A DNA stretch of 64,000 nucleotides, taken from Thermomicrobiales bacterium (GTDB taxonomy: Bacteria > Chloroflexota > Chloroflexia > Thermomicrobiales > UBA6265). The stretch is taken from positions 1 through 64,000 of the forward strand of contig JAGQGU010000004.1 of assembly GCA_020432165.1 (NCBI GenBank), in the 5' to 3' direction. The number at the start of each line of letters is the position of its first letter. The stretch's first letter is position 1. A program made the translations under genes and the position numbers. The notes under the pieces were generated by a model that saw nothing but the letters and a program-made list of their open reading frames with translations, was not told where the DNA came from and did no database searches. Positions 1 to 64,000 of the stretch are shown here, piece after piece.

Positions 1-257
1 AGGGCACCGGCAATATGGAGTTGCATCTCGATCGCAAGCTCGCTGAGCGTCGCGTCTATCCGGCCATCGATATCCAGCGTTCGGGTACTCGCCGCGAAGA
101 GCTTCTGCTTGGCGATTCGGTGCTGCGCCAGGTCTGGACCATGCGTCGTATGGTCAGCATGCTGGGCGGCTCTGAGGGTACCGAGGCGCTCCTCGGTCGC
201 CTGGCCAAGAGCACCACGAACACCGAGTTCCTGGCGAATCTGAGCAAGGACGTTTAG
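1..257 (+). CDS. rho: Transcription termination factor Rho, C-terminal end (5' truncated by window edge)
   Basis: About 84 C-terminal residues remain of the hexameric RNA helicase that terminates transcription. The visible part carries the conserved block GTGNMELHLDRKLAERRVYP, followed by IDI, SGTRREELLL and a final SNTEFL-like tail (NTEFLANLSKDV), all typical of the Rho ATPase/RNA-translocation domain C-terminus. The reading frame is open from base 3 and ends at TAG 255-257. The N-terminal RNA-binding and Walker regions lie outside the window. Two related stem-loops and an intrinsic terminator follow the stop codon directly. Confidence 0.95.
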   Translation, partial: GTGNMELHLDRKLAERRVYPAIDIQRSGTRREELLLGDSVLRQVWTMRRMVSMLGGSEGTEALLGRLAKSTTNTEFLANLSKDV

Positions 258-312
258 CACCGCGTTTTACACGTGGTGAAGAGATATGTAGCACCGCACT
301 TTATGTGCGGTG
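258..312 (+). repeat. Two related stem-loops directly after the rho stop codon
   Basis: CACCGCGT-TTTAC-ACGTGGTG (258-278, one G-T wobble) and CACCGCAC-TTTAT-GTGCGGTG (292-312, perfect 8-bp stem) are near copies 34 bp apart. The first begins on the base after the rho TAG. The CCGCAC-TTTAT-GTGCGG core recurs at 7789-7805. They may protect the rho 3' end or be members of a dispersed hairpin family; the role is not shown by sequence. Confidence 0.6.
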
Positions 313-317
313 AACAG

Positions 318-347
318 AGGCCGGATCGATTGCGATCCGGCCTTTGC
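318..347 (+). terminator. Intrinsic terminator of rho
   Basis: A perfect 10-bp stem GGCCGGATCG (319-328) / CGATCCGGCC (333-342) with a 4-base loop ATTG is followed by TTTG. It is well placed to end rho transcription about 60 bp after the stop codon. Confidence 0.8.
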
Positions 348-389
348 TGTTCGTCATTCTTCCCGAATTGGGTATAGGGAGGCTCTCGC

Positions 390-497
390 CGCAACCCCGG
401 GGGTAAACCCCGAGGCTACGTCTGGTGGGTACGACTCATTCGAGGACCCTGTCATTCCGAAGAGACGAATCAACCGAACGCTTGGTGGCCTGGAGGG
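390..497. repeat. Dispersed repeat units: CCCCGGGGG(T/A)-type (390-420) and GTCATTCCGAAG-type (451-497)
   Basis: The first unit reads CGCAACCCCGGGGGTAAACC then CCGAGGCTACG. Near copies lie at 6281-6316 and 6336-6371. The second unit starts GTCATTCCGAAG and ends GAACGCTTGGTGGCCTGGAG. Near copies lie at 3421-3468 and 6158-6221. All copies sit between genes. A 74-codon open frame across this stretch (310-534) has no RBS and is explained by the repeats. Confidence 0.65.
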
Positions 498-527
498 CTT
501 ACCGTTCCTTCCGGGCGTTTTTGCTTT

Positions 528-1622
528 CTACTGACTCCTCGGCATACGAACCGTTGCAATAAGGCCACCATTAGGTCGTGGTGTGAGCGATAGTGTGCCA
601 TCGTGTGCCCGCGTAATGCTGTCCACGATAGCCAACCCAAGACCGACGCCGTTATCTCCGCTGTCGTGCCGTTTCTCGCCGCGCTGAAAGGGTTCGACGA
701 GCATACTCACCGATCCGGGAGCGAGAACTTTCCCCGTGTTCTCTACCACGAGTTCCACACTCTCTATCCCCGTCCGTGTCGAAATGTTCACTATGCCATT
801 GTGAGGGAGGTTGTAAACGATGGCGTTATGAACGAGATTTGCTGTTAGTTGCGTCAAGAGTGCGCGGGAACCGAATGTTGGTGCGATATCTCCAGATGTC
901 TCGATAGTCACATTGTGCTTTTCTGCGAGCGACAGCTGTGTTTCCGCAGTTTCTTCGGCAATGAGTGAGAGATCTACGTGTTCACGAGCAAACGTACGAT
1001 GATCGGCTCGACTCAGAAGTAGGAGCGACTCGGTGAGAACAATCGCGCGTGCATTGGTTGCTTGTAGTCGCTCAATGAGATCGTCGGAGTCTCTTTCTGG
1101 ATCGTTGCTGGCCACATCGAGCAGCGTTTTTGTGATTGCCAAGGGAGTTCGCAGTTCATGAGAGGCATTCGCCGCGAATCTCCGTTGCGCTTCAACGTGG
1201 GCCTCGAGTTGGGTCAACATATTATCGAAGGCATCGGCAAGCTCATGAAACTCGTCGTTGTGACCCTCTAATGCTATTCGGTGGGAAAGTGATCCTCTTG
1301 CGGCCGTACGTGTTGCGTCCGTAATACGATCAAGTGGCTCCAGCATGCGTCTGGCAAGGATCCAACCACCAACCAGGCCGAACAGCAGCAGGAATCCCAG
1401 AACCATGATTGCCGCGGGAACGAACACGTACGGACCAAAGCTGCCCGGAACGAAGACGCGAGCGAAGTTGACAGGTCGGGGAACCTGGAATACCGACAAG
1501 TCTCTCAGCAGGAACAGCCAAACAGCAGCAAGGAGCAGGATGCCTGCGATCATAAGGAACCCGGCGTAGCTGAGTGTCAGCTTGAGACGCACACTCAATC
1601 CGGGAGGTCTATTCACCAGCAT
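528..1622 (-). CDS. Membrane sensor histidine kinase (HAMP, HisKA, HATPase)
   Basis: Sensor kinase of 364 residues. Two transmembrane segments (about 16-38 and 66-89) flank a short extracytoplasmic loop. A HAMP linker follows (about 88-140), then a HisKA dimerisation helix with FAANASHELRTPL, whose phospho-acceptor is His155. The C-terminal HATPase has an N-box (NLVHNAIVYN) and a G-box (DNGVGLGLAIV). The sensory loop is only about 25 residues, so the signal is probably sensed at or in the membrane. The start overlaps the 3' end of the response regulator gene by 14 bp, indicating co-transcription and coupling. The divergent VanY-like gene suggests an envelope stress or peptidoglycan signal (inference). 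Confidence 0.9.
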   Translation of the reverse strand: MLVNRPPGLSVRLKLTLSYAGFLMIAGILLLAAVWLFLLRDLSVFQVPRPVNFARVFVPGSFGPYVFVPAAIMVLGFLLLFGLVGGWILARRMLEPLDRITDATRTAARGSLSHRIALEGHNDEFHELADAFDNMLTQLEAHVEAQRRFAANASHELRTPLAITKTLLDVASNDPERDSDDLIERLQATNARAIVLTESLLLLSRADHRTFAREHVDLSLIAEETAETQLSLAEKHNVTIETSGDIAPTFGSRALLTQLTANLVHNAIVYNLPHNGIVNISTRTGIESVELVVENTGKVLAPGSVSMLVEPFQRGEKRHDSGDNGVGLGLAIVDSITRAHDGTLSLTPRPNGGLIATVRMPRSQ

Positions 1623-2304
1623 CTCCAGAGGAGTCCTGATTCGCTCCCGTTTCTATTCGGTATCCAGAGCCCGCAACGGTGGTGATCAACCAAGGTTCTC
1701 CAAGGCGCTTGCGGAGGGTTGAAATGGTGATGCGAGCGGCATTTGTGAATGGATCGGCATTCTCATCCCACGCTCGTTCGAGCAACTCCTCGGCGCTTAT
1801 CACACCTCCCTGGGCGGTCATGAGGACCTCCAGCACGGCAAATTGCTTTCTGGTTAGCGCGATATAGCGGCCGTTTCGGTACACCTCTCGACGAAACGAA
1901 TCGAGCCGCAATCCGGCCATCTCAAGTACCGGGGGCCTTGCCTGGTTGCGCCTACGATCAAGCGCCCTGACTCGTAGGATGAGTTCACGGAGCTCGAATG
2001 GTTTGGTGAGATAGTCGTCTGCACCGAGTTCGAATCCTGACTCTTTATCGTCGATCCTGTCGGCGGCGGTGAGCATGAGAATCGGAGTGCCACTTCCTGA
2101 TGCCACAATCCACGCTGAAACCTCATCGCCACATGGACCAGGAATGTTGCGATCCAGAATGACCACATCGTAGGTATTGATGCTGAGCAATTCCAACGCC
2201 GTATCGCCGTCTCTGGCGATGTCCGCTGCAATCGCTTCAAGGCGTAGTCCGTCCCGTATTGCCTCAGCCATATAGAGTTCGTCTTCAACAATGAGTACGC
2301 GCAT
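1609..2304 (-). CDS. OmpR/PhoB-family response regulator
   Basis: The protein has 231 residues. The N-terminal receiver domain has the acidic pair in IVEDE, the phospho-acceptor Asp51 in VVILDRNIPG, and Lys in YLTKPFEL. The C-terminal winged-helix domain (about 130-225) contains LTRKQFAVLEVL and ITISTLRKRLGE. It is the partner of the overlapping downstream kinase. A TATACT -10 hexamer lies 6-7 bp before the ATG, no Shine-Dalgarno is visible, and a tandem 11-bp repeat sits just upstream. This suggests a leaderless, autoregulated transcript (inference). Confidence 0.92.
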   Translation of the reverse strand: MRVLIVEDELYMAEAIRDGLRLEAIAADIARDGDTALELLSINTYDVVILDRNIPGPCGDEVSAWIVASGSGTPILMLTAADRIDDKESGFELGADDYLTKPFELRELILRVRALDRRRNQARPPVLEMAGLRLDSFRREVYRNGRYIALTRKQFAVLEVLMTAQGGVISAEELLERAWDENADPFTNAARITISTLRKRLGEPWLITTVAGSGYRIETGANQDSSGDAGE

Positions 2305-2310
2305 GGATTA

Positions 2311-2347
2311 AGTATAGGGGAGAGGAGTTATCGAAAAGTTATCGAAA
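2311..2347 (-). promoter_or_regulatory. Tandem 11-bp direct repeat plus -10 box: probable PhoB-type operator and leaderless promoter
   Basis: AGTTATCGAAA occurs twice in perfect tandem (2326-2336, 2337-2347). OmpR/PhoB-family regulators are known to bind 11-bp direct repeats that replace the -35 element. On the minus strand a TATACT -10 (2316-2311) follows the repeats after 9 bp. The predicted start of transcription coincides with the regulator ATG at 2304. The same site lies 71-92 bp upstream of the divergent carboxypeptidase start, so it may control both directions. Confidence 0.65.
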
Positions 2348-2417
2348 AACTGATACGTTCTGGCAAGATCGGAAGGGATAGCCTGAAGGCATAAATCTGT
2401 CATATCAGGAGGACCGC

Positions 2418-3236
2418 GTGATTATCCCCAATCTAACTCGCAAAGCAGCTCGATCTATTGGTTTTGTTGCTCTTTTGTTCTTCGCCGTCGTCGGCACAGT
2501 GGTTGTTGCCTTTGCTCTGGCTCCGGCGGATGTTCCCGGGGGCAATCCCTTGGGTATCGATGATGGCATGATCTCTACTCGTCAGACCGATGATCGTGAG
2601 AACGATAAATCTGATTTGTCAGCTACGCCAGGCGAGGAAGATGGATACCTTACAGAGGTGGTTACGTTTTTCAACGATGATCTGCCCGCAGTCACGAACC
2701 TGGATCCGGAATTGCTCGCTGCTCTCCGCCAGGCCGCCGCCGATGCTGAAGATGATGGGGTTGTGTTCTATCTGACCAGTGGCTGGCGATCACCACGGTA
2801 TCAGAATCAATTGCTTCAAGAGGCAGTCGCCACCTATGGCTCGGAAGAGGAAGCATCGCGATGGGTCGCGACGGCGAATACCTCTGCTCATGTTTCCGGG
2901 GACGCCGTGGATATTGGTGCGGCAGATGCTATCGAATGGCTTTCCACATACGGTGCGGATTACGGACTATGCCAGATTTACGAGAATGAACCCTGGCACT
3001 TCGAGTTACGTCCGGAAGCCAGTACAAGTGGTTGCCCGGCAATGTATCCGGATCCTACATTCGATCCGCGGATGCAGCCGGAGGCGAGGGACGATCCAAG
3101 GGATTCCCAGATGTTGATCAGAAAGGCCGAAGGCACGATAGTGCCGGTTTGGGCTCGAAGATTCCTGACACAGGATGCCTATTCACTTCGGGCAATGAAC
3201 GTGAGTGTGCTGAAGGAGGCCCCGGGAACTAGATAA
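2418..3236 (+). CDS. VanY-type D-alanyl-D-alanine carboxypeptidase (M15B)
   Basis: The protein has 272 residues and is membrane-anchored by one N-terminal segment (about 13-34). An acidic linker follows, then a VanY domain (about 95-210). The metallopeptidase signature SAHVSGDAVD (156-165) supplies zinc ligands His158 and Asp165; EPWHFE supplies Glu191 and His194. The upstream block YLTSGWRSPRYQ is typical of the family. It should trim the terminal D-Ala from peptidoglycan stem peptides outside the cell. The start is GTG at 2418 with AGGAGG (2407-2412) five bases upstream. It is divergent from a two-component system. VanY is found with VanRS in glycopeptide resistance, but no vanHAX genes are present here. 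Confidence 0.88.
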   Translation: MIIPNLTRKAARSIGFVALLFFAVVGTVVVAFALAPADVPGGNPLGIDDGMISTRQTDDRENDKSDLSATPGEEDGYLTEVVTFFNDDLPAVTNLDPELLAALRQAAADAEDDGVVFYLTSGWRSPRYQNQLLQEAVATYGSEEEASRWVATANTSAHVSGDAVDIGAADAIEWLSTYGADYGLCQIYENEPWHFELRPEASTSGCPAMYPDPTFDPRMQPEARDDPRDSQMLIRKAEGTIVPVWARRFLTQDAYSLRAMNVSVLKEAPGTR

Positions 3237-3519
3237 CGGGCATAACCATCAATTTCGGAGCTTGCCAGATATTCGTTCTTGTGGTGGCTGTTGTGCAAAG
3301 ATGATGACCCAGGCGTCAGGCTCAAAAGAACCGCCTTGGAAACCAGCCTGTTGGTAGCTTGCTCCTCGATTCCTTGAAATGACGGGGTATCCCGATGTGC
3401 CGCCGGAAGCGCTATCTGCCGTCATTCCGAAGTAAGGGATCCGCCGAACGCTTGGTGGCCTGGAGGACGGCGGGTTGATCCCCTTGGGCACGTCTATGCG
3501 CCCAGGGGAATTGATTACC
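3237..3519. repeat. Intergenic region with a GTCATTCCGAAG-type repeat (3421-3468) and a hairpin
   Basis: There is no credible gene. A copy of the dispersed GTCATTCCGAAG...CGAACGCTTGGTGGCCTGGAG unit is at 3421-3468. At about 3479-3508, CCCCTTGGGC and GCCCAGGGG form a stem with one bulged base. It lies just past the 3' end of the minus-strand secreted-protein gene and may stabilise or terminate its mRNA, but it has no T-run. Confidence 0.55.
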
Positions 3520-5895
3520 CTACGGCTTCACTACCGGCGGGGACTGGAAGTCATCCATCGCGATGAACCAGTGACAGGTAACGTCATTCGGAGCACCGTT
3601 CACACCCACCGATGCAATGCCGCTGAATGTATTCCAGGTGGAGGTGTCTTCTCCCTGCATCTCATTTACGCCATGCACACTGGAGTCAACCCAACCCGTA
3701 GATGGTGAACCGCAATAAACCAGCACCGTATCAGTAGCGTACTTGCGGATGTTGCCAGCACCGATGGAAAGTTCTCCCAGCGGCACTTCTCCGCTGAACA
3801 CCAGCGTGCCATCCTCCGTCACGCCATATGTCCAGGCGCGATTGAATCCATCGCGAATGTACCAACGTGGACCGGCATAAACGCGGTCATCCAGACTGTT
3901 GGCTGATGTGATTTGTGGGACATCGGTCCAAACACTACCACCCACGAATGAGAGGAATCCCACCGGAATCTCTACTTCATCGCAAGTCAGGTTGTTTCGA
4001 TCCACCTCATCTGTGGCGCAGAAGTGCACAATATGCGTGATCGTACCGGCTGCCGGTATGAGGAAGACGATGCAGCGGCCATTAGTGCCATCCGGCTCTT
4101 GCGGTACCGTTACTTGCCACGATGGAGATGCGCTGGCGAGATCATTGTTGATCAGTACGCTACCCCTGCGCGTGCTTGGTGTATCGAAGGTGCAGGTCAG
4201 CCAGAAATCGCCCGATGGCTCCGTTTCTTTGAACTCGATTTTGCCACCAAAGTTGGCTTTCGCTGCGAAGTGTGGACCAACGGTACCTGTGTTACCAGTG
4301 CCGGTGGTATCGCCCTGTGCGTCCGGTGCTGATGTAGTCGAGAGCGTGCCGTTGAGGGTTCCGGGAGTAGTGCAGTTGCTCGCGAAATACTGATCAACCG
4401 CGCCGATTGTGTCACTGTTGACCGCATCAGAGCCAGTCGCCTGCGACCAATCGAGCGGTTGATCGCAAATGTAGACATCAAAGGAGACCTCAAACGAGTT
4501 GGTCGCTTCGGGTGTTTTTCCATCGGCGTTGGTTGCGGGAAGAATCGCCAACCCCATGCAGTTAATGGACTGTCCGGACGTGACGACTTGGGAGCTGCCA
4601 TCGTCTGAGATCGACCCCGACCAGTTTCCACCCATTTGTGTGGCGGAATCCGTCAGCGCGCAGTCGGTAAGCCAGGTGAGCTGCTTGCCGTTATAGGCCA
4701 CCGTCGCTGCATACTGATCAGCCGTCAGGTTGTCGGCCTTTGCCATGCCATTAGCGTCAGTTGTGATGTTGACGGTGGTGCCGGTGTTGAGCCCGGTCAG
4801 GGTAATAGTCGCGCCCTCGTAAGGCACGGCATCCATCCAGTTTTCATCCTCGGCGCACACGAGGACGTGATTGGACGGACCGACATGTGGACCAAAGAGT
4901 TCGCGACTTAGCGGACAGTACTTCAGCTCGAACGAGATAAAGTCAGATACTGCCGTAGTACCCGGCATGGCTGCCAGTGCTTTACAACTCAGCGAGTAGC
5001 CAGAATCGAGCTTTTGCGCATTGTTGGTGACTGAGCCTGCGAGTCCGAGTGGTGTACCATCGGCATTCGTCATGCCGCACACGGTTGACCAGGAAAGCTC
5101 CTGGCCGTCATACGTCGCGCTGGCGGCATAGGTGCCAGCTGGCAGATTATCGGCCAGGACATAGCCGCTATCGCTGGTGGTATAGGTGTAGGAGAGGCCT
5201 GTGTTCACCTCAGTGAACTTGATCTTCACTCCCGCGAACGGTTGAGACTCGTCACTGGATGTATCACCGTTACAATCAAGCGCTCCATCCCCCACCATGA
5301 ATTGTGAGTTGTCTGTGGCGTCTGGGCAGCCCGCGAGCTTTATCTCTATTGAAGCCGGGAGAGGAACGGAGGGGTCGAGGACGAGCATGTCGCATTCGAG
5401 GTTCTCGGCGTCACCCATCCAGATACCGCTCTCGATTCCACCCGAAAGCCCGTACTCGGCCGAACCGCAGACACTCTTTGAGGTCAGCTCGATGTCGCCG
5501 AGGAAGGCCGTGGCGTAGTAGGTGTGACCAGCCAATACCTCGACCTCAGCCCGGCCAGAGCTATCGAGCTCAATCCACTGCCACTCATCGGTTAGTGAAT
5601 CGTAGAGCTGGATGGAGCCACCGACCAGAGGATCCTCGCCACCAGCCACACCATCACCAGTACAGTTGGACAATCCATCGACCTGCGCCATCCCGGTGAA
5701 CGCATCAATCTCGGGCGGACACATGCGTACTTCGAAGTTGATCCAGGCGGGACCGTTGTCAGGATCATCCTGCGCGATTGCGGTAGCCGTTGGGGCAACG
5801 CTGCCGAAAACCAAAGCTAGCAGCATCGTGATGTGCAGCCAGGTGATAGCGCGTCGTTTGCCATTGGCACGAGGTGACCAAAGATGAACGCTCAT
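3520..5895 (-). CDS. Large secreted protein with Cna-B/SdrD-like beta-sandwich repeats
   Basis: The protein has 791 residues with a signal peptide (basic n-region, then ITMLLALVFGSVAPTATAIA, cleavage near 41). About three related units follow (roughly 51-175, 181-313, 319-455) and a divergent fourth from 466. Each has a (F/L)E(L/V)..CP opening, a C.(G/E)D motif, a GxxIxLTxxNTGxxxxxxTD core and a LxAGxYxAxxxYxGxxL segment. Each ends in paired Cys residues, so disulfides are likely. The core resembles Cna-B/prealbumin-like surface repeats. The C-terminal third (about 466-791) is unrecognised and Thr/Gly-rich. No LPXTG or C-terminal membrane anchor is seen. A surface, adhesion or matrix role is inferred. 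Confidence 0.7.
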   Translation of the reverse strand: MSVHLWSPRANGKRRAITWLHITMLLALVFGSVAPTATAIAQDDPDNGPAWINFEVRMCPPEIDAFTGMAQVDGLSNCTGDGVAGGEDPLVGGSIQLYDSLTDEWQWIELDSSGRAEVEVLAGHTYYATAFLGDIELTSKSVCGSAEYGLSGGIESGIWMGDAENLECDMLVLDPSVPLPASIEIKLAGCPDATDNSQFMVGDGALDCNGDTSSDESQPFAGVKIKFTEVNTGLSYTYTTSDSGYVLADNLPAGTYAASATYDGQELSWSTVCGMTNADGTPLGLAGSVTNNAQKLDSGYSLSCKALAAMPGTTAVSDFISFELKYCPLSRELFGPHVGPSNHVLVCAEDENWMDAVPYEGATITLTGLNTGTTVNITTDANGMAKADNLTADQYAATVAYNGKQLTWLTDCALTDSATQMGGNWSGSISDDGSSQVVTSGQSINCMGLAILPATNADGKTPEATNSFEVSFDVYICDQPLDWSQATGSDAVNSDTIGAVDQYFASNCTTPGTLNGTLSTTSAPDAQGDTTGTGNTGTVGPHFAAKANFGGKIEFKETEPSGDFWLTCTFDTPSTRRGSVLINNDLASASPSWQVTVPQEPDGTNGRCIVFLIPAAGTITHIVHFCATDEVDRNNLTCDEVEIPVGFLSFVGGSVWTDVPQITSANSLDDRVYAGPRWYIRDGFNRAWTYGVTEDGTLVFSGEVPLGELSIGAGNIRKYATDTVLVYCGSPSTGWVDSSVHGVNEMQGEDTSTWNTFSGIASVGVNGAPNDVTCHWFIAMDDFQSPPVVKP

Positions 5896-5941
5896 GTCTC
5901 TCTCCCGGTATTGACGAATAACATCGACTGTTCTCTGCCAC

Positions 5942-5995
5942 CCTGACAGAGTCAGGCATCGATTCGATTATTGCTATCCGAGCAATTGTTACAAT
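5942..5995 (-). promoter_or_regulatory. Inverted repeats upstream of the secreted repeat protein
   Basis: Three small inverted repeats sit 47-100 bp upstream of the start codon: CCTGAC-AGA-GTCAGG (5942-5956), ATTGCT-ATCCG-AGCAAT (5970-5986) and ATTGT-T-ACAAT (5985-5995). On the minus strand TTGTAA and ATAATC are 17 bp apart and could be a weak promoter, with the middle repeat between them. The arrangement fits an operator, but no regulator can be named. Confidence 0.35.
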
Positions 5996-6081
5996 GAGCG
6001 GATTATGAGAGAGGGGAACATATTGCGTCAAGAGGGTTTTGCCGATTGATGTTAGGTCTCCGAGTACCTGGTACTTTCCTC

Positions 6082-6373
6082 TTCGGACCCCTGGCTACGC
6101 TCAGGGGTCCGAAATCAGTCGAACGATTGGTGACTTGACCAATAGGCGGGTGCTAATGTCATTCCGAAGCCGCAGGCGAGGAATCAACCGAACAATTGGT
6201 AATCTGGCCAGTGGCCGATGATACAGGAGGTATCCTGATTCCTCTCCTCGCCGTTGCCCTTCGGAATTATGAGGGCAGTCTTCACGCACACGGGAGATAG
6301 TCCCCGAGGTTACATGTGGGGGAGTATTGGGAGCCCTTCACGCACCCCGGGGGATAGACCCCGAGGCTACGTG
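6082..6373. repeat. Cluster of dispersed intergenic repeats and a 12-bp perfect stem-loop
   Basis: The 514-bp gap 5896-6409 has no supported gene. It holds a perfect 12-bp stem TTCGGACCCCTG / CAGGGGTCCGAA (6082-6093, 6102-6113). A partial GTCATTCCGAAG-type copy follows at 6110-6139 and a fuller one at 6158-6221. Two CCCCGAGG(C/T)TAC-type copies are at 6281-6316 and 6336-6371. This is the densest repeat cluster in the window. Confidence 0.6.
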
Positions 6374-6409
6374 AGAGAGTTGGGATCCTCGGTTCTGCTC
6401 ATCAATGGC

Positions 6410-7366
6410 CTACCGCTTGAGAATATCCAGTTCCACATATGTGCGTGGACGCATCTCGGCTTCGGTCATCTCCGGTGTCATCACCGCGAATTCCTTCTCC
6501 GGGTTGCTGCTGGCACCGCCAGGATTGCCATCCTTATCTATGGCCAGAATGTTCATCTCGCTGGCATACGGATCATCGAGCGCATCCAGATCGCGCATGC
6601 CTTGCGCCAGAGCTTCCTCCAGGGACATGCCAAAGCGCATAAAGGTGACCACGCTATGCGCGGTGAGGCAGCGTTGCGCCATTTCACCGCGACCAGTGCA
6701 GGCTGCGGCCCCCCAACGATTATCGGCGTAGTTGCCCGCACCAATCACAGGAGAATCGCCCATGCGTCCGGGGTACTTCCACGCCCAGCCGCTGGTGCTG
6801 ACGCCGGTGGCGATATCGCCATTCATATCCATGGCAATGAAGTTGACCGTGCCGTGCGCAGGCTCGCCCGTACCGGTTTGCTCGGCGATCTGCGGATCCT
6901 CAGCCAAATTCACCATCTGCTTAATACGACCGAGATAGCTCGCATCGCGGTCATCGCTATCGGTCAACCGGCTCTTCCAGATCGCTTCCGCTTCCGGTGT
7001 GAGCAAGTTGGTGGGCTCGAGGCCCATTTCCGCCGCCAGACGCATCGGACCATCGCCACCCAGCAGTACGTGCGGGAGCGAGTTCATCACCTCGCGCGCC
7101 ACTTGCGCTGCCTGCTGATAGCCTTGCAGCGCTCCGATGGATCCAGCCCGCAGACCGTTGCCGTCCATCACGCTCGCATCCAGCTCGACCTGACCAAGCA
7201 GATTCGGCAAACCGCTATAACCGACGGAGTGATCCTCCGGATTGGCCTCGACCATCGTGCAGCCGAGCACCACGGCATCGACCGCAGAACCGCCCGCTTT
7301 CAGCAGATCCATCGCGGCGGGCAGGGCAAAAGCACCATTGTGACAGGTGATGATGATCGGTCGCAT
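6410..7366 (-). CDS. N4-(beta-N-acetylglucosaminyl)-L-asparaginase / isoaspartyl peptidase family Ntn hydrolase
   Basis: Ntn hydrolase of the glycosylasparaginase/type-2 asparaginase family, 318 residues. The family is made as a precursor that cleaves itself to expose an N-terminal Thr. The likely nucleophile is Thr173 in HGTVNFIAMD. The following STSGWAWKYPGRMGDSPVIGAG-type substrate loop is characteristic (quoted here as STSGWAWKYPGRMGD then SPVIGAG). The N-terminal half carries GGSAVDAVV and VGYSGLPN. No signal peptide is visible, so it is probably cytoplasmic. The ATG overlaps the TAA of the upstream glutaredoxin-like gene (TAATG), implying translational coupling. The exact substrate (glycosylated Asn, isoaspartyl peptide or Asn) cannot be read from sequence. 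Confidence 0.85.
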   Translation of the reverse strand: MRPIIITCHNGAFALPAAMDLLKAGGSAVDAVVLGCTMVEANPEDHSVGYSGLPNLLGQVELDASVMDGNGLRAGSIGALQGYQQAAQVAREVMNSLPHVLLGGDGPMRLAAEMGLEPTNLLTPEAEAIWKSRLTDSDDRDASYLGRIKQMVNLAEDPQIAEQTGTGEPAHGTVNFIAMDMNGDIATGVSTSGWAWKYPGRMGDSPVIGAGNYADNRWGAAACTGRGEMAQRCLTAHSVVTFMRFGMSLEEALAQGMRDLDALDDPYASEMNILAIDKDGNPGGASSNPEKEFAVMTPEMTEAEMRPRTYVELDILKR

Positions 7367-7638
7367 TACTCGGCATCCTCCAGTGAGAATCCTGCCGCGA
7401 CGAGGGCATCGTCGATCTCTTCGTTGCTCGGCTCAATGAGAATGCGCTCGCCAATAACAACCTGGGGCACATTCGGCTTTCCGGTCCGGGCGATCATCTC
7501 GGCGCGCTTCTCGTCATCGGAAACGACATCGAATTCGGTCCAGGCGATGCCGTGGTGGGTGAGGCGGGTACGCGCCCGGGTTACATCCGGGCAGAATTGC
7601 TCCCGCGCGTACATGATGATTTCTGGTGTGCTGGACAT
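7366..7638 (-). CDS. Glutaredoxin-like thioredoxin-fold protein
   Basis: The protein has 90 residues. It opens with the thioredoxin fold strand EIIMYAREQFCPDV, where Cys16 sits at the active-site position but the second Cys of CxxC is Val (CPDV), as in monothiol-type members. The cis-Pro loop is KPNVPQVVIGE. The start is placed at ATG 7638 because AAAGGA lies eight bases upstream; an in-frame extension to 7671 has no RBS. It is coupled to the downstream Ntn hydrolase through a TAATG overlap. A redox or [Fe-S] handling role is possible. Confidence 0.8.
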   Translation of the reverse strand: MSSTPEIIMYAREQFCPDVTRARTRLTHHGIAWTEFDVVSDDEKRAEMIARTGKPNVPQVVIGERILIEPSNEEIDDALVAAGFSLEDAE

Positions 7639-7665
7639 GATGTGAATCCTTTCTGATAACGTCAA

Positions 7666-7807
7666 CGTCATTCTGAGCGAAGCGAAGCACCTCGGGCCGG
7701 GATACTTTCGGCGTAGGCCCGCCCGTTACCTCAGCGTCATTCTGAGCGAAGCGAAGAACCTCGGAGCCGAGATGTCTTAGGCGTAGGCCCGCACTTTATG
7801 TGCGGGC
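7666..7807. repeat. Two tandem copies of a 57-58 bp GTCATTCTGAGCGAAGCGAAG repeat plus stem-loop
   Basis: Copy 1 (7666-7722) and copy 2 (7735-7792) share CGTCATTCTGAGCGAAGCGA, then A(C/A)CTCGG and a GGCGTAGGCCCGC end. Copy 2 runs into the perfect hairpin GCCCGCAC-TTTAT-GTGCGGGC (7787-7807), whose core matches the hairpin after rho at 292-312. The pair fills the gap between two minus-strand genes. Confidence 0.75.
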
Positions 7808-7815
7808 AGCCCGTG

Positions 7816-8814
7816 CTAACCCAAAACCCGCGTCAGCTCATCCGAATCGAATCGAGGCAATGCCTCGCCATCAATCGTGATGCCGTCCGATACTTCCGTC
7901 AAGATACCTATGCGGCTGATTCGCACGCCAGTGGCTTGTAGCTCCATTTCTGCACCTGGTTTGGCCGCAACCAGCAAGGCTCCCGAACTCAGGAGTCCAA
8001 GCGGATCAATACCGAAATGCTGCGCAATAGCCGTGGTCTCCGGCCGAACGGGAATGACCACGCCGTCAATCCGCGCGCCGAGTCCGGATGCCGCTGCGAT
8101 CTCGTGGATTGCCGTAGCGACACCTCCCTCGGTGGGATCGTGGAGCGCCGTCACTGTGCCGGTGCTGAGGAGTGCGCGTGCGACCCTGCTCACGGAGATA
8201 CCTGGATCGGAGAGGAGGTGCCGGGCTGATGTGACCATGTCCTCGCCAAGCGCCTCACGGAGCTCTTCATCCTTCTCGTGTGCCAGCAGTGCCGTACCTT
8301 CGATCGCAATCGATTCGGTCAGCCACAGCTCGTCGCCTGCGCGGGCGTTGCCGGGCATGAGCATGCCCTGATCACCGGGAGTACCCAGGAGCGTGCCGAT
8401 GAGAATCGGGCGGTCGATCCCGAGTGTGATCTCGGTATGACCACCGATGAGCGAGATACCTTCTTGCGTGCAGGCGATCTGCATTTCGCGAAAGAGATGC
8501 TCTACCAAAGCAGGCGTGGTGCCGTGTTCCGGTAATAGCGCCACCACGGTGAGCCAGCGGGGCACACCGCCCATACAGGAGATATCGTTGGCGTTCACGG
8601 CTACCAGGTAGCGAGCTGCGTCGGTGGTTGCGAACGTAATCGGATCGCTCTTGACCAACAGCGTTTCGTTGCCAACACTGATCGCTGCCGCGTCGAAGCC
8701 ATAGCTGGGATCGACTAATACACTGGCGTCGTGCGGTGTGCGATAGGTGCGCAGCAATCTCTCCAGCAGATCGCCGGGTAGCTTGCCGGGAGGGAGCAGG
8801 GGAGAATCAGGCAT
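7816..8814 (-). CDS. AIR synthase-related protein (HypE/PurM/SelD superfamily), HypE-like but without the C-terminal Cys
   Basis: The protein has 332 residues. The N-terminal half has KSDPITFATTDAARYLVAVN then ANDISCMGG, as in HypE and PurM ATP-binding halves. GGHTEIT and HDPTEGGVATAIHEIA follow at the domain junction, and the C-terminal domain has LLSSGALLVA. True HypE ends with a PRIC-type Cys that carries the thiocarboxamide. This protein ends TRVLG without Cys, and no hydrogenase maturation genes are nearby, so a HypE role is doubtful. The start overlaps the xseB stop (ATGCCTGA); an in-frame ATG at 8826 is possible. Confidence 0.75.
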   Translation of the reverse strand: MPDSPLLPPGKLPGDLLERLLRTYRTPHDASVLVDPSYGFDAAAISVGNETLLVKSDPITFATTDAARYLVAVNANDISCMGGVPRWLTVVALLPEHGTTPALVEHLFREMQIACTQEGISLIGGHTEITLGIDRPILIGTLLGTPGDQGMLMPGNARAGDELWLTESIAIEGTALLAHEKDEELREALGEDMVTSARHLLSDPGISVSRVARALLSTGTVTALHDPTEGGVATAIHEIAAASGLGARIDGVVIPVRPETTAIAQHFGIDPLGLLSSGALLVAAKPGAEMELQATGVRISRIGILTEVSDGITIDGEALPRFDSDELTRVLG

Positions 8815-9007
8815 CTTCTGATTCATCTCCGGAGAGAATCTTCACCTTCAGTTCCGCATCGGCAATCAACTGACGAGCTTCGTCCAACAATGCCGTGCCA
8901 TCGCGGAAACGTTCGATCGAGGCATCGAGACTCAGCTCGCCGCCTTCGAGTTCGACGACAATCTCGCGAATCTTCTCCAGCGCTTGCTCAAAGGTGATCT
9001 TTTCCAT
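8807..9007 (-). CDS. xseB: Exodeoxyribonuclease VII small subunit
   Basis: The protein has 66 residues and is almost entirely a helical hairpin, MEKITFEQALEKIREIVVEL then EGGELSLDASIERFRDG, which is the XseB signature. XseB binds the XseA coiled coil to form a single-strand-specific exonuclease. Its ATG shares one base with the xseA stop (TAATG), and its end overlaps the next gene, so the three genes form one translationally coupled unit. Confidence 0.92.
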   Translation of the reverse strand: MEKITFEQALEKIREIVVELEGGELSLDASIERFRDGTALLDEARQLIADAELKVKILSGDESEDA

Positions 9008-10221
9008 TAGCTATCCTCTCGTTCTCGGGTCGCCGAAACCGTTGCCAGCAGATCACCATCAGCCAGCGTTGCCCGAATGGGATCGCCCGCCACAGTATCG
9101 TGAACTGATCGAACCGGACTCCCGGTACTGGCGTTGCTGATATAGGCATATCCACGCTGCAGAATCGCGTGCGGATTGATCGAGTCCAGCAGATGTCCGG
9201 CCGCCTCGATATCTCGCGTGGCAATGGTCAACGTATGCGAAGTTGCCCGCATCATCCGGTCTCGAAGCGTGTTGAGTTCGTCGCGGATCTGGGCGAGCCT
9301 ACTTTCCGGAGAGAGTCGTGTTAACTGCCGTTGTAAGTCATCCAGGTGTTCCAGCAGACGATCCAGCGATCGCTGTAGTTCCACAGACATCGTGATCCTG
9401 GTTTGCTGCAATGCCAAATCTATCTGTTCAAGATCAGGCGCTGCCAACTCCGCCGCCATTGAGGGTGTACCTGCAGCCAGATCGGCGACATAATCTGCCA
9501 GTGTCACATCGGTCTCGTGCCCAACTGCACTGATAATCGGCACGCTGCTGGCATAGATCGCCCGTACCACGTGTTCATCGTTGAAGGCCCACAGATCTTC
9601 CATCGAGCCGCCGCCGCGGCCGATGATGATCACGTCTGGTTGCACTTCATCCAGAAGTCGTCGGAGCGCTTCTACCAGGCTCATCGGAGCGAGATCGCCC
9701 TGCACCAGCGACGGTGAGAGCACAAGTTCCGCCAGTGGATAGCGCCGGGAGATGACACGCTGGATATCGTGCCACACCGCACCGGTCTCGCTGGTGACCA
9801 CGCCGATCACGCGTGGCAGGGTCGGTAACGGTCGCTTGCGCGATTCGTCGAACAGTCCTTCTGCCTCGAGCCTCGCTCGTAGCTCTTCGAACTGCAGTTG
9901 CAGCAGTCCCACACCCTGTGGCTGCACCAGATTCACCTGGAGTTGGAGTTCACCTCGGGGGGCGTACATGGTGACGCTACCGTGTACGAGCACCTGATCG
10001 CTCTCGCGCAATGGGTAGCGTTGACGGGAGACGGAGGTCTTCCACATGACACAGCGGAACTGGGCCTCGGCATCTTTCAGTGTGAAGTAGGCATGCCCGG
10101 AACGGGCAATGGTGAGATTACTGATCTCACCATCGACCCATATGTTCTGAAATTCGGGTTGGTTTTCTACGGCATACTTCAGCCGGGCTGTTAGCTCGCC
10201 GAGTGAGAGAATAGCCTGCAT
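9007..10221 (-). CDS. xseA: Exodeoxyribonuclease VII large subunit
   Basis: The protein has 404 residues. An N-terminal OB fold (about 1-100) contains NIWVDGEISN and GHAYFTLKD. The catalytic domain follows, with IGVVTSETGAVWHDI, IIIGRGGGSMEDLWAFNDE and ISAVGHETDVTLADYVADL then RA/AGTPSMAAE. A coiled-coil region (about 270-335) should bind XseB. Its ATG is adjacent to the accB stop (both at 10221), so the two genes are coupled. It degrades ssDNA to oligonucleotides in repair and recombination. Confidence 0.95.
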   Translation of the reverse strand: MQAILSLGELTARLKYAVENQPEFQNIWVDGEISNLTIARSGHAYFTLKDAEAQFRCVMWKTSVSRQRYPLRESDQVLVHGSVTMYAPRGELQLQVNLVQPQGVGLLQLQFEELRARLEAEGLFDESRKRPLPTLPRVIGVVTSETGAVWHDIQRVISRRYPLAELVLSPSLVQGDLAPMSLVEALRRLLDEVQPDVIIIGRGGGSMEDLWAFNDEHVVRAIYASSVPIISAVGHETDVTLADYVADLAAGTPSMAAELAAPDLEQIDLALQQTRITMSVELQRSLDRLLEHLDDLQRQLTRLSPESRLAQIRDELNTLRDRMMRATSHTLTIATRDIEAAGHLLDSINPHAILQRGYAYISNASTGSPVRSVHDTVAGDPIRATLADGDLLATVSATREREDS

Positions 10222-10772
10222 TAGTCGAGACGGGCAGAATCCGCGATCCGAATCAACGGCGATCCGTATTCAACCGCTTCCGCATTCTGCACGAGAATCT
10301 CCACTACCACCCCGCTACGATCGGAAGTGATCTCGTTCATGATCTTCATCGCTTCGATGATACCGATCACCTGGCCGGAATCGACCTCATCGCCGATCTG
10401 CACGAAGGCGGGTTCGCCCGGTGCCGAAGCGGAGTAGAAGGTACCGATCATCGGGCTGCTGACCACATGCCCATCCGGTTGTGCCGGAGCCGCAGGTGTG
10501 GAACCAGCATCGGAGGAAGCGGCGGGTGCACCGAGTGCCGAGGCATCGTGATAGACGGCGGGCATCGCCGAGAACTGCGGCATCTGCATCACTGGTGTAT
10601 TCGATGCCAACGCCACCGCCTCGGAGCGAAGCTTGATCTTGAAACCCTCGGTCTTCAGATTGAGTTCGCCGATACCGCCAGCGTTCATCATATCGATGAG
10701 CGCCCGCACCGATTCGACCACGCTCTCCGGGCCGGACGATTCGTGCTGGATCTGGTTCTCCTGGTCGGTCAT
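10221..10772 (-). CDS. accB: Biotin carboxyl carrier protein of acetyl-CoA carboxylase
   Basis: BCCP of 183 residues: an N-terminal helical region with VRALIDMMNAGGIGELNLKT, a Pro/Ala-rich linker (about 75-105), and a biotinyl domain with the VVSSPMIGTFYSA opening. The biotinylation site is Lys in IIEAMKIMNEI. It carries carboxybiotin between the carboxylase and transferase in fatty-acid synthesis. ATG 10772 is preferred over ATG 10781 because GGGGG lies at a proper distance from it. The usual downstream partner accC is absent; xseA follows instead. Confidence 0.93.
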   Translation of the reverse strand: MTDQENQIQHESSGPESVVESVRALIDMMNAGGIGELNLKTEGFKIKLRSEAVALASNTPVMQMPQFSAMPAVYHDASALGAPAASSDAGSTPAAPAQPDGHVVSSPMIGTFYSASAPGEPAFVQIGDEVDSGQVIGIIEAMKIMNEITSDRSGVVVEILVQNAEAVEYGSPLIRIADSARLD

Positions 10773-10801
10773 GACACCCATCCCCCTGATAAAGTCGCGG
10801 C

Positions 10802-11359
10802 CTAGACGCGTTCGATGTACTCGCCCGTGCGGGTATCGATCTTGAGATTATCGCCTTCGCTCACAAAGAGCGGAACATTCACGGTCAAACCGGTTTCCAT
10901 CACTGCCGGCTTGTTGCCACCGGTAGCTGTATCGCCCTTGAAACCGGGATCGGTCTGCACGACCTGCAGCACCACGCTGGTTGGGAGCTCCACATCGATC
11001 GGCTCGCCGTTGTAGGTGAGAAGATCAATGATGTCGTTCTCCTTCATGAATGGAGCGGCTTCTTCAACCGTGGTGCGATCCAGAAGAATCTGGTCGAAGG
11101 AATCCGTATCCATGAAGTTGTAGTGATCGCCCTCAACATACAGGAACTGCACGTGCTGACGCTCCAGCCGCACCAGGTTGAACTTGGTGCCGGCCATAGC
11201 GGTCATCTGGGTATTTGCACCCGTGCGCAGATCCTTCAGGCTCATGCGGATATTGGCGGAACCGCGTGCCTGCTTGTTATGCGAGAAGTCCATGACTTTT
11301 ACGAGCTTGCCATCAATATCCAGCGTAATACCCTTACGCACATCTCCTGTATCAATCAT
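10802..11359 (-). CDS. efp: Elongation factor P
   Basis: The protein has 185 residues in three beta-barrel domains. KOW-like domain I has the tip loop SHNKQARGSANIRM, and the conserved C-terminus is TGEYIERV. EF-P relieves ribosome stalling at polyproline. The residue at the tip, Lys34 in E. coli, is Arg32 here (codon 11264-11266), and the loop is QARGS instead of PGKGG. It follows the M24 peptidase gene and precedes accB, the common pepP-efp-accB order. Confidence 0.95.
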   Translation of the reverse strand: MIDTGDVRKGITLDIDGKLVKVMDFSHNKQARGSANIRMSLKDLRTGANTQMTAMAGTKFNLVRLERQHVQFLYVEGDHYNFMDTDSFDQILLDRTTVEEAAPFMKENDIIDLLTYNGEPIDVELPTSVVLQVVQTDPGFKGDTATGGNKPAVMETGLTVNVPLFVSEGDNLKIDTRTGEYIERV

Positions 11360-11379
11360 CCGCGTAGCTCCTGTAATGA

Positions 11380-12468
11380 CTAGAGGACATTCTTGGGTGC
11401 CCTGGTCAGATTCTCGGCACCATCGTTGGTAACCAATACAACGTCTTCAATGCGGACACCCGCAACTCCCGGTACATAAAGACCGGGTTCCACGGTTACC
11501 ACCATACCAGCGGCAAGAGTGTCCTTGCTGCGAAAGCTCGCCGAAGGTGCCTCATGCACCCGCAATCCGAGTCCGTGCCCGAGCGAATGCACAAAGTACT
11601 GATCGGTACCTTGCGCCTTGAAAACGTCCCGTGCGACTGCATCGAACTCCACGCCGGTCATGCCAGGTTTGGCAGCACCGATCGCGGCGTTGAAGGCAGC
11701 CTGCACATTCTGGTACATGGTAACAAGTTCAGGGGAGGGTTCGCCAAACCAGATGGTGCGGGTGAGATCGCCTGCATAACCCTGGTGCAGCGCCCCCATG
11801 TCGATGATGATGGGTTCGCCCTCCTGAATGATGCGATCTCCGGGTGCGTGATGCGGCTTGGCAGCATTGGGGCCAGAGGCAACAATCGTGGGGAAACTCT
11901 CGCCTTCGGAACCAGCGTTCTTGAGTTCCTCGGCGACGATATCCGCCAACGCTTTCTCGGTCATGCCCACACGCGCTCTCGCTGCGGCTGCCTCAAAGGC
12001 GACATCGGTCATATGGAGTGCGGTGCGCAGCATCTCCACCTCTTCGGGCGTCTTGATCGCGCGCAAGGAGTCGATGATATTGCCGACCGGTGTGAAGCTG
12101 ACATTAGGTAGCAACTCGACCAGCTTGTTGTACGAGGCAACGGTCGTAGTCGCATCCTCGAAACCGATGGCTGTCCAACCCTGTTCCTGAGCCAGATCGG
12201 CGAAGGCGTTCACCCAACCGTTACCCCAGTCCTTGACCTGTGTATCGGCATTGGCTTCCGCCTGCGCCCAGGGGAGATTGGTGGCTGGTGCGAAAAGCCA
12301 GATCACATCCTTGCCGAGTACCGTGAGTCCGCCCGGTTCATCGATCGCGTGATCATCGCCGGTGAAGGAAGTGAGATAGCGACGATTTGTGCCATTGGTG
12401 ACAAGAATGGCATCGACGCCCATCTCATCTACCAGGGCAAATGCGCGCGTGCTCCGTGCCGATGCCAT
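11380..12468 (-). CDS. M24 family Xaa-Pro peptidase
   Basis: The protein has 362 residues. An N-terminal creatinase-like domain (about 1-125) precedes a pita-bread metallopeptidase domain. Dinuclear metal ligands are visible: two Asp in IIDMGALHQGYAGDLTRTIW, His in FVHSLGHGLGL, Glu in VTVEPGLYV and Glu in GVRIEDVV. It removes N-terminal residues before proline. The start is set at ATG 12468, with AAAGGA eight bases upstream; the frame extends to 12546 but would cover the aroQ stop. It sits between aroQ and efp. Confidence 0.92.
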   Translation of the reverse strand: MASARSTRAFALVDEMGVDAILVTNGTNRRYLTSFTGDDHAIDEPGGLTVLGKDVIWLFAPATNLPWAQAEANADTQVKDWGNGWVNAFADLAQEQGWTAIGFEDATTTVASYNKLVELLPNVSFTPVGNIIDSLRAIKTPEEVEMLRTALHMTDVAFEAAAARARVGMTEKALADIVAEELKNAGSEGESFPTIVASGPNAAKPHHAPGDRIIQEGEPIIIDMGALHQGYAGDLTRTIWFGEPSPELVTMYQNVQAAFNAAIGAAKPGMTGVEFDAVARDVFKAQGTDQYFVHSLGHGLGLRVHEAPSASFRSKDTLAAGMVVTVEPGLYVPGVAGVRIEDVVLVTNDGAENLTRAPKNVL

Positions 12469-12484
12469 GAATCTCGTCCTTTTT

Positions 12485-12940
12485 CTAGGCGTTCTTTGCC
12501 AATTGACTGCGGAACCATTCGAGCGCGAGGCGATAGCCATCCTCACCCAATCCGACGATCTGACCGGCAGCGACCGGCGCGATCACGGAATGGTGACGGA
12601 ATTCCTCCCGCTTGTGCACATTACTAATGTGTACTTCAACGACAGGCGTATTGATGCTGGCCACGGCATCGCGGATCGCGATGCTGTAATGCGTGAATGC
12701 GCCGGGATTGAAGATGATGCCATCCGCTTCCCGACCCACGGTCTGGATTGTATCGACCAATACGCCTTCGTGATTGGATTGCACCGGCACCACATCCAAC
12801 TGCGGTGTGCCACTTTTTCCGAGAGCGACGATATCGCGCTCGATATCCGCCAGGGTGCGACTGCCGTAAATCTCCGGCTCGCGTGTTCCCAGCATATTCA
12901 GATTCGGGCCATTCAGAAGGAGGATGGTGCCGTGTGCCAT
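12485..12940 (-). CDS. aroQ: 3-dehydroquinate dehydratase, type II
   Basis: A typical type II dehydroquinase of 151 residues. It has LLNGPNLNMLGTREPEIYG with the catalytic Tyr, NPGAFTHYSIAIRDA, and EVHISNVHKREEFRHHSV with the catalytic His. It converts 3-dehydroquinate to 3-dehydroshikimate in the shikimate pathway. The next minus-strand gene starts 16 bp after its stop, in the usual aroQ-pepP-efp-accB order. Confidence 0.96.
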   Translation of the reverse strand: MAHGTILLLNGPNLNMLGTREPEIYGSRTLADIERDIVALGKSGTPQLDVVPVQSNHEGVLVDTIQTVGREADGIIFNPGAFTHYSIAIRDAVASINTPVVEVHISNVHKREEFRHHSVIAPVAAGQIVGLGEDGYRLALEWFRSQLAKNA

Positions 12941-12946
12941 GTGTGC

Positions 12947-13900
12947 TTAACCTACCGGTTGATTGCTGTTGATCAGTGCGGCGACATACGCCTTCACTTC
13001 GAATTTGGAATCTGATCCATCTGGTGTCAGTTGTCCGTGGAAGACATACACCGGTTGCAGATACTGCGCCTCACCGGCAATACCAGAGGTAGTGTACGCC
13101 AGTGATAATCGCGTGTACACAACATTTCCGCCGATGGTAGTGCCCGGTGCGAACTGATCGGTGGGCAATGATGCCTCGACCCAGGCGCGTCGATTCTCTA
13201 CCTCATCCCAGGCAAAGTCAGCACCTCGCAACTGATAGACAAGATGCTGCGATATCTTGGCCCAGGCGTTGGTCGCTTCCAGTACTTGCGCATTGGCACC
13301 CATTGTGACCGTCACGATTGGTGTAGCGGAGATGAGCGGGGCGGGCTGTACCGGCTGGAAGCCGACGATCACACGTGCTGGCTCATCGGTGCGGGAGAGG
13401 ACATAACCATCGCCCACATCGCCCGGTAGCAGGCCGACCTGGCGCAGCCACTCACGCGCGGTGCCGATCGCCTTGTCATCGGCAGGTAGATCGCCATCTT
13501 CCTCTTTGGCGGAGGAGATGAACTGCACACGACCCTGTGTTACGTAGAGTTGACCCGCGCGGGATTGCAAGCTGTAGGTGTTGCCACCGAGATCGGTTGC
13601 TTCGGCATCGATACCCAGCGCTTCGGCCAATTCTGCCACCTGTTCGCTGGAGTAAACGGTCAGCTCCATGTTGTAAACGGGTGCTTCATCGGGCACACCA
13701 TCGAAGTTGCCATCGTAGGTACTGCTGAGCTCGAATGTGTGCCCCTGGGGATTCATACTGGGAAGATCAGCAGCAGGGAGCTCTGCACCAGTCTCGGTAT
13801 CCGAGCCGGTTGTCTGGGCGAAAACGTTGGTCTTTATCAGCGCACCGGCGCCAATAAGCGCGGCCAGGCCGCGGCGGTTGATGCGAGTCTGCATCCGCAT
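12947..13900 (-). CDS. Secreted protein of unknown function with Tat-like leader
   Basis: The protein has 317 residues and is not recognised as any family. The N-terminus INRRGLAALIGAGALI looks like a twin-arginine or Sec leader, with AFA/VFAQ near residue 29. The mature part has repeated beta-rich segments, including LTVYSSEQVAELAEALGI and two halves ending in YVTQGRVQF and YVFHGQLTPDG. No Cys or obvious catalytic motif is seen. GGAGGG lies upstream of ATG 13900. It lies 6 bp before aroQ and 39 bp after uvrB, so it is likely co-transcribed. Confidence 0.7.
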   Translation of the reverse strand: MRMQTRINRRGLAALIGAGALIKTNVFAQTTGSDTETGAELPAADLPSMNPQGHTFELSSTYDGNFDGVPDEAPVYNMELTVYSSEQVAELAEALGIDAEATDLGGNTYSLQSRAGQLYVTQGRVQFISSAKEEDGDLPADDKAIGTAREWLRQVGLLPGDVGDGYVLSRTDEPARVIVGFQPVQPAPLISATPIVTVTMGANAQVLEATNAWAKISQHLVYQLRGADFAWDEVENRRAWVEASLPTDQFAPGTTIGGNVVYTRLSLAYTTSGIAGEAQYLQPVYVFHGQLTPDGSDSKFEVKAYVAALINSNQPVG

Positions 13901-13939
13901 GGGAGTTGTTCCCTCCGTGTCGTCCGGTGAGGTGTGTCG

Positions 13940-15952
13940 TTATTTCTCGACCGGATCTTCAAAGGTGATACGTCGCAATTCGACGATCTGATCGCGGAAG
14001 ACAGCAGCTTTCTCAAACTCATAATTGCGGGAGGCTGCCTTCATCTGTGATTCCAGGTCCTTGATCATGCGAGCAAGCTCATCCTTGGGAATCTGGAAGA
14101 TAACCCCATCCTTGCCCTTGCCATCAGCATCGTACTCAACATGTTCTTCGGCAACGGCGCGCATGCGATCACTCAGATCCCGGATTTCCTTCACGATACC
14201 GCGCGGCTGAATGCCGTGTTCCTCGTTGTACTGCACCTGAATCTCGCGACGACGATAGGTCTCGTCAATAGCCGCTCTCATCGAGTGCGTCACGGTATCC
14301 GCGTACATGATGACCAGCCCGTCAACATGCCGCGCTGCTCGACCAATGGTCTGGATCAGCGATCCTTCGGACCGGAGGAAACCCTCCTTGTCCGCATCTA
14401 GGATAGCAACCAGCGAGACTTCTGGCAGGTCGAGACCTTCTCGCAAGAGATTGATACCCACCACAACATCGTGCACACCCATGCGAAGATCGCGCAGAAT
14501 CTCCACCCGTTCAAAGGTATCGATCTCGCTATGCAGGTAGTGCGTGCGGATGCCAAGCTCCTTGAGATGGTCGCTCAAATCCTCCGCCATGCGCTTGGTG
14601 AGCGTGGTCACCAGAGCTCGTTCACCCTTGGCGATGCGACCATTGAGCTCGGCCACCAGATCGTCGATCTGCCCCTTGCTCGGGCGCACGCTGATCTGCG
14701 GATCGAGCAATCCTGTTGGTCGAATGACCTGTCGCACAATCTTCTCGCTGTGCTCCATCTCATATGGACCCGGCGTGGCGGAAACAAAGACCGCCTGGTT
14801 GATCATCCCTTCGAACTCGTTGAAGGTGAGCGGTCGGTTCTCTTTTGCGCTCGGCAGGCGGAATCCATACTCCACCAGCACATCCTTACGACTGCGATCA
14901 CCACCGAACATACCGCGCACCTGTGGCAGGGTGATGTGGCTCTCGTCGATCAGCATCAGATAGTCTTCGGGGAAGTAGTCCAGCAATGTGCTCGGTTGAT
15001 CACCGAATTGTCGTCGACTGAGGTGCATCGAGTAATTCTCGATGCCGGCACAGTACCCAGCCTCGGTCATCATCTCGATGTCGTACATCGTGCGTTGCTT
15101 GAGCCGTGCCGCTTCCAGAATCTTGCCATTGGCATCGAGCTCCTTGAGCCGCTGCTCCAATTCGGTCTCGATATCCGTGATCGCACTCTTCATCATGTCG
15201 TTGGTGGTGACGAAGTGCTTGGCGGGATAGATGGCGATGTCATCGCGCTCGGCCAGAATCTCGCCTGTCAGTGGCTCAACATCGACAATCCGCTCGATCT
15301 CATCACCGAAGAACTCGATACGGACGGCGATCTCTTCATAGGCCGGGTAAACCTCAATCGTATCGCCGCGCACACGGAACGAACCGCGCACCAGGGTCAT
15401 ATCGTTGCGATCGTACTGGATATCAACCAACTGCCGTAGCACCTTGTCGCGCCGAACCTGTTGGCCACGCATCAGGTGGATCATTGTCTTGGCGTATTCT
15501 TCCGGAGTACCAAGACCAAAGATGCAGCTGACCGATGCGACGATGAGCGTGTCGTGCCGTGTCAACAAGGATCTGGTCGCGGCGTGACGTAGCTTGTCGA
15601 TCTCCTCGTTGATATCTGCATCTTTTTCGATGAAGGTATCCGTGCGAGCGACGTAGGCCTCAGGCTGGTAATAGTCGTAGTACGAAACGAAGTATTCGAT
15701 CGCGTTATTCGGGAAGAACTCCTTGAACTCGCTATAAAGCTGGGCCGCGAGTGTTTTGTTATGAGCGAGAACGAGGGTAGGGCGATTCACCTGCTCAACA
15801 ATGTTGGCCATGGTGAACGTCTTGCCAGAACCCGTAACACCCAGAAGCGTCTGGAAACGATCACCTTCATTGAGTCCGCTTACAAGTTCGTTGATGGCCG
15901 TGGGTTGATCGCCGGTCGGTTGAAGATCGCTGACGATCTTGAATGCAGGCAT
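13940..15952 (-). CDS. uvrB: Excinuclease ABC subunit B
   Basis: The protein has 670 residues, full length for the family. It shows Walker A GVTGSGKT (38-45), the beta-hairpin region [14 protein letters not shown], the DEAD-like [13 protein letters not shown], the helicase motifs [14 protein letters not shown] and QTIGRAARH, and a C-terminal UVR motif ([19 protein letters not shown]). UvrB receives damaged DNA from UvrA and recruits UvrC for dual incision. GGAGA precedes ATG 15952. The upstream region has a TATAAT and a possible degenerate SOS box. Confidence 0.97.
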
Positions 15953-15976
15953 AGAATCTCCATCCGGTTGAAATCA

Positions 15977-16009
15977 GATCATTTGTTCGATTATACGATA
16001 GCCCGTCAA
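15977..16009 (-). promoter_or_regulatory. Possible uvrB promoter (-10) and degenerate SOS-like box
   Basis: On the minus strand a perfect TATAAT lies at 15995-15990, about 40 bp before the uvrB ATG. TTGACG (16009-16004) is only 8 bp upstream, so it cannot serve as a normal -35. Directly downstream, TCGAACAAATGATC (15990-15977) resembles the Gram-positive LexA box CGAAC-N4-GTTCG with mismatches in the right half. Both calls are tentative. Confidence 0.35.
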
Positions 16010-16596
16010 GATTCCCCGTCGGCCTCACTCATGAACTCCGCGAAGGTCTCATCAATCGTGTCGTCCGGATCGGGAGCTGCTTCCTGCGCAAGTGGGAGTG
16101 AATCCGCGATGCCCTGACTTGGCTGCCAAATATCGGTATCCAGCTTGTAAATGGCTCGTTGTTCGTCACCGATGCTCATGATCTCGTCGATATGACGCAC
16201 AGCCCACCGTTGACCGGAGAAGGGAAGTCGCACCGTCGCATCGTCGCGCTCGAACCAGGCAGCATCGCGATACTCCGGCGCGAGCCGTACTGGACTCTGG
16301 GACCTGAGGGTCACCGCGAAGACGGGGCTGAGCACCATGGCATCGCGGCCCTCGTCGTAGAACTGGTTGATATAGTCGGCTGAGTAGACCTCATCCACTT
16401 CCAGATCGATCGCTTCCTCAACGACTCTTCGTACCGTTTGCAGGGTGGTATCGCCCATGCGAATCTGGCTGTGAAAGGCTTGCCAGGTGTTGCCGAGACT
16501 TGCCTCGATAGCTCTCTGCAACAGCAGGAACTGAACACGGGCGTTCAGGCGGCGAAAGACGTAGACATCCACAATATCGGAAACGATTCTGGGCAT
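16006..16596 (-). CDS. NUDIX-fold protein with a degenerate NUDIX box
   Basis: The protein has 196 residues. The N-terminal strand DVYVFRRLNARVQFLLLQRA and the segment RMGDTTLQTVRRVVEEAIDL align with a NUDIX hydrolase. However, the REUxEExGU helix reads RRVVEEAIDL, so one metal-binding Glu and the terminal Gly are missing. YINQFYDEGRDAMVLSPVFAV and YRDAAWFERDDA fit the second half of the fold. The C-terminal 40 residues are acidic. It may hydrolyse a nucleotide with altered metal use or may be inactive. It lies upstream of uvrB on the same strand. Confidence 0.6.
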   Translation of the reverse strand: MPRIVSDIVDVYVFRRLNARVQFLLLQRAIEASLGNTWQAFHSQIRMGDTTLQTVRRVVEEAIDLEVDEVYSADYINQFYDEGRDAMVLSPVFAVTLRSQSPVRLAPEYRDAAWFERDDATVRLPFSGQRWAVRHIDEIMSIGDEQRAIYKLDTDIWQPSQGIADSLPLAQEAAPDPDDTIDETFAEFMSEADGES

Positions 16597-16614
16597 ATGA
16601 TGATCCTGTTGTTG

Positions 16615-17040
16615 TTAACGACGACGATAGAACATATTCTTGAGAATCTCGAGTGGTGATCGATGTTGTGACGAAACAGATGGCGAAGCATAGGCTTGTC
16701 CACGCCAGTAGTGAATCTCGTTCTGATGATTTTCGAATCCCATCAGTCTCCGCAGGCCTGGCACCCAGAGTGCTCCTACGGCAATAGTGCAGAATGCGAG
16801 CGCGAGCAGGCGAGAAGAATCACCGATCAACATCGCTATCAGCGCGCTCATGAGTGCGAGGATCAGAGGATTGAGGGTGATTGATTGCCAGATAGATCTC
16901 CCCAGCTCTGACCATTGAGTGCGACGTTCTTGCCTCTGCTTCTCTTTACGGCGTTGATTGAGATTGATTGGTTCCTGGGCCTTCTTCGCCAGAATCTCTT
17001 CGATTTCACGATCCAGTCTGGATTTTGGTTGCTCGGTCAT
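16615..17040 (-). CDS. Small integral membrane protein of unknown function
   Basis: The protein has 141 residues. A charged N-terminal third (RLDREIEEILAKKAQEP, then a Lys/Arg/Gln-rich helix) is followed by two adjacent transmembrane segments (about 64-80 and 83-100). The cytoplasmic tail is basic and ends FYRRR. The start is ATG 17040 with AGGAGT upstream; the frame stays open to 17115 without an RBS. It is 18 bp upstream of the NUDIX-like gene and probably co-transcribed with it. The family is not recognised. Confidence 0.65.
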   Translation of the reverse strand: MTEQPKSRLDREIEEILAKKAQEPINLNQRRKEKQRQERRTQWSELGRSIWQSITLNPLILALMSALIAMLIGDSSRLLALAFCTIAVGALWVPGLRRLMGFENHQNEIHYWRGQAYASPSVSSQHRSPLEILKNMFYRRR

Positions 17041-17126
17041 GATCGTGACTCCTGTGTCATCTTGCCTGATCATGATACTGTACGTGCTGGCACAGATTAT
17101 TGTTGGCGCAACCAATCAGGAATGAC

Positions 17127-17612
17127 ATGCACCACTCCGGGTACTTCCGCATCAATCTCATCGATCAACGCAGCACTATCAGCCTGCTCGCCCCGTCTCA
17201 TGGCCCCAAAATGCTCACCGCCGTCGCTGGACTCGATTTCGAGAGCAATCGTGATCTGCTCGAGGCTGCTTCCGGTATGGATAGGTTATGGATTCAGGCC
17301 GTTCAGGCGCAACTTGCCATGTTCGACGAGTTCAACGTCGAATCGCTCGATCCTGATTGGCAGTCGATCATCGAGAGACCCGATTCAGCTGTGCATCCTG
17401 CCTTCCGCGTTATCGATCCAATTACTCGCGCACGAAGCCTGGATCGTGGAGTGCTCGGCTTGATCGTCTTCAATCTGAAAGAACGACGCATCATCCAGGT
17501 GCAAAATGACTGGGACGAGCTTCGCCGTCAGGGTGAGGGACGTTATCTGGTTGACGGTGAGGAGCGTGCTTTCAGCTACTCGCTGCCGGATACCTGGAGC
17601 CTGGTGCCATAA
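17127..17612 (+). CDS. Hypothetical protein
   Basis: The predicted soluble protein has 161 residues and is not recognised. ATG 17127 is chosen because AGGA lies five bases upstream; a TTG at 17100 is also in frame. The middle is helical (AVQAQLAMFDEFNV). The C-terminal half, VLGLIVFNLKERRIIQVQND then WDELRRQGEGRYLVDGEE, looks like a beta-rich ligand-binding or regulatory fold. It is divergent from the membrane-protein gene and 18 bp upstream of the Imm5-like gene, so those two plus-strand genes probably share a transcript. Confidence 0.6.
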   Translation: MHHSGYFRINLIDQRSTISLLAPSHGPKMLTAVAGLDFESNRDLLEAASGMDRLWIQAVQAQLAMFDEFNVESLDPDWQSIIERPDSAVHPAFRVIDPITRARSLDRGVLGLIVFNLKERRIIQVQNDWDELRRQGEGRYLVDGEERAFSYSLPDTWSLVP

Positions 17613-17630
17613 CTGCACGTTGTTGAGGGC

Positions 17631-18140
17631 ATGCCGGTGATTCTGCCCAAGGTTCGCGATCCCAGACTTATAACGCTCCGGCGAGGCGGCACCCTCACCG
17701 ATGAGAATCATCGGTTGATGGCATGGTGGGCGGCTGACTGTGCCGAACATGTACTCCCGCTGTTTGAAAGCACTTGCCCTGACGATGATCGTCCGCGGTT
17801 AGCTATCGCATCCGCTCGCGCCTGGGTGCGTGGCGAGTGCGGGATGATGGAATCTCGTAGCGCCGGTGGCCATGCCAATGCCGCTGCCCGTGATCTGAAA
17901 GGTGCGGCACGATTCGCTGCGTTCGCGGCTGGGCAAGCCGCTTGCGTGCCGCATGTCGCCGCCCACAACCTTGGTGCTGCCTCCTATGCCATCAAGGCCG
18001 TTCGCGAAAGCGAAGGCATCTCAGCCGGACGTATGGAATGTCAATGGCAGCGTGATCGACTCCCAGATGCGATCCGAGACCTGGTGCTCGATGATCAACG
18101 GCAACGCAACGACATTTGCTGGTCCGTCTTCGATTTCTGA
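17631..18140 (+). CDS. Putative immunity protein (Imm5-like)
   Basis: The helical protein has 169 residues. The block PRLITLRRGGTLTDENHRLM then AWWAADCAEHVLPLFE, with RPRLAIASARAWVRGE and HNLGAASYAIKAVR, matches proteins I know as 'putative immunity protein' in actinobacteria and chloroflexi. The annotation comes from polymorphic-toxin bioinformatics; no biochemical function is established. No toxin, Rhs/YD-repeat or secretion gene is next to it, so it may be an orphan immunity gene or may do something else. Confidence 0.65.
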   Translation: MPVILPKVRDPRLITLRRGGTLTDENHRLMAWWAADCAEHVLPLFESTCPDDDRPRLAIASARAWVRGECGMMESRSAGGHANAAARDLKGAARFAAFAAGQAACVPHVAAHNLGAASYAIKAVRESEGISAGRMECQWQRDRLPDAIRDLVLDDQRQRNDICWSVFDF

Positions 18141-18154
18141 GAAGGTACAGGCGG

Positions 18155-18775
18155 CTAGATGATCCCGCGTTCCATGGCCATGGTGACCGCTGCAGTGCGG
18201 TCATTCACATCCAGCTTGCGGAAGATGTGAAGCAGGTGCGTCTTTACCGTCGCTTGACTCACGTGTAACTCGCTGGCGATCTCCTTATTGGAGAGTCCTT
18301 TCGCCACATGCTTCAGTACCTGCAATTCGCGGCTGCTTAGCTGCTCGATCTCTCCTTGCCGCACCGTGCGCATAAGCTGTGCCGCGATCGTTGGTGTCAG
18401 CCAGCCATCGCCTGCGTGAGTGGCGCGGATCGCACCGATTAACTCGTCACGAGACGTGTCCTTGAGCAGGTAGCCATTGGCTCCAGCCTCGGTGGCGCGG
18501 AGGATATCAGCATCCGTGTCATACGTGGTCAGCACCAGGATGCCGATATTGTTACCTTCGCTGCGTAAATGTCGGATCAGCTCGGGACCATCCATCTCAG
18601 GCATCCGCAAATCCAGGAGGATAACATCTGGCTGCGCTACGGCAAGGACCTGCAGCGCTTCCTTGCCATTGGCCGCTTCGCCAACAATCTCGATTTCGTC
18701 TGCATTGGCGAGCATGCCGGCGATACCGGTGCGCACCAGAGGATGGTCATCTACCAACATCACCCGTATTTTCAT
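18155..18775 (-). CDS. NarL/FixJ-family response regulator
   Basis: The protein has 206 residues. The receiver domain has VDDHPLVRTGI, the phospho-acceptor Asp55 in VILLDLRMPEMDG, and Lys in YLLKDTSRDEL. The LuxR-type HTH (about 142-200) contains LSSRELQVLKHVAKGLSNKE then IASELHVSQATVKTHLLHIF. Its ATG overlaps the kinase stop by four bases (ATGA). It is the last gene of an ABC exporter/two-component operon and probably regulates that transporter (inference from context). Confidence 0.93.
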   Translation of the reverse strand: MKIRVMLVDDHPLVRTGIAGMLANADEIEIVGEAANGKEALQVLAVAQPDVILLDLRMPEMDGPELIRHLRSEGNNIGILVLTTYDTDADILRATEAGANGYLLKDTSRDELIGAIRATHAGDGWLTPTIAAQLMRTVRQGEIEQLSSRELQVLKHVAKGLSNKEIASELHVSQATVKTHLLHIFRKLDVNDRTAAVTMAMERGII

Positions 18776-20022
18776 TGGTTCACCTCCGCGAGTGGAAAGG
18801 AGACGGTGAGCGATGCACCTTCACCTGGAGCCGAATCAAGGACGACAGTACCGCCCGCTGATTCGATGCGGTGTTGCATCGTGACGAGTCCCAATCGGAA
18901 TCCTTCTTCTCCCAGAGCAATCGCGTCGATATCAAATCCAACACCATCGTCGGCGATATCCAGCAATACCTCGTCTTCCAGCCAGGAGAGCGTTACCGTG
19001 ACGACATTCGCCACCGCATGCTTCTGGATGTTTCTGAGCGCTTCCTGCAGGGCTCGCACCAGGATGGTTTCCTGTACACGGGATATCGCTCTCGCCTGAC
19101 CTTCCTCAACAAAGGTGATACCCGGCTGATCCGAACGGGAGATGATGTCACGCAGGAGTTGATCCAGCGGTTGACTCTGGGAGACTGCCGGCTGCATTGC
19201 GCTAAGCATCGCTCTGCTGTCCTTCAGTCCCTGTTGAGCCGCCTCCAGGGCAAGGTGCCGATGGCGTGATGCCTGATCGCTACCGTTTCGTTCCATCTCC
19301 TCAGCGGCGCGCAAATTGGCGATGATGCTCGTGAACTGCTGCGCTACCGTATCGTGAATCTCGCCTGCGAGTCGCTGTCGTTCCTGGACCACACCGGCTT
19401 CGCGTTCTTGTTCCACCAGTGATGCTTGCGCCTGCTGTAACTGTGCCAGCAACTCTCGATTCCGCTCGGACTCTTGCTGGAACGACTCAATGTACTTGGC
19501 CATCATTCCGGAGAACCCGGTGATGAGCAGGAGTAGCGCTATTGCCGCCACGGTCCCGCTATTGAACTCGGTGAAGAGCGACGTGTTCCCGAACCCCAGC
19601 TGTATGCCAATGGTCAGAAGCAGAGCGTAGATAATGGCCGGGCGTGTGTAGAGATAGGCGAAGCCAAGCCAGTAAATGCCAAAGAGCAGGATGGATGTGG
19701 TGTTCCACAGGCGAATTGCGACGCAGATCGCTACCATGTTGCCGAGCAGGTAGACGACGGCGTGGAGATCGGATGCGATCAGATTCCAGCGTCCTACGAA
19801 CCAGAACCAGGCGATCAAGAAAAGCAGCGAAGCGACGAGTAGGGCTCGGCGAGCTCCGGACATCTCGGGGACAAAGAGACCGAAGACGATCAGTGCCACG
19901 GTGATGGCGCCGAAGATGGCCAGGAATCGGTAATACCAAACGCGATAGAGTTCATCTTCACGCGCGGCATCCTCGGTGATGCCGCAACGTGTCAAGCGAT
20001 TCCTGGTCACCGTTATTCCCAT
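18772..20022 (-). CDS. Sensor histidine kinase, HisKA_3 (NarX/LiaS/DesK-type)
   Basis: The protein has 416 residues. About six transmembrane segments span 32-175 with very short loops, so it is an intramembrane-type sensor. A coiled coil (about 180-215) follows. The dimerisation helix RQRLAGEIHDTVAQQFTSII carries phospho-acceptor His223. The HATPase_c domain has DIADDGVGFDI and GLVTMQHRIES. Its start overlaps the permease gene by 10 bp and its end overlaps the regulator by four. Context resembles LiaRS-type envelope-stress systems with an ABC transporter. Confidence 0.9.
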   Translation of the reverse strand: MGITVTRNRLTRCGITEDAAREDELYRVWYYRFLAIFGAITVALIVFGLFVPEMSGARRALLVASLLFLIAWFWFVGRWNLIASDLHAVVYLLGNMVAICVAIRLWNTTSILLFGIYWLGFAYLYTRPAIIYALLLTIGIQLGFGNTSLFTEFNSGTVAAIALLLLITGFSGMMAKYIESFQQESERNRELLAQLQQAQASLVEQEREAGVVQERQRLAGEIHDTVAQQFTSIIANLRAAEEMERNGSDQASRHRHLALEAAQQGLKDSRAMLSAMQPAVSQSQPLDQLLRDIISRSDQPGITFVEEGQARAISRVQETILVRALQEALRNIQKHAVANVVTVTLSWLEDEVLLDIADDGVGFDIDAIALGEEGFRLGLVTMQHRIESAGGTVVLDSAPGEGASLTVSFPLAEVNQ

Positions 20023-20750
20023 CGGAAGATGCGTGTTGAGATAATCATGCAGACTGCTCCGACTGCGACCAGATAGACGAGGTTCCAGATATCAATCGAT
20101 TCTCCCCACCAGGCAGCCTTGATAAGGTTGGTTACCTGTGTCATCGGTAGCCACTCAGTCCATTTTCGCAGAGTATCGCTGAATATCTCGCGCGGCATGG
20201 CTGCACCTGCCAGGAAGATCTGCGGAAAGTAGACGATGTTCGCGACCACGCTGGCCGTGCGCGGAGTCTTGAAGTACGCACCGATCAGGAATCCCAGTGA
20301 TGCCATGCTCAGGAAGCTGATCAGCAATACCAACACCAACATCAATGGTCGTTGGGGTGTCATCAGGTCGTAGACCAGTTTGCCAGCAATATAGAGGATG
20401 ACGAATCCGAGGGCGGTCAGCGCCAGATAGATCAACGCCTGTGCGCCAATAATCGCCAGTGGATGAATAGGAGTGGCGCGCAGACGTCGGAAGATGCCCT
20501 TATTTCGATACTCCGAGATGACGATCGGGATCGACATGATCGCTGTTGTGCCAATGATCATACTCATATAGCCGGGGACGGATACATCGACCGAGCCGAG
20601 ATTGTCCATCCAGTCTGTAGGTTCATTCCCGAAAACGCTTCCGAAGACAAAGAGCAGCATGAGCGGAAAAACAAGCGTGAAAAACATCGCTGCGGGTTCG
20701 CGCATGAAGAGCTTGAATTCAGTCTTGGCGAGGGTGAAGAAGCCTTTCAT
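20013..20750 (-). CDS. ABC-2 type transporter permease
   Basis: The protein has 245 residues and six predicted membrane spans, typical of drug, lipid or polysaccharide exporter permeases. It has EFKLFMREPAAMFFTLVFPL at the N-terminus and GTTAIMSIPIVISEYRNKGI as the cytoplasmic coupling region. The C-terminal third includes YFPQIFLAGAAMPREIF. ATG 20750 follows the ATPase stop by one base (TAACATG); upstream in-frame codons lie inside the ATPase gene. It pairs with the ATPase next door. Confidence 0.9.
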   Translation of the reverse strand: MKGFFTLAKTEFKLFMREPAAMFFTLVFPLMLLFVFGSVFGNEPTDWMDNLGSVDVSVPGYMSMIIGTTAIMSIPIVISEYRNKGIFRRLRATPIHPLAIIGAQALIYLALTALGFVILYIAGKLVYDLMTPQRPLMLVLVLLISFLSMASLGFLIGAYFKTPRTASVVANIVYFPQIFLAGAAMPREIFSDTLRKWTEWLPMTQVTNLIKAAWWGESIDIWNLVYLVAVGAVCMIISTRIFRWE

Positions 20751-20751
20751 G

Positions 20752-21663
20752 TTATGCCTCCTCCATGGTCGTGCCGCCGGTGAGCGAGATAAAGAGATCC
20801 TCCAGCGATGTATGTTCAGTGCTGAGATCGACCGGATCGATATCCATCTCACGCAGAGCATTTGCGACCCCGGCCATCAGAAACTTGCCGCCCTCGATGG
20901 TGACACGATCATTGGAGACGGAGACGTGTCCGATCCGGGCCAGACTTAGTGCATCGAATCCAGGTGCGGTGAAGGTAACCGTGCGGCGGTCGGAATGTTG
21001 CGCGGTGAGCTCTGCGGGTGTGCCGAGTGCCGCAATCTTCCCCTCATTCACCAGGGCAATCCGGTCGGCAAGGTACTCTGCCTCTTCCATGAAGTGGGTT
21101 ACCAGAACAACGGTCGTACCCCCATCGCGAATCTGTTTCACCAACTCCCAGCTTTGGCGGCGAGCGTTGGGATCGAGCCCGGTGGTGAGTTCATCGAGCA
21201 CCACAAGCTGCGGATTGTTCAGCAGCGCCAGACAAATGAAGAGACGCTGCTTCTGTCCACCACTCAGTTTCTCGAAGCGGGTGTTTAGCTTCTGGCTGAT
21301 GCCCCAGACCTCGGCGAGTTCTTTCCAGCTATGTGGATTCGTGTAGAAGCTGGAATAGAGTTCCAGTGCTTCCTGAGTGGTAATCGCCCCGGGGAGCTCC
21401 GCTTCCTGAAATTGCACACCCAGCACTTGTCGGAGCTTGCGCTCATCCGCGATCGGATCGTACCCGAGGGTGCGGACAGTGCCTGTGCTGGGGCGCAGCA
21501 TGCCACAGATCATATTGACGGTCGTGGTCTTGCCTGCGCCATTGGGTCCGATAATGCCAAAGATCTCCCCAGACTGAACGTCCAGGGAAATGTCATTCAC
21601 TGCCATCAGATCACCGAACGAGCGTGTGACGCCTTCCAGTCTCACTGCGGGTTGGGTCGTCAT
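20752..21663 (-). CDS. ABC transporter ATP-binding protein (ABC-2 exporter)
   Basis: The protein has 303 residues. It has Walker A GPNGAGKTT, Q-loop, signature LSGGQKQRL and Walker B LVVLDELTTGLD; the usual Glu-Pro after Walker B reads ELT. The H-loop His is in LVTHFMEEAE. The C-terminal domain of about 80 residues is the DrrA-like extension. GAGGAG precedes ATG 21663. It heads the four-gene operon ATPase-permease-kinase-regulator. The substrate is unknown; antibiotic or lipid export is usual for this class. Confidence 0.92.
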   Translation of the reverse strand: MTTQPAVRLEGVTRSFGDLMAVNDISLDVQSGEIFGIIGPNGAGKTTTVNMICGMLRPSTGTVRTLGYDPIADERKLRQVLGVQFQEAELPGAITTQEALELYSSFYTNPHSWKELAEVWGISQKLNTRFEKLSGGQKQRLFICLALLNNPQLVVLDELTTGLDPNARRQSWELVKQIRDGGTTVVLVTHFMEEAEYLADRIALVNEGKIAALGTPAELTAQHSDRRTVTFTAPGFDALSLARIGHVSVSNDRVTIEGGKFLMAGVANALREMDIDPVDLSTEHTSLEDLFISLTGGTTMEEA

Positions 21664-21693
21664 ATGTACTCCTCACCTTTTGGTGCGTGGTAG

Positions 21694-21786
21694 CACCCGT
21701 TTCTGTATTGAGTGTGACAAATGACGCCAGGAGCACCAACGGGTGAAAGGATGAAATCCGTATCAACCAGATGGCTGATACGGATT
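21694..21786 (-). terminator. Terminator hairpin after tyrA and nested inverted repeats
   Basis: AATCCGTATCA (21755-21765) and TGATACGGATT (21776-21786) form a perfect 11-bp stem with a 10-base loop, followed on the minus strand by TTTCATCC. It fits the end of tyrA transcription. Closer to the exporter start, CACCCGTT (21694-21701) pairs with AACGGGTG (21738-21745) over a 36-base loop. Confidence 0.65.
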
Positions 21787-21821
21787 CTTCATGAGCTATT
21801 GTGTTGGTCGCGTCCGGGAGA

Positions 21822-22811
21822 CTATCTCCTGGATTTGTCGTCCTTGTTACGGTTACCGAATCCGCCGAAGAGCATGCTGCGGAGCATGCCGCTGCCAGCC
21901 ATATTGGTGTCTTCAGCAGCCATTTCGGCCGAGCGTGGCTGTACCAGATCAGCCTGCTGTCGTAACTCCTGGGTATCCTTGAAGAACTGACCAAGAGCTG
22001 CCTTTGCCGCTTCCTCGTCTTCGTTCACCAGCTCTGCTCGGAATTCCTGCAGGGTCTTGATCATCGAATCCACCCAGCGTCCGATCGCATCCCGATTTGT
22101 CAGCACGATATCCCGGTGCATTTCCGGGCTGCCCAATGCCACACGTGTGGTATCGCGGAAACCTGTGCTGGCGAGTGTCTTCATATCGCGCCAACTACCG
22201 TCAGTCATCGTTGTCTTTACCAACGAACTGGCTACCACAAAGGGAAGGTGGCTGATACCGGCAACGTAGGCATCGTGCTCCTGAGGTTCGACAAAGAATG
22301 GCTCGCCATTGGTGGCCGCCACCAGACCGAGTACGGTCTGAATAGCGAGTTCGGATGCGGTAGAGGAGGGGCAAATGATCCAGCTGGCACCGTTGAAGAG
22401 ATCGGCGGAGGCAGCGTCCAGGCTACGTGAGCCCCCCGCCATGGGATGGGCCCCAACAAAGCTCACGTGAGCAGGCAGAATCTTCGCCCATTCCAGGACT
22501 TCGGTCTTGGTTGAACCGGTATCGGTGACGATAGCGTTGAACTTCAGGTGGGGAGCAATATCTTCGAACGCCTGCTTCATCGCACCAACCGGAATCGCGA
22601 GGATCACGATATCGGCATCGGTGATGGCATCGGGTAGCGACCACGGAATGTCATCAACCGCTTTCATCTTCTTGGCGAGTTGCTGATGCTCAATATCCGT
22701 ATCGAAGCCAGTGATTCTGAGTGCATTTTCGTTATCGGCACTCCACCGCTTCAGCGCCAAACCGAGCGATCCGCCGATAAGTCCCAACCCGACGATGGTA
22801 ACGTTTTGCAT
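21822..22811 (-). CDS. tyrA: Prephenate dehydrogenase
   Basis: The protein has 329 residues. The NAD-binding Rossmann fold starts at residue 2 with TIVGLGLIGGSLGLAL, followed by VILAIPVGAMKQAF and IVTDTGSTKTEVLEWA. Also visible are HPMAGGSRSLDAA, the catalytic-region His, and the helical dimerisation domain with SHLPFVVASSLV and SGFRD/STGFRDTTRVALG. It makes 4-hydroxyphenylpyruvate in tyrosine synthesis. ATG 22811 has GGAG eight bases upstream; the longer frame to 22874 does not start with the Rossmann strand. The C-terminal 50 residues are an extra charged tail. Confidence 0.93.
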   Translation of the reverse strand: MQNVTIVGLGLIGGSLGLALKRWSADNENALRITGFDTDIEHQQLAKKMKAVDDIPWSLPDAITDADIVILAIPVGAMKQAFEDIAPHLKFNAIVTDTGSTKTEVLEWAKILPAHVSFVGAHPMAGGSRSLDAASADLFNGASWIICPSSTASELAIQTVLGLVAATNGEPFFVEPQEHDAYVAGISHLPFVVASSLVKTTMTDGSWRDMKTLASTGFRDTTRVALGSPEMHRDIVLTNRDAIGRWVDSMIKTLQEFRAELVNEDEEAAKAALGQFFKDTQELRQQADLVQPRSAEMAAEDTNMAGSGMLRSMLFGGFGNRNKDDKSRR

Positions 22812-22821
22812 CGATATTCTC

Positions 22822-23376
22822 CTACGGGGTGTATTCTTCGACGTCGATTTCGCGCATCCAGCCTTCGTCGCCATCTTCCGTGCGGAACTTCATCCATTCC
22901 TGTCCGGATTCCATTCCGTCTCCCTGGGGATCGTCCGTTTCCTGGGATTCACCGAGATACATGAGCGGCGAGTTATTGGGCACGGCAGTAATGGCTTCGC
23001 CAGAGGCCACGCCTGGCCCAGGTCGGAGATTCACTGGTTGTCCGGCAGCGGTTTGATAATCGGGCACGAACTCATCGCTCTCCGTCGCTGTGTTGTCGGC
23101 CTGATTGTCGCCACCATTTGCGACTTCCTCAGTCGCCTCTTCGGTCCCTGTCTCAGCTTTGGGCTCGGATGTCGGCGGTACCTGGGTGGGTACGGCGGTT
23201 GGGATAACGATATCTCCCTGGCCAACGAAGTCGGAGACCACAGGCTCCAACTTTGCGTAAATCATGGTGAAGGCGGCTACGCAAACCATCAGCGTCACAA
23301 CCATGGAGACGCCGATCATCAGCCCCGATCGACGAGATCGTTGGCGCAGCCGTTGGTTCAATCCGGAATCGGTCAT
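22822..23376 (-). CDS. Membrane-anchored SH3b-domain protein
   Basis: The protein has 184 residues. A short basic N-terminus precedes one transmembrane segment (about 18-41). A Pro/Thr/Glu-rich linker (about 58-100) projects a bacterial SH3 domain (about 112-180) with PVNLRPGPGVAS and a WMKFRTEDGDEGWMRE end. Such proteins usually bind peptidoglycan or glycans outside the cell. It lies 10 bp upstream of tyrA, probably on the same transcript; a functional tie to tyrosine synthesis is not evident. Confidence 0.75.
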   Translation of the reverse strand: MTDSGLNQRLRQRSRRSGLMIGVSMVVTLMVCVAAFTMIYAKLEPVVSDFVGQGDIVIPTAVPTQVPPTSEPKAETGTEEATEEVANGGDNQADNTATESDEFVPDYQTAAGQPVNLRPGPGVASGEAITAVPNNSPLMYLGESQETDDPQGDGMESGQEWMKFRTEDGDEGWMREIDVEEYTP

Positions 23377-23502
23377 TCATTCATCCGTGTAAACTCGTGT
23401 GCAAACCTCGGGAACGTTCAAACGAAGACAGGTCTGCATTTGGGTTAGTTATAGCATGTGCCCTTGCTGAAGCCATAAATAGGCAAACATCGTCCGGAAA
23501 TC

Positions 23503-23532
23503 TTGGCATAATCGTGCTCGTCGTGGTATTCT
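23503..23532 (+). promoter_or_regulatory. Promoter of tRNA-Pro
   Basis: TTGGCA (23503-23508) and TATTCT (23527-23532) are separated by 18 bp and end 13 bp before the mature tRNA 5' end, giving a very short leader as usual for tRNA genes. Confidence 0.55.
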
Positions 23533-23545
23533 CACGTTCGTGCTA

Positions 23546-23622
<77 letters not shown>

Positions 23623-23628
23623 CGAGAG

Positions 23629-23657
23629 AAAGCCGTCACTTGTGTGGCGGCTTTTGT
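23629..23657. terminator. Bidirectional intrinsic terminator
   Basis: AAAGCCGTCAC (23629-23639) and GTGGCGGCTTT (23644-23654) form an 11-bp stem with one G-U pair and a 4-base loop, followed by a T on one strand and TTTC on the other. It separates the plus-strand tRNA-Pro from the convergent minus-strand hydrolase, whose stop is at 23659. Confidence 0.8.
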
Positions 23658-23658
23658 G

Positions 23659-24513
23659 TTATCCGCGGATTGTGTCAACTAATGACAATATCTCTCGAAT
23701 AACGAGATCGGGTTCGGTAATCGGAGGGTAGTGGCCAGATGCGGCCGCCTCCACCCATTTGCCACTTTCGCATGCCGCCGCGGTCTCCTGGTGTGCCTGA
23801 ATGAGTCCTGGCCGGAAACTCTTCTCCATACGACTCAACTTTGTGCCAGAAATCAAGGTGACCTCGATTCCGGAGAAGGCATCCGGCTTGGCAAGAAGCG
23901 TGCGCAGATCCGGAATGAAATGGTCGAATTCGGCATTGCCAACCCGCAGACCACTGCGTGCGAGATCGCCCCAGATGACTTCGCGCATGCAGTCGGCTGG
24001 CATATTCTTGAGCAGCCTCATCGAAGCCAGCCGGAGCCCAACGGTGTGCATTGCGAGTCTGGTGACTCGTTGGACCGCGTTGGGTTTCGACGGCCTGGAT
24101 TTCGTGAAGTACTCAGGATCGCGTTCGTCAGATTGGTCAACCAGAATCAGTCCGGCAACATCGTGCGATTTCCGCGACGTGAAGGTACGGACGATTGGTC
24201 CACCCCAGCTGTGTCCAACGAGGATGAATGGCCCTTCAAGGGAGTCCAGAAGCTGCCCCAGATCATCTGCGATACGGTCAAGCGAGCGCGCCTCATCATC
24301 CCAGTCACTCATACCGCTACCGGCGCGATCATACGTGACAGCAGTAGTTACCTGGGCTATCGCTGGTTGCACCAAACCCCAGTAGGATCCGGAGAATCCC
24401 ATTCCTGACTCGAACACCACGGTGGGTGTGCCGGTGCCCCGGCTCCGATAGTGGAGGCGACGGCCATCTGCCAGTTCGACGAACAACGAGTCGCCGAGAG
24501 TGTGGTTGCTCAT
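23659..24513 (-). CDS. Alpha/beta-hydrolase fold protein
   Basis: The protein has 284 residues. It has the oxyanion-region VVFESGMGFSGSYW, TYDRAGSGMSD, the nucleophile elbow GHSWGG (Ser), an acidic candidate in LISGTKLS, and the C-terminal catalytic His in ASGHYPPITEPDLV. The cap region lies between about 125 and 195. The start is ATG 24513 with AGGAAAAGG upstream; the extension to 24579 would overlap dnaG. The gene follows dnaG by 16 bp. It belongs to a broad esterase, lipase and haloperoxidase-like superfamily, and the substrate is unknown. Confidence 0.85.
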   Translation of the reverse strand: MSNHTLGDSLFVELADGRRLHYRSRGTGTPTVVFESGMGFSGSYWGLVQPAIAQVTTAVTYDRAGSGMSDWDDEARSLDRIADDLGQLLDSLEGPFILVGHSWGGPIVRTFTSRKSHDVAGLILVDQSDERDPEYFTKSRPSKPNAVQRVTRLAMHTVGLRLASMRLLKNMPADCMREVIWGDLARSGLRVGNAEFDHFIPDLRTLLAKPDAFSGIEVTLISGTKLSRMEKSFRPGLIQAHQETAAACESGKWVEAAASGHYPPITEPDLVIREILSLVDTIRG

Positions 24514-24529
24514 TGACCTTTTCCTGAAG

Positions 24530-26398
24530 CTATTTCTTGTTGCGTAAGTCTCGGAAGTAGGGACTCTCAGCCGGCGCAAACTCGCTCTTGCGTTCCATCA
24601 GCTGCTGATATCGACCCAGAAGCTCGGCGGTCGCATCCTTATCGTTGGTTTGCCTGGCTGTCGCTATCTCTGCGTTGAGTTGATTCACCAATCGTTGGTA
24701 TTGCTCTCTTTGCATCCGTGTGGCGGCTTGTTCCGTCTCCCGGATGACTTGCCCTCCAAGCGCCTTGGGTCGCGGTCCCAGCGATTCCAGCACCGCTTCC
24801 GCATGATCGGCCAGCGTTTCTGACAGACCCAACACGATCTGCACACCCTGCAATTCGGCTGTTTCCGGACTCTTCAGCACAGCCAGAATCTCGCGGTTTC
24901 TCGGATCGGCGAAATCGTCTGGTTGCAGTTGGTCTAGCACTGCGTAGTTCAACTGATGATGATAGATGAGCAATCCGATGAGGTAATCCTCGGGGGTCAG
25001 TTTCCGCGGGCCTTGCGCGGCTGCCGGTTGAGACTGGGATGAGCGTCTCGTGCTGGATTTGAGCGTGCGTTTTGCTTCGGCGATGGCCGATTCTGGCAAA
25101 TCCAGTTTGCGGGCGAGTATGCGCGCGTAGTGATTCTCGCGGATCGGATCGGGAAGTTGACGCAACAGCGGAAGAACCTGCATCACCGCCTCTGACTTCG
25201 CGCGAGGATCGTTGAGATCAACATTTTTCGTGCTCATATCGATCACGAAATCCATGAACGGAACGGCCTGCTTAACCATGCGTGGCCAGGCAGTTGGATC
25301 CTTGCGCACAAGCTCATCGGGGTCCTTGCCCTCGGCGAGTTGGACAATGCGCACATCGGTCTTCAGGCGGCGTTCAAAGTTGAGTACATTGCTGGCACTA
25401 AGCGTTGGGACAACATCAGCATCGAGATGCTCGGTCATGGTTTGCAGACCGCGCATGGTCGCCATCTGACCAGCGGCATCGCTATCCAGTGCGAGGATAA
25501 TCTCCGGATTGCCTCGTCTGAGTAAGCCTACCTGTGCTTCGGTGAGTGCCGTGCCCATGCTGGCTACCACATTCCTGTAGCCAGCCTCGTGGAGGGCAAT
25601 CGCGTCCATATATCCTTCGACGATCACGACCTGACCGCTCTCGCGAATCGCCTCCTTCGCGAGGTCGAGTCCATAGAGCAGGTGACTCTTGTCGAACACC
25701 TCGGTTTGGGCGGTATTGAGGTACTTCGGCTGGGCATCACCCAGTGCTCGCCCGCCAAAGCCGACTGTGTTGCCATCGTCATCCCGAATCGGGAACATGA
25801 GGCGATTGCGGAAGCGGTCATAGTAGCCACCGTCATCGCGCACGGTGGCCAGGCCGGCTTCAGCGGCGAGTTCGTTGGAGATATTGCGGCTGGCGAGAAA
25901 GTTCAGGAGCGAATCCCAGCCATCCGGCGCAAATCCCAGCTTCCAGGTGCTCACCGATTCCGCACTCACATGACGATCGGCAATCACTTCTCGACCAGCC
26001 GCGCCCTGCGTCGCGTTGAGCAGAATATGGTTGAACCACATCGCAGCAAGATCGTTGACCTCGATCAGACGTTTGCGCTTCTCGTCTTCTTCCGGTGGTC
26101 GAGGTGCGCTGGTCGTGACCTCCACGCCAGCACGTCTACCCAGCTCCTGCAAAGCATCGCGGAAGTCAACCTTCTCCATCTCCATATAGAAGTTGAAAAC
26201 ATCGCCACTCTTGCCACAACCAAAGCAGTGATAACTCTGCGTGTTCGGGAAAACGATGAATGATGGGCTTTTCTCATTATGGAATGGGCAGAGCCCCTTG
26301 AAGCTATTGCCAGTCTTCTTGAGTGACGGCACATACTGCTGAATGAGATCTGTAATCTCCAGTCGATCACGAATCTCGGCAACGACATCGTTCGCCAT
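24530..26398 (-). CDS. dnaG: DNA primase
   Basis: The protein has 622 residues. The N-terminal CHC2 zinc domain has CPFHNEKSPSF and CFGCGKSGDVF (Cys37, His40, Cys58, Cys61). The catalytic core with TOPRIM follows: VIVEGYMDAIALHEAGYRNV and LALDSDAAGQ. The C-terminal region (about 430-600) should bind the DnaB helicase. It synthesises RNA primers for replication. ATG 26398 overlaps the dgt stop (TGATG); GTG 26401 is an alternative. Here it sits between dgt and a hydrolase, not in an rpsU-dnaG-rpoD operon. Confidence 0.96.
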   Translation of the reverse strand: MANDVVAEIRDRLEITDLIQQYVPSLKKTGNSFKGLCPFHNEKSPSFIVFPNTQSYHCFGCGKSGDVFNFYMEMEKVDFRDALQELGRRAGVEVTTSAPRPPEEDEKRKRLIEVNDLAAMWFNHILLNATQGAAGREVIADRHVSAESVSTWKLGFAPDGWDSLLNFLASRNISNELAAEAGLATVRDDGGYYDRFRNRLMFPIRDDDGNTVGFGGRALGDAQPKYLNTAQTEVFDKSHLLYGLDLAKEAIRESGQVVIVEGYMDAIALHEAGYRNVVASMGTALTEAQVGLLRRGNPEIILALDSDAAGQMATMRGLQTMTEHLDADVVPTLSASNVLNFERRLKTDVRIVQLAEGKDPDELVRKDPTAWPRMVKQAVPFMDFVIDMSTKNVDLNDPRAKSEAVMQVLPLLRQLPDPIRENHYARILARKLDLPESAIAEAKRTLKSSTRRSSQSQPAAAQGPRKLTPEDYLIGLLIYHHQLNYAVLDQLQPDDFADPRNREILAVLKSPETAELQGVQIVLGLSETLADHAEAVLESLGPRPKALGGQVIRETEQAATRMQREQYQRLVNQLNAEIATARQTNDKDATAELLGRYQQLMERKSEFAPAESPYFRDLRNKK

Positions 26399-27429
26399 CA
26401 CCGTAACTCCAATGGTGTATGCAGACTTTGGTATAGCTCGATAGCGAAACGATCGGTCATGCTGGCAACATAGTCGGCAACGCGGCGCTCAATCGGCTCA
26501 TCGTGTGGGTTTCGTTGGTACTGTGTGGGCATGTCTTCTGGATGTTTCACAAACCAGGCAAAATGGGTACGCACGATATCCTGTTTCTGCAGTGTTTCGG
26601 GTAGTTCATTGATCGGTTCGTAGACGCGCTCATAGAGAAAGTCTCGCAACACATCGGCAGCCTGGCGAACATCAGCGCTCATATCGATGTGCCCGTCCGG
26701 ATTGATCACGTCCGATGTGAGCACGACATCCGTCACCAGTGTGTTGATACGTTCGCTGTGGCGTCGCCCCAACACGTCCTGAACCTTTGCCGGAATGTCC
26801 GCTTCAGTGACGATGCCAGCACGAATCGCATCATCGAGATCATGATTCATGTAGGCGATACCATCGCTAAGCTTGAGTACTTCGCCTTCCAACGTATCCG
26901 GATTCAGCTTATGCGCATGCATGATGGATGAACGACCCTTGGAGTGGCGAAGAATACCGTTCATAACTGGTTCGGTGAGATTTAGCCCACGTCCGTCGTT
27001 CTCCAGAAACTCCACCACCCGTAGGCTCTGCTCGTTATGCCGAAAACCAGAGAAGACATCTGCCAATGCCCGCTCGCCAGCGTGGCCAAAAGGTGTGTGG
27101 CCGAGATCGTGACCCATGCCGATCGCTTCAATCAGATCTTCGTTGAGCCGAAGTGCACGACCGATTGTGCGCGCAATCTGTGTTACCTCCAGCGTGTGCG
27201 TGAGACGCGTGCGGTAATGATCGCCCTGAGGAGCGATGAAGACCTGGGTTTTATGCATGAGCCGACGGAAGCTCTTGGTGTGGATAATGCGGTCTCGATC
27301 GCGCTGAAACTCCGTCCGTAGTTCACTCGGTTCGTCCGGATGCACACGTGCAGCACCGGCACTACGCGTCGCCCGTGGTGTCAGTGTTTGATCTTCGATC
27401 TGTTCGAGTAGTTCCCGAATCGATTCCAT
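26398..27429 (-). CDS. dgt: Deoxyguanosinetriphosphate triphosphohydrolase-like HD protein
   Basis: The protein has 343 residues with an HD phosphohydrolase domain: RTRLTHTLEVTQIARTIGRA (His78) and GMGHDLGHTPFGHAGE (His107, Asp108). Downstream are GLNLTEPVMNGILRHSKG and LSDGIAYMNHDLDDA, diagnostic of the dGTPase family. It hydrolyses dNTPs to nucleosides and triphosphate, controlling nucleotide pools. It is coupled to dnaG through TGATG, the common dgt-dnaG pairing, and follows pcrA by 10 bp. Confidence 0.93.
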   Translation of the reverse strand: MESIRELLEQIEDQTLTPRATRSAGAARVHPDEPSELRTEFQRDRDRIIHTKSFRRLMHKTQVFIAPQGDHYRTRLTHTLEVTQIARTIGRALRLNEDLIEAIGMGHDLGHTPFGHAGERALADVFSGFRHNEQSLRVVEFLENDGRGLNLTEPVMNGILRHSKGRSSIMHAHKLNPDTLEGEVLKLSDGIAYMNHDLDDAIRAGIVTEADIPAKVQDVLGRRHSERINTLVTDVVLTSDVINPDGHIDMSADVRQAADVLRDFLYERVYEPINELPETLQKQDIVRTHFAWFVKHPEDMPTQYQRNPHDEPIERRVADYVASMTDRFAIELYQSLHTPLELR

Positions 27430-27439
27430 GCAATGTGCC

Positions 27440-29737
27440 TCAGGAGATAATGTCCATATTCGCGAGCGAGGCCATCAAACGTTTGGTGCCGTATTCGGCC
27501 TTCTTGAAAGCCACGGTCACTTCCTTATCATTATCGCGCCTGGCGGTAACCGATGTGACGGTACCTTCACCGAACTTCGGATGGAAGACGACGTTACCTT
27601 CCTGAAAGTCGGGGATCACCGGGAGTACCTTCTTGGGTACCGGTGCATTACCCCAGGGTTGCTGCACGCGACTGGTGAAAGATCCCGGTTCGGTGCGACC
27701 GTACTCGCGTGGTTTTGCGGAGGTGCGATGCGCTTCTCGCGTTACCCGTCGCATTGATTCCGCCGGTATTGGCTCGATGAAGCGACTGATCGTGCCTGCG
27801 CGATACTGTCCGTGGGTCATTCGACTCTGGGCATAGGTGATGTAGAGCAGCTTTTGTGCGCGGGTTATGCCCACGTAAAAGAGCCGACGTTCCTCCTCCA
27901 TGGCCGATTCGTCGAAGGCTTCAGCCTCCACTGCGCGGTAGATTGGGAGGAGACCTTCTTCTGCACCCGCGATGAAAACAGCCGGATATTCCAGCCCCTT
28001 GGCTGAGTGAAGCGTGATCAGGGTGACACTGCCGATGTTGTCGTCCTTGATGGTATCGGCATCGGAGATGAGCGCGACTTGCTCCAGGTAGGCTGGCAAC
28101 GCTTCGGCTGAGGGCACAAGATCATACCGCTCCAGGTCGGTACGGAGCTCTTGCACGTTGGCCCAGCGCTGCAGGTCTTCTTCGGTGCCGGTCTCGAACA
28201 TCTTGCGGACTTCCATGACCTCGACAATCTGATCGAAGATCTCGGCCAACGTGAGCTCGTTTTTCTTTTCGCGCAGAATCGCAAAGGCTGTGCCGATGCG
28301 AGCTGCACCCTTTAAACCTGCACCCGAGAAGTGGGGCAGGGGACCAGTTTCCTGATTGGCGATGGAAGGCACCTGGGTTAGCAACGCATCCAGAAGAGGA
28401 CGTCGCTGCTCAGTGGCCCATTTGGTTGCCGTTTCGAATGCCGCCGGCCCAAAACCCTTACCGATCGGCAGATTATCGATGACGCGGAGCAAGCTGACGG
28501 TATCGGCGGGGTTGTAGAGGACGCGCAGGACAGCCATGATATCGCGCACTTCACGGCGTTCATAAAAGCGCACACCACCCACAATCTGATAGCGGAACTC
28601 GCTGGTGCGAAAGGCTTCTTCCAGCACACGGCTTTGGGCGGTGGTGCGGTACATCACCGCGATCTGCTCGGGCAGGACCTTGTGGGCGCTCACGATGCGC
28701 CGGATCTCGCTCACGATCCACTGCGCCTCATGTTGCTGATCCGCAAGCTCACGCAGCTGAATCATCTCGCCATCGTCGTTGACGGTGGTCATCTTGCGAT
28801 CGATACGATCCTTATTATCGCGAATGACCCGATCGGCAGCCTGCACGATCCGACCGGTGGAGCGATAGTTCTGCTCCAGGTGAATCTCGTTGGCGCTGGG
28901 GTAGTCGTTCTTGAAGTCGAGGATATTGCGGATATCTGCCTGGCGCCAACCATAGATACTCTGATCCGGATCGCCAACCACGAAGAGATTGCCATACATC
29001 TCGGCCAGTGCGCTCACCATCACGTATTGCACACGGTTGGTGTCTTGATATTCGTCCACAAGGATGTAGCGAAACTGCTGCTGGTAGCGCGCCAGTGTAC
29101 CCGGATCCTGATCGAAGAGACGGATCGGGAGACCAAGGAGATCATCGAAATCGACTGCGTTGGCCGCGCGCAGGAGCTTCTCATACTCGGTGTAGACGCG
29201 GGCGACAATCTCGTCGTCATATGACTGCGCCTCGGTGGCGACATCGGTGGGCGTCTGCAGCACGCTCTTGGCCGCCGAGATGCGGCTGAGCATACGACGC
29301 GGTGTGATCTGCTTGGGATCGAGATTCGCGTTCTTGACTGCGGTCTTGGCGAGCTCCATTTGATCGCCATCGTCGTAGATCACGAAGTTTGGTTGCAGTT
29401 GAAGTTGCTCGGCTACGCGACCAGGATTCTGCCGCAGGATGCGCACGCCTAATGAGTGGAAGGTGCCCATCACCAGGCCATCGGTGGCATCCACACCGAT
29501 GAGCTTTTCGATGCGATCACGCATCTCGCGAGCAGCCTTGTTCGTGAACGTGACCGCCAGAATCTGGGATGGATGCACATTCATCTGCTGAATCAGCCAG
29601 GCGATGCGATGGGTGAGTACTCGTGTTTTGCCCGAACCCGGCCCCGCTACGACCAGCACGGGGCCTTCGGTGGTAGTGACGGCACGTTGTTGCTGTTCAT
29701 TCAGACCGGTAAGAAGATCGGTGACCATTTGGGACAT
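27440..29737 (-). CDS. pcrA: ATP-dependent DNA helicase PcrA/UvrD
   Basis: A superfamily 1A helicase of 765 residues. It has a Q motif (GLNEQQQRAV), Walker A AGPGSGKT (31-38), motif Ia VTFTNKAAREMRDR, motif II VDEYQDTN, motif III VVGDPDQSIYGWRQAD, motif V VTLITLHSAKGLEYP and motif VI LFYVGITRAQKLLY. The C-terminal part has the Tudor-like strand VVFHPKFGEGTV that binds RNA polymerase in PcrA. The exact start is uncertain: ATG 29737 and ATG 29728 both lack a strong RBS, and TTG 29803 is also in frame. Confidence 0.95.
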   Translation of the reverse strand: MSQMVTDLLTGLNEQQQRAVTTTEGPVLVVAGPGSGKTRVLTHRIAWLIQQMNVHPSQILAVTFTNKAAREMRDRIEKLIGVDATDGLVMGTFHSLGVRILRQNPGRVAEQLQLQPNFVIYDDGDQMELAKTAVKNANLDPKQITPRRMLSRISAAKSVLQTPTDVATEAQSYDDEIVARVYTEYEKLLRAANAVDFDDLLGLPIRLFDQDPGTLARYQQQFRYILVDEYQDTNRVQYVMVSALAEMYGNLFVVGDPDQSIYGWRQADIRNILDFKNDYPSANEIHLEQNYRSTGRIVQAADRVIRDNKDRIDRKMTTVNDDGEMIQLRELADQQHEAQWIVSEIRRIVSAHKVLPEQIAVMYRTTAQSRVLEEAFRTSEFRYQIVGGVRFYERREVRDIMAVLRVLYNPADTVSLLRVIDNLPIGKGFGPAAFETATKWATEQRRPLLDALLTQVPSIANQETGPLPHFSGAGLKGAARIGTAFAILREKKNELTLAEIFDQIVEVMEVRKMFETGTEEDLQRWANVQELRTDLERYDLVPSAEALPAYLEQVALISDADTIKDDNIGSVTLITLHSAKGLEYPAVFIAGAEEGLLPIYRAVEAEAFDESAMEEERRLFYVGITRAQKLLYITYAQSRMTHGQYRAGTISRFIEPIPAESMRRVTREAHRTSAKPREYGRTEPGSFTSRVQQPWGNAPVPKKVLPVIPDFQEGNVVFHPKFGEGTVTSVTARRDNDKEVTVAFKKAEYGTKRLMASLANMDIIS

Positions 29738-29972
29738 TTTTTGCGGGAGCCTTGGATGAATGCGTAGGATATCTTCCCCTGGAGCAGATGCGGGAGATTC
29801 CAATTGACATCGGAATTGTACCTTATTGGATTCACATTTTTTCTGTCCGGGTTTAATCCCAAAGCGAATTCTGGACCCATTTCATTCTGAATTTTTCGCG
29901 TGGTTGCAGGTAAATCGCATAGTATAGCCACTGCCGGGGTATTCATTTTCGCATGGAAAATGGGTTGAGGCG

Positions 29973-30018
29973 TTGACAGTAGAGAAGGGGGAAGTTAGTA
30001 TGTTGATATATCAACATA
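29973..30018 (+). promoter_or_regulatory. GntR promoter with overlapping perfect 20-bp palindromic operator
   Basis: The promoter is TTGACA (29973-29978), a 17-bp spacer, and TAGTAT (29996-30001). The palindrome TATGTTGATATATCAACATA (29999-30018) overlaps the -10 and the start of transcription. It is 40 bp upstream of the GntR start codon. This is the expected geometry for negative autoregulation by a GntR/UTRA repressor that releases DNA on binding its sugar ligand. The rest of the 320-bp gap (29738-29972) shows no gene. Confidence 0.75.
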
Positions 30019-30057
30019 TGATCTGGACTTGGAGCACGCGTACGAGAGGAGGAGTCA

Positions 30058-30822
30058 ATGGTTGTCAGGCATAATCCCATCCCTCTCTATGAGCAGGTGA
30101 AACGATCGATCAAGGCGCAGATCCTTGATGGGCACTTCCCGGCCGGAGAAATGCTCCCGGCTGAACGTGAGCTTTGTGAGCAGTTTGATGTCTCACGGAT
30201 CACTGTCAAGAGAGCCCTGGACGAGTTGGCCGCAGAGAGAACCGTTGTTCGGTTACAGGGCAAGGGCACCATGGTGGTCAATGCCCCGCTCGAAGACAAT
30301 GCGCCGAGGGTGGAAGGTTTCTCCAAGATGTGTCGGAGGTTGGGTGTTGAATCCAACTCCCATGTGCTTGATATCAAGCAGTTTCCCGCTGATGCCCTGG
30401 TCCGAAAGGCTTTTGGGTTGTCAAGTGATGACAACTCGATGTTTATGGGCTTTCGTCGCCTCCTGAGCATACCTTCCGGGCCCGTGGCGCTCGTAACCTC
30501 GATTGTTCCGTTGGCCTTGGGGTTGCAGATGGTTGAGTTGGGAGTAGAAGGAGCATCGTTCTACGATCTCATCTCCCAATGTACTGGTCATCGTCCCGAG
30601 AGAAGTAGCGAAGTTATTAACCCGATCATCCCGTCACCTGATGTCTGTGAGATTCTGGAAATCAATCCGGCTTCTGCACACTTCCATTCCCGAGTGATCA
30701 CATATCTGGAAACGGGACTTCCCATTGAGGTCAGTTTTGGGGTCTATGTAGCGGACAAGATCCAATGGACTGCAGAACGCTATGAGATACGGGAGGAGGT
30801 AATAGCCGATTCAGGTGGTTAG
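30058..30822 (+). CDS. GntR-family transcriptional regulator, HutC/UTRA subfamily
   Basis: The protein has 254 residues. The N-terminal winged helix (about 5-70) contains IPLYEQVKRSIKAQILDGHF, AERELCEQFDVSRITVKRAL and VRLQGKGTMV. The UTRA effector domain (about 90-240) follows and usually binds a phosphorylated sugar or related metabolite. GAGGAG precedes ATG 30058. As first gene of a long plus-strand block of sugar transport and catabolism genes, with a palindrome over its own promoter, it is the likely local repressor. Confidence 0.92.
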   Translation: MVVRHNPIPLYEQVKRSIKAQILDGHFPAGEMLPAERELCEQFDVSRITVKRALDELAAERTVVRLQGKGTMVVNAPLEDNAPRVEGFSKMCRRLGVESNSHVLDIKQFPADALVRKAFGLSSDDNSMFMGFRRLLSIPSGPVALVTSIVPLALGLQMVELGVEGASFYDLISQCTGHRPERSSEVINPIIPSPDVCEILEINPASAHFHSRVITYLETGLPIEVSFGVYVADKIQWTAERYEIREEVIADSGG

Positions 30823-30862
30823 GGGATGTGCAATTTGCACTTGTTCGAGAAAGGAAGCATCT

Positions 30863-32236
30863 ATGGCGCCGAAAACTGCGTACCGCAGGCACCAACCGTT
30901 CGCCATCTTGGGCATTCTCCTGATGCTGTTCAGCGTTGTCGCCCCCGTGGCGGCGCAGGGGAATAGAAACCCGTCTCGTATCGCAATCGCCAACCAGTCC
31001 GGTTTGGTTAATGCTAATCAGGAGCGAGTGACACTCACATTCCTGAAGATCAACGATCCGCTCGAAGCTCAGGCTTTCGAAGAGATTGTTGCGGCATTCC
31101 AGCAGAGTGAGGGCGGCAAGTGGGCATATGTCGACGTGCAATATGACACACGTCCATATTCCGAGCTCTTTACATCGATTGAGACCGCGGTGGCCACTGG
31201 TGCCCCGGTGGACATCATTCAGGCAGATGGTCCTGATGTGCAGCACTTTGCCTGGAACAACGTGCTCATGGATCTCACCGACTACTTCACTCCAGAAGAG
31301 TTGGCGCTGTGGGACGAGGGCTCGATCATGGAAGGCTCGTTCAACGGGCGATTCTTTGGTCCTCCGGAAGCCCAGTCCTGCCAGTTGCTCTGGTACAACC
31401 AGGAAATGGTGGACGCTGCTGGTCTTGACCTCGGTACCGAGGGATTGACCTATGGCGAGAATGGCACCGGTCTGCCGGTTTGGCAGAAGCTCACCGTTGA
31501 CGAAAATGGCGATGGCAACCCGGAAGTGTACGGATTCCAGAATGCTGGTCCGACCTGGTATGACTACCTGAATGCGATTCCGGCCCGAACCAATGGTGTT
31601 CCGGGGGATCCGACATTCCAGGGTGTCAGCGAGGATGGTCTGACCTTCACAGGATATTTCGATACTGACGAGGCGATTGAGGCTTACGCCTTCGATCAGG
31701 CTCTGATCCGGGACTACAAGGTTCGATCCAGCCAGCCGCCTGACAACGCCCTCTTCTCTGGGTTCTCCGCAATGAACGTATCTCAGGACATGATCCTCGG
31801 TACGTTGCACGATCAGTTCCCGGATTTCCAGATGGGTGCGATGAATCCGCCATACTGGCAGACCCCAATGTGCCACACCGGTAGCTGGCACTACGGCATT
31901 GCATCTAACACCGAGCACTTTGACGAGGCACTTGCCTTCATCAAGTTCGCTGCCAGCGATGAAGGTGCTTCCATCATGTGGAAGTACAAGAATCAGATGC
32001 CTGCAAACGTGAATGTCTTCAACTCACTTGAGGAGTTCCAGACAGAACCCCGCAGTCTGATCAAGGACTTCTTTGACGAATACGGTCAGCCGCGCATCAT
32101 GTCGCCTGCCTATACCGAGTACAACGCGCTCTTCTCTGAGTTCTACGGTGCACTGGTGGCGGGTGGTGATCCTGAACAGTTGGCGCATGATTACGCCGAC
32201 CTGATGGATCAGGCCGCTGAGAAGTATCGAGAGTAG
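30863..32236 (+). CDS. Extracellular solute-binding protein of a carbohydrate ABC transporter (family 1)
   Basis: The protein has 457 residues. The Sec signal is a basic start plus AILGILLMLFSVVAPVAAQG. The mature part follows the sugar-binding pattern: VTLTFLKINDPLEAQAFEEI, VDIIQADGPDVQHFAWNNVL, LLWYNQEMVDAAGLD and a C-terminal FIKFAASDEGA segment. No lipobox Cys is evident, so it may be held by an uncleaved signal or be free. The start is ATG 30863 with AAAGGA upstream; upstream in-frame codons overlap gntR. It is followed by two permeases, but no MsmK-type ATPase gene is in the cluster. Confidence 0.9.
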   Translation: MAPKTAYRRHQPFAILGILLMLFSVVAPVAAQGNRNPSRIAIANQSGLVNANQERVTLTFLKINDPLEAQAFEEIVAAFQQSEGGKWAYVDVQYDTRPYSELFTSIETAVATGAPVDIIQADGPDVQHFAWNNVLMDLTDYFTPEELALWDEGSIMEGSFNGRFFGPPEAQSCQLLWYNQEMVDAAGLDLGTEGLTYGENGTGLPVWQKLTVDENGDGNPEVYGFQNAGPTWYDYLNAIPARTNGVPGDPTFQGVSEDGLTFTGYFDTDEAIEAYAFDQALIRDYKVRSSQPPDNALFSGFSAMNVSQDMILGTLHDQFPDFQMGAMNPPYWQTPMCHTGSWHYGIASNTEHFDEALAFIKFAASDEGASIMWKYKNQMPANVNVFNSLEEFQTEPRSLIKDFFDEYGQPRIMSPAYTEYNALFSEFYGALVAGGDPEQLAHDYADLMDQAAEKYRE

Positions 32237-32249
32237 TTCTGGATCTGAG

Positions 32250-32279
32250 CTGGAGCCGGAGGAACTTCTCCGGCTCCAG
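32250..32279 (+). other. Intercistronic stem-loop between binding-protein and permease genes
   Basis: CTGGAGCCGGAG (32250-32261) and CTCCGGCTCCAG (32268-32279) form a perfect 12-bp stem with a 6-base loop and no T-run. In ABC importer operons such hairpins are known to protect the abundant binding-protein mRNA from 3' decay, so a similar role is inferred. Confidence 0.7.
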
Positions 32280-32287
32280 ATACCAGC

Positions 32288-33217
32288 ATGGGATGGAACA
32301 TGGGCACAATGGCACTACAAACCAAGAAGCGTTCAGGTATCAACTGGTACAAGATGCGCATGCATGGAGCTGCTCTTCTATTCGTGCTGCCTGCGCTGAT
32401 CAATTTCGCTGTGTTCCGGTATTACCCGATGATCTGGGCCTTCCGAGCCAGTCTCTGGGACTACAGCCTGCTGGGGGGATTCCGCAAGTTTGTCGGGTTC
32501 GACAACTATGTTCGCGCGCTCACAGAAGACAAATTCTTTTGGCATAGTCTTCGCGTCACCGCGGTATTCGCCATCGGTTATGTGCCGTTGGTGGTTGTCC
32601 TGGCTCTTCTCCTGGCCGTCTTCGCGAGCCAACCCTATCGTGGTATGGGCCTAATCCGCGGATTTATCTTCGTACCGGTTGTTACTTCCTACATTGTTGT
32701 CTCGATTGTCTGGGGCATGGTTCTGAATAAGGATGTTGGTCTTCTCAACGGATTTCTCAGCACTATCGGATTACCTCGCATGGAGTACCTCACCAGTATC
32801 CGCAACGCCTTGCCCACCCTCATCGGCATCTCCGTATGGAAGGATGTCGGTTACAGCATGATCATTCTTGTCGCCGGATTGCGTGGTATTCCTGAAGACT
32901 ATTACGACGCAGCTCATCTGGATGGTGCCAACGCCTGGCGCCGATTCATCGATGTAACGGTACCCATGCTGCGCCGACATTTGATGTTTGTCACCGTTAT
33001 CTCAACGCTGTTCGCGTTCCAGGTCTTTGTTCCGATCTATCAACTTACCCATGGTGGACCAGCTCGAGCGACAAATGTCGCGGTCTACTACATCTATCAG
33101 CGCGCGTTCAAGTTTGGTGAGATGGGGTATGCCAGTGCACTCTCCGTGATCTTGCTTGTCATTTTGATGGTCGTGAGTCTCGGACAAATGCGGCTCATGC
33201 GTGGAGATGATGTGTGA
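32288..33217 (+). CDS. Carbohydrate ABC transporter permease 1 (MalF/UgpA-type)
   Basis: The protein has 309 residues and six membrane spans. The cytoplasmic EAA loop reads EDYYDAAHLDGANAWRRFID, the contact site for the ATPase. The N-terminal span is GAALLFVLPALINFAVF, typical of MalF/UgpA-like permeases. In-frame starts at 32288, 32300 and 32309 are all possible, since no strong RBS is seen. It overlaps the next permease gene by one base. Confidence 0.9.
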   Translation: MGWNMGTMALQTKKRSGINWYKMRMHGAALLFVLPALINFAVFRYYPMIWAFRASLWDYSLLGGFRKFVGFDNYVRALTEDKFFWHSLRVTAVFAIGYVPLVVVLALLLAVFASQPYRGMGLIRGFIFVPVVTSYIVVSIVWGMVLNKDVGLLNGFLSTIGLPRMEYLTSIRNALPTLIGISVWKDVGYSMIILVAGLRGIPEDYYDAAHLDGANAWRRFIDVTVPMLRRHLMFVTVISTLFAFQVFVPIYQLTHGGPARATNVAVYYIYQRAFKFGEMGYASALSVILLVILMVVSLGQMRLMRGDDV

Positions 33218-34173
33218 TGGAATTACCTGCAACTTCGGATTCCCCTGCATCAACGCAGCCGCAGTTCATTGAGTCGCCGCAGACTCAGAATGACAGGCGT
33301 AAACGTCGTATCCGATCTGTTCTCGGGTTCGTTCTGAGGATCGCGATCTATCTGCTCATCACAATCGTCTTTGTGGCGCCCATGTTCTGGGTTCTGGGGA
33401 ACTCAGTCAGATCATCACAATCGATTTGGGGACACGTCTATCCGGTCAGTGTGCTGACGTTCCTGCCACTTGATCAGTTCTCGATAAAGAACTACATGGA
33501 AGCGCTGGGGCTGACATCTGTCGGCAAGGGTCTGGGACTTGATCTGAGTCGAGCGCTGTTCATCAGCTTTGCCAGCGCCATCACCGTCGTTTGCTTCTCA
33601 CTCGTGAGCAACAGCTGCGCCGCGTATTTCTTTGCGCGCCTCGAGTTCCCGAGAAAGAAGATTCTGCTTGCCTTTGTTTTGGCGACGATGATGATCCCGC
33701 AGCAGGTGGTGATTGTTCCGCTCTTCCTGGTGGTGAACCAATTGGGCATCATCAATACATTCTGGGCATTGGTTGTTCCGTGGTTCGCAAGTCCGTTTAT
33801 CACCTTCGCACTCATACAGTTCTTCTCCGAGGTGCCGAAGGAACTTGACGAAGCCGCCACGCTCGATGGAGCGAATCTCTTCAAGATTCTGGTGAACGTG
33901 GTTATTCCAAATTCGATCCCGGGACTCCTGACCGTTTCCCTCCTGGAATTCCAGTTTGTATGGAACGAATTCTACTGGCCGTTGATTGCGGTAACCGCCA
34001 AGGACCTCATGCCTGTTCAGGTCGCGATCGCTTCCCAATTCACAGAGCGTGATCCGGAATGGGGCCGGGTGTTCGCCGCGATGGTTATTGCGTCGGCACC
34101 GGTAATCATCATCTTCATGTCGCTACAGCGGTTCTATTACCAGTCCGCAGTGACATCGGGTGTCAAAGGCTAG
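33217..34173 (+). CDS. Carbohydrate ABC transporter permease 2 (MalG/UgpE-type)
   Basis: The protein has 318 residues. A 30-residue polar N-terminus precedes six membrane spans. The EAA loop is KELDEAATLDGANLFKILVN, with MalG-like FVAPMFWVLGNSVR and VWNEFYWPLI. ATG 33217 overlaps the upstream stop (TGATG). Together with the binding protein it forms an importer of the CUT1 class, which takes up oligosaccharides, glycerol-phosphate or similar. The ATPase must be supplied from elsewhere, as is common for CUT1 systems. Confidence 0.92.
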   Translation: MELPATSDSPASTQPQFIESPQTQNDRRKRRIRSVLGFVLRIAIYLLITIVFVAPMFWVLGNSVRSSQSIWGHVYPVSVLTFLPLDQFSIKNYMEALGLTSVGKGLGLDLSRALFISFASAITVVCFSLVSNSCAAYFFARLEFPRKKILLAFVLATMMIPQQVVIVPLFLVVNQLGIINTFWALVVPWFASPFITFALIQFFSEVPKELDEAATLDGANLFKILVNVVIPNSIPGLLTVSLLEFQFVWNEFYWPLIAVTAKDLMPVQVAIASQFTERDPEWGRVFAAMVIASAPVIIIFMSLQRFYYQSAVTSGVKG

Positions 34174-34202
34174 AACGCGCACAGATATACAGAGGAGGAG
34201 AC

Positions 34203-35018
34203 ATGAGACGTTTCGAGGGCCAGACAGTACTCGTGACTGGTGGCGGCGGTGGCATCGGCAGCGCCACAGTTCAGCGATTTGCTGAAGAAGGTGCCAGGAT
34301 CGCTGTTGCCGATATCGACATAAACAAGGCGCAGATGGTCGTTGATAGCTTGCCCGAATCGGTAGAAGCGATGGCTCTTCAGGTTGATGTGACCGACCCG
34401 GCGGACTGCGAGCGGATGGTGGCAAAGATCCTTGTTCGGTTTGGAGCGTTGCATGTGGTCTTCGCTAACGCCGGGATTAGTCGGACGGGATTGGTGGCCG
34501 ATATCGATCCGGCAGACTGGTCTGCTGTCATCAATATCAATCTGACCGGCGTGTTTCTCACCTGCAAATACAGCATCCCGGCACTGATTGCCGCTGGAGG
34601 AGGTGCAATCGTCACCATGTCATCCTCCATGGCCGGCTGGGACACCTCTCCGGGTGGTGCTGCCTATATGGCCAGCAAGGAAGGCGTCTCCGGGCTTACC
34701 AAGAGCCTGGCACTCCAACTGGGGCGACACGGTATTCGTGCGAATGCGATCTGCCCTGGGATTATCCGCACCCGCCTCAACTTCTCGCCTGATATGAGCG
34801 AGGCCGACTGGCAACGCCGTTACGACGATTTCTCCAAACGAATCCCGACCGGGCGCGTGGGTGAGCCGGAGGATGTGGCTGCTGTGGTCGCGTTCCTGGC
34901 CTCCAACGATGCGAGGCATATATCAGGTTCCACATTGCTGATTGATGGAGGGCAGACACTCCAGAGCTGGAGTAATGCACCCCACACAGAAACATACCCT
35001 TCCGAGGGTCTTTGGTAG
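34203..35018 (+). CDS. Short-chain dehydrogenase/reductase
   Basis: A classical SDR of 271 residues. It has the cofactor loop TGGGGGIG (12-19), an NADH-favouring Asp at the end of beta-2 (VADIDINKAQ), FANAGISRTG, catalytic Ser near 141-142 (TMSSSMAGW), Tyr155 and Lys159 (AAYMASKEG), and a C-terminal SGSTLLIDGGQ. AGAGGAGGAG precedes ATG 34203. In this cluster it probably oxidises or reduces a hydroxyl or carbonyl of the imported sugar; the substrate is unknown. Confidence 0.9.
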   Translation: MRRFEGQTVLVTGGGGGIGSATVQRFAEEGARIAVADIDINKAQMVVDSLPESVEAMALQVDVTDPADCERMVAKILVRFGALHVVFANAGISRTGLVADIDPADWSAVININLTGVFLTCKYSIPALIAAGGGAIVTMSSSMAGWDTSPGGAAYMASKEGVSGLTKSLALQLGRHGIRANAICPGIIRTRLNFSPDMSEADWQRRYDDFSKRIPTGRVGEPEDVAAVVAFLASNDARHISGSTLLIDGGQTLQSWSNAPHTETYPSEGLW

Positions 35019-35051
35019 CGCGTATCTGGAAAGAAAAGGGAAGGTTCACAG

Positions 35052-35855
35052 ATGAGACGATTTGATTCCTTGGGCAAAGAGAAAGCTGTGCTTGGCATGC
35101 TCCACCTGCGTCCGATGCCAGGAACACCTTTCTATGTTGAAGGGTCTTACGAGGAGACGATGCAAATCGCCGTGGAAGACGCTGTTGCATTGGCCGAAGG
35201 GGGTGCGACGGGTTGCCTGGTGCAGACAGTTGACCGCGTTTACACGACCGACAACACGTCGGATCCTGCCAGGATCGCTGCGGTCTCCAATATCGTGCAC
35301 GAGATCGATAAAGCGACACAAGACGGGTTTCAGATCGGCGTACAGCTTATGCGCAACGCGATCAATCCCTCGGTGGCCATCGCCAAGGTCTCCAATGGAA
35401 CCTATGTGCGGTGCGGCGCGATTGTTGGTGCCACGCTGAGCACTCATGGCTGGGTAGAACCCAATCCGCTGGAAGTGATGACCTATCGCCGACAGATCGG
35501 CGCGGAGCATATCAGGATCATCGCCGAGGTCGATTCGATGCACTACAAGTGGTTTGGCGGTGCCGCGGTGGCCGACGTTGCGCGTCAGGCCAAATACGTC
35601 GGTGCAGATGCTGTTTCTCTTGGTGATCCAGACGACGAAGTGACATTGCGCATGATCGCCGATGTGCGGGCGGCCGTTCCGGGAATCCCCATCATCCTCG
35701 CGGGGTACACGAATCACGGAAATGCCGCCAAGATGCTGGCCGCCGCGGATGGGGCATTTGTGGGGACCTGCCTCGAAAAGGGCGGTTGGGCTGGAAGAAT
35801 CGACGTCGAGCGTGTCCGTGAGTACGTGGACATCGTAAATCAGATCGTCAATTAG
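35052..35855 (+). CDS. BtpA/SgcQ family TIM-barrel protein
   Basis: The protein has 267 residues. The N-terminus AVLGMLHLRPMPGTPFY and the blocks IGVQLMRNAINPSVAIAKV, GADAVSLGDPDDE and IPIILAGYTNHGN match the BtpA/SgcQ family (predicted TIM barrel). BtpA was described as a photosystem I biogenesis factor in cyanobacteria and SgcQ lies in the E. coli sgc sugar operon; no enzymatic reaction is firmly known to me. Its place between an SDR and a SIS protein argues for a catabolic enzyme, perhaps an aldolase or epimerase (inference). Confidence 0.82.
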   Translation: MRRFDSLGKEKAVLGMLHLRPMPGTPFYVEGSYEETMQIAVEDAVALAEGGATGCLVQTVDRVYTTDNTSDPARIAAVSNIVHEIDKATQDGFQIGVQLMRNAINPSVAIAKVSNGTYVRCGAIVGATLSTHGWVEPNPLEVMTYRRQIGAEHIRIIAEVDSMHYKWFGGAAVADVARQAKYVGADAVSLGDPDDEVTLRMIADVRAAVPGIPIILAGYTNHGNAAKMLAAADGAFVGTCLEKGGWAGRIDVERVREYVDIVNQIVN

Positions 35856-35893
35856 TCAGCGTTTCAGTTTTTGAAGAGAGGGAGTCTCCGAAA

Positions 35894-36973
35894 ATGCAAC
35901 CAATGCCTGCTTCAGTAATGATTGGTCAGATCGAGGATTATCCGAATATCCTTCGGGATCAGGTTGGGTCCTACGATCAGGCCGCTCGTAAAGTTTTCTC
36001 CACCCTGGAGTACCGGTCCTTTCGACATGTCGTGGTTACTGGAGACGGTGACTCATTCCATGCTGCTCACGCGGTGGAGTTGGCATTCGAAAACATTGCT
36101 GGTGTCGTCTGTGAACCGATGAGTGCACAGCGCTTCCTGAGCTACGGTGCGGACTGGCTGACCGTTCCGGCTCCGCGACATACCCTTGTCATCGGAGTCT
36201 CGGCGTCGGGTGGCACGCAGCGTGTAGTGCAGGCCCTTACCAGGGCAAGGGAGCAGGGAGCTACCACGCTCGCGATCACGTGCACGCCTGGTAGTGCTGT
36301 CACGGAAGCCGCCGAAGCTGCGCTTATCTCCCAGCTATCGGATTTTGGTCCGTCCCCGGGGTTGCGTACCTTTGAAGCCAATCTGATCAACCTCTATTTG
36401 GTGGCTATTCGTATCGGTGAGATTCGCGGTCGTTTCACTCAGGATGAGGCGAACGCGATGCGTGTCGAGTTGTCCCAGCTGAGCGAACCGGCTGCTGCCA
36501 CGATCCAGGCGACGAAAGACCTGGCGAAGTCGGCAGCTGCCACGTTGGGCGATGCTGCACTTATGACGGTGGTCGGTAGTGGTCCAAGCTATGGCACAGC
36601 GCTCTTTTCGGCCGCAAAAATAGTCGAGGCTGCCGGGGTTATGGCGGTTGGTCAGGATCTGGAAGAGTGGGCCCACGTAGAGCGTTTCGCGTATCCGCTC
36701 GATATGCCCACCATCATCATCTCTCCAGACGGTCGATCGCACTGGCGTGCCGTCGATTTGGCGAAGTCGGCAAAGAGCCTCGGTCGACGAGTTGTAGTGG
36801 TGTGCAAGGATGGCGATGCTGAACTCGCCGAATCCGCTGATATGGTCTGGCCGGTTATGGGCGATTGCCGCGAGGAGTTCAGCCCTCTCCTGTACAACAT
36901 TGCCGTGTCGTTCTTCTCGTCCTATCTCGCAGATCACCTGGGACGCATGTTGTTCCAGACCGATCGCCTCTAG
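35894..36973 (+). CDS. Double-SIS-domain sugar isomerase/deglycase-like protein
   Basis: The protein has 359 residues with two SIS domains. The first has VVTGDGDSFHAAHAVELAFE and IGVSASGGTQRVVQALTRAR. The second has VVGSGPSYGTALFSAAKIVE and DLEEWAHVERFAYP, placing Glu/His where GlmS- and FrlB-like enzymes have catalytic residues. There is no glutaminase domain, so it is not GlmS. Related proteins (AgaS, FrlB) deaminate or deglycate phosphorylated amino sugars. This points to an amino- or glycosylamine sugar as cluster substrate (inference). Confidence 0.85.
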   Translation: MQPMPASVMIGQIEDYPNILRDQVGSYDQAARKVFSTLEYRSFRHVVVTGDGDSFHAAHAVELAFENIAGVVCEPMSAQRFLSYGADWLTVPAPRHTLVIGVSASGGTQRVVQALTRAREQGATTLAITCTPGSAVTEAAEAALISQLSDFGPSPGLRTFEANLINLYLVAIRIGEIRGRFTQDEANAMRVELSQLSEPAAATIQATKDLAKSAAATLGDAALMTVVGSGPSYGTALFSAAKIVEAAGVMAVGQDLEEWAHVERFAYPLDMPTIIISPDGRSHWRAVDLAKSAKSLGRRVVVVCKDGDAELAESADMVWPVMGDCREEFSPLLYNIAVSFFSSYLADHLGRMLFQTDRL

Positions 36974-37013
36974 GTTTCTTGAGCTATACCGTCACATCGC
37001 AGGAGATGAGCAA

Positions 37014-37421
37014 ATGTTTTCCCGCATACCAGTGCCTACAGAGAACCGCCAGGAACTGATCAATATCACGGATGAAATACGCAAGATCGTGAAGGATTCG
37101 GGTGTTACGGAGGGTCTCTGCGTGGTGTTCTGTCCGCACAGCACCGCCGGTCTGACAATCAACTCCTACCTGGATCCGATGACGCCGAAGGACATCGTGT
37201 TCGAGATGGATCGGATTGTGCCAACGCGTGTCGACTTTTTTCATGAGTTCGATACGCCTTCGGATGCCTCCGCACATGTGAAGACGAGTCTGATCGGTAT
37301 CGATCAGACACTCATCATCGCAGGCGGAGATATCGTGCTCGGGCGCTCGCAGGGGGTCCTGTTCGCTGAATACGACGGCCCGCGCAGTCGCGAGGTTTTC
37401 GTGAAGGTTATTGCCGGATAA
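37014..37421 (+). CDS. YjbQ family protein (UPF0047)
   Basis: The protein has 135 residues. The signature CPHSTAGLTINSYLDP and the distal HVKTSLIG, plus a GRSQGVLFAEYDGPRSR end, identify the YjbQ/UPF0047 fold, with conserved Cys and His near a metal site. AGGAG lies eight bases before ATG 37014; upstream in-frame codons lie inside the SIS gene. Family members show weak secondary thiamin-phosphate synthase activity, but their real role is not settled. Its presence in a sugar cluster suggests a phospho-metabolite function. Confidence 0.85.
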   Translation: MFSRIPVPTENRQELINITDEIRKIVKDSGVTEGLCVVFCPHSTAGLTINSYLDPMTPKDIVFEMDRIVPTRVDFFHEFDTPSDASAHVKTSLIGIDQTLIIAGGDIVLGRSQGVLFAEYDGPRSREVFVKVIAG

Positions 37422-37493
37422 GCTGATTCGCGATCCGTGGCTGGGCGGATCGTCGCTGATGGCACATGCGGTATCGGGGAGATTCAACACGAT

Positions 37494-38435
37494 ATGGTAG
37501 ACGTTGTTGTTTATGGCAAGGTGATTATCGACAGTTTGAAGATCTCCGATACCGTCATTGTGCGGAACATCATCGGAGGCGGAGGGCCTCAGGCTGCCTT
37601 CGGAGCACGTGTCTGGCACCCATCCGTGGGATTCGCGACACGCGTTGGTTACGATTTCGATGCCGATCTTCGTCACGCACTGGAAGGACTTCCGGTAGAC
37701 CAGCAGGGTGTGACGACCTTCGCTGACTGTGTGACATTGCGCGGTCGCCCGATCTCCTACGACGCAAACGAGTACGCTGTCCCGGCGGAGCCTGACTCTG
37801 AACATGCGATCTATGGTCCAGCTGGATGGAAAGAGCTGCTGAGCCAACCGATATCGCTGCCAGACGACTACCGGCATCCGCGGGCGATTCACCTTGTGAC
37901 CGAATATGCGCATGAAGAGATAGTGCAGGATGCTTTGGCCATGCGCCAAGAGGGGGTCATTTTCTCCCTCGAGCCACTCATCGATCATCGGGGGTTTACC
38001 AACCAGGATGAGATCGTTGAGTTGCTAAAGCATGTTGATCTGGTGACACCGGATTGGCCGTCGGCCAGTGGTATTGCCAAGAGCGACGATCCTGCCAAGG
38101 TGCTGGCCCATTGGTCATCTCTTGGTACACCAGTGGTTGCGATCCGCAACGGGCGCCATGGGTCATATGTTTGGAACTCCTGGACTGATGCAGCCTGGCA
38201 TGTTCCGGCATTGCCCGTAGACGTTGTTGATCCCACTGGAGGAGGCAACGCCTACGGCGGTGGGCTGGTAGCTGGTTGGCTTGAATCGCGTGATGCACTC
38301 AAGGCTGCGGTTTCCGGCACGGTCTCCGCATCGTTGATGATCGAAACAATTGGGGTTCCGGCATGGTCGGACGAGATACCCGCTATCGCACGCCAGCGTC
38401 GTGAAGACGCAATGGCACGCTGCACACGAATGTAG
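37494..38435 (+). CDS. PfkB/ribokinase-like protein lacking the catalytic aspartate
   Basis: The protein has 313 residues from ATG 37494 (GTG 37437 is also in frame but lacks an RBS). VVVYGKVIIDSL and NIIGGGGPQAAFGARVW form the N-terminal PfkB motif. The C-terminal motif, normally DTxGAGD, reads DPTGGGNAYGGG (246-257), so the catalytic base Asp is Asn252 (AAC at 38247-38249). The sugar lid region is short. It may be a non-canonical kinase, a sugar sensor or a degenerate enzyme. The upstream gene ends 16 bp before the GTG, and the next gene begins 6 bp after its stop. Confidence 0.78.
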   Translation: MVDVVVYGKVIIDSLKISDTVIVRNIIGGGGPQAAFGARVWHPSVGFATRVGYDFDADLRHALEGLPVDQQGVTTFADCVTLRGRPISYDANEYAVPAEPDSEHAIYGPAGWKELLSQPISLPDDYRHPRAIHLVTEYAHEEIVQDALAMRQEGVIFSLEPLIDHRGFTNQDEIVELLKHVDLVTPDWPSASGIAKSDDPAKVLAHWSSLGTPVVAIRNGRHGSYVWNSWTDAAWHVPALPVDVVDPTGGGNAYGGGLVAGWLESRDALKAAVSGTVSASLMIETIGVPAWSDEIPAIARQRREDAMARCTRM

Positions 38436-38441
38436 GCGGAA

Positions 38442-39404
38442 ATGGAAACAGAACGATCTGCCACTCCACTTCTATCTGTACGAGGCCTCACGAAAGAGTT
38501 CGGTGCTTTTCGTGCCGTGAACGATCTTGATCTGGATGTCTATCCTGGCGAGATCGTTGGCCTCCTGGGACCAAACGGAGCAGGGAAGTCGACATTGTTG
38601 TCGATGGTATTGGGTCTGCTGGCTCCCACCAGCGGAGAGATATCGCTTTTCGGAGCCACAACCCATCAGGAGAATCGTGAAGCGCGTCGCCGCATGAGCT
38701 ACGTTCCGGAGACGCAGGCCATCTATGACGAAATGATCGCGCTCGAGTATGTCGACTTCTTTCGGGAGATCTACGGCTTGCCGGAGAGCGATGATGATGT
38801 GCTGGATCTCTTCGAACGGCTTGATCTTGAGAAATGGATCAACAGCCGCGTCGCAAACTTTTCCATGGGAATGAAGCGCAGGTTAGGACTTATCCGGGCG
38901 ATTGCAACCGATCCTGACCTGATCGTTTTGGATGAACCTGTGGCCAATCTGGATCCCCGTGGCATCGTCAAGGTTCGCGAGCTATTGCAACAGCAACGTG
39001 ACCTGGGCCGGTCGGTCCTCGTGTCTTCCCACTTGCTTGGGGAGATCGAACTCCTCGCAGATAGAGTGATCGTGATGAGGAACGGCAGTGTGGTGCTGGA
39101 AGGTACGCCTTCTTCCATTAGAGATGGGCAAGTGGTTGGCGGTCGGATCGAGGTCGAGATCGCTGGCGACATCGATCAGGTCATGGTTGCTCTCCGTCGG
39201 CTTCCGTTTGTTGGCGATGTCAGGCGACATAAAGACCTCATCCAGATTGCTGTATCGAGTGGGGATGATCATCGGCAGAAGATCAGCCAATGTATTCACG
39301 ATGAAGGTGCGGTCGTGCTGCAAATGACATCGAGCACGGTGTCTCTGGAAGATATGTTCCTCACAGCAACCGCTGATCATGGATCGAAAGCGAAGACACG
39401 ATGA
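38442..39404 (+). CDS. ABC transporter ATP-binding protein (second transporter)
   Basis: The protein has 320 residues. It has Walker A GPNGAGKST, signature FSMGMKRRLGL (a degenerate LSGGQ), Walker B LIVLDEPVANLD and H-loop VSSHLLGEIE. The C-terminal 85 residues are an extension (IEVEIAGDIDQVMVALRRL and onward) as in NatA/CcmA-type exporters. It starts 6 bp after the PfkB stop, so it belongs to the same operon. Four bases overlap with the permease gene (ATGA). Confidence 0.9.
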   Translation: METERSATPLLSVRGLTKEFGAFRAVNDLDLDVYPGEIVGLLGPNGAGKSTLLSMVLGLLAPTSGEISLFGATTHQENREARRRMSYVPETQAIYDEMIALEYVDFFREIYGLPESDDDVLDLFERLDLEKWINSRVANFSMGMKRRLGLIRAIATDPDLIVLDEPVANLDPRGIVKVRELLQQQRDLGRSVLVSSHLLGEIELLADRVIVMRNGSVVLEGTPSSIRDGQVVGGRIEVEIAGDIDQVMVALRRLPFVGDVRRHKDLIQIAVSSGDDHRQKISQCIHDEGAVVLQMTSSTVSLEDMFLTATADHGSKAKTR

Positions 39405-40270
39405 GCACAGAATTCTCAAACAGTGCATTTCGATCATTCGCTGATCTCGCTATCGGAATGCGACCCATGAAGGCCGTATTTCGGCGCTATACCCGGTTGT
39501 CCAGTCTCCAGATTGGCACGCTAATCGTAGTAGGGATCGTTCTGCTGGCCGCGACGGCTGTGCTGCAGGGGGATCTGGAGTTTCTGGAAAGGAACGCGAT
39601 TCTCGTTACGACCGATCCTTTGCAAACCCCACTGGTCCTCAGTGTCGGCATGATCTCGCTGTTTCTCGGATTGAGCGCCGTCATTGGTGTAACCAGCGAA
39701 GTGGAAAACGGGACATTAGCGGTCCTCCTCTCCGGGCCTGTAACCACCAGCTCATTCCTCGCCGGGATCGTCCTGGGTAGTTTGGTCTTCTACAGTTGGT
39801 CGCTACTACTTGTATTGGGGTGGTCTGTCCTGGCGGCCACAATCATCAATCTCCACATCTCGGCGGCACTGTTGTTGATGATGGCAGCGTCATATGCCGT
39901 TGTTTTTGCAGTGATATCGCTCGGACTCCTGATCAGCGCATGGAGCCAGAAGCGTTGGACGGCGATCCTGGTATACGCGGCGATTGTGCTTCTGGATATT
40001 GCCCTGCGCGTGCTGGACCGATTTATCGGTTCCGTGCCAGTTCAGAGCGAATCGACCCGAAATGATCCCTGGCATTTCTTGCGTAGCGTATCTGGCGTTC
40101 TGGATCGGGCTGTGCAGTGGTTCTCACCCTTTGCCAAGTTTGATGCGATGGCCAGGGCGCTGGAGTTCGCGGACTATCAGCAGTTCTTCCTGCAACTTAT
40201 GGGAACCATCCTTTTTGGAGTGGTTATGTTTTTCCTGGCTTCGTGGCTTCTGAAAGGACAGCGCGCATGA
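39401..40270 (+). CDS. ABC-2 family permease (NosY-like)
   Basis: The protein has 289 residues with a polar N-terminus of about 40 residues and six hydrophobic spans. VTSEVENGTLAVLLSGPVT is the cytoplasmic helix typical of ABC-2/NosY permeases that contact the ATPase. Its ends overlap both neighbours by four bases, so the ATPase, this permease and the following surface protein are translated as one coupled set. The direction of transport is probably export; the substrate is unknown. Confidence 0.85.
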   Translation: MSTEFSNSAFRSFADLAIGMRPMKAVFRRYTRLSSLQIGTLIVVGIVLLAATAVLQGDLEFLERNAILVTTDPLQTPLVLSVGMISLFLGLSAVIGVTSEVENGTLAVLLSGPVTTSSFLAGIVLGSLVFYSWSLLLVLGWSVLAATIINLHISAALLLMMAASYAVVFAVISLGLLISAWSQKRWTAILVYAAIVLLDIALRVLDRFIGSVPVQSESTRNDPWHFLRSVSGVLDRAVQWFSPFAKFDAMARALEFADYQQFFLQLMGTILFGVVMFFLASWLLKGQRA

Positions 40271-41619
40271 TCACCCGTCGAATGGCGCCAGTTATCGCCT
40301 TGCGGTGTCTCTTGACGCTGGGGCTGGTAGCTTCTCTGCTTTCCATGTCAGGCCACCAGGGTGCCCGGGCACAGTATGCCGAGAATCCGGAGGTTGCGAA
40401 TGTATATGGGATTACGTACTTTGATGGTCTGCTCTATGGCTCAACCATGGCACCGCCTTCGGTGGACACCATCTATATTCTGGCGGACCAAACAAGTTTC
40501 CTCAGTTTGCGAGAGACGATCGTTTACTTTTGGCCGCTAACGAATCAGTACCTCGCGGACTGGGATTCCAGAAATGAGCTGCTCGATAGCGTCCTGGAAG
40601 TTGACGGCCCCGGTGGCAAGATGGAGATTCCACTTGCGGATTACGTCATCCAGTACCAGAAAGACGATGCTCGTTCCTCTTTGAGGGTTTACCTGAATGA
40701 CGATGCTCATGCGAAGTACGACGAGTTTGTCTCACTCAGCACGCAGTATCAGGATGCTCTTGCTCAATACAACACCGACCTCGTTGTCTGGCAGCAGGGA
40801 ATGGATACCTATCTGAGATCCACGCCGGAGACAATCGCGGAGCTGCCAACCCCCGAGCCGCCTCCTCAGGAACCTGAGGATCTCGGCACGATGAGTTCTG
40901 ATCTCCAGCGTGGTTTCCCCGTGGCACTCCCCGCCGGTAACTACAAGATACAGGCTCGTGATCCCAATGGAGAGATTATCGAGGGCAGCCAGAAGTCGCT
41001 GGTGGTATTTGAAGAGGGCGAGTTTGCCATCGGGTTCGATATCATTCCCGAGCAACGCTGGACTCGACCCGAGCGATCGAGTGAATCCTCATCTCCTATC
41101 TACACCTCTGCGAACACCACGATCTATGTTCAGCCATTCTGGCAGTCTCGCATGGGGGCGGTATATGACGCCCGGATGCGAAACCCGCAAGATCTGACAG
41201 CATTACCCGGAGAGTCAACGTGGGCACTTCATGAGGCCGCCCTGCCTGATCATCTGGTGGTGGAACAGGATGGCAAAGTCATAGCGGAGGTACCTCTCGA
41301 GTCCTTTGTTGTGCATCAGGTTGCTGGTCCCACGCTGGGATATACCGTGGAGCGATTTGATCCGGTCTCCATGGAAAGCGAATCGTTCCAGGGTTTCGAG
41401 CTGGATGCTGAGCTTATCAGTTCCAACCCGACGATCCGGCTGGTCGATGCTGAGGGAAACACACTCTCTGGCAGTGAGAGAGACCTGCGGTCACTTCATC
41501 CTCAGAACATTGGCTGGCTCTACGCCGGTGCAGCTCTGCCACTTGTGGCGGTAGGACTCGTGGGCGTCTTCCGACTGCGGGGATCGCAGTCGCGGAGTCA
41601 AGAGCTTGAGAAAGAATAG
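40267..41619 (+). CDS. Extracytoplasmic protein with C-terminal membrane anchor, coupled to the ABC exporter
   Basis: The protein has 450 residues and an unrecognised family. The signal peptide is PVIALRCLLTLGLVASLLSM with cleavage near GARAQ. The ectodomain (about 38-415) is beta-rich with a Pro-rich hinge, LPTPEPPPQEPED, near 200. One transmembrane helix closes it (WLYAGAALPLVAVGLVGVF), leaving a short charged tail. The start at 40267 overlaps the permease stop (ATGA). It may be an accessory subunit of the transporter or its surface client. Exclusive coupling to the ABC pair is the main clue. Confidence 0.7.
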   Translation: MITRRMAPVIALRCLLTLGLVASLLSMSGHQGARAQYAENPEVANVYGITYFDGLLYGSTMAPPSVDTIYILADQTSFLSLRETIVYFWPLTNQYLADWDSRNELLDSVLEVDGPGGKMEIPLADYVIQYQKDDARSSLRVYLNDDAHAKYDEFVSLSTQYQDALAQYNTDLVVWQQGMDTYLRSTPETIAELPTPEPPPQEPEDLGTMSSDLQRGFPVALPAGNYKIQARDPNGEIIEGSQKSLVVFEEGEFAIGFDIIPEQRWTRPERSSESSSPIYTSANTTIYVQPFWQSRMGAVYDARMRNPQDLTALPGESTWALHEAALPDHLVVEQDGKVIAEVPLESFVVHQVAGPTLGYTVERFDPVSMESESFQGFELDAELISSNPTIRLVDAEGNTLSGSERDLRSLHPQNIGWLYAGAALPLVAVGLVGVFRLRGSQSRSQELEKE

Positions 41620-41663
41620 TCGACGGTTGAGTTGAATCAGCAAATATCGGTGGAGGGGTTTTG

Positions 41664-42602
41664 ATGGAGCGCGAGCGTGCTGTCGCGATTGGGCAGTGTA
41701 TTTCCATTCTCATTCTGATGTCGCTTGGTACGGTGTTGACCAAGATGTCACTCGGCAACGTGGAACCACTCACCTTCGTAGGGGTTTCGGTTCTGATCGG
41801 TATGATCGCCATGTCGATATACACGTTCATCATTAGAGGTGAACGCATTCCCCGCGGTTTGCCACCCTCGGTCTGGTACTACATGATCGCCATTGGCGTT
41901 GGGAATTTCGCAATTGTACGCGTGTTGAACACCGTCTCACTCGATCTCATGCCGGCATCCACCAATACGTTTCTCACCAACTTCGTGGGATTCGTGACCA
42001 TGGGAATGAGCATCTTTCTCCTGAAAGAGAGTCCGACGCCGTTCCAGATTCTGGGAGCGATCATCGCCGTCATTGGTATTCGCGTCTTCTTTCCGACGCT
42101 GCCAAGCCCAGATGAAATGACCGGTATTATCTTGGTCGGCCTGAGCATCCTTGCGCTGGGGTATACGAATAATATCGCCCGTAAACTGGCGGTAGAGACC
42201 AGGGGAGAGGTGAGCAATAACGTCATCTCCACCGTGGCGTTGCTCGTTGGCGGCTCTATTGCCGTGGTGATCTGCTTCGCGCTGGAATGGCCTCCCAGAA
42301 TCACGACGGGCACCGACTGGATGAATGCCTTTTATGCTGGATTGGTGATGATTGCTCTCGGCCTGACGCTGTGGAATCACATCCTGCGTACACTACGTTC
42401 GTATGAGGCAAGTATTCTTGGGGCGTCGACGGTGATCTGGACAACACTTCTGGCGATTCCCATGCTGGGAGAGCACGTCACCAGCTACCAGGTTGCTGGT
42501 ATGGGCTTGTTGGTCGTTGGTCTGGCCACCGTGCAGATCAGGTCCAACATTTCCCTCGGCTCCCTTCTGGGGCGCAAGGCATCGCGCTCAACGGAGGTGT
42601 GA
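41664..42602 (+). CDS. EamA/DMT-family transporter
   Basis: The protein has 312 residues with ten hydrophobic spans in two EamA repeats (about 5-140 and 150-295). The second repeat ends IPMLGEHVTSYQVAGMGLLV, a typical EamA signature. Such proteins export amino acids or metabolites or act as drug/metabolite exchangers. GGAGGGG precedes ATG 41664. It lies 44 bp after the surface protein gene in the same direction. Confidence 0.88.
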   Translation: MERERAVAIGQCISILILMSLGTVLTKMSLGNVEPLTFVGVSVLIGMIAMSIYTFIIRGERIPRGLPPSVWYYMIAIGVGNFAIVRVLNTVSLDLMPASTNTFLTNFVGFVTMGMSIFLLKESPTPFQILGAIIAVIGIRVFFPTLPSPDEMTGIILVGLSILALGYTNNIARKLAVETRGEVSNNVISTVALLVGGSIAVVICFALEWPPRITTGTDWMNAFYAGLVMIALGLTLWNHILRTLRSYEASILGASTVIWTTLLAIPMLGEHVTSYQVAGMGLLVVGLATVQIRSNISLGSLLGRKASRSTEV

Positions 42603-42646
42603 TGGTAGGCAGCAGGCTGAAGCACCGGAAAGGATTCGTTCTGTAG

Positions 42647-43324
42647 ATGAGAACTGCGGTGACGCCACTCTCCATTGATGCATGGACAGTCATTCTGCTG
42701 GCTGGTCGGCTGACATATAAGCACCTTGCCATCTGGATTCGTATGGTGTTGTGGTGCTTTGTCTTCTCAATACCTATTCTCACCATTCCCCTGGTGAGCG
42801 TGTCCATGTATCGACTCATCGAGACGGTGATCACCGCGGACGACACCTCGGGGATTCGGGTGCGAGACGAACTCCTCCGTGGCGCTTTTCTTCATCCAGG
42901 GCGAGATTTGTCCGCGCTGCTGATAGATATGCTGGCGTTCGGTGTTATTTTGGCGAGCCTGGTTTACTGGTGGACCCGAACACCCATGACGCTTCGCGCA
43001 TTGACAGGAATGTCGCTCAGCTTCCTGGTCCTGTGGTGGGTATCGCAGGTGCTGATTCTGCCCCTTGTCGCCGTCTCGCCTTCCAGAACTCTGGGGAGTC
43101 AATGCGCTCATCTTGGCAGGATGCTGTTGGTTGGCATGAGATTGTTGGTCCCGATCGCCTTTGTCTGCACGATGGCGATCGCGGTCTCGATCTTGCTACT
43201 GGGACCTCTGCTACTTTTCTCCATCCCTTTCGTTGCGATCTGCGGATTGCTCTGTTACTTCCTCTCGAATGGATTGGACCAACGCGGTTTGAAGGCTCTG
43301 TATGCGAGTGCTGATCGATTCTAG
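42647..43324 (+). CDS. Polytopic membrane protein, possibly DUF624/YesL-like
   Basis: The protein has 225 residues with about five membrane spans (22-60, 90-110, 120-140, 160-195, 195-215). The pattern of an N-terminal span, VSMYRLIETVIT, and paired C-terminal spans is reminiscent of DUF624/YesL proteins that accompany sugar ABC transporters, but the resemblance is weak. It is the last gene of the accessory plus-strand block; the nusA promoter follows within 52 bp. Confidence 0.55.
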   Translation: MRTAVTPLSIDAWTVILLAGRLTYKHLAIWIRMVLWCFVFSIPILTIPLVSVSMYRLIETVITADDTSGIRVRDELLRGAFLHPGRDLSALLIDMLAFGVILASLVYWWTRTPMTLRALTGMSLSFLVLWWVSQVLILPLVAVSPSRTLGSQCAHLGRMLLVGMRLLVPIAFVCTMAIAVSILLLGPLLLFSIPFVAICGLLCYFLSNGLDQRGLKALYASADRF

Positions 43325-43375
43325 ACCGACGAGGGTTGCATTTGCCCCCGCACCATGCCCCCGATCCTTCCTCTA

Positions 43376-43404
43376 TTGAAGTGACTATTACGGCATGGTA
43401 GTAT
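43376..43404 (+). promoter_or_regulatory. Promoter of the nusA operon
   Basis: TTGAAG (43376-43381), a 17-bp spacer and TAGTAT (43399-43404). It predicts a start near 43411 and therefore an untranslated leader of about 140 bases before the nusA ATG. The leader contains structured elements described separately. Confidence 0.6.
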
Positions 43405-43421
43405 TCCTTTAACCGAACGAC

Positions 43422-43520
43422 GTGGGATCAACGTGGGCCCACCGCCTACGTTTTCTGTTGTTCGATGGAACTCAAGAGTTTTCCCTTGGGGCCGTCCCAC
43501 AGTAGTCGGCTCCTTTTTGT
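43422..43520 (+). promoter_or_regulatory. nusA leader with terminator-like hairpin and competing GTGGG/CCCAC pairings (putative attenuator)
   Basis: GGGGCCG (43488-43494) pairs with CGGCTCC (43507-43513; one G-U), and TTTTTG follows at once, as in an intrinsic terminator 30 bp before nusA. The hairpin loop contains TCCCAC (43495-43500), complementary to GTGGGA (43422-43427). A second GTGGGCCCAC self-palindrome lies at 43433-43442. Alternative pairing could open or close the terminator. NusA is known to influence termination and to autoregulate in other bacteria, which makes attenuation plausible. Confidence 0.5.
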
Positions 43521-43549
43521 TTGTCGTTTTATGTAGGAGGTGTGCGGGA

Positions 43550-44881
43550 ATGAAGAGCGATCTCTATACCGCCATTGCCCAAATCGCGGCCGAGCGTGGT
43601 ATCCCGCGCGACGCCGTGCTGAATTCCGTTCAGTCTGCCCTGACCACGGTATACAAGCGCAATACGGGTAGCGAAGAAGATGTCAGCGTTGAACTCGATC
43701 CGCAGACCGGCGAAATGCAGGTCGTGGTGAGCAAGACGGTGGTTGAGCAGGTTGCGGACAAGGATCTCGAGATCTCGCTGGAGGATGCGAAGAAGTACAC
43801 ATCCGCTCCCATCATCGGCGAAGTCATCAAGATCATCAGTACGCCGGAGAACTTCGGTCGCATTGCTGCCCAGACAGTCAAGCAGGTGGTGCACGGCAAG
43901 ATTCGCGACTTTGAGCGCGAGACCGTCTACAAGGAGTACCACGACAAGCAGGGCGAAGTGCTGAGCGGTATCATCCAGCGCGCGGATAATCGTGCGGTGG
44001 TGATTGAGCTTGGCAAGGCCGAGGCTGTCATGCCTGCGCGTGAGCAGGTGCCCACCGAGCGATATCGAGCCGGTCAGCGCATCAAGGTACTGCTGAAGGA
44101 AGTCAGCGACAATCCGCGCGGTCCGCAGTTGATCGTGAGTCGTGCCGATGGTCTGCTTATTCGCCGTCTCTTCGAGCAGGAAGTGCCGGAGATTCAGAGC
44201 GGCGCCGTCGAGATCATGAGCATCGCCCGCGAGCCTGGTCTTCGCAGCAAGGTTGCTGTGGCCGCCCGTCAGGACAAGGTCGATCCGGTTGGTTCCTGCG
44301 TCGGCGTGCGTGGTGTGCGTATCCAGAACATCGTCAACGAGCTCTACGGCGAGAAGATTGATGTGATCGAGTGGTCGCCGGATATGGCCACCTTTATCGC
44401 CAATGCACTCAGCCCGGCCAAGCCGAGCAACGTGACCCTGGCGGAAGATGGCGATACTCGCACTGCTACTGTGATAGTGCCCAGTGATCAGATGTCCCTG
44501 GCGATCGGTAAGGAAGGTCAGAATGCGCGGCTGGCGTTTAAGCTGACCGACTGGAAGATCGACATCAAGGGACCGGAGACTCTGCTCAAGAGCGAGGGTT
44601 TTTACAAGACCGCCAGCGAGGGCAGCAGCTTCGCCACCGATTTCAGTTGGATGGGCCGACAGCCACGCGCCGTGCAGGCCGATGGCACGGTAAGCATCAA
44701 CGATGTTACCTACGGTCCTCTGCCTGACGATTTGCTTCGCCGCCAGGTGGATGTTGATATCGTCGACGGTGTGATTGAGGTCTATTACGAGCGGGAACTT
44801 CGCGCTCGATACAATCAGGAGTCCGGCGAGGAACTGCCGCTGGATGACGAGTTTGCACTCGAACAGGGTGCCAATGCATAA
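43550..44881 (+). CDS. nusA: Transcription termination/antitermination factor NusA
   Basis: The protein has 443 residues. The N-terminal RNAP-binding domain is about 1-125. The S1 domain (about 130-200) contains VLSGIIQRADNRAVVIELGK. KH domains have PRGPQLIVSRADG, GSCVGVRGVRIQNIVNELYG and SLAIGKEGQNARLAFKLTDW. A C-terminal extension of about 80 residues is acidic and lineage-specific. ATG 43550 lies 12 bp after TAGGAGG; the frame stays open to 43433 but would run through the leader hairpin. rimP, usually just upstream, is absent. Confidence 0.96.
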   Translation: MKSDLYTAIAQIAAERGIPRDAVLNSVQSALTTVYKRNTGSEEDVSVELDPQTGEMQVVVSKTVVEQVADKDLEISLEDAKKYTSAPIIGEVIKIISTPENFGRIAAQTVKQVVHGKIRDFERETVYKEYHDKQGEVLSGIIQRADNRAVVIELGKAEAVMPAREQVPTERYRAGQRIKVLLKEVSDNPRGPQLIVSRADGLLIRRLFEQEVPEIQSGAVEIMSIAREPGLRSKVAVAARQDKVDPVGSCVGVRGVRIQNIVNELYGEKIDVIEWSPDMATFIANALSPAKPSNVTLAEDGDTRTATVIVPSDQMSLAIGKEGQNARLAFKLTDWKIDIKGPETLLKSEGFYKTASEGSSFATDFSWMGRQPRAVQADGTVSINDVTYGPLPDDLLRRQVDVDIVDGVIEVYYERELRARYNQESGEELPLDDEFALEQGANA

Positions 44882-44899
44882 CGGCGGGAGGTGACCAAC

Positions 44900-45244
44900 A
44901 TGCCGACCGCGGGAACAACGAAAAAGAAGAATGCCCTCCGGCAGAAACACGTGCCCCAGCGCACCTGTGTGGTCTGTCGGGAGACAAATGCAAAGCGAAC
45001 GCTCATCCGCGTTGTCCGCACCAGCGAGACCAGCTACGAGATTGACCCCACTGGCCGGGCGAATGGACGGGGCGCGTACCTTTGCGATAAGCCTTCATGT
45101 TGGGCGAAAGCTGCAACCACACCGATTTTGGCGAAAGCGTTGCGGGTATCCCCGAATGAAGCATCAGTACAACGATTACAAGAGTTCGCTGCCGGATTGA
45201 CCGACAACGACGTCGAGCCAACAGAGACAGCCGAAAGGAGCTAG
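44900..45244 (+). CDS. ylxR: YlxR/RnpM family RNA-binding protein
   Basis: The protein has 114 residues. The family hallmark is visible as PQRTCVVCRETNAKRTLIRV and NGRGAYLCDKPSCW. YlxR binds RNase P RNA in Bacillus, where it is called RnpM. ATG 44900 has GGAGGTGA at ideal distance; an in-frame GTG at 44891 overlaps the RBS. It lies between nusA and infB. The usual ylxQ (L7Ae-like) gene that follows it in many operons is missing. Confidence 0.92.
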   Translation: MPTAGTTKKKNALRQKHVPQRTCVVCRETNAKRTLIRVVRTSETSYEIDPTGRANGRGAYLCDKPSCWAKAATTPILAKALRVSPNEASVQRLQEFAAGLTDNDVEPTETAERS

Positions 45245-45247
45245 CAC

Positions 45248-47125
45248 ATGACAGATACAGCAGCACGAGGCGCACGCCGCGCAACCCGATCCCGCCGACC
45301 CGGCGGTAGTGGAGCTCGTACCGTTGCCGTCAAGCGCGCGGCTCCAGTCGAGCGTGAACCGGTAGAGCTACCACCAGTCATGACCGTTTCCGAACTCGGT
45401 GAAGCGCTTGAAGCGAATCCGGTGGAAGTGATTAAGGAACTGATGAAGGAAGGCATTATGGCCAACCTGAATCAGCAAATCGACTATTCCACTGCCCACC
45501 GTGTGGCCGAGGCACTTGGATTCGAGACACTTGAGGCGGAGACTGAGGCGACCCGCGCGATTGCCGATTTTGAGACGCGGCAGCTGGAGGGATACAACGA
45601 TCCCGATGCTGTCTCTCGACCACCCGTGATCACGATTATGGGTCACGTGGATCACGGTAAAACCCGCTTGCTCGACGCTATCCGTTCGACCAATGTTCAC
45701 GAGGGTGAGGCCGGTGGCATCACCCAACACATCGGTGCGTATCAGGTCGAGCGTCAGGGACGCAAGATCACATTCCTGGATACGCCAGGTCACGAGGCGT
45801 TCACTGCCATGCGTGCCCGTGGTGCCCAGGCGACAGATATCGCTGTGCTGGTGGTTGCCGCAGACGATGGCGTCATGCCCACGACCCGTGAGGCGATCGC
45901 TCACATCAAGAGTGCCAATGTGCCGATGGTAGTGGCGATCAACAAGATCGATTTGGAGGCCGCCAATCCCGACCGCGTGAAGCAGCAGCTCTCCGAGCTC
46001 GAAGTCTTGCCGGAAGAGTGGGGTGGTGATGTTCCGTTTGTGAACGTCTCCGCCAAGGCGGGAATCGGTATCGATGACTTGCTGGAAGTGCTCCTGCTCG
46101 TCGCCGATGTCAACGATCTCAAAGCCAATCCTTACAAGCCTGGTGAAGGTGTTGTCGTGGAAGCACGAGTCGATGGCGGCCGCGGCACCGTAGCCACCAT
46201 TCTGGTGCAGAACGGCACCCTGAGCCTGCGCGATGTGATCGTGGCGGGCACCACCTGGGGTCGCGTTAAGAACATGTTCGATGACCGAGGCAAGAAGCTC
46301 CGCAAGGCGGGTCCGAGTACACCGGTCGAGATCATGGGGCTCAGCGGAGTACCGGGCGCCGGCGACAGCTTCCTCTGCTTTGAGGACGAGAAGGCAGCCC
46401 GTCAGCTGGCGGAACAGCGTCAGGCCGAGCAGCGCCTCGCACATCTTAATGACAATCGCCCGTTGCGCCTGACCGATCTTTACGATCAGGTGCAGGAAGG
46501 CAAGACCGCCGAGCTTCGCGTGATCCTGAAAGCGGACGTCCAGGGATCGCTCGGCGCCATCCAGGGCTCACTGCTCAAGCTGAATGATGATACGGAAGAG
46601 GGTGTGACCCTCTCCATCGCGCTCGCCGCGACCGGTATGATCACCGAATCCGATATCTCCCTGGCGCAGACAACTGGCGCCATCGTGATTGGATTCAATG
46701 TTCGTCCGGATGCCGCTGCCAAGCGATCCGCTGACACTGCCGGTGTAGATGTGCGATTCTATACGATCATCTATGAGTTGCTGGACGATGTGAAGAAGGC
46801 GATGACCGGTATGCTCGCGCCGATCTTCCAGGATGTTACCGACGGCTACGCCGAGGTGCGAGAGACCTTCAAGCTGCCAAGCAACGATGTGGTCGCCGGC
46901 CTTTACGTGCTGGATGGCAAGATCACCCGTAACTCCCGCGCGCGCGTTCTTCGCAGCGGCGTGGTGTTGCACGAAGGTGGTATCAGCTCGCTCAAGCGCT
47001 TCAAGGATGACGTCCGTGAAGTTCAGCAGGGCTACGAATGCGGTATGGGTCTGGATAGCTTCAACGATCTGCAGGTAGGCGATCAGATCGAGTTCCTGCA
47101 TCGTGAGGAAGTCGCACGAACCTAG
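45248..47125 (+). CDS. infB: Translation initiation factor IF-2
   Basis: The protein has 625 residues, a short-form IF-2 with only a 45-residue basic N-terminus before the IF2_N helix ([20 protein letters not shown]). The G domain has GHVDHGKT (132-139), DTPGHEAF and NKID. Domain II and the C-terminal [13 protein letters not shown]-type segment (here [19 protein letters not shown]) and [11 protein letters not shown] complete the family pattern. It delivers fMet-tRNA to the 30S subunit. The ATG is 3 bp after ylxR, with AAAGGAGC upstream. Confidence 0.96.
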
Positions 47126-47157
47126 GTTCGTGCGGGGTCTTTGGGGGAGATTGCGCC

Positions 47158-47559
47158 ATGACACGTCGTACACAGCAAGTCGGCGAAATGCTGCGCGAAG
47201 AGGTGGATGACATCATTCGCCGCGAGGTGAAGGATCCACGTATTGGTTTCTTTAGCATCACGCGAGTGGATGTCCCCACCGATCTCCGCACAGCATGCAT
47301 TTACGTCAGTGTGCTCGGTTCCGAAGAGGAACGTGCGAGCACGCTGGATGCGCTCAGACAGGCAGCCATGTTCATCCGCCATCACCTCAAGCCGCGATTG
47401 CGTATGCGTCAGGTTCCGATGTTGGAGTTCACGGATGACCGTTCGATGGCCTATGCTGCCGAGATTTCGGAGACGTTGGCCGAAGTGCGCGCTCGTGACG
47501 AGGAAATCCGGAAGCGCGCAGCTGCGGCCGAGGGCCAGTCAGAGGAGCGTGAATCATGA
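47158..47559 (+). CDS. rbfA: Ribosome-binding factor A
   Basis: The protein has 133 residues with a KH-like fold. RRTQQVGEMLREEVDDIIRR, VKDPRIGFFSITRVDVP and RYVSV-like CIYVSVLGSEEER are family-typical, as is PRLRMRQVPMLEF (seen as KPRLRMRQVPMLEF). It assists late 16S rRNA maturation of the 30S subunit. It overlaps the next gene by four bases (ATGA). Confidence 0.94.
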   Translation: MTRRTQQVGEMLREEVDDIIRREVKDPRIGFFSITRVDVPTDLRTACIYVSVLGSEEERASTLDALRQAAMFIRHHLKPRLRMRQVPMLEFTDDRSMAYAAEISETLAEVRARDEEIRKRAAAAEGQSEERES

Positions 47560-48602
47560 CATCCTCCTGGAAGATTGATGACGAAGCCGTCGCCGCTGCG
47601 TTTGACCTCCTGAAGCAGGCGTCGTGCGTGCTTCTGCCGACGCATCAGAATGTCGATGCCGATTCGCTCTCGTCAGTTCTGGCGATCAAGTTGGCATTGC
47701 AGCAGTTCAATATCCGTGCCGAGGTATTGGTCACGGATGGCGAGGTTCCCCATTCGCTTGAGTTTCTGCAAGATATGGGTGAGGTGCTGCTATACGGCAT
47801 CGACGAACTTCCAGAGTATGATCTGCTACTGCTCGCGGATCATAGTGATCGCACCCGCGGCGGAGCGTTTTATCGCGACGACAAGAGTCGCACCGACGGG
47901 CATATTCCGATCATCAATATTGATCACCACGTCACCAATGATCGCTTCGGTGTGATCAACATCATCGAGCCGACCGCAGCCAGCACGACCGAAGTGCTCG
48001 CCGATGTGCTGGCCATGTGGGGCACGGTACTGACGCGTGAGATCGCCCAATGCCTCCTCGCTGGCATTTACGGCGATACGCTGGGACTGCGCACCGAGAG
48101 CACCACGGCGCGGACACTCCGTACCTCCGCCGATCTGGTGGATAACGGTGGCAATCCTGTTCCTATCGTGAACGCGCTCTTCCGGCTGAAGTCCAAAGAA
48201 TCTGTGATGCTTTGGCGCGCGGCACTGCGCGGTGTGCAGTGGACCGGCGATCTCATCTGGACGGAGTTGAAGCAGAAAACGTTCGAGGAGGTCGGTGCCC
48301 AGCGTAGTGAAGCCGAGGGAATGGTTAATTTCCTTGTCGGTACCGAAGGATCACGAGCGGCCGCCATTCTCTACGAGACGAATACAGGCTGGCGCGTCTC
48401 TATGCGGTCGATGACCGAGGATGTCGATGTCGCCAGGATCGCCACACACTTTGGCGGTGGTGGGCATCCGCGTGCCGCTGGCGTGCAGATCGAGGGCGAC
48501 GAATCTGCCAAAGTGGCGTTTCTGGAAGGCGTGGCTGAGATGATCCGGCCCGTCCAGGATGTGGCCGAGCCGACCTATGTCTCGGAAATCGTTCTCGACT
48601 AA
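47556..48602 (+). CDS. DHH-family phosphoesterase (NrnA-like oligoribonuclease / pAp phosphatase)
   Basis: The protein has 348 residues. The DHH domain has VLLPTHQNVDADSLSSVLAI, LLLADHSD, NIDHHVTNDRFG and PTAASTTEVLADVL; the DHHA1 tail has RIATHFGGGGHPRAAGVQIE. These match NrnA enzymes that degrade nano-RNA and 3'-phosphoadenosine 5'-phosphate with Mn2+. The first motif reads HQNVDAD where others have HxNPDxD. Its position between rbfA and truB is the common arrangement. Confidence 0.92.
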   Translation: MTSSWKIDDEAVAAAFDLLKQASCVLLPTHQNVDADSLSSVLAIKLALQQFNIRAEVLVTDGEVPHSLEFLQDMGEVLLYGIDELPEYDLLLLADHSDRTRGGAFYRDDKSRTDGHIPIINIDHHVTNDRFGVINIIEPTAASTTEVLADVLAMWGTVLTREIAQCLLAGIYGDTLGLRTESTTARTLRTSADLVDNGGNPVPIVNALFRLKSKESVMLWRAALRGVQWTGDLIWTELKQKTFEEVGAQRSEAEGMVNFLVGTEGSRAAAILYETNTGWRVSMRSMTEDVDVARIATHFGGGGHPRAAGVQIEGDESAKVAFLEGVAEMIRPVQDVAEPTYVSEIVLD

Positions 48603-49504
48603 TGGCCAAGCGTGCGACTCGTGGTAAGTACCACGGTTTCATCGTTGTGGAAAAACCCGCAGGTGTGACCAGCCATGATGTGGTGAGTGTGGTGCGCAAA
48701 TTGACGGGCGAGAGACGCGTTGGTCATGCCGGCACACTTGATCCTGCTGCCGTGGGCGTGCTTCCTATTGCCGTTGGCCAGGCCACGCGCACCGTAGAAT
48801 ACCTCTCCGATGCCACCAAGAGCTATCTCGCCGAGATTACCTTTGGCGTATCAACGGATACCCTCGATGCCGACGGCACGGTTACCGGGATAGTGGACGC
48901 CTCCCATGTTACCGAGGAGCAGGTGAGGGCAGCTCTGCATCACTTCCGCGGTGAGATCCCGCAAGTGCCCCCGATGTATGCGGCGATCAAGATTGATGGC
49001 CGCCCACTTTACGAACGCGCGCGCCAGGGCGAGCACATTGAACTCGAAGCCAGACCGATCACCATCTACGAGTTAGAGCTTGTGAGCTGGGAGCATCCGG
49101 TTGCGGAAATCTTTTTGCATTGCAGCAAGGGGACCTACGTGCGCTCACTCGCTCGCGATCTGGGCGACGCTGTCGGTATGCCTGCTCACATGTCCAATTT
49201 GGTGCGACTCAGCACCGGTCCATTCACACTTGAAGATGCCTGGCGATTGGATGAGCTTGAAGAGATTATCTCTGAAGGTGCCTGGGAGGATGTTGCCGCC
49301 CATCCAGACGCCTCGTTGCAGGATCGCCCTGCTGTTGTCCTGAGCGCGGCTCAGGTCTCCCAGTGGCGCAACGGATCTGAGATCAGCGCTGATGTACCGG
49401 ATTCGCTTGTTCGCGTGTACGATTCGCAGGGTGTGTGGTTGGGGGTGGGTCGCGGCCTGCCAGAGCGTGGTGTGATCAAACCTGAGAAAGTTGTGACAGA
49501 GTGA
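48602..49504 (+). CDS. truB: tRNA pseudouridine(55) synthase
   Basis: The protein has 300 residues. FIVVEKPAGVTSHDVVSVVR, GHAGTLDPAAVGVLPIAVG with the catalytic Asp, and SKGTYVRSLARDLGDAVG are all present. It makes pseudouridine 55 in the T-loop. The C-terminal PUA-like part is short. Its ATG overlaps the upstream stop (TAATG) and its end overlaps ribF by four bases. Confidence 0.96.
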   Translation: MAKRATRGKYHGFIVVEKPAGVTSHDVVSVVRKLTGERRVGHAGTLDPAAVGVLPIAVGQATRTVEYLSDATKSYLAEITFGVSTDTLDADGTVTGIVDASHVTEEQVRAALHHFRGEIPQVPPMYAAIKIDGRPLYERARQGEHIELEARPITIYELELVSWEHPVAEIFLHCSKGTYVRSLARDLGDAVGMPAHMSNLVRLSTGPFTLEDAWRLDELEEIISEGAWEDVAAHPDASLQDRPAVVLSAAQVSQWRNGSEISADVPDSLVRVYDSQGVWLGVGRGLPERGVIKPEKVVTE

Positions 49505-50436
49505 GTCCTGTTGTTGTCGAAAGATTGGCGGATCTGGGTCCTGCACCCTCGGTAGTGACCATCGGAGCATTTGATGGCGTGCATCGTGGGCATCAGCATC
49601 TGCTGCAGTTGGCGCGCAAGTCTGCCGATAGATTGGGTGCCAGGGTGGTGGCGATCACGTTCGAGCCACTGCCGGGTCAGGTCTTTAGCCCGGACAAGTT
49701 TGTTGGGCGCATTACGACCAATGCGCGCCGTCGTGAACTATTGGCGCAGTATGGTACCGATGCAATTGTTGAGCTTCAGTTCAGTCGCGCGATGGCACAG
49801 GAGACCGCTGGTGAGTTCGTCGATGAACTCAAATCGACTGGCCCGATTCGCGAGATCTGGGTCGGGAATGACTTCGCACTTGGCCACAATCGCGAGGGTA
49901 CACCAGCGCGTCTGCAGGAGCTTCTGGCGGATCATGGTACCGTTGTCCACGCTATCGAGCGTATTCGCTGGGACCAACACGAGGTAAGTAGCAGCGTTAT
50001 CCGCGAGTTTGTTCGCCTTGGCGCTGCGCGCGAGGCCAGCAATTTGCTCGGGCACCGTTTCGAGGTTGCTGGTGTTGTCGTCGAAGGTGGCAAGGTCGGT
50101 CGGCAAATCGGTTTTCCTACCGCGAATGTCGCACCTCCCGCGGAGATCGTGCCATTGCGCGATGGTATCTATGCCACGTACGCGCGCATTGAAGGTGAGA
50201 CGCTTGATCGCCCGGCGATGACTTACATTGGCACACGGCCCGCGGTGAATACGGGTGAGCGCATGATTGAGACCCATCTGCTGGATTTCGATGGGGATCT
50301 CTATGGCAAGGTGCTGACGACATCGTTCGTGACACATCTGCGGCCGGACTCTGATTTTCCCAGTCTGGATCAGTTGATTGAGCAGCTTAAGCATGACGAA
50401 GCCGCGACACGTCAGGTGCTTGCCAGCGTTGACTAA
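49501..50436 (+). CDS. ribF: Bifunctional riboflavin kinase / FAD synthetase
   Basis: The protein has 311 residues. The N-terminal FAD synthetase domain has VTIGAFDGVHRGHQHLLQ and WVGNDFALGHNREG. The C-terminal riboflavin kinase domain has GGKVGRQIGFPTANV and TYIGTRPAVN. It converts riboflavin to FMN and FAD. The start is GTG 49501, overlapping the truB stop (GTGA). No FMN riboswitch is seen, as expected for a gene inside a translation operon. Confidence 0.95.
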   Translation: MSPVVVERLADLGPAPSVVTIGAFDGVHRGHQHLLQLARKSADRLGARVVAITFEPLPGQVFSPDKFVGRITTNARRRELLAQYGTDAIVELQFSRAMAQETAGEFVDELKSTGPIREIWVGNDFALGHNREGTPARLQELLADHGTVVHAIERIRWDQHEVSSSVIREFVRLGAAREASNLLGHRFEVAGVVVEGGKVGRQIGFPTANVAPPAEIVPLRDGIYATYARIEGETLDRPAMTYIGTRPAVNTGERMIETHLLDFDGDLYGKVLTTSFVTHLRPDSDFPSLDQLIEQLKHDEAATRQVLASVD

Positions 50437-50449
50437 ACCGTCACAGAAG

Positions 50450-50478
50450 TTGAAATTGGCTGATCTGGCCCCTATACT
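50450..50478 (+). promoter_or_regulatory. Promoter of the infC operon
   Basis: TTGAAA (50450-50455), a 17-bp spacer and TATACT (50473-50478). It gives a leader of about 80 bases containing a small GCGCA/TGCGC hairpin (50521-50536). Because the -10 covers the TTG at 50478, that codon cannot be the infC start. Confidence 0.7.
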
Positions 50479-50567
50479 TGGCGGGTGTACCGGTGAAGCA
50501 GCGCTTGGCACGAATAGCCAGCGCATTTTTGTGCGCGGTGCAATGCAAGAGTAACAGGAGGACAGCC

Positions 50568-51131
50568 ATTTCCAGACCAGTACAAACACGCGTAAACGAG
50601 CGGATTCGAATACGCGAGGTGCGGCTAATTGATGATGAGGGCAACCAGGTAGGGGTCATTGCCACGCGAGATGCGCTGGAGATGGCGCGCGAACGTGGGT
50701 TGGACCTTGTTGAAGTTGCACCCAATGCCACACCGCCAGTTTGTCGCCTCATGGATTACGGCAAATTCCGGTTTGAGCAGAGCAAAAAAGAGCGAGACTC
50801 GCGCAAGAATCAGCACGTGGCGAAGCTCAAAGAAGTGCGGATTGAGCCCGGGATTGGCGGGCACGATCTTGAGACCAAGGGACGCGCAGCCCAACGGTTT
50901 CTGGAATCCGGTAACAAGGTTAAGATCACTGTGCTGTTCCGCGGGCGTTCAATCACGCATCCGGAGTTGGGTACTGAACTGCTGAATAAGCTGGCAGTCC
51001 AACTCGAAGGAAGCGGGGTTATTGAGCAAGCCCCCCGTATGGAAGGCCGTAATATGTCGATGACTCTGGCGCCAACCCGTCAGAAGGTTGATTCGACTCA
51101 GAAAGAGGATACAAGTGGCAAACAAGGCTAA
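50568..51131 (+). CDS. infC: Translation initiation factor IF-3 (AUU start)
   Basis: The protein has 187 residues. IF3-N begins RVNERIRIREVRLIDDEGNQ and continues LVEVAPNATPPVCRLMDYGK; IF3-C has HDLETKGRAAQRFLESGNKV and RGRSITHPELG. The start is ATT 50568 (read as Met), because AGGAGG lies six bases upstream and the only upstream in-frame start-like codons lie in the promoter or leader. AUU starts in infC are known from E. coli, where IF-3 discriminates against them and so represses itself. The 3' end overlaps rpmI by 17 bp. Confidence 0.93.
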   Translation: MSRPVQTRVNERIRIREVRLIDDEGNQVGVIATRDALEMARERGLDLVEVAPNATPPVCRLMDYGKFRFEQSKKERDSRKNQHVAKLKEVRIEPGIGGHDLETKGRAAQRFLESGNKVKITVLFRGRSITHPELGTELLNKLAVQLEGSGVIEQAPRMEGRNMSMTLAPTRQKVDSTQKEDTSGKQG

Positions 51132-51336
51132 GAAGACCAAGCTGAAAACTCATAAGGGTGCAGCGCGACGCTTCAAGATCACAGCAAGCGGCAAGATTAT
51201 GCACGCGAAGGGCATGAAGAGCCACCTTCGCCGCAAGAAGGCACCGCGCGTTAAGCGCCAGTTCGATCGTATGCAGGAGATGAATGACGCCACTGTGAAG
51301 CGCGTCAAGCGAATGCTGCCGAACGGCCTCAAGTAG
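51115..51336 (+). CDS. rpmI: 50S ribosomal protein L35 (GTG start)
   Basis: The protein has 73 residues and is very basic. KTHKGAARRFKITASGKI and GKIMHAKGMKSHLRRKKAPR are L35 hallmarks. GTG 51115 starts ANKAKKTKLKTHKG, with AGAGGA five bases upstream; the gene overlaps the end of infC. Confidence 0.93.
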   Translation: MANKAKKTKLKTHKGAARRFKITASGKIMHAKGMKSHLRRKKAPRVKRQFDRMQEMNDATVKRVKRMLPNGLK

Positions 51337-51366
51337 ATCGTCGCCTGAGTAAGAGGAACAGAGAAA

Positions 51367-51726
51367 ATGGCTCGAGTTAAGCGCGGCGTTGCCGCACATC
51401 GCAAGCACAAGGCCGTGCTGGCCAACGTTAAGGGTCACCGCGCCACCAACAATCGTCTCTACAAGCGTGCTCATGAGAGCATGATGAAGAGTTGGGCATA
51501 TGCCTATCGTGACCGCCGGAATCGCAAGCGCGATATGCGTCGCCTGTGGATTCAGCGCATCAACGCCGCTTCCCGCCTGAATGGCCTGCAGTACAGCCGT
51601 CTCATCCACGGTCTCAACCTGGCTGGCGTCGAAGTCGATCGCAAGATGATGGCTGACCTGGCTGTACGGGATGAGCAGGCATTTGCCGCTCTCGTCGAGA
51701 CCGCCAAGCAGCATCTGCCGAACTAG
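51367..51726 (+). CDS. rplT: 50S ribosomal protein L20
   Basis: The protein has 119 residues. [37 protein letters not shown] and [20 protein letters not shown] are L20 signatures. It completes the infC-rpmI-rplT set. L20 represses this operon in other bacteria by binding the leader mRNA; no obvious L20 mimic was identified here. Confidence 0.96.
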
Positions 51727-51735
51727 TACCGACAC

Positions 51736-52533
51736 ATGTCGCCACGATCCGATTTCAGAGGCGAGGTGCTGACCAGCCTCTCGAATCCAGTGATCAAGCG
51801 CCTGCGCTCGCTTCAGCAGCGGAAATACCGCCTGCAGGAGCGAGCGTTTGTCGTCGAAGGCGTTCGAGCTGTCGAGGATGTTCTTGCTGCTGGTATCACA
51901 CCGTATGCCGCCTATGTGCGTTCGGATATGGATTTTCCGTTTCTGGCCGATATAGAGGCTCCTGTGCGCTACGTGCGGGCTGATATCTTCGATCAGCTCA
52001 CGGATGTTACCCATCCCCAGGGCATCCTCGTCGTTGTTCCGATGTTCGAGGATGCACCACTGCCCGCGCTCACCACGAATCCGCTCGTGGTTGTGTTGGA
52101 TGGCATCAAGGATCCTGGCAATATGGGTACGCTTTTCCGTTCTGCGGCGGGTGCTGGTGTAAGTCACCTCTTCGTGAGCGATGAGTGTGTTGACCCCTAT
52201 AACCCCAAAGTGGTGCGTGCCGCGATGGGTGCCCATTTTCGGGTCCCATTTTCCAGGGGATCGATAGGGGACCAGTACTCCTATTTTTGCGATTTTCCTT
52301 TGATAGCCCTTGCAGAAGCAGGTGAAAACGCGCTATATGATAGTGTCAGTTGGCAATTCGCAAGCATGATGGTGATTGGTAGTGAGGCTTTTGGTCCCTC
52401 TGAAGAATCCCGCAAGCTGGCAAATGCCATTGTCTCGATACCGTTGCTTAATGGTGTCGAGAGTCTGAACGCCGGAGTGGCCGGTTCGTTGCTGATGTTT
52501 GAGGCAGCGAGGCAGCGCAGGGGAACGCTGTGA
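51736..52533 (+). CDS. TrmH/SpoU-family RNA 2'-O-methyltransferase
   Basis: The protein has 265 residues. An N-terminal L30e-like substrate-binding domain (about 10-100) contains NPVIKRLRSLQQRKYRLQER. The SPOUT knotted domain has VVLDGIKDPGNMGTLFRSAA, VVRAAMGAHFRVPF, VIGSEAFGPSE and SIPLLNGVESLNAGVAGSLL. It probably methylates a ribose in 23S rRNA, like TsnR/RlmB. It starts 9 bp after rplT and is likely the last gene of that operon. Confidence 0.92.
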   Translation: MSPRSDFRGEVLTSLSNPVIKRLRSLQQRKYRLQERAFVVEGVRAVEDVLAAGITPYAAYVRSDMDFPFLADIEAPVRYVRADIFDQLTDVTHPQGILVVVPMFEDAPLPALTTNPLVVVLDGIKDPGNMGTLFRSAAGAGVSHLFVSDECVDPYNPKVVRAAMGAHFRVPFSRGSIGDQYSYFCDFPLIALAEAGENALYDSVSWQFASMMVIGSEAFGPSEESRKLANAIVSIPLLNGVESLNAGVAGSLLMFEAARQRRGTL

Positions 52534-52674
52534 ATACCGACCGCGAAAGGTGTGGTATTGTAGGCCAGGTTCCGCGAAAATGCGGTATTCTGGCACAACC
52601 GATGGGCTACACGCCCGCACGATAACCCCGATGTATCGGAGCCCCGCTACCGGCATCGGATAAGGAGTAGAAGG

Positions 52675-52947
52675 ATGCGAAAGCAAGATCTGGTCCGCGC
52701 AGTTGCCGATGCGACTTCCGCAAGCGAAGCCGCCAGCACCAAGGCGGTCAACGCTGTATTCGCCGCCATTGAGGAAGCTCTTGCCAAGGGCGATGAGGTC
52801 ACCATCAGTGGCTTCGGCTCCTTCAAGGTTGTGGAGCGTGCCGCTCGCCAGGGCCGCAACCCGCAGACCGGCGAGGAGATGACGATCAAGGCCCGCAAGA
52901 GCCCGGTCTTCCGCCCCGGCACGCAGCTCAAGCGCGCCGTCGAGTAA
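52675..52947 (+). CDS. hup: DNA-binding protein HU
   Basis: The protein has 90 residues. RKQDLVRAVADAT, a dimerisation helix region, VTISGFGSFKVVERAARQGR and NPQTGEEMTIKARKSPVFRP are the HU family pattern with the DNA-binding arms. AAGGAG lies upstream of ATG 52675. The 141-bp gap before it contains a small CCGC-GAAAAT-GCGG hairpin (52567-52580) and no gene; its promoter was not resolved. Confidence 0.96.
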   Translation: MRKQDLVRAVADATSASEAASTKAVNAVFAAIEEALAKGDEVTISGFGSFKVVERAARQGRNPQTGEEMTIKARKSPVFRPGTQLKRAVE

Positions 52948-52977
52948 CTCTCTCGCAGCTTGCTGAAATACAAAGAA

Positions 52978-53006
52978 ACGCCGCCAGAATACACTGGCGG
53001 CGTTTT
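52978..53006. terminator. Bidirectional terminator between hup and plsX
   Basis: ACGCCGCCAG (52978-52987) and CTGGCGGCGT (52994-53003) form a perfect 10-bp stem with a 6-base loop. TTTT follows on the plus strand, and GTTTCTTT on the minus strand. It ends both convergent genes. Confidence 0.88.
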
Positions 53007-53036
53007 GCATTTTACGTGACTGGTTTGTATCTGAAT

Positions 53037-54062
53037 CTATCCCGCGGCTTCTTCCGAAGCGGCGCTACGGGTGCTGGCCACGCGCGTGGCGATTGCGCCT
53101 CGCATGTCCTTCCTGGCGGCGGTTACCCCGACACCGACTGCGTTGTTGATGGCATCGGCATTGCTGCTCCCGTGGGCGATGATGACTGCGCCATCGACTC
53201 CCAGCAGCGGGGCACCACCAATGGAGTTGGGATCGAGCTTCCGCTGTACTTCCTTGAAGGCTGGCTTCAGGACAGCGGCCGCCAGCTTGCGTGTGGTGGA
53301 AGAGGTAATCTCCTGTTTGATGACACTCAGGAGCATACGCGCAGTACCCTCAATTGCCTTGAGCAGCACATTGCCAGTGAAACCATCGGCCACTACGACA
53401 TCGACTTCGCCGGTAAGGACGTCGCGACCCTCGACATTGCCGATGAAGTTGATTCCCTCCAGCTCCTTCAGCATGGGGTGAACCTTCTGCACCAGAGCGT
53501 TGCCCTTGCTCTCTTCCTCACCGTTCGCCATGAGGCCGATACGCGGCTTCTGGAGTCCCAGGATAGTCCGGGCATAGACATCCGCCATCATGGTCTGCTG
53601 CACCATATTCAGTGGCTTGGGATCAGTGACCGCACCCAGATCGACGATAGTCGTGAGGCCTCCGTGGGCATTCGGGACGGCGCCGGTAATGGCGGGTCGA
53701 TCAATGCCATCAATACGACCGAGCACCATCAACGCCGCAGCCATGACCGCGCCGCTATTGCCCGCGCTCACCATGGCATCGGCAGAACCATCCTTCACGC
53801 AACGGAGCGCGACGGAGATGGAGTTGTCCTGCTTGCGGCGCACTGCCTGGGCGGGATGATCGCTCATTTCGATTGTCTGGCTGGCGTGCACGACCTTCAC
53901 GTTGATACCCGTGAGATCAAGCCCCTGCAGAACGGCATTGATGGCCGCCTCATCGCCCACCAGTATCAGATCGCTATCGTGTGCCTTCGCACCTGCAATG
54001 GCACCAGGCACGACCACTGACGGGCCGAAATCGCCACCCATGGCATCGATTGCAACTCGCAT
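53037..54062 (-). CDS. plsX: Phosphate acyltransferase PlsX
   Basis: The protein has 341 residues. MRVAIDAMGGDFGPSVVVPG, VSAGNSGAVMAAALMVLGRI, NGEEESKGNALV and DGFTGNVLLKAIEG are PlsX hallmarks. It converts acyl-ACP to acyl-phosphate for phospholipid synthesis. AGGAGG precedes ATG 54062. The usual partners fabD, fabH and acpP are not here; it lies 59 bp downstream of gyrB on the same strand. Confidence 0.95.
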   Translation of the reverse strand: MRVAIDAMGGDFGPSVVVPGAIAGAKAHDSDLILVGDEAAINAVLQGLDLTGINVKVVHASQTIEMSDHPAQAVRRKQDNSISVALRCVKDGSADAMVSAGNSGAVMAAALMVLGRIDGIDRPAITGAVPNAHGGLTTIVDLGAVTDPKPLNMVQQTMMADVYARTILGLQKPRIGLMANGEEESKGNALVQKVHPMLKELEGINFIGNVEGRDVLTGEVDVVVADGFTGNVLLKAIEGTARMLLSVIKQEITSSTTRKLAAAVLKPAFKEVQRKLDPNSIGGAPLLGVDGAVIIAHGSSNADAINNAVGVGVTAARKDMRGAIATRVASTRSAASEEAAG

Positions 54063-54121
54063 GGTCGTACCTCCTGTGCTTCCTGTCTCAATGGATACGG
54101 GCTTCGCCGGATCTATCCCTG

Positions 54122-57128
<3,007 letters not shown>

Positions 57129-57132
<4 letters not shown>

Positions 57133-57524
57133 GAAAGCCCGAGCCTGGCTACACCGGCCTCGTCGTATCCGAGGTGATGTCCGATCTCGTGGAGAAGTGT
57201 CTTGCGAATCTGTCGCTCCAGGTCATACCGGTTGCGCGTGTATCGTGTGAGCGGACCGGCGAAGAGTGTAATGCGATCGGGGATCAGCATATTACCGCTC
57301 CCACGTTCGATCATGGGAACGCCTTGATACAGCCCAAGAAGATCGCGATTTCGTCCCGTGAGTGCCGATCGTTGCCTGGCGGTCGGTTCGTCCTGAACGA
57401 CAATTGCGACGTTGGTGAGCGAATCCTGTACTTGTGAAGGGAGCGTGTCATAAACACGCTGTACCATGCGGTGAAATCGCAGATGTCGAGCCTTCTGGGC
57501 TACGATCCGCGGGTCTCTTTTCAT
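57129..57524 (-). CDS. Metallopeptidase family protein (DUF1025/zincin-like)
   Basis: The protein has 131 residues. The zinc motif HEIGHHLGYDE near the C-terminus (HExxH plus a downstream acidic residue) and ITLFAGPLTRYTRNRYDLER then QIRKTLLHEIGHH identify the minimal zincin family. Substrates are unknown. A TAGAAT hexamer ends a few bases before the ATG on the minus strand, so the message may be nearly leaderless. Confidence 0.85.
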
Positions 57525-57645
57525 AGCTCTATTCTACCAAATTTGTAGGGAATTATCCTGTTTTCACAGGCATTGTCCGCCCGGAACGTACGCCGATCCG
57601 GTGTATGGTTAAGCCCGTTGAATTGAGTGATCAGGGACTGTGAAA

Positions 57646-58695
57646 ATGTGGAATCCGCGCACCTATCGCGATACCGATTATGGCCTCGAGAGTGACGAGC
57701 AGTTTGAGCCAGAAGGACTCGAGATCGAGGTACCTGAGGTCTCACTATCTGCACCGCATATCATGACGCTGCTCGGGCCTATTGTCCCGGAGGAGCTGGG
57801 CATCTGTCTGCCTCATGTCCACCTGATGCACCAGTTACCTGCCAAGTTTGGGATCGATGCGCAGCTGACAGATCAGGATGCGGCGGAAGCAGAGGTGGAA
57901 GCGTTTGTTTCCATGAATGGCCGGAGCCTGGTGGAGTGTTCGACGCCTGACGCCGGTCGCATGATTGCACCGTTGCTGGAGATCGCCGGGTGGGTACCGG
58001 CGCATCTGATTGGTGTGACTGGTCGGAATGCGGACATTTTTGCTTCCTTCATGCCGAACGCACAGGATCGCGAGCGCCTGGTTGAGGAGTTTCTGGCCGA
58101 CCTGAACGAGGGCATGGATGGCACGGATGCTCGCGCCGGAGTGATCAAGGTGGGGGTGAGCTCTGCCGGAATCACTGATGCCGAGCGGGCGACGATCCAG
58201 GCGGCTGCAGGGGCACATCGTGCAACTGGCGTGCCCGTGACATCTCACACCGAAAGTACAGCTGGAGCGATGGAGATGCTATCTCTTCTCGCAGAGGGTG
58301 GGGTTGATTCCAGTCGCGTTATCGTGGGACATGTTGATCTGGACGAACGATCTTTGGACGAGCACGTTGAGCTGGCGCGTACGGGCGCATACCTGCAGTT
58401 CGATCAGATCGGGAAGCCATCAAGTTATCCGGACCAGATGCGCGCCGAACGTATTCGCGCGCTCCTTGATGCAGGCTTCGGCGATCAGATTCTTCTTTCG
58501 CTGGATTATGGTCATCGCTCACTGTTGACGGGTTACGATGGCAGTCCCGGCCTCAGTTATCTGAGTGAATGGTTCATGGTCTTGCTGATGGAGGCGGGTA
58601 TCGATGCGATGACGATTCGCCGTCTGGTCGTTGATAACCCCTCACGAGCGCTGACGATTCATCCTCCGAGCCAGGCCAGTACCCGTTCGAGTTGA
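57646..58695 (+). CDS. Phosphotriesterase-family amidohydrolase
   Basis: The protein has 349 residues. An acidic 35-residue N-terminus precedes a TIM barrel with GICLPHVHL (His57, His59). Further putative metal ligands are Lys in AGVIKVGVSSAGIT (the family's carboxylated Lys), His in PVTSHTES, His in VIVGHVDLDE and Asp in LLSLDYGH. The full ligand set suggests an active binuclear lactonase or esterase. GGGA lies about 8 bases before ATG 57646; GTG 57640 is also possible. It stands alone, divergent from the zincin gene. Confidence 0.85.
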   Translation: MWNPRTYRDTDYGLESDEQFEPEGLEIEVPEVSLSAPHIMTLLGPIVPEELGICLPHVHLMHQLPAKFGIDAQLTDQDAAEAEVEAFVSMNGRSLVECSTPDAGRMIAPLLEIAGWVPAHLIGVTGRNADIFASFMPNAQDRERLVEEFLADLNEGMDGTDARAGVIKVGVSSAGITDAERATIQAAAGAHRATGVPVTSHTESTAGAMEMLSLLAEGGVDSSRVIVGHVDLDERSLDEHVELARTGAYLQFDQIGKPSSYPDQMRAERIRALLDAGFGDQILLSLDYGHRSLLTGYDGSPGLSYLSEWFMVLLMEAGIDAMTIRRLVVDNPSRALTIHPPSQASTRSS

Positions 58696-58734
58696 TTCCT
58701 CGTCTACGGCATCGGAATGATGGTGTGACCGGGA

Positions 58735-59553
58735 CTATTTCTGGAACGATGGCACCGATGTGCGTTTGTGCGCGGAACCCTTATGCATACGGTTGATGCG
58801 GTCCAACACCGCTGGATCTATCGCGGAAGTGTCACCAGTCTCGATTGCCATCAGCGCGGTATCAAGATCGGCGTACGTAATGCCGATCTCCTTCTCATCG
58901 GTCTGGCCTTCCCAGAGACCCGCACTCGGTGGTCGTGTAATCACGCTCTCGGGTACACCAATCGCCTTGGCCACGGCGCGTACCTCGAATTTGTAGAGAT
59001 CGAGCAAGGGAGCGAGATCCACGCCGCCATCACCATATTTGGTGAAGTAGCCGATCATGTACTCCGTCTTGTTGCCAGTACCAACAACCATGCCCCGGCT
59101 CAGATTGGCCATGTAGTAGTTCACGATCATGCGTGAGCGTGGGCGAATATTGGCCTTGGCCAGCTGCATCCGTGCTTCGCCACCAGCCGGGATTTCCTCG
59201 CCCAGAATCTCGCCGTAGAGCGCCTCTTCCGATGGAACTTGCGCGAGAATCGTCTCCGCGACGCCAGTCAAATCGATCGTCGCCAGCTTTACCTCGAACG
59301 CATCAGCCACCTTCCGCGCCTGTACCGCATCGTCCGGATTGCTGGCGCTGGGCATGATGATGCCCAGGACACGATCTCCACCGACTGCGCGTGCGCAGAG
59401 TCCGCAGACGACGGCGGAATCGATACCACCGCTGAGTCCGAGCACAAATCGGTCGGCGCCAGCTTCATCAATACGATCCTTGAGCCAGGCGGAGATTCGA
59501 TCGGCAAGCTCCAGAGCGGCAGCGTCATCCATGGTCGGGGCGGAGGTGGGCAT
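58735..59553 (-). CDS. nadE: NH3-dependent NAD+ synthetase
   Basis: The protein has 272 residues. The ATP pyrophosphatase P-loop LGLSGGIDSAVVCGLCARA, RMIVNYYMANLSRGMVVGTG and NKTEYMIGYFTKYGDGGVDL are NadE signatures. It amidates deamido-NAD as the final step of NAD synthesis. No N-terminal glutaminase domain is present, so ammonia is the donor. The start is ATG 59553 with AGGAG six bases upstream; the frame extension to 59610 would cross the terminator hairpin. Confidence 0.95.
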   Translation of the reverse strand: MPTSAPTMDDAAALELADRISAWLKDRIDEAGADRFVLGLSGGIDSAVVCGLCARAVGGDRVLGIIMPSASNPDDAVQARKVADAFEVKLATIDLTGVAETILAQVPSEEALYGEILGEEIPAGGEARMQLAKANIRPRSRMIVNYYMANLSRGMVVGTGNKTEYMIGYFTKYGDGGVDLAPLLDLYKFEVRAVAKAIGVPESVITRPPSAGLWEGQTDEKEIGITYADLDTALMAIETGDTSAIDPAVLDRINRMHKGSAHKRTSVPSFQK

Positions 59554-59578
59554 TGTGATCTCCTGCAAACATAACAAT

Positions 59579-59609
59579 TGAGGGCCGCCACATTCGGTGA
59601 CGGCCCTCA
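59579..59609 (-). terminator. Terminator after lpdA
   Basis: TGAGGGCCG (59579-59587) and CGGCCCTCA (59601-59609) form a perfect 9-bp stem, extended by CCAC/GGTG with one bulged A. It lies 70 bp past the lpdA stop and 26 bp before the nadE start, so nadE likely has its own promoter. Confidence 0.75.
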
Positions 59610-59678
59610 TATTTTACAGCCTGAACGATTTCGTGGTGAACAGATTTGCCACAACGAATTGGTCAGTCTGCACAGCGA

Positions 59679-61082
59679 CTACATGTCGATTGCCTGACCA
59701 AAGACATCCATCGCCGCCTGGCCGATGACCTCGGACACGGTCGGGTGCGGATGCACGGTCATGGTGAGCTCTTCCGCACTGGCATTGAGGAAGCGAGCGA
59801 GACCCGCCTCGGCAATGAGTTCGGTGGCATGCGGACCAATGATGTGGACGCCGAGGATATCGTGAGTGTCAGCATCGACGACGATCTTGGTGAGACCCTC
59901 GGCCTCGCCTTCAATCACGGCCTTGCCATTCGGCATCATCGGGAACTTGCCGATCATGACCTCGTAACCGAGCTCCTTGGCGTCCTCTTCCGAGAGACCG
60001 ACCGAACCGATCTCCGGATGGCAATAGGTGCAGGTCGGAACATTGAGATGATCGAGCGGGAAGGGATTGTGACCGGCAATGTGCTCCACAGCGATGATGC
60101 CGTGGTGACCAGCGGTGTGTGCCAGCATCTGGATGCCGTTGACATCGCCGATGGCATATATGCCATCGACATTGGTGCGCATCATATCGTCTACCACAAT
60201 CGCGCCCTTGTCGGTCTTGATGCCGAGTGTCTCGAGACCAATGTTCTCGATATTTGGCTGGCGACCGGTGGCGACCAGGAGCACGTCGGCCTCGACCACG
60301 GTCTCCTTGCCCTTGACATCGACCGTGAGGGTGACGCCCTTGTCAGTGACCTTCCAGTTCTCCGGCTTCGGACGTACGCCCTCTAGCACATTGATCTTCT
60401 GGCGCTTGAATTGCTTGGTCAGCTCCTTGCGAATATCGCCGTCCTCGTTGGGGACGACATTGCCGACCAGGGTGACCTCGGAACCATAGCGTTGGTAGAC
60501 CGATGCCCACTCGACACCGGTGGCGCCACCACCACGGACGATGATGCGCTTCGGCAGTTTCTCCAGCACAACCGCATGGTCGGAGTTGATCACGACCTTA
60601 CCATCGTAGGGAACGCCATCGATCGCGCGCGGTCGCGAGCCGGTATTGATGATGATGTACTTGCCGGTGAGCACAACCTTCTCGCCGGAATCGTTGAGGG
60701 TAACCTCAACCTGGTTCTTGCTGATGAGCTTGCCATCGCCCTGGAAGACCGGGACCTTGTTCTTCTTGTCAAAGAGGAATTGCAGACCGGTGTACTGCTT
60801 GTTCACCACCGCCAGGCTGCGCTTGAGTGCAGTATCGTAGTTGAATACCGCATCCCCCTTGATATCGACACCGAACTCGCTGGCTCGATTCACGGTATCC
60901 AGGACGCTGGCGCTCTTCAGAAAGGCCTTGGTGGGGATACAACCGCGATGCAGGCAGACACCGCCGACCTTGTCTCTTTCCACCACGGCGACATTGAGGC
61001 CGAGTTGCTTGGCGCGGAAGGCGGCGTAATATCCACCCGTACCAGCCCCGAGGATGACCACATCGAATTCGTTCTGAGCCAT
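59679..61082 (-). CDS. lpdA: Dihydrolipoyl dehydrogenase
   Basis: The protein has 467 residues. It has FAD-binding VVILGAGTGGYYAAFRAKQL, the redox disulfide in GGVCLHRGCIPTKAFL (Cys43, Cys48), the NAD motif RGGGATGVEWASVY (a GxGxxG variant beginning RGGGATG), IYAIGDVNGIQML, and the interface catalytic pair in MTVHPHPTVSE. It reoxidises lipoamide of 2-oxoacid dehydrogenase complexes. ATG 61082 is used; TTG 61091 is in frame and closer to GGGAG. No E1/E2 genes are adjacent. Confidence 0.95.
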   Translation of the reverse strand: MAQNEFDVVILGAGTGGYYAAFRAKQLGLNVAVVERDKVGGVCLHRGCIPTKAFLKSASVLDTVNRASEFGVDIKGDAVFNYDTALKRSLAVVNKQYTGLQFLFDKKNKVPVFQGDGKLISKNQVEVTLNDSGEKVVLTGKYIIINTGSRPRAIDGVPYDGKVVINSDHAVVLEKLPKRIIVRGGGATGVEWASVYQRYGSEVTLVGNVVPNEDGDIRKELTKQFKRQKINVLEGVRPKPENWKVTDKGVTLTVDVKGKETVVEADVLLVATGRQPNIENIGLETLGIKTDKGAIVVDDMMRTNVDGIYAIGDVNGIQMLAHTAGHHGIIAVEHIAGHNPFPLDHLNVPTCTYCHPEIGSVGLSEEDAKELGYEVMIGKFPMMPNGKAVIEGEAEGLTKIVVDADTHDILGVHIIGPHATELIAEAGLARFLNASAEELTMTVHPHPTVSEVIGQAAMDVFGQAIDM

Positions 61083-61241
61083 GGTAGGCAATGCTCCCTG
61101 TAGCGGGCCGGGCAGACTGCCGCAAACCCTTCAAATCGTTACCAACTATTGTACGGTACGTGCTAATTTGCCGAGCGTACAGCATACAGTTTGGAAATCT
61201 CGAAAACTCCCACAACGGCGCACACTTTTTGCCCGCTAACC

Positions 61242-61271
61242 TTGACGTTGCTACACGGAGGCTGCTACATT
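61242..61271 (+). promoter_or_regulatory. Promoter of the CAU tRNA and possibly tilS-hpt
   Basis: TTGACG (61242-61247), an 18-bp spacer and TACATT (61266-61271), 12 bp before the mature tRNA end. No terminator lies between the tRNA and tilS (20 bp), so the same transcript can include tilS and hpt. Confidence 0.55.
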
Positions 61272-61283
61272 AAGCCCCGTTAT

Positions 61284-61358
61284 GGCGACGTAGCTCAGTG
61301 GCAGAGCAAAGGACTCATAAGCCTTCGGTCGGTGGTTCGAATCCACCCGTCGTCACCA
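61284..61358 (+). tRNA. tRNA with CAU anticodon (tRNA-Met elongator or tRNA-Ile2), CCA encoded
   Basis: A 75-base cloverleaf. The acceptor GGCGACG/CGTCGTC (one G-U) has A73 and an encoded CCA. The anticodon stem-loop is AAGGA-CTCATAA-GCCTT, with an A31-G39 mismatch next to the loop. The T-arm is GGTGG-TTCGAAT-CCACC. CAU reads AUG, or AUA if C34 is converted to lysidine by TilS. The tilS gene starts 20 bp downstream, so the Ile2 assignment deserves checking; the general pattern also fits elongator Met. Confidence 0.88.
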
Positions 61359-61378
61359 CAACCCCATCAGGACAATGC

Positions 61379-62434
61379 ATGGATAGCACGCCAGCCACGC
61401 CTCGATTCTCCAAGGAAGCCGGGATTGTGCAGCGTGTGCGTCTACAATTGCGAAATCTACCGAATCCACCCCGCCATGTGTTGGTGGCATGCAGCGCGGG
61501 CAAGGATTCCGTGGCGCTCACCTGGGTGCTGGCGGAACTGCGCAGAGTCGGGCTGATCGATCTCACTATCGCGCATGTTCATCATGGTCAGCATGATGCG
61601 GCTGATGACGCTATGGAAGCGGTGAGGGAGATTGGGATCAGGCTCGGAGTACCGGTTCTCATTCAGCATCTACAACATAACCGCATCTCCGGGCATACGG
61701 GTGTGGGTATCGAAGAGGCACTGCGACGGGAGCGCTATCTGGCGCTTGCTGCCATGAGCAGTGAGATCGATGCCGATTGCGTCGCGCTGGCGCATCACCA
61801 GCAGGATCAGGCCGAGACCGTACTGTTGCATCTGATCAGAGGTGCGGGTCTGGAGGGACTGAGCGGTATGCAGGCGTGGGACGAGCGCCTCGTGCCATGG
61901 TGGGATGATTCCGTGGAGCGGACAACGGTCCGCCTTTGGCGGCCGGTTCTGAACGAATCAGCGGATTCGGTGGTCCAGACCGCCGAGCAATCTGGTCTGC
62001 CCATTGTTGAAGATCCCACCAACGCGGATACATCGTTCCGCCGAAACGATGTTCGATTACGACTACTGCCACTGCTCGAGGAGATCGCACCGGGGTCGAC
62101 CGGTGCGATCGCGCGATCGGCCGAGGTGGTGCAGCGTGATCGACGGATTCTGCATGATGCCATAGATGCCGCGTATCGGAGATGTCTTGGCGATGATGGC
62201 ATCGTTCGTGATGCGCTCATGGACGAGACCCCTCAGATGCAGCCCGCGGTGGTGAGAAAATGGCTGATGGAAAGCGGGTTGGCTAACAATCTCTCTCAAG
62301 ATCGGGTGGATGCGGTTGTGTCGTTGGTACGTCGTGGTCGTGGAAATGCGAAGATTGAACCAGGCGGGGGAGTAGTTGTGGTGCTCAGAGCCGGACTGCT
62401 TCGGATTGAGATGTCGAATGGAAGCAAGGGGTAA
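61379..62434 (+). CDS. tilS: tRNA(Ile)-lysidine synthase
   Basis: The protein has 351 residues. The PP-loop is ACSAGKDSVALTW (39-44), with Ala where SGG usually has Gly. DLTIAHVHHGQHDAADDAME, the HHQQDQAETVLLHLIRGAGL block and DPTNADTSFRRNDVRLRLLP are TilS hallmarks. It adds lysine to C34 of tRNA-Ile2 so that it reads AUA. It is the short type without a large C-terminal domain. ATG 61379 has AGGA upstream. It stops 3 bp before hpt. Confidence 0.94.
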   Translation: MDSTPATPRFSKEAGIVQRVRLQLRNLPNPPRHVLVACSAGKDSVALTWVLAELRRVGLIDLTIAHVHHGQHDAADDAMEAVREIGIRLGVPVLIQHLQHNRISGHTGVGIEEALRRERYLALAAMSSEIDADCVALAHHQQDQAETVLLHLIRGAGLEGLSGMQAWDERLVPWWDDSVERTTVRLWRPVLNESADSVVQTAEQSGLPIVEDPTNADTSFRRNDVRLRLLPLLEEIAPGSTGAIARSAEVVQRDRRILHDAIDAAYRRCLGDDGIVRDALMDETPQMQPAVVRKWLMESGLANNLSQDRVDAVVSLVRRGRGNAKIEPGGGVVVVLRAGLLRIEMSNGSKG

Positions 62435-62437
62435 CGG

Positions 62438-63013
62438 ATGGATAAGTCGCAGGGTGTGAGCCGAGTCCTTATCAGCGAGGAACAAATCGAGGCCGAGATT
62501 GCCAGCATGGCCGCAGAACTCGATGCGGAGTATCAGGACGAGACACCGCTTGTGATCTGCGTGCTACGTGGTGCGGTGCCGTTCATGGCTGATCTGGTCA
62601 AGGCGATGTCGGTACCGGTCGAGATGGATTTCATGGCCATCTCGAGTTATGGGAACTCCACCAAGAGTTCCGGCGTCGTGCGTATCCTCAAGGATTTGGA
62701 TGAGGAGATCGAGAATCGCCGCCTGATCGTTGTCGAGGATATCGTCGATAGCGGTCTCACCCTGCAGTACCTGCTTGGGCATCTGGGTAGGCGCGGTCCG
62801 AAGGATATCCGCGTAGTGGCGATGGTTAAGAAGGAGAAGCCAGACGCTATCGCGGTGCAGGTCGATCGCATCGGCTTTGTGGTACCGGACGAGTTTGTGG
62901 TCGGCTACGGCCTCGACTATCGCGGCCAGTATCGCAATCTGCCGTATATCGGTGTGCTCGATCCCAGTGTTTATGCCGATGTGGATGATCCGGTCGACGA
63001 AACGGAGTACTAA
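62438..63013 (+). CDS. hpt: Hypoxanthine phosphoribosyltransferase
   Basis: The protein has 191 residues. VICVLRGAVPFMADLVKAM, MAISSYGNSTKSSG, the PRPP loop LIVVEDIVDSGLTLQYL and the C-terminal VVGYGLDYRGQYRNLPYIGV all match Hpt. It salvages hypoxanthine and guanine to IMP and GMP. tilS-hpt is a widely conserved pair usually followed by ftsH; here a MalT-like gene follows instead. Confidence 0.96.
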   Translation: MDKSQGVSRVLISEEQIEAEIASMAAELDAEYQDETPLVICVLRGAVPFMADLVKAMSVPVEMDFMAISSYGNSTKSSGVVRILKDLDEEIENRRLIVVEDIVDSGLTLQYLLGHLGRRGPKDIRVVAMVKKEKPDAIAVQVDRIGFVVPDEFVVGYGLDYRGQYRNLPYIGVLDPSVYADVDDPVDETEY

Positions 63014-63045
63014 CTCCGACCTCCACGGAATCAGGAGTCGGCCGT

Positions 63046-64000
63046 ATGAGAGAGACCCTAATCACGTCATATAAGTTCATGGTTCCAGGGAGGGAGCCGA
63101 GAATCCTCGCGCGCCCACGGTTGGCTCATCTTCTCGATAGCTTTAGCCCATTGCCCTGGACCACGGTGATAGCACCGAACGGTTATGGCAAAACCACCGT
63201 GGTTGCAGATTGGGCGCGTGAACGCTCACATCTGGTTTGGTATACGCTCGATGCCTCTGATGACGATCCCGATATCTTTCGGCGACGATTGACCCGGGCA
63301 CTTCATCCGGTGAGTCCTTCGCTTGGAGGTGCGCTGACTTCTACCCCTCTTGAGATCGTTCTTGATGTGCTGGGTGACTATGAGCGGGATATCACCATCG
63401 TCCTTGATGATGCCCACACCGCTAGTCGCAGTGAGGTGTGGGAAATCATCCAGTCGTTAGTCACGGCGGGGTCTCCCTGGGTCCATGTGGTGATTGTGGG
63501 GCAAACATCGCCTCGTCTTGATCTCGACTCGGCCAGGCTTCGCGGTCAACTTGGGGAAATTAGTATCGCCGATCTGGTGATGCATGAGGACGAAGCCCGG
63601 ACATTTCTGCGTCGTGGGGGTGACGGAGGCCTTGAACCCGATGAGGTGGAATCCATCGTCGCCACAGCGGACGGATGGATTGCCGGGCTCAAGATGGCGT
63701 TGCTTGGTCACCAGGGCAGACCGGGAGCGGGTGAGTGGATCGCCTGGGACTGGGGTCGTCCCTTTGTCGCTTCGTTCGAGCGGTTGGCTGAACAGTGGCC
63801 GGCATCCTTCCTGCACTTCATGGTGAGCACAGCACTGCCTTCGCGTGTTTGCGGAGATCTGATTGCCACCTTCGATCTGCCGTGGCTGGAAGGGAAGGAT
63901 CCCGATCTGGTTCTCCGGGATATCGGTGATGCAGGCCTTTTTCTGGTACCCATGGGTTCGCACGCTCACTGGTATCGATTCCAGGCGCTTTTCCGCGACG
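63046..64000 (+). CDS. MalT-like STAND ATPase / LuxR-family regulator, N-terminal part (cut by window end)
   Basis: About 318 codons are open to the window edge without a stop. ATG 63046 has AGGAG nine bases upstream. PRLAHLLDSFSPLPWTTVIA leads into Walker A APNGYGKTT (43-51), then WYTLDASDDDPDIFRRRL, Walker B TIVLDDAHTA, and GWIAGLKMALLG, where MalT-like proteins have GWxAGLxLA. A C-terminal LuxR HTH is expected beyond the edge but not seen. Such proteins are large ATP- and ligand-dependent activators. It starts 32 bp after hpt. Confidence 0.82.
   Translation, partial: MRETLITSYKFMVPGREPRILARPRLAHLLDSFSPLPWTTVIAPNGYGKTTVVADWARERSHLVWYTLDASDDDPDIFRRRLTRALHPVSPSLGGALTSTPLEIVLDVLGDYERDITIVLDDAHTASRSEVWEIIQSLVTAGSPWVHVVIVGQTSPRLDLDSARLRGQLGEISIADLVMHEDEARTFLRRGGDGGLEPDEVESIVATADGWIAGLKMALLGHQGRPGAGEWIAWDWGRPFVASFERLAEQWPASFLHFMVSTALPSRVCGDLIATFDLPWLEGKDPDLVLRDIGDAGLFLVPMGSHAHWYRFQALFRD

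Follow-up and report, generated by a model that had tools for sequence, protein, structure and literature searches.

The locus raises the question of whether a protein of the PfkB/ribokinase family that has Asn in place of its catalytic Asp still acts as a kinase. The window, a stretch of 64,000 nucleotides from a Thermomicrobiales bacterium contig, encodes a 313-aa PfkB-fold protein at 37494..38435 on the forward strand (its translation contains VDVVDPTGGGNAYGGG), with GGGGAG preceding the ATG start. The available sections of PMC5931981 describe the Asp of the GXGD motif as catalytic in the ribokinase family, with the glycines holding the donor phosphates and an NXXE motif binding magnesium, and the role of this Asp as base is also given in the accessible part of PMC10339645. 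The first-pass annotation had read Asn at the catalytic position (DPTGGGN, Asn252), which the translation bears out, as the codon at 38247-38249 is AAC and replaces the GXGD Asp. The protein also departs from the canonical PfkB pattern at the NXXE magnesium motif, where it has D187-W-P-S190, and DPTGGGN differs from RXGRGD, the motif given for PPi-dependent ribokinase-family enzymes in the same sections of PMC5931981.

Membership of the PfkB/ribokinase family is indicated by a match to Pfam PfkB (PF00294; 63.5 bits vs a cut-off of 25.8, spanning residues 138-288 only) and by a ribokinase fold in the AlphaFold model (mean pLDDT 91.1, pTM 0.92; 13 aligned sequences), while no NCBIfam equivalog came near its cut-off for this protein (best, 53.6 vs 300). 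The best PDB fold match of the model was 3kd6, a nucleoside kinase of C. tepidum (Z 33.8, rmsd 2.5, 292 residues), followed by the sulfofructose kinase YihV (Z 28.1), and the predicted fold is of the ribokinase-family type. Within the core, the branch of closest homologues to which the window protein belongs, GGGG 28-31 and Asp13 are invariant; we take these to be the N-terminal di-Gly motif and the substrate Asp. The earlier statement that the rest of the fold is kept holds for the ribokinase fold and fails around the active site, where Glu190 is missing and residues 160 and 218 are not those of the Asp-type sisters. Fold and homology place the protein in the ribokinase family, and two defining catalytic motifs are absent from it.

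That the gene sits inside an intact operon was confirmed: fourteen genes, all on the forward strand, occupy 30058-43324 and are separated by -28 to 72 bases (Table 1), and every one of them was found again in the operon of at least one relative. The stretch from the importer to the ABC ATPase is kept, with variations, in L042, L044, L045, L047, L049, and L050; the SDR gene is present in L042 and L045 and was not found in L044, L047, L049, and L050, the GntR gene was not found in L050, and additional SIS copies occur in L042, L045, and L050. The operon middle (importer, BtpA, SIS, YjbQ, Asn-type PfkB, and ABC ATPase) is common to Chloroflexota and the spirochaete Breznakiella, and BtpA lies near 14 of the 16 core genes. 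The 458-aa protein (40243-41619) adjoins the ABC-2 exporter pair, and most of its eight loci share this operon.

Table 1. Features of the window at and around the Asn-type PfkB gene.
Feature	Position	Strand	Basis or remark
GntR/UTRA regulator, operon's first gene	30058..30822	+	
ABC importer solute-binding protein (SBP_bac_1)	30815..32236	+	true start perhaps further in
ABC importer permease 1 (BPD_transp_1)	32288..33217	+	
ABC importer permease 2 (BPD_transp_1)	33214..34173	+	
SDR oxidoreductase	34203..35018	+	
BtpA/SgcQ family protein	35052..35855	+	predicted TIM barrel
SIS-domain protein, GlmS-isomerase-like	35894..36973	+	Lys242, Glu245, His261 invariant in 13/13 aligned rows
YjbQ/UPF0047	37014..37421	+	
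PfkB-fold protein with Asn at catalytic position	37494..38435	+	translation, Pfam, AlphaFold model, PDB fold match
Lys9 codon	37518..37520	+	within 75-row set, Lys9 confined to 16 core rows
Glu160 codon	37971..37973	+	Glu in 54/75 rows, Asp in other 21
Degenerate NXXE magnesium motif, D187-W-P-S190	38052..38063	+	Glu190 in 0/16 core rows
Arg218 codon	38145..38147	+	Arg in 54/54 Glu160 rows, Lys in 18/18 sisters, Thr in 3/3 outgroup
DPTGGGN motif, residues 246-252	38229..38249	+	Asn in 13/13 core-alignment rows, window included
ABC ATPase	38442..39404	+	kept downstream of Asn-type PfkB
ABC-2 type membrane protein	39401..40270	+	Pfam match below cut-off
458-aa protein	40243..41619	+	matches neither Pfam nor NCBIfam; one of 8 loci in its sequence cluster
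EamA-type transporter	41661..42602	+	kept in operon
225-aa protein	42647..43324	+	no Pfam match; kept in operon

Two of the conserved neighbours bear on the chemistry of the operon. The Lys/Glu/His set of the SIS protein aligns with the GlmS isomerase domain and is kept in all 13 aligned rows; Glu245 and His261 are presumably the catalytic residues. The catalytic residues of FraB, sought in the available part of PMC12051030 as confirmation of the Glu/His role, were not found there. A fold search with the BtpA model returned many phosphate-binding TIM barrels tied at Z 18-20 (among them HPS/PHI 9lj9 at 20.2 and ThiE 1xi3 at 19.9), and the predicted fold has no single closest family and indicates no specific function; there was likewise no sequence match to BtpA in the PDB. 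No other kinase was predicted among the fourteen operon genes, two of which encode proteins with no family match. The window genome (98.3% complete) gave no match to PsuG (PF04227), for which three of 14 control genomes, including E. coli, were positive, and its two nucleoside hydrolase matches are both on other contigs.

Searching the window's own genome together with 100 related ones (101 in all) returned two full-length homologues with 48-50% identity, both DPTGAGN, and more distant homologues (~30% identity) with DTTGAGD. The window sequence used singly as a query of the genome_contigs collection recovered no relatives; an alignment query succeeded. Scanning this collection for the core with two patterns, [IV]YGK[IV]IID and VD[LI]V[TA]PDW, chosen so that the catalytic motif was excluded, yielded 13 loci, 12 of which span the motif while the thirteenth (L052) stops at a contig edge. 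All 12 carry Asn (D[PV]TG[AC]GN; 41-49% identity; codon AAC in seven and AAT in five), and they derive from Chloroflexota MAGs and the complete genome of Breznakiella homolactica; the contigs of two of them (L041 and L048) are those that bear the two 48-50% homologues. The annotation had held that Asp in homologues of the same cluster type would point to a local mutation. The motif-spanning orthologues that lie in this type of operon instead all have Asn. Because Asn occurs in all 12 motif-spanning core homologues, a local mutation is excluded as the source of Asn252, and a sequencing error is ruled out on the same grounds.

As a baseline, 39 PF00294 loci of the window genome and seven others were taken from a longer match list; 11 were not scorable, and the 28 scored for the motif comprised 26 Asp and two Asn, with one Asp call (L072) that falls outside the matched gene and is to be discounted. 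The two Asn genes are the window gene and a core gene of another of the eight genomes. Across 298 genomes of the class of L047, the core alignment matched 17 places at E 1e-40 (15 Asn, two Asp), and an alignment of outer members matched 28 genomes at 1e-50, of which 26 have, by motif, at least one Asn-type place and the other two (G1012 and G1128) only Asp among the places read. Six of 61 genomes in the window's own order matched, three of them (G000, G008, and G030) with an Asn-type gene. A phylum search of 400 genomes, which scored five candidates per genome and gives a lower bound, returned 10 genomes at E 1e-25, in which the window's place was Asn-type and 10 others Asp-type. Among 296 genomes of the Spirochaetota there was a single match at E 1e-40, the genome of L050 itself; two of 177 genomes in the class of G321 matched, at places identical to L054 and L058 (both Asp-type), and none of the 29 in the class of G306. 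No relative was present among the 187 stretches of viral_contigs that fit a pattern. Plasmids gave no match when searched with P0001, and the outer members matched Rhizobium leguminosarum pRL1 (Asn), M. huakuii pMHb (Asp), and Paracoccus pBEN (Asp). A distant PfkB relative, L008:1432-2469, has DTTGAGE, with Glu at the catalytic position.

Residues that vary together with position 252 were examined in a set of 75 PfkB rows, selected from fetched loci only rather than from every place listed, and excluding L016, L026, L085, L062, and duplicate loci. Glu160 and Arg218 are common to 54 rows, which have Asn252 (n = 50) or Asp252 (n = 4) and nothing else; the remaining 21 rows have Asp160, all with Asp252, and either Lys218 (n = 18) or, in the outgroup, Thr218 (n = 3). 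Comparing the 16 core rows with 17 Asp sisters, Arg218 vs Lys and Glu160 vs Asp separate the two in all rows, and position 187 is Asp in 15 of the 16 core rows and Ser in all 17 sisters. Glu190 of the NXXE motif, absent from every core row, is retained in 28 of the 34 other Asn rows and in all four Asp members of the Glu160/Arg218 group. Lys9 and Glu137 are invariant in the core and missing from 14 outer rows, among which Trp207 occurs in one, Tyr225 in one, and Gln33 in three. In the Asn branch the base Asp has been exchanged for Asn alongside changes of Asp160 to Glu, Lys218 to Arg, and, mostly, Thr11 to Ile. Since its residues are so strongly kept, the Asn-type PfkB gene is not a decaying gene.

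A careful tree was built from 49 rows with columns 252 and 190 omitted and with L016, L085, L093, and L062 left out for their long branches (L008 was kept out of all trees). One clade holds all 28 Asn rows and two Asp rows (bootstrap 90, SH-aLRT 85); the window lies within a 16-row core (100/100), and the sister clade consists of 16 Asp rows (92/79). This topology needs three changes at position 252, and a single gain of Asn followed by two reversions to Asp is one such history. A quick tree of the 75 rows needs four changes and has an unsure rooting, with the Asp sisters nested inside the Asn clade, and the direction from Asp to Asn therefore rests on the 49-row tree.

Gene neighbourhoods were tabulated with tblastn seeds at E 1e-10, so that remote members are missed, and many loci are cut off by contig ends. 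A nucleoside hydrolase, PsuG, or uridine-phosphorylase-like gene lies within ~8 kb at 21 of 28 outer Asn loci vs 0 of 15 Asp-sister loci (Fisher p 1.5e-6, uncorrected for relatedness, with some loci near-copies of one another). The 28 loci include L202, which has a stop codon within the PfkB frame, and the 21 do not include L185, where the hydrolase is ~8.2 kb off and closer to another PfkB. A nucleoside hydrolase is also found at three of the four loci of Asp members inside the Asn clade. At the core loci a nucleoside enzyme was seen once in 16 (a pair in L043; nucleoside hydrolase 0/16, PsuG 0/16, uridine-phosphorylase-like 1/16). The names uridine-phosphorylase-like (below the NCBIfam cut-off), hydantoinase-type, and ECF-like (both read from sequence) are provisional. 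Neighbours of the Asp sisters include hydantoinase-type genes (5/15) and BMP-type importers (2/15). The five loci with hydantoinase-type genes are L129-L131, L133, and L134, four of which are also near SIS genes, and such neighbours suggest the breakdown of pyrimidine bases or hydantoins.

According to the available text of PMC9247573, PsuG cleaves pseudouridine 5'-phosphate, the product of the PfkB kinase PsuK. At three loci of one subclade (L195, L197, and L201), PsuG (PF04227) is followed directly by an Asn-type PfkB gene, the two being 5 bases apart or overlapping by 4 bases, and a motif-pattern search of the 14.9-16.9 kb fetched for these loci found no further PfkB. In one supported subclade the order PsuG-nucleoside hydrolase-PfkB occurs with Asn in L119 and with Asp in L128. 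Asp-type sisters are near Asn genes in L121, L122, and L125, further Asp-type PfkB genes occur in L124, L185, and L202, and a ribokinase-like PfkB lies beside L114, L116-L119, L121, and L124.

L122:4746-8957 has three tandem Asn-type PfkB genes, one Asp-type PfkB gene, and two PsuG genes, which may represent Asp/Asn partners. L121:2120-11495 combines a ribokinase-like PfkB, PsuG, two nucleoside hydrolases, SIS, BtpA, an Asp-type and an Asn-type PfkB, and two uridine-phosphorylase-like genes. On R. leguminosarum pRL1, in a record that is unannotated, L114:3276-16601 holds an Asn-type PfkB, a uridine-phosphorylase-like gene, YjbQ, SIS, an importer, a nucleoside hydrolase, a relative of 5-formyltetrahydrofolate cyclo-ligase, and the ribokinase-like PfkB. 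YjbQ/UPF0047 stands beside the Asn-type PfkB in the window (37014-37421), L114, L126, L187, L189-L191, and L198-L200. Overall it was seen beside 16 of 44 Asn loci vs 0 of 15 Asp sisters, and a functional link between this poorly known family and Asn-type PfkB is possible; a connection of YjbQ with thiamin was also considered.

The first-pass annotation had left a choice between a non-phosphorylating binder, a sensor, and a kinase with a different base, none of which is proven. The reading that we prefer, with a probability of about one half, is that the Asn-type PfkB is a remodelled kinase of a catabolic operon that acts without the usual base. It is favoured because of the logic of the operon and the coupling to PsuG in relatives. 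The ABC importer would take up an unphosphorylated sugar or nucleoside-like compound, which the Asn protein would bind together with ATP and phosphorylate with no carboxylate at position 252 to act as base; the phosphorylated product would go to BtpA and the SIS protein for processing. Transfer might proceed through a substrate group of low pKa, through another residue serving as base, or with no base at all. This kinase reading is consistent with the restriction of position 252 to Asn in the 12 core homologues and to Asn or Asp in the 54 Glu160/Arg218 rows, with the three PsuG-coupled loci and the nucleoside enzymes by 21 of 28 outer loci, with the like arrangement of Asp and Asn members in L128 and L119, with the window operon having no other predicted kinase, with the GlmS-aligned Lys/Glu/His of the partner SIS, and with a nucleoside kinase as the nearest fold. 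Against it stand the missing base, the missing magnesium-binding Glu of NXXE in the window's branch (0/16), the other PfkBs near some Asn genes, any of which could be the real kinase, and the origin of all three PsuG-coupled loci from a single subclade. As no PsuG was detected in the window genome and nucleoside enzymes were seen at one of 16 core loci, the nucleoside argument reaches the window's branch only via relatives, and 'nucleoside-like' is for the substrate of this operon a label borrowed from them.

A pseudokinase that binds a nucleoside or sugar, and perhaps ATP, without phosphate transfer, serving as a sensor or as a partner of SIS, BtpA, or another PfkB, is a tentative alternative that we consider less probable than a kinase acting without the usual base. 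It competes seriously with the kinase reading, most of all in the doubly changed branch of the window; the non-phosphorylating binder of the first-pass annotation stays alive because this branch has lost the NXXE Glu along with the base, and its substrate-side motifs (Asp13 and the Gly run) are retained. Possible active partners are at hand where Asp and Asn genes are neighbours (L121, L122, and L125) or where a ribokinase-like PfkB stands beside the core genes L116-L118, but a second PfkB was not seen at 13 of the 16 core loci, several of which are short. The usual substrates of SIS and BtpA-type folds are phosphosugars, which counts against a pseudokinase, as do the retention of Glu190 by 28 of 34 outer Asn proteins and the position of the Asn protein as the sole PfkB seen beside PsuG in three loci. 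A precedent is offered by the plant FLN proteins, PfkB relatives without fructokinase activity in which the Asp is kept, as reported in the portion of PMC9698557 that was available.

The fold might instead have been re-used for a step other than that of a kinase, such as cleavage or transfer of a glycosidic bond, an improbable reading for which we know of no precedent. It would fit core operons that have none of the enzymes of the outer branch apart from the single uridine-phosphorylase-like case, and Lys9 and Glu137 as residues particular to the core; BtpA or SIS could provide such a step, however, and the motif glycines and Arg218 are retained, resembling a phosphate-handling site. For the core branch specifically, which has neither the base Asp nor the magnesium Glu but has Lys9, Glu137, Glu160, and Arg218, it is somewhat easier to entertain, though still unlikely, that the protein does something different from the usual phosphorylation of a hydroxyl; it might act on the glycosidic bond of a nucleoside-like compound or phosphorylate a group that is already ionised, and would provide the cleavage that these operons seem to lack. 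Least probable of all is that the change from Asp to Asn is cheap and the mechanism nothing special. The alternation of Asp and Asn inside one clade (L108 with L100; L007 with L105) speaks for such an ordinary kinase, but a neutral site should show other letters, and Asn is present in 50 of the 54 rows, coupled to the changes at positions 160 and 218.

A literature search, with subscription journals mostly outside its coverage, found no title that refers to an Asn-type clade of PfkB proteins. The GXGD Asp is regarded as catalytic in the PfkB family, one of the large families of small-molecule kinases, and the branch described here may consist of natural working kinases without the usual base or of lookalikes that are no longer kinases; in the window's branch the Pfam name 'pfkB family carbohydrate kinase' may mislead. 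Together with the few Asp members in like operons, the Asn branch forms a natural series for testing the need for the base, its replacement, and the passage from kinase to non-kinase, and the conserved operon places YjbQ and BtpA, two families of poorly understood function, in a definite genomic setting.

Compared with known systems, the window protein is like 3kd6, the C. tepidum PfkB nucleoside kinase with AMP, in fold, at 18% identity, with the difference that 3kd6 has the GXGD Asp. Asn-containing versions of the motif probably also occur in fungal Mak32-like PfkB proteins; no literature on Mak32 together with PfkB was found. The PsuK/PsuG system shares the fold (7vva, Z 26.7), and PsuG is coupled to Asn-type relatives, L195, L197, and L201 having the partner beside the kinase-like gene, whereas the window has PsuG neither in the operon nor in the genome and its protein has Asn for Asp. 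FraD is a PfkB-type kinase, and the window likewise pairs a kinase-like gene with a GlmS-like SIS gene, the adjacent SIS having the GlmS-type Glu and His expected of a kinase and SIS deglycase pair. The FraD/FraB kinase and SIS deglycase activities of fructose-asparagine use have been demonstrated for Salmonella, as stated in the available part of PMC4941530; the window differs in adding BtpA and YjbQ and in having Asn at the base. FLN1 and FLN2 resemble the window protein as PfkB relatives without fructokinase activity, were it to be a pseudokinase, and differ in a motif, G/ASGD, that retains the Asp which the window protein has replaced (PMC9698557, in the sections available). They also differ in belonging to the plastid RNA polymerase complex.
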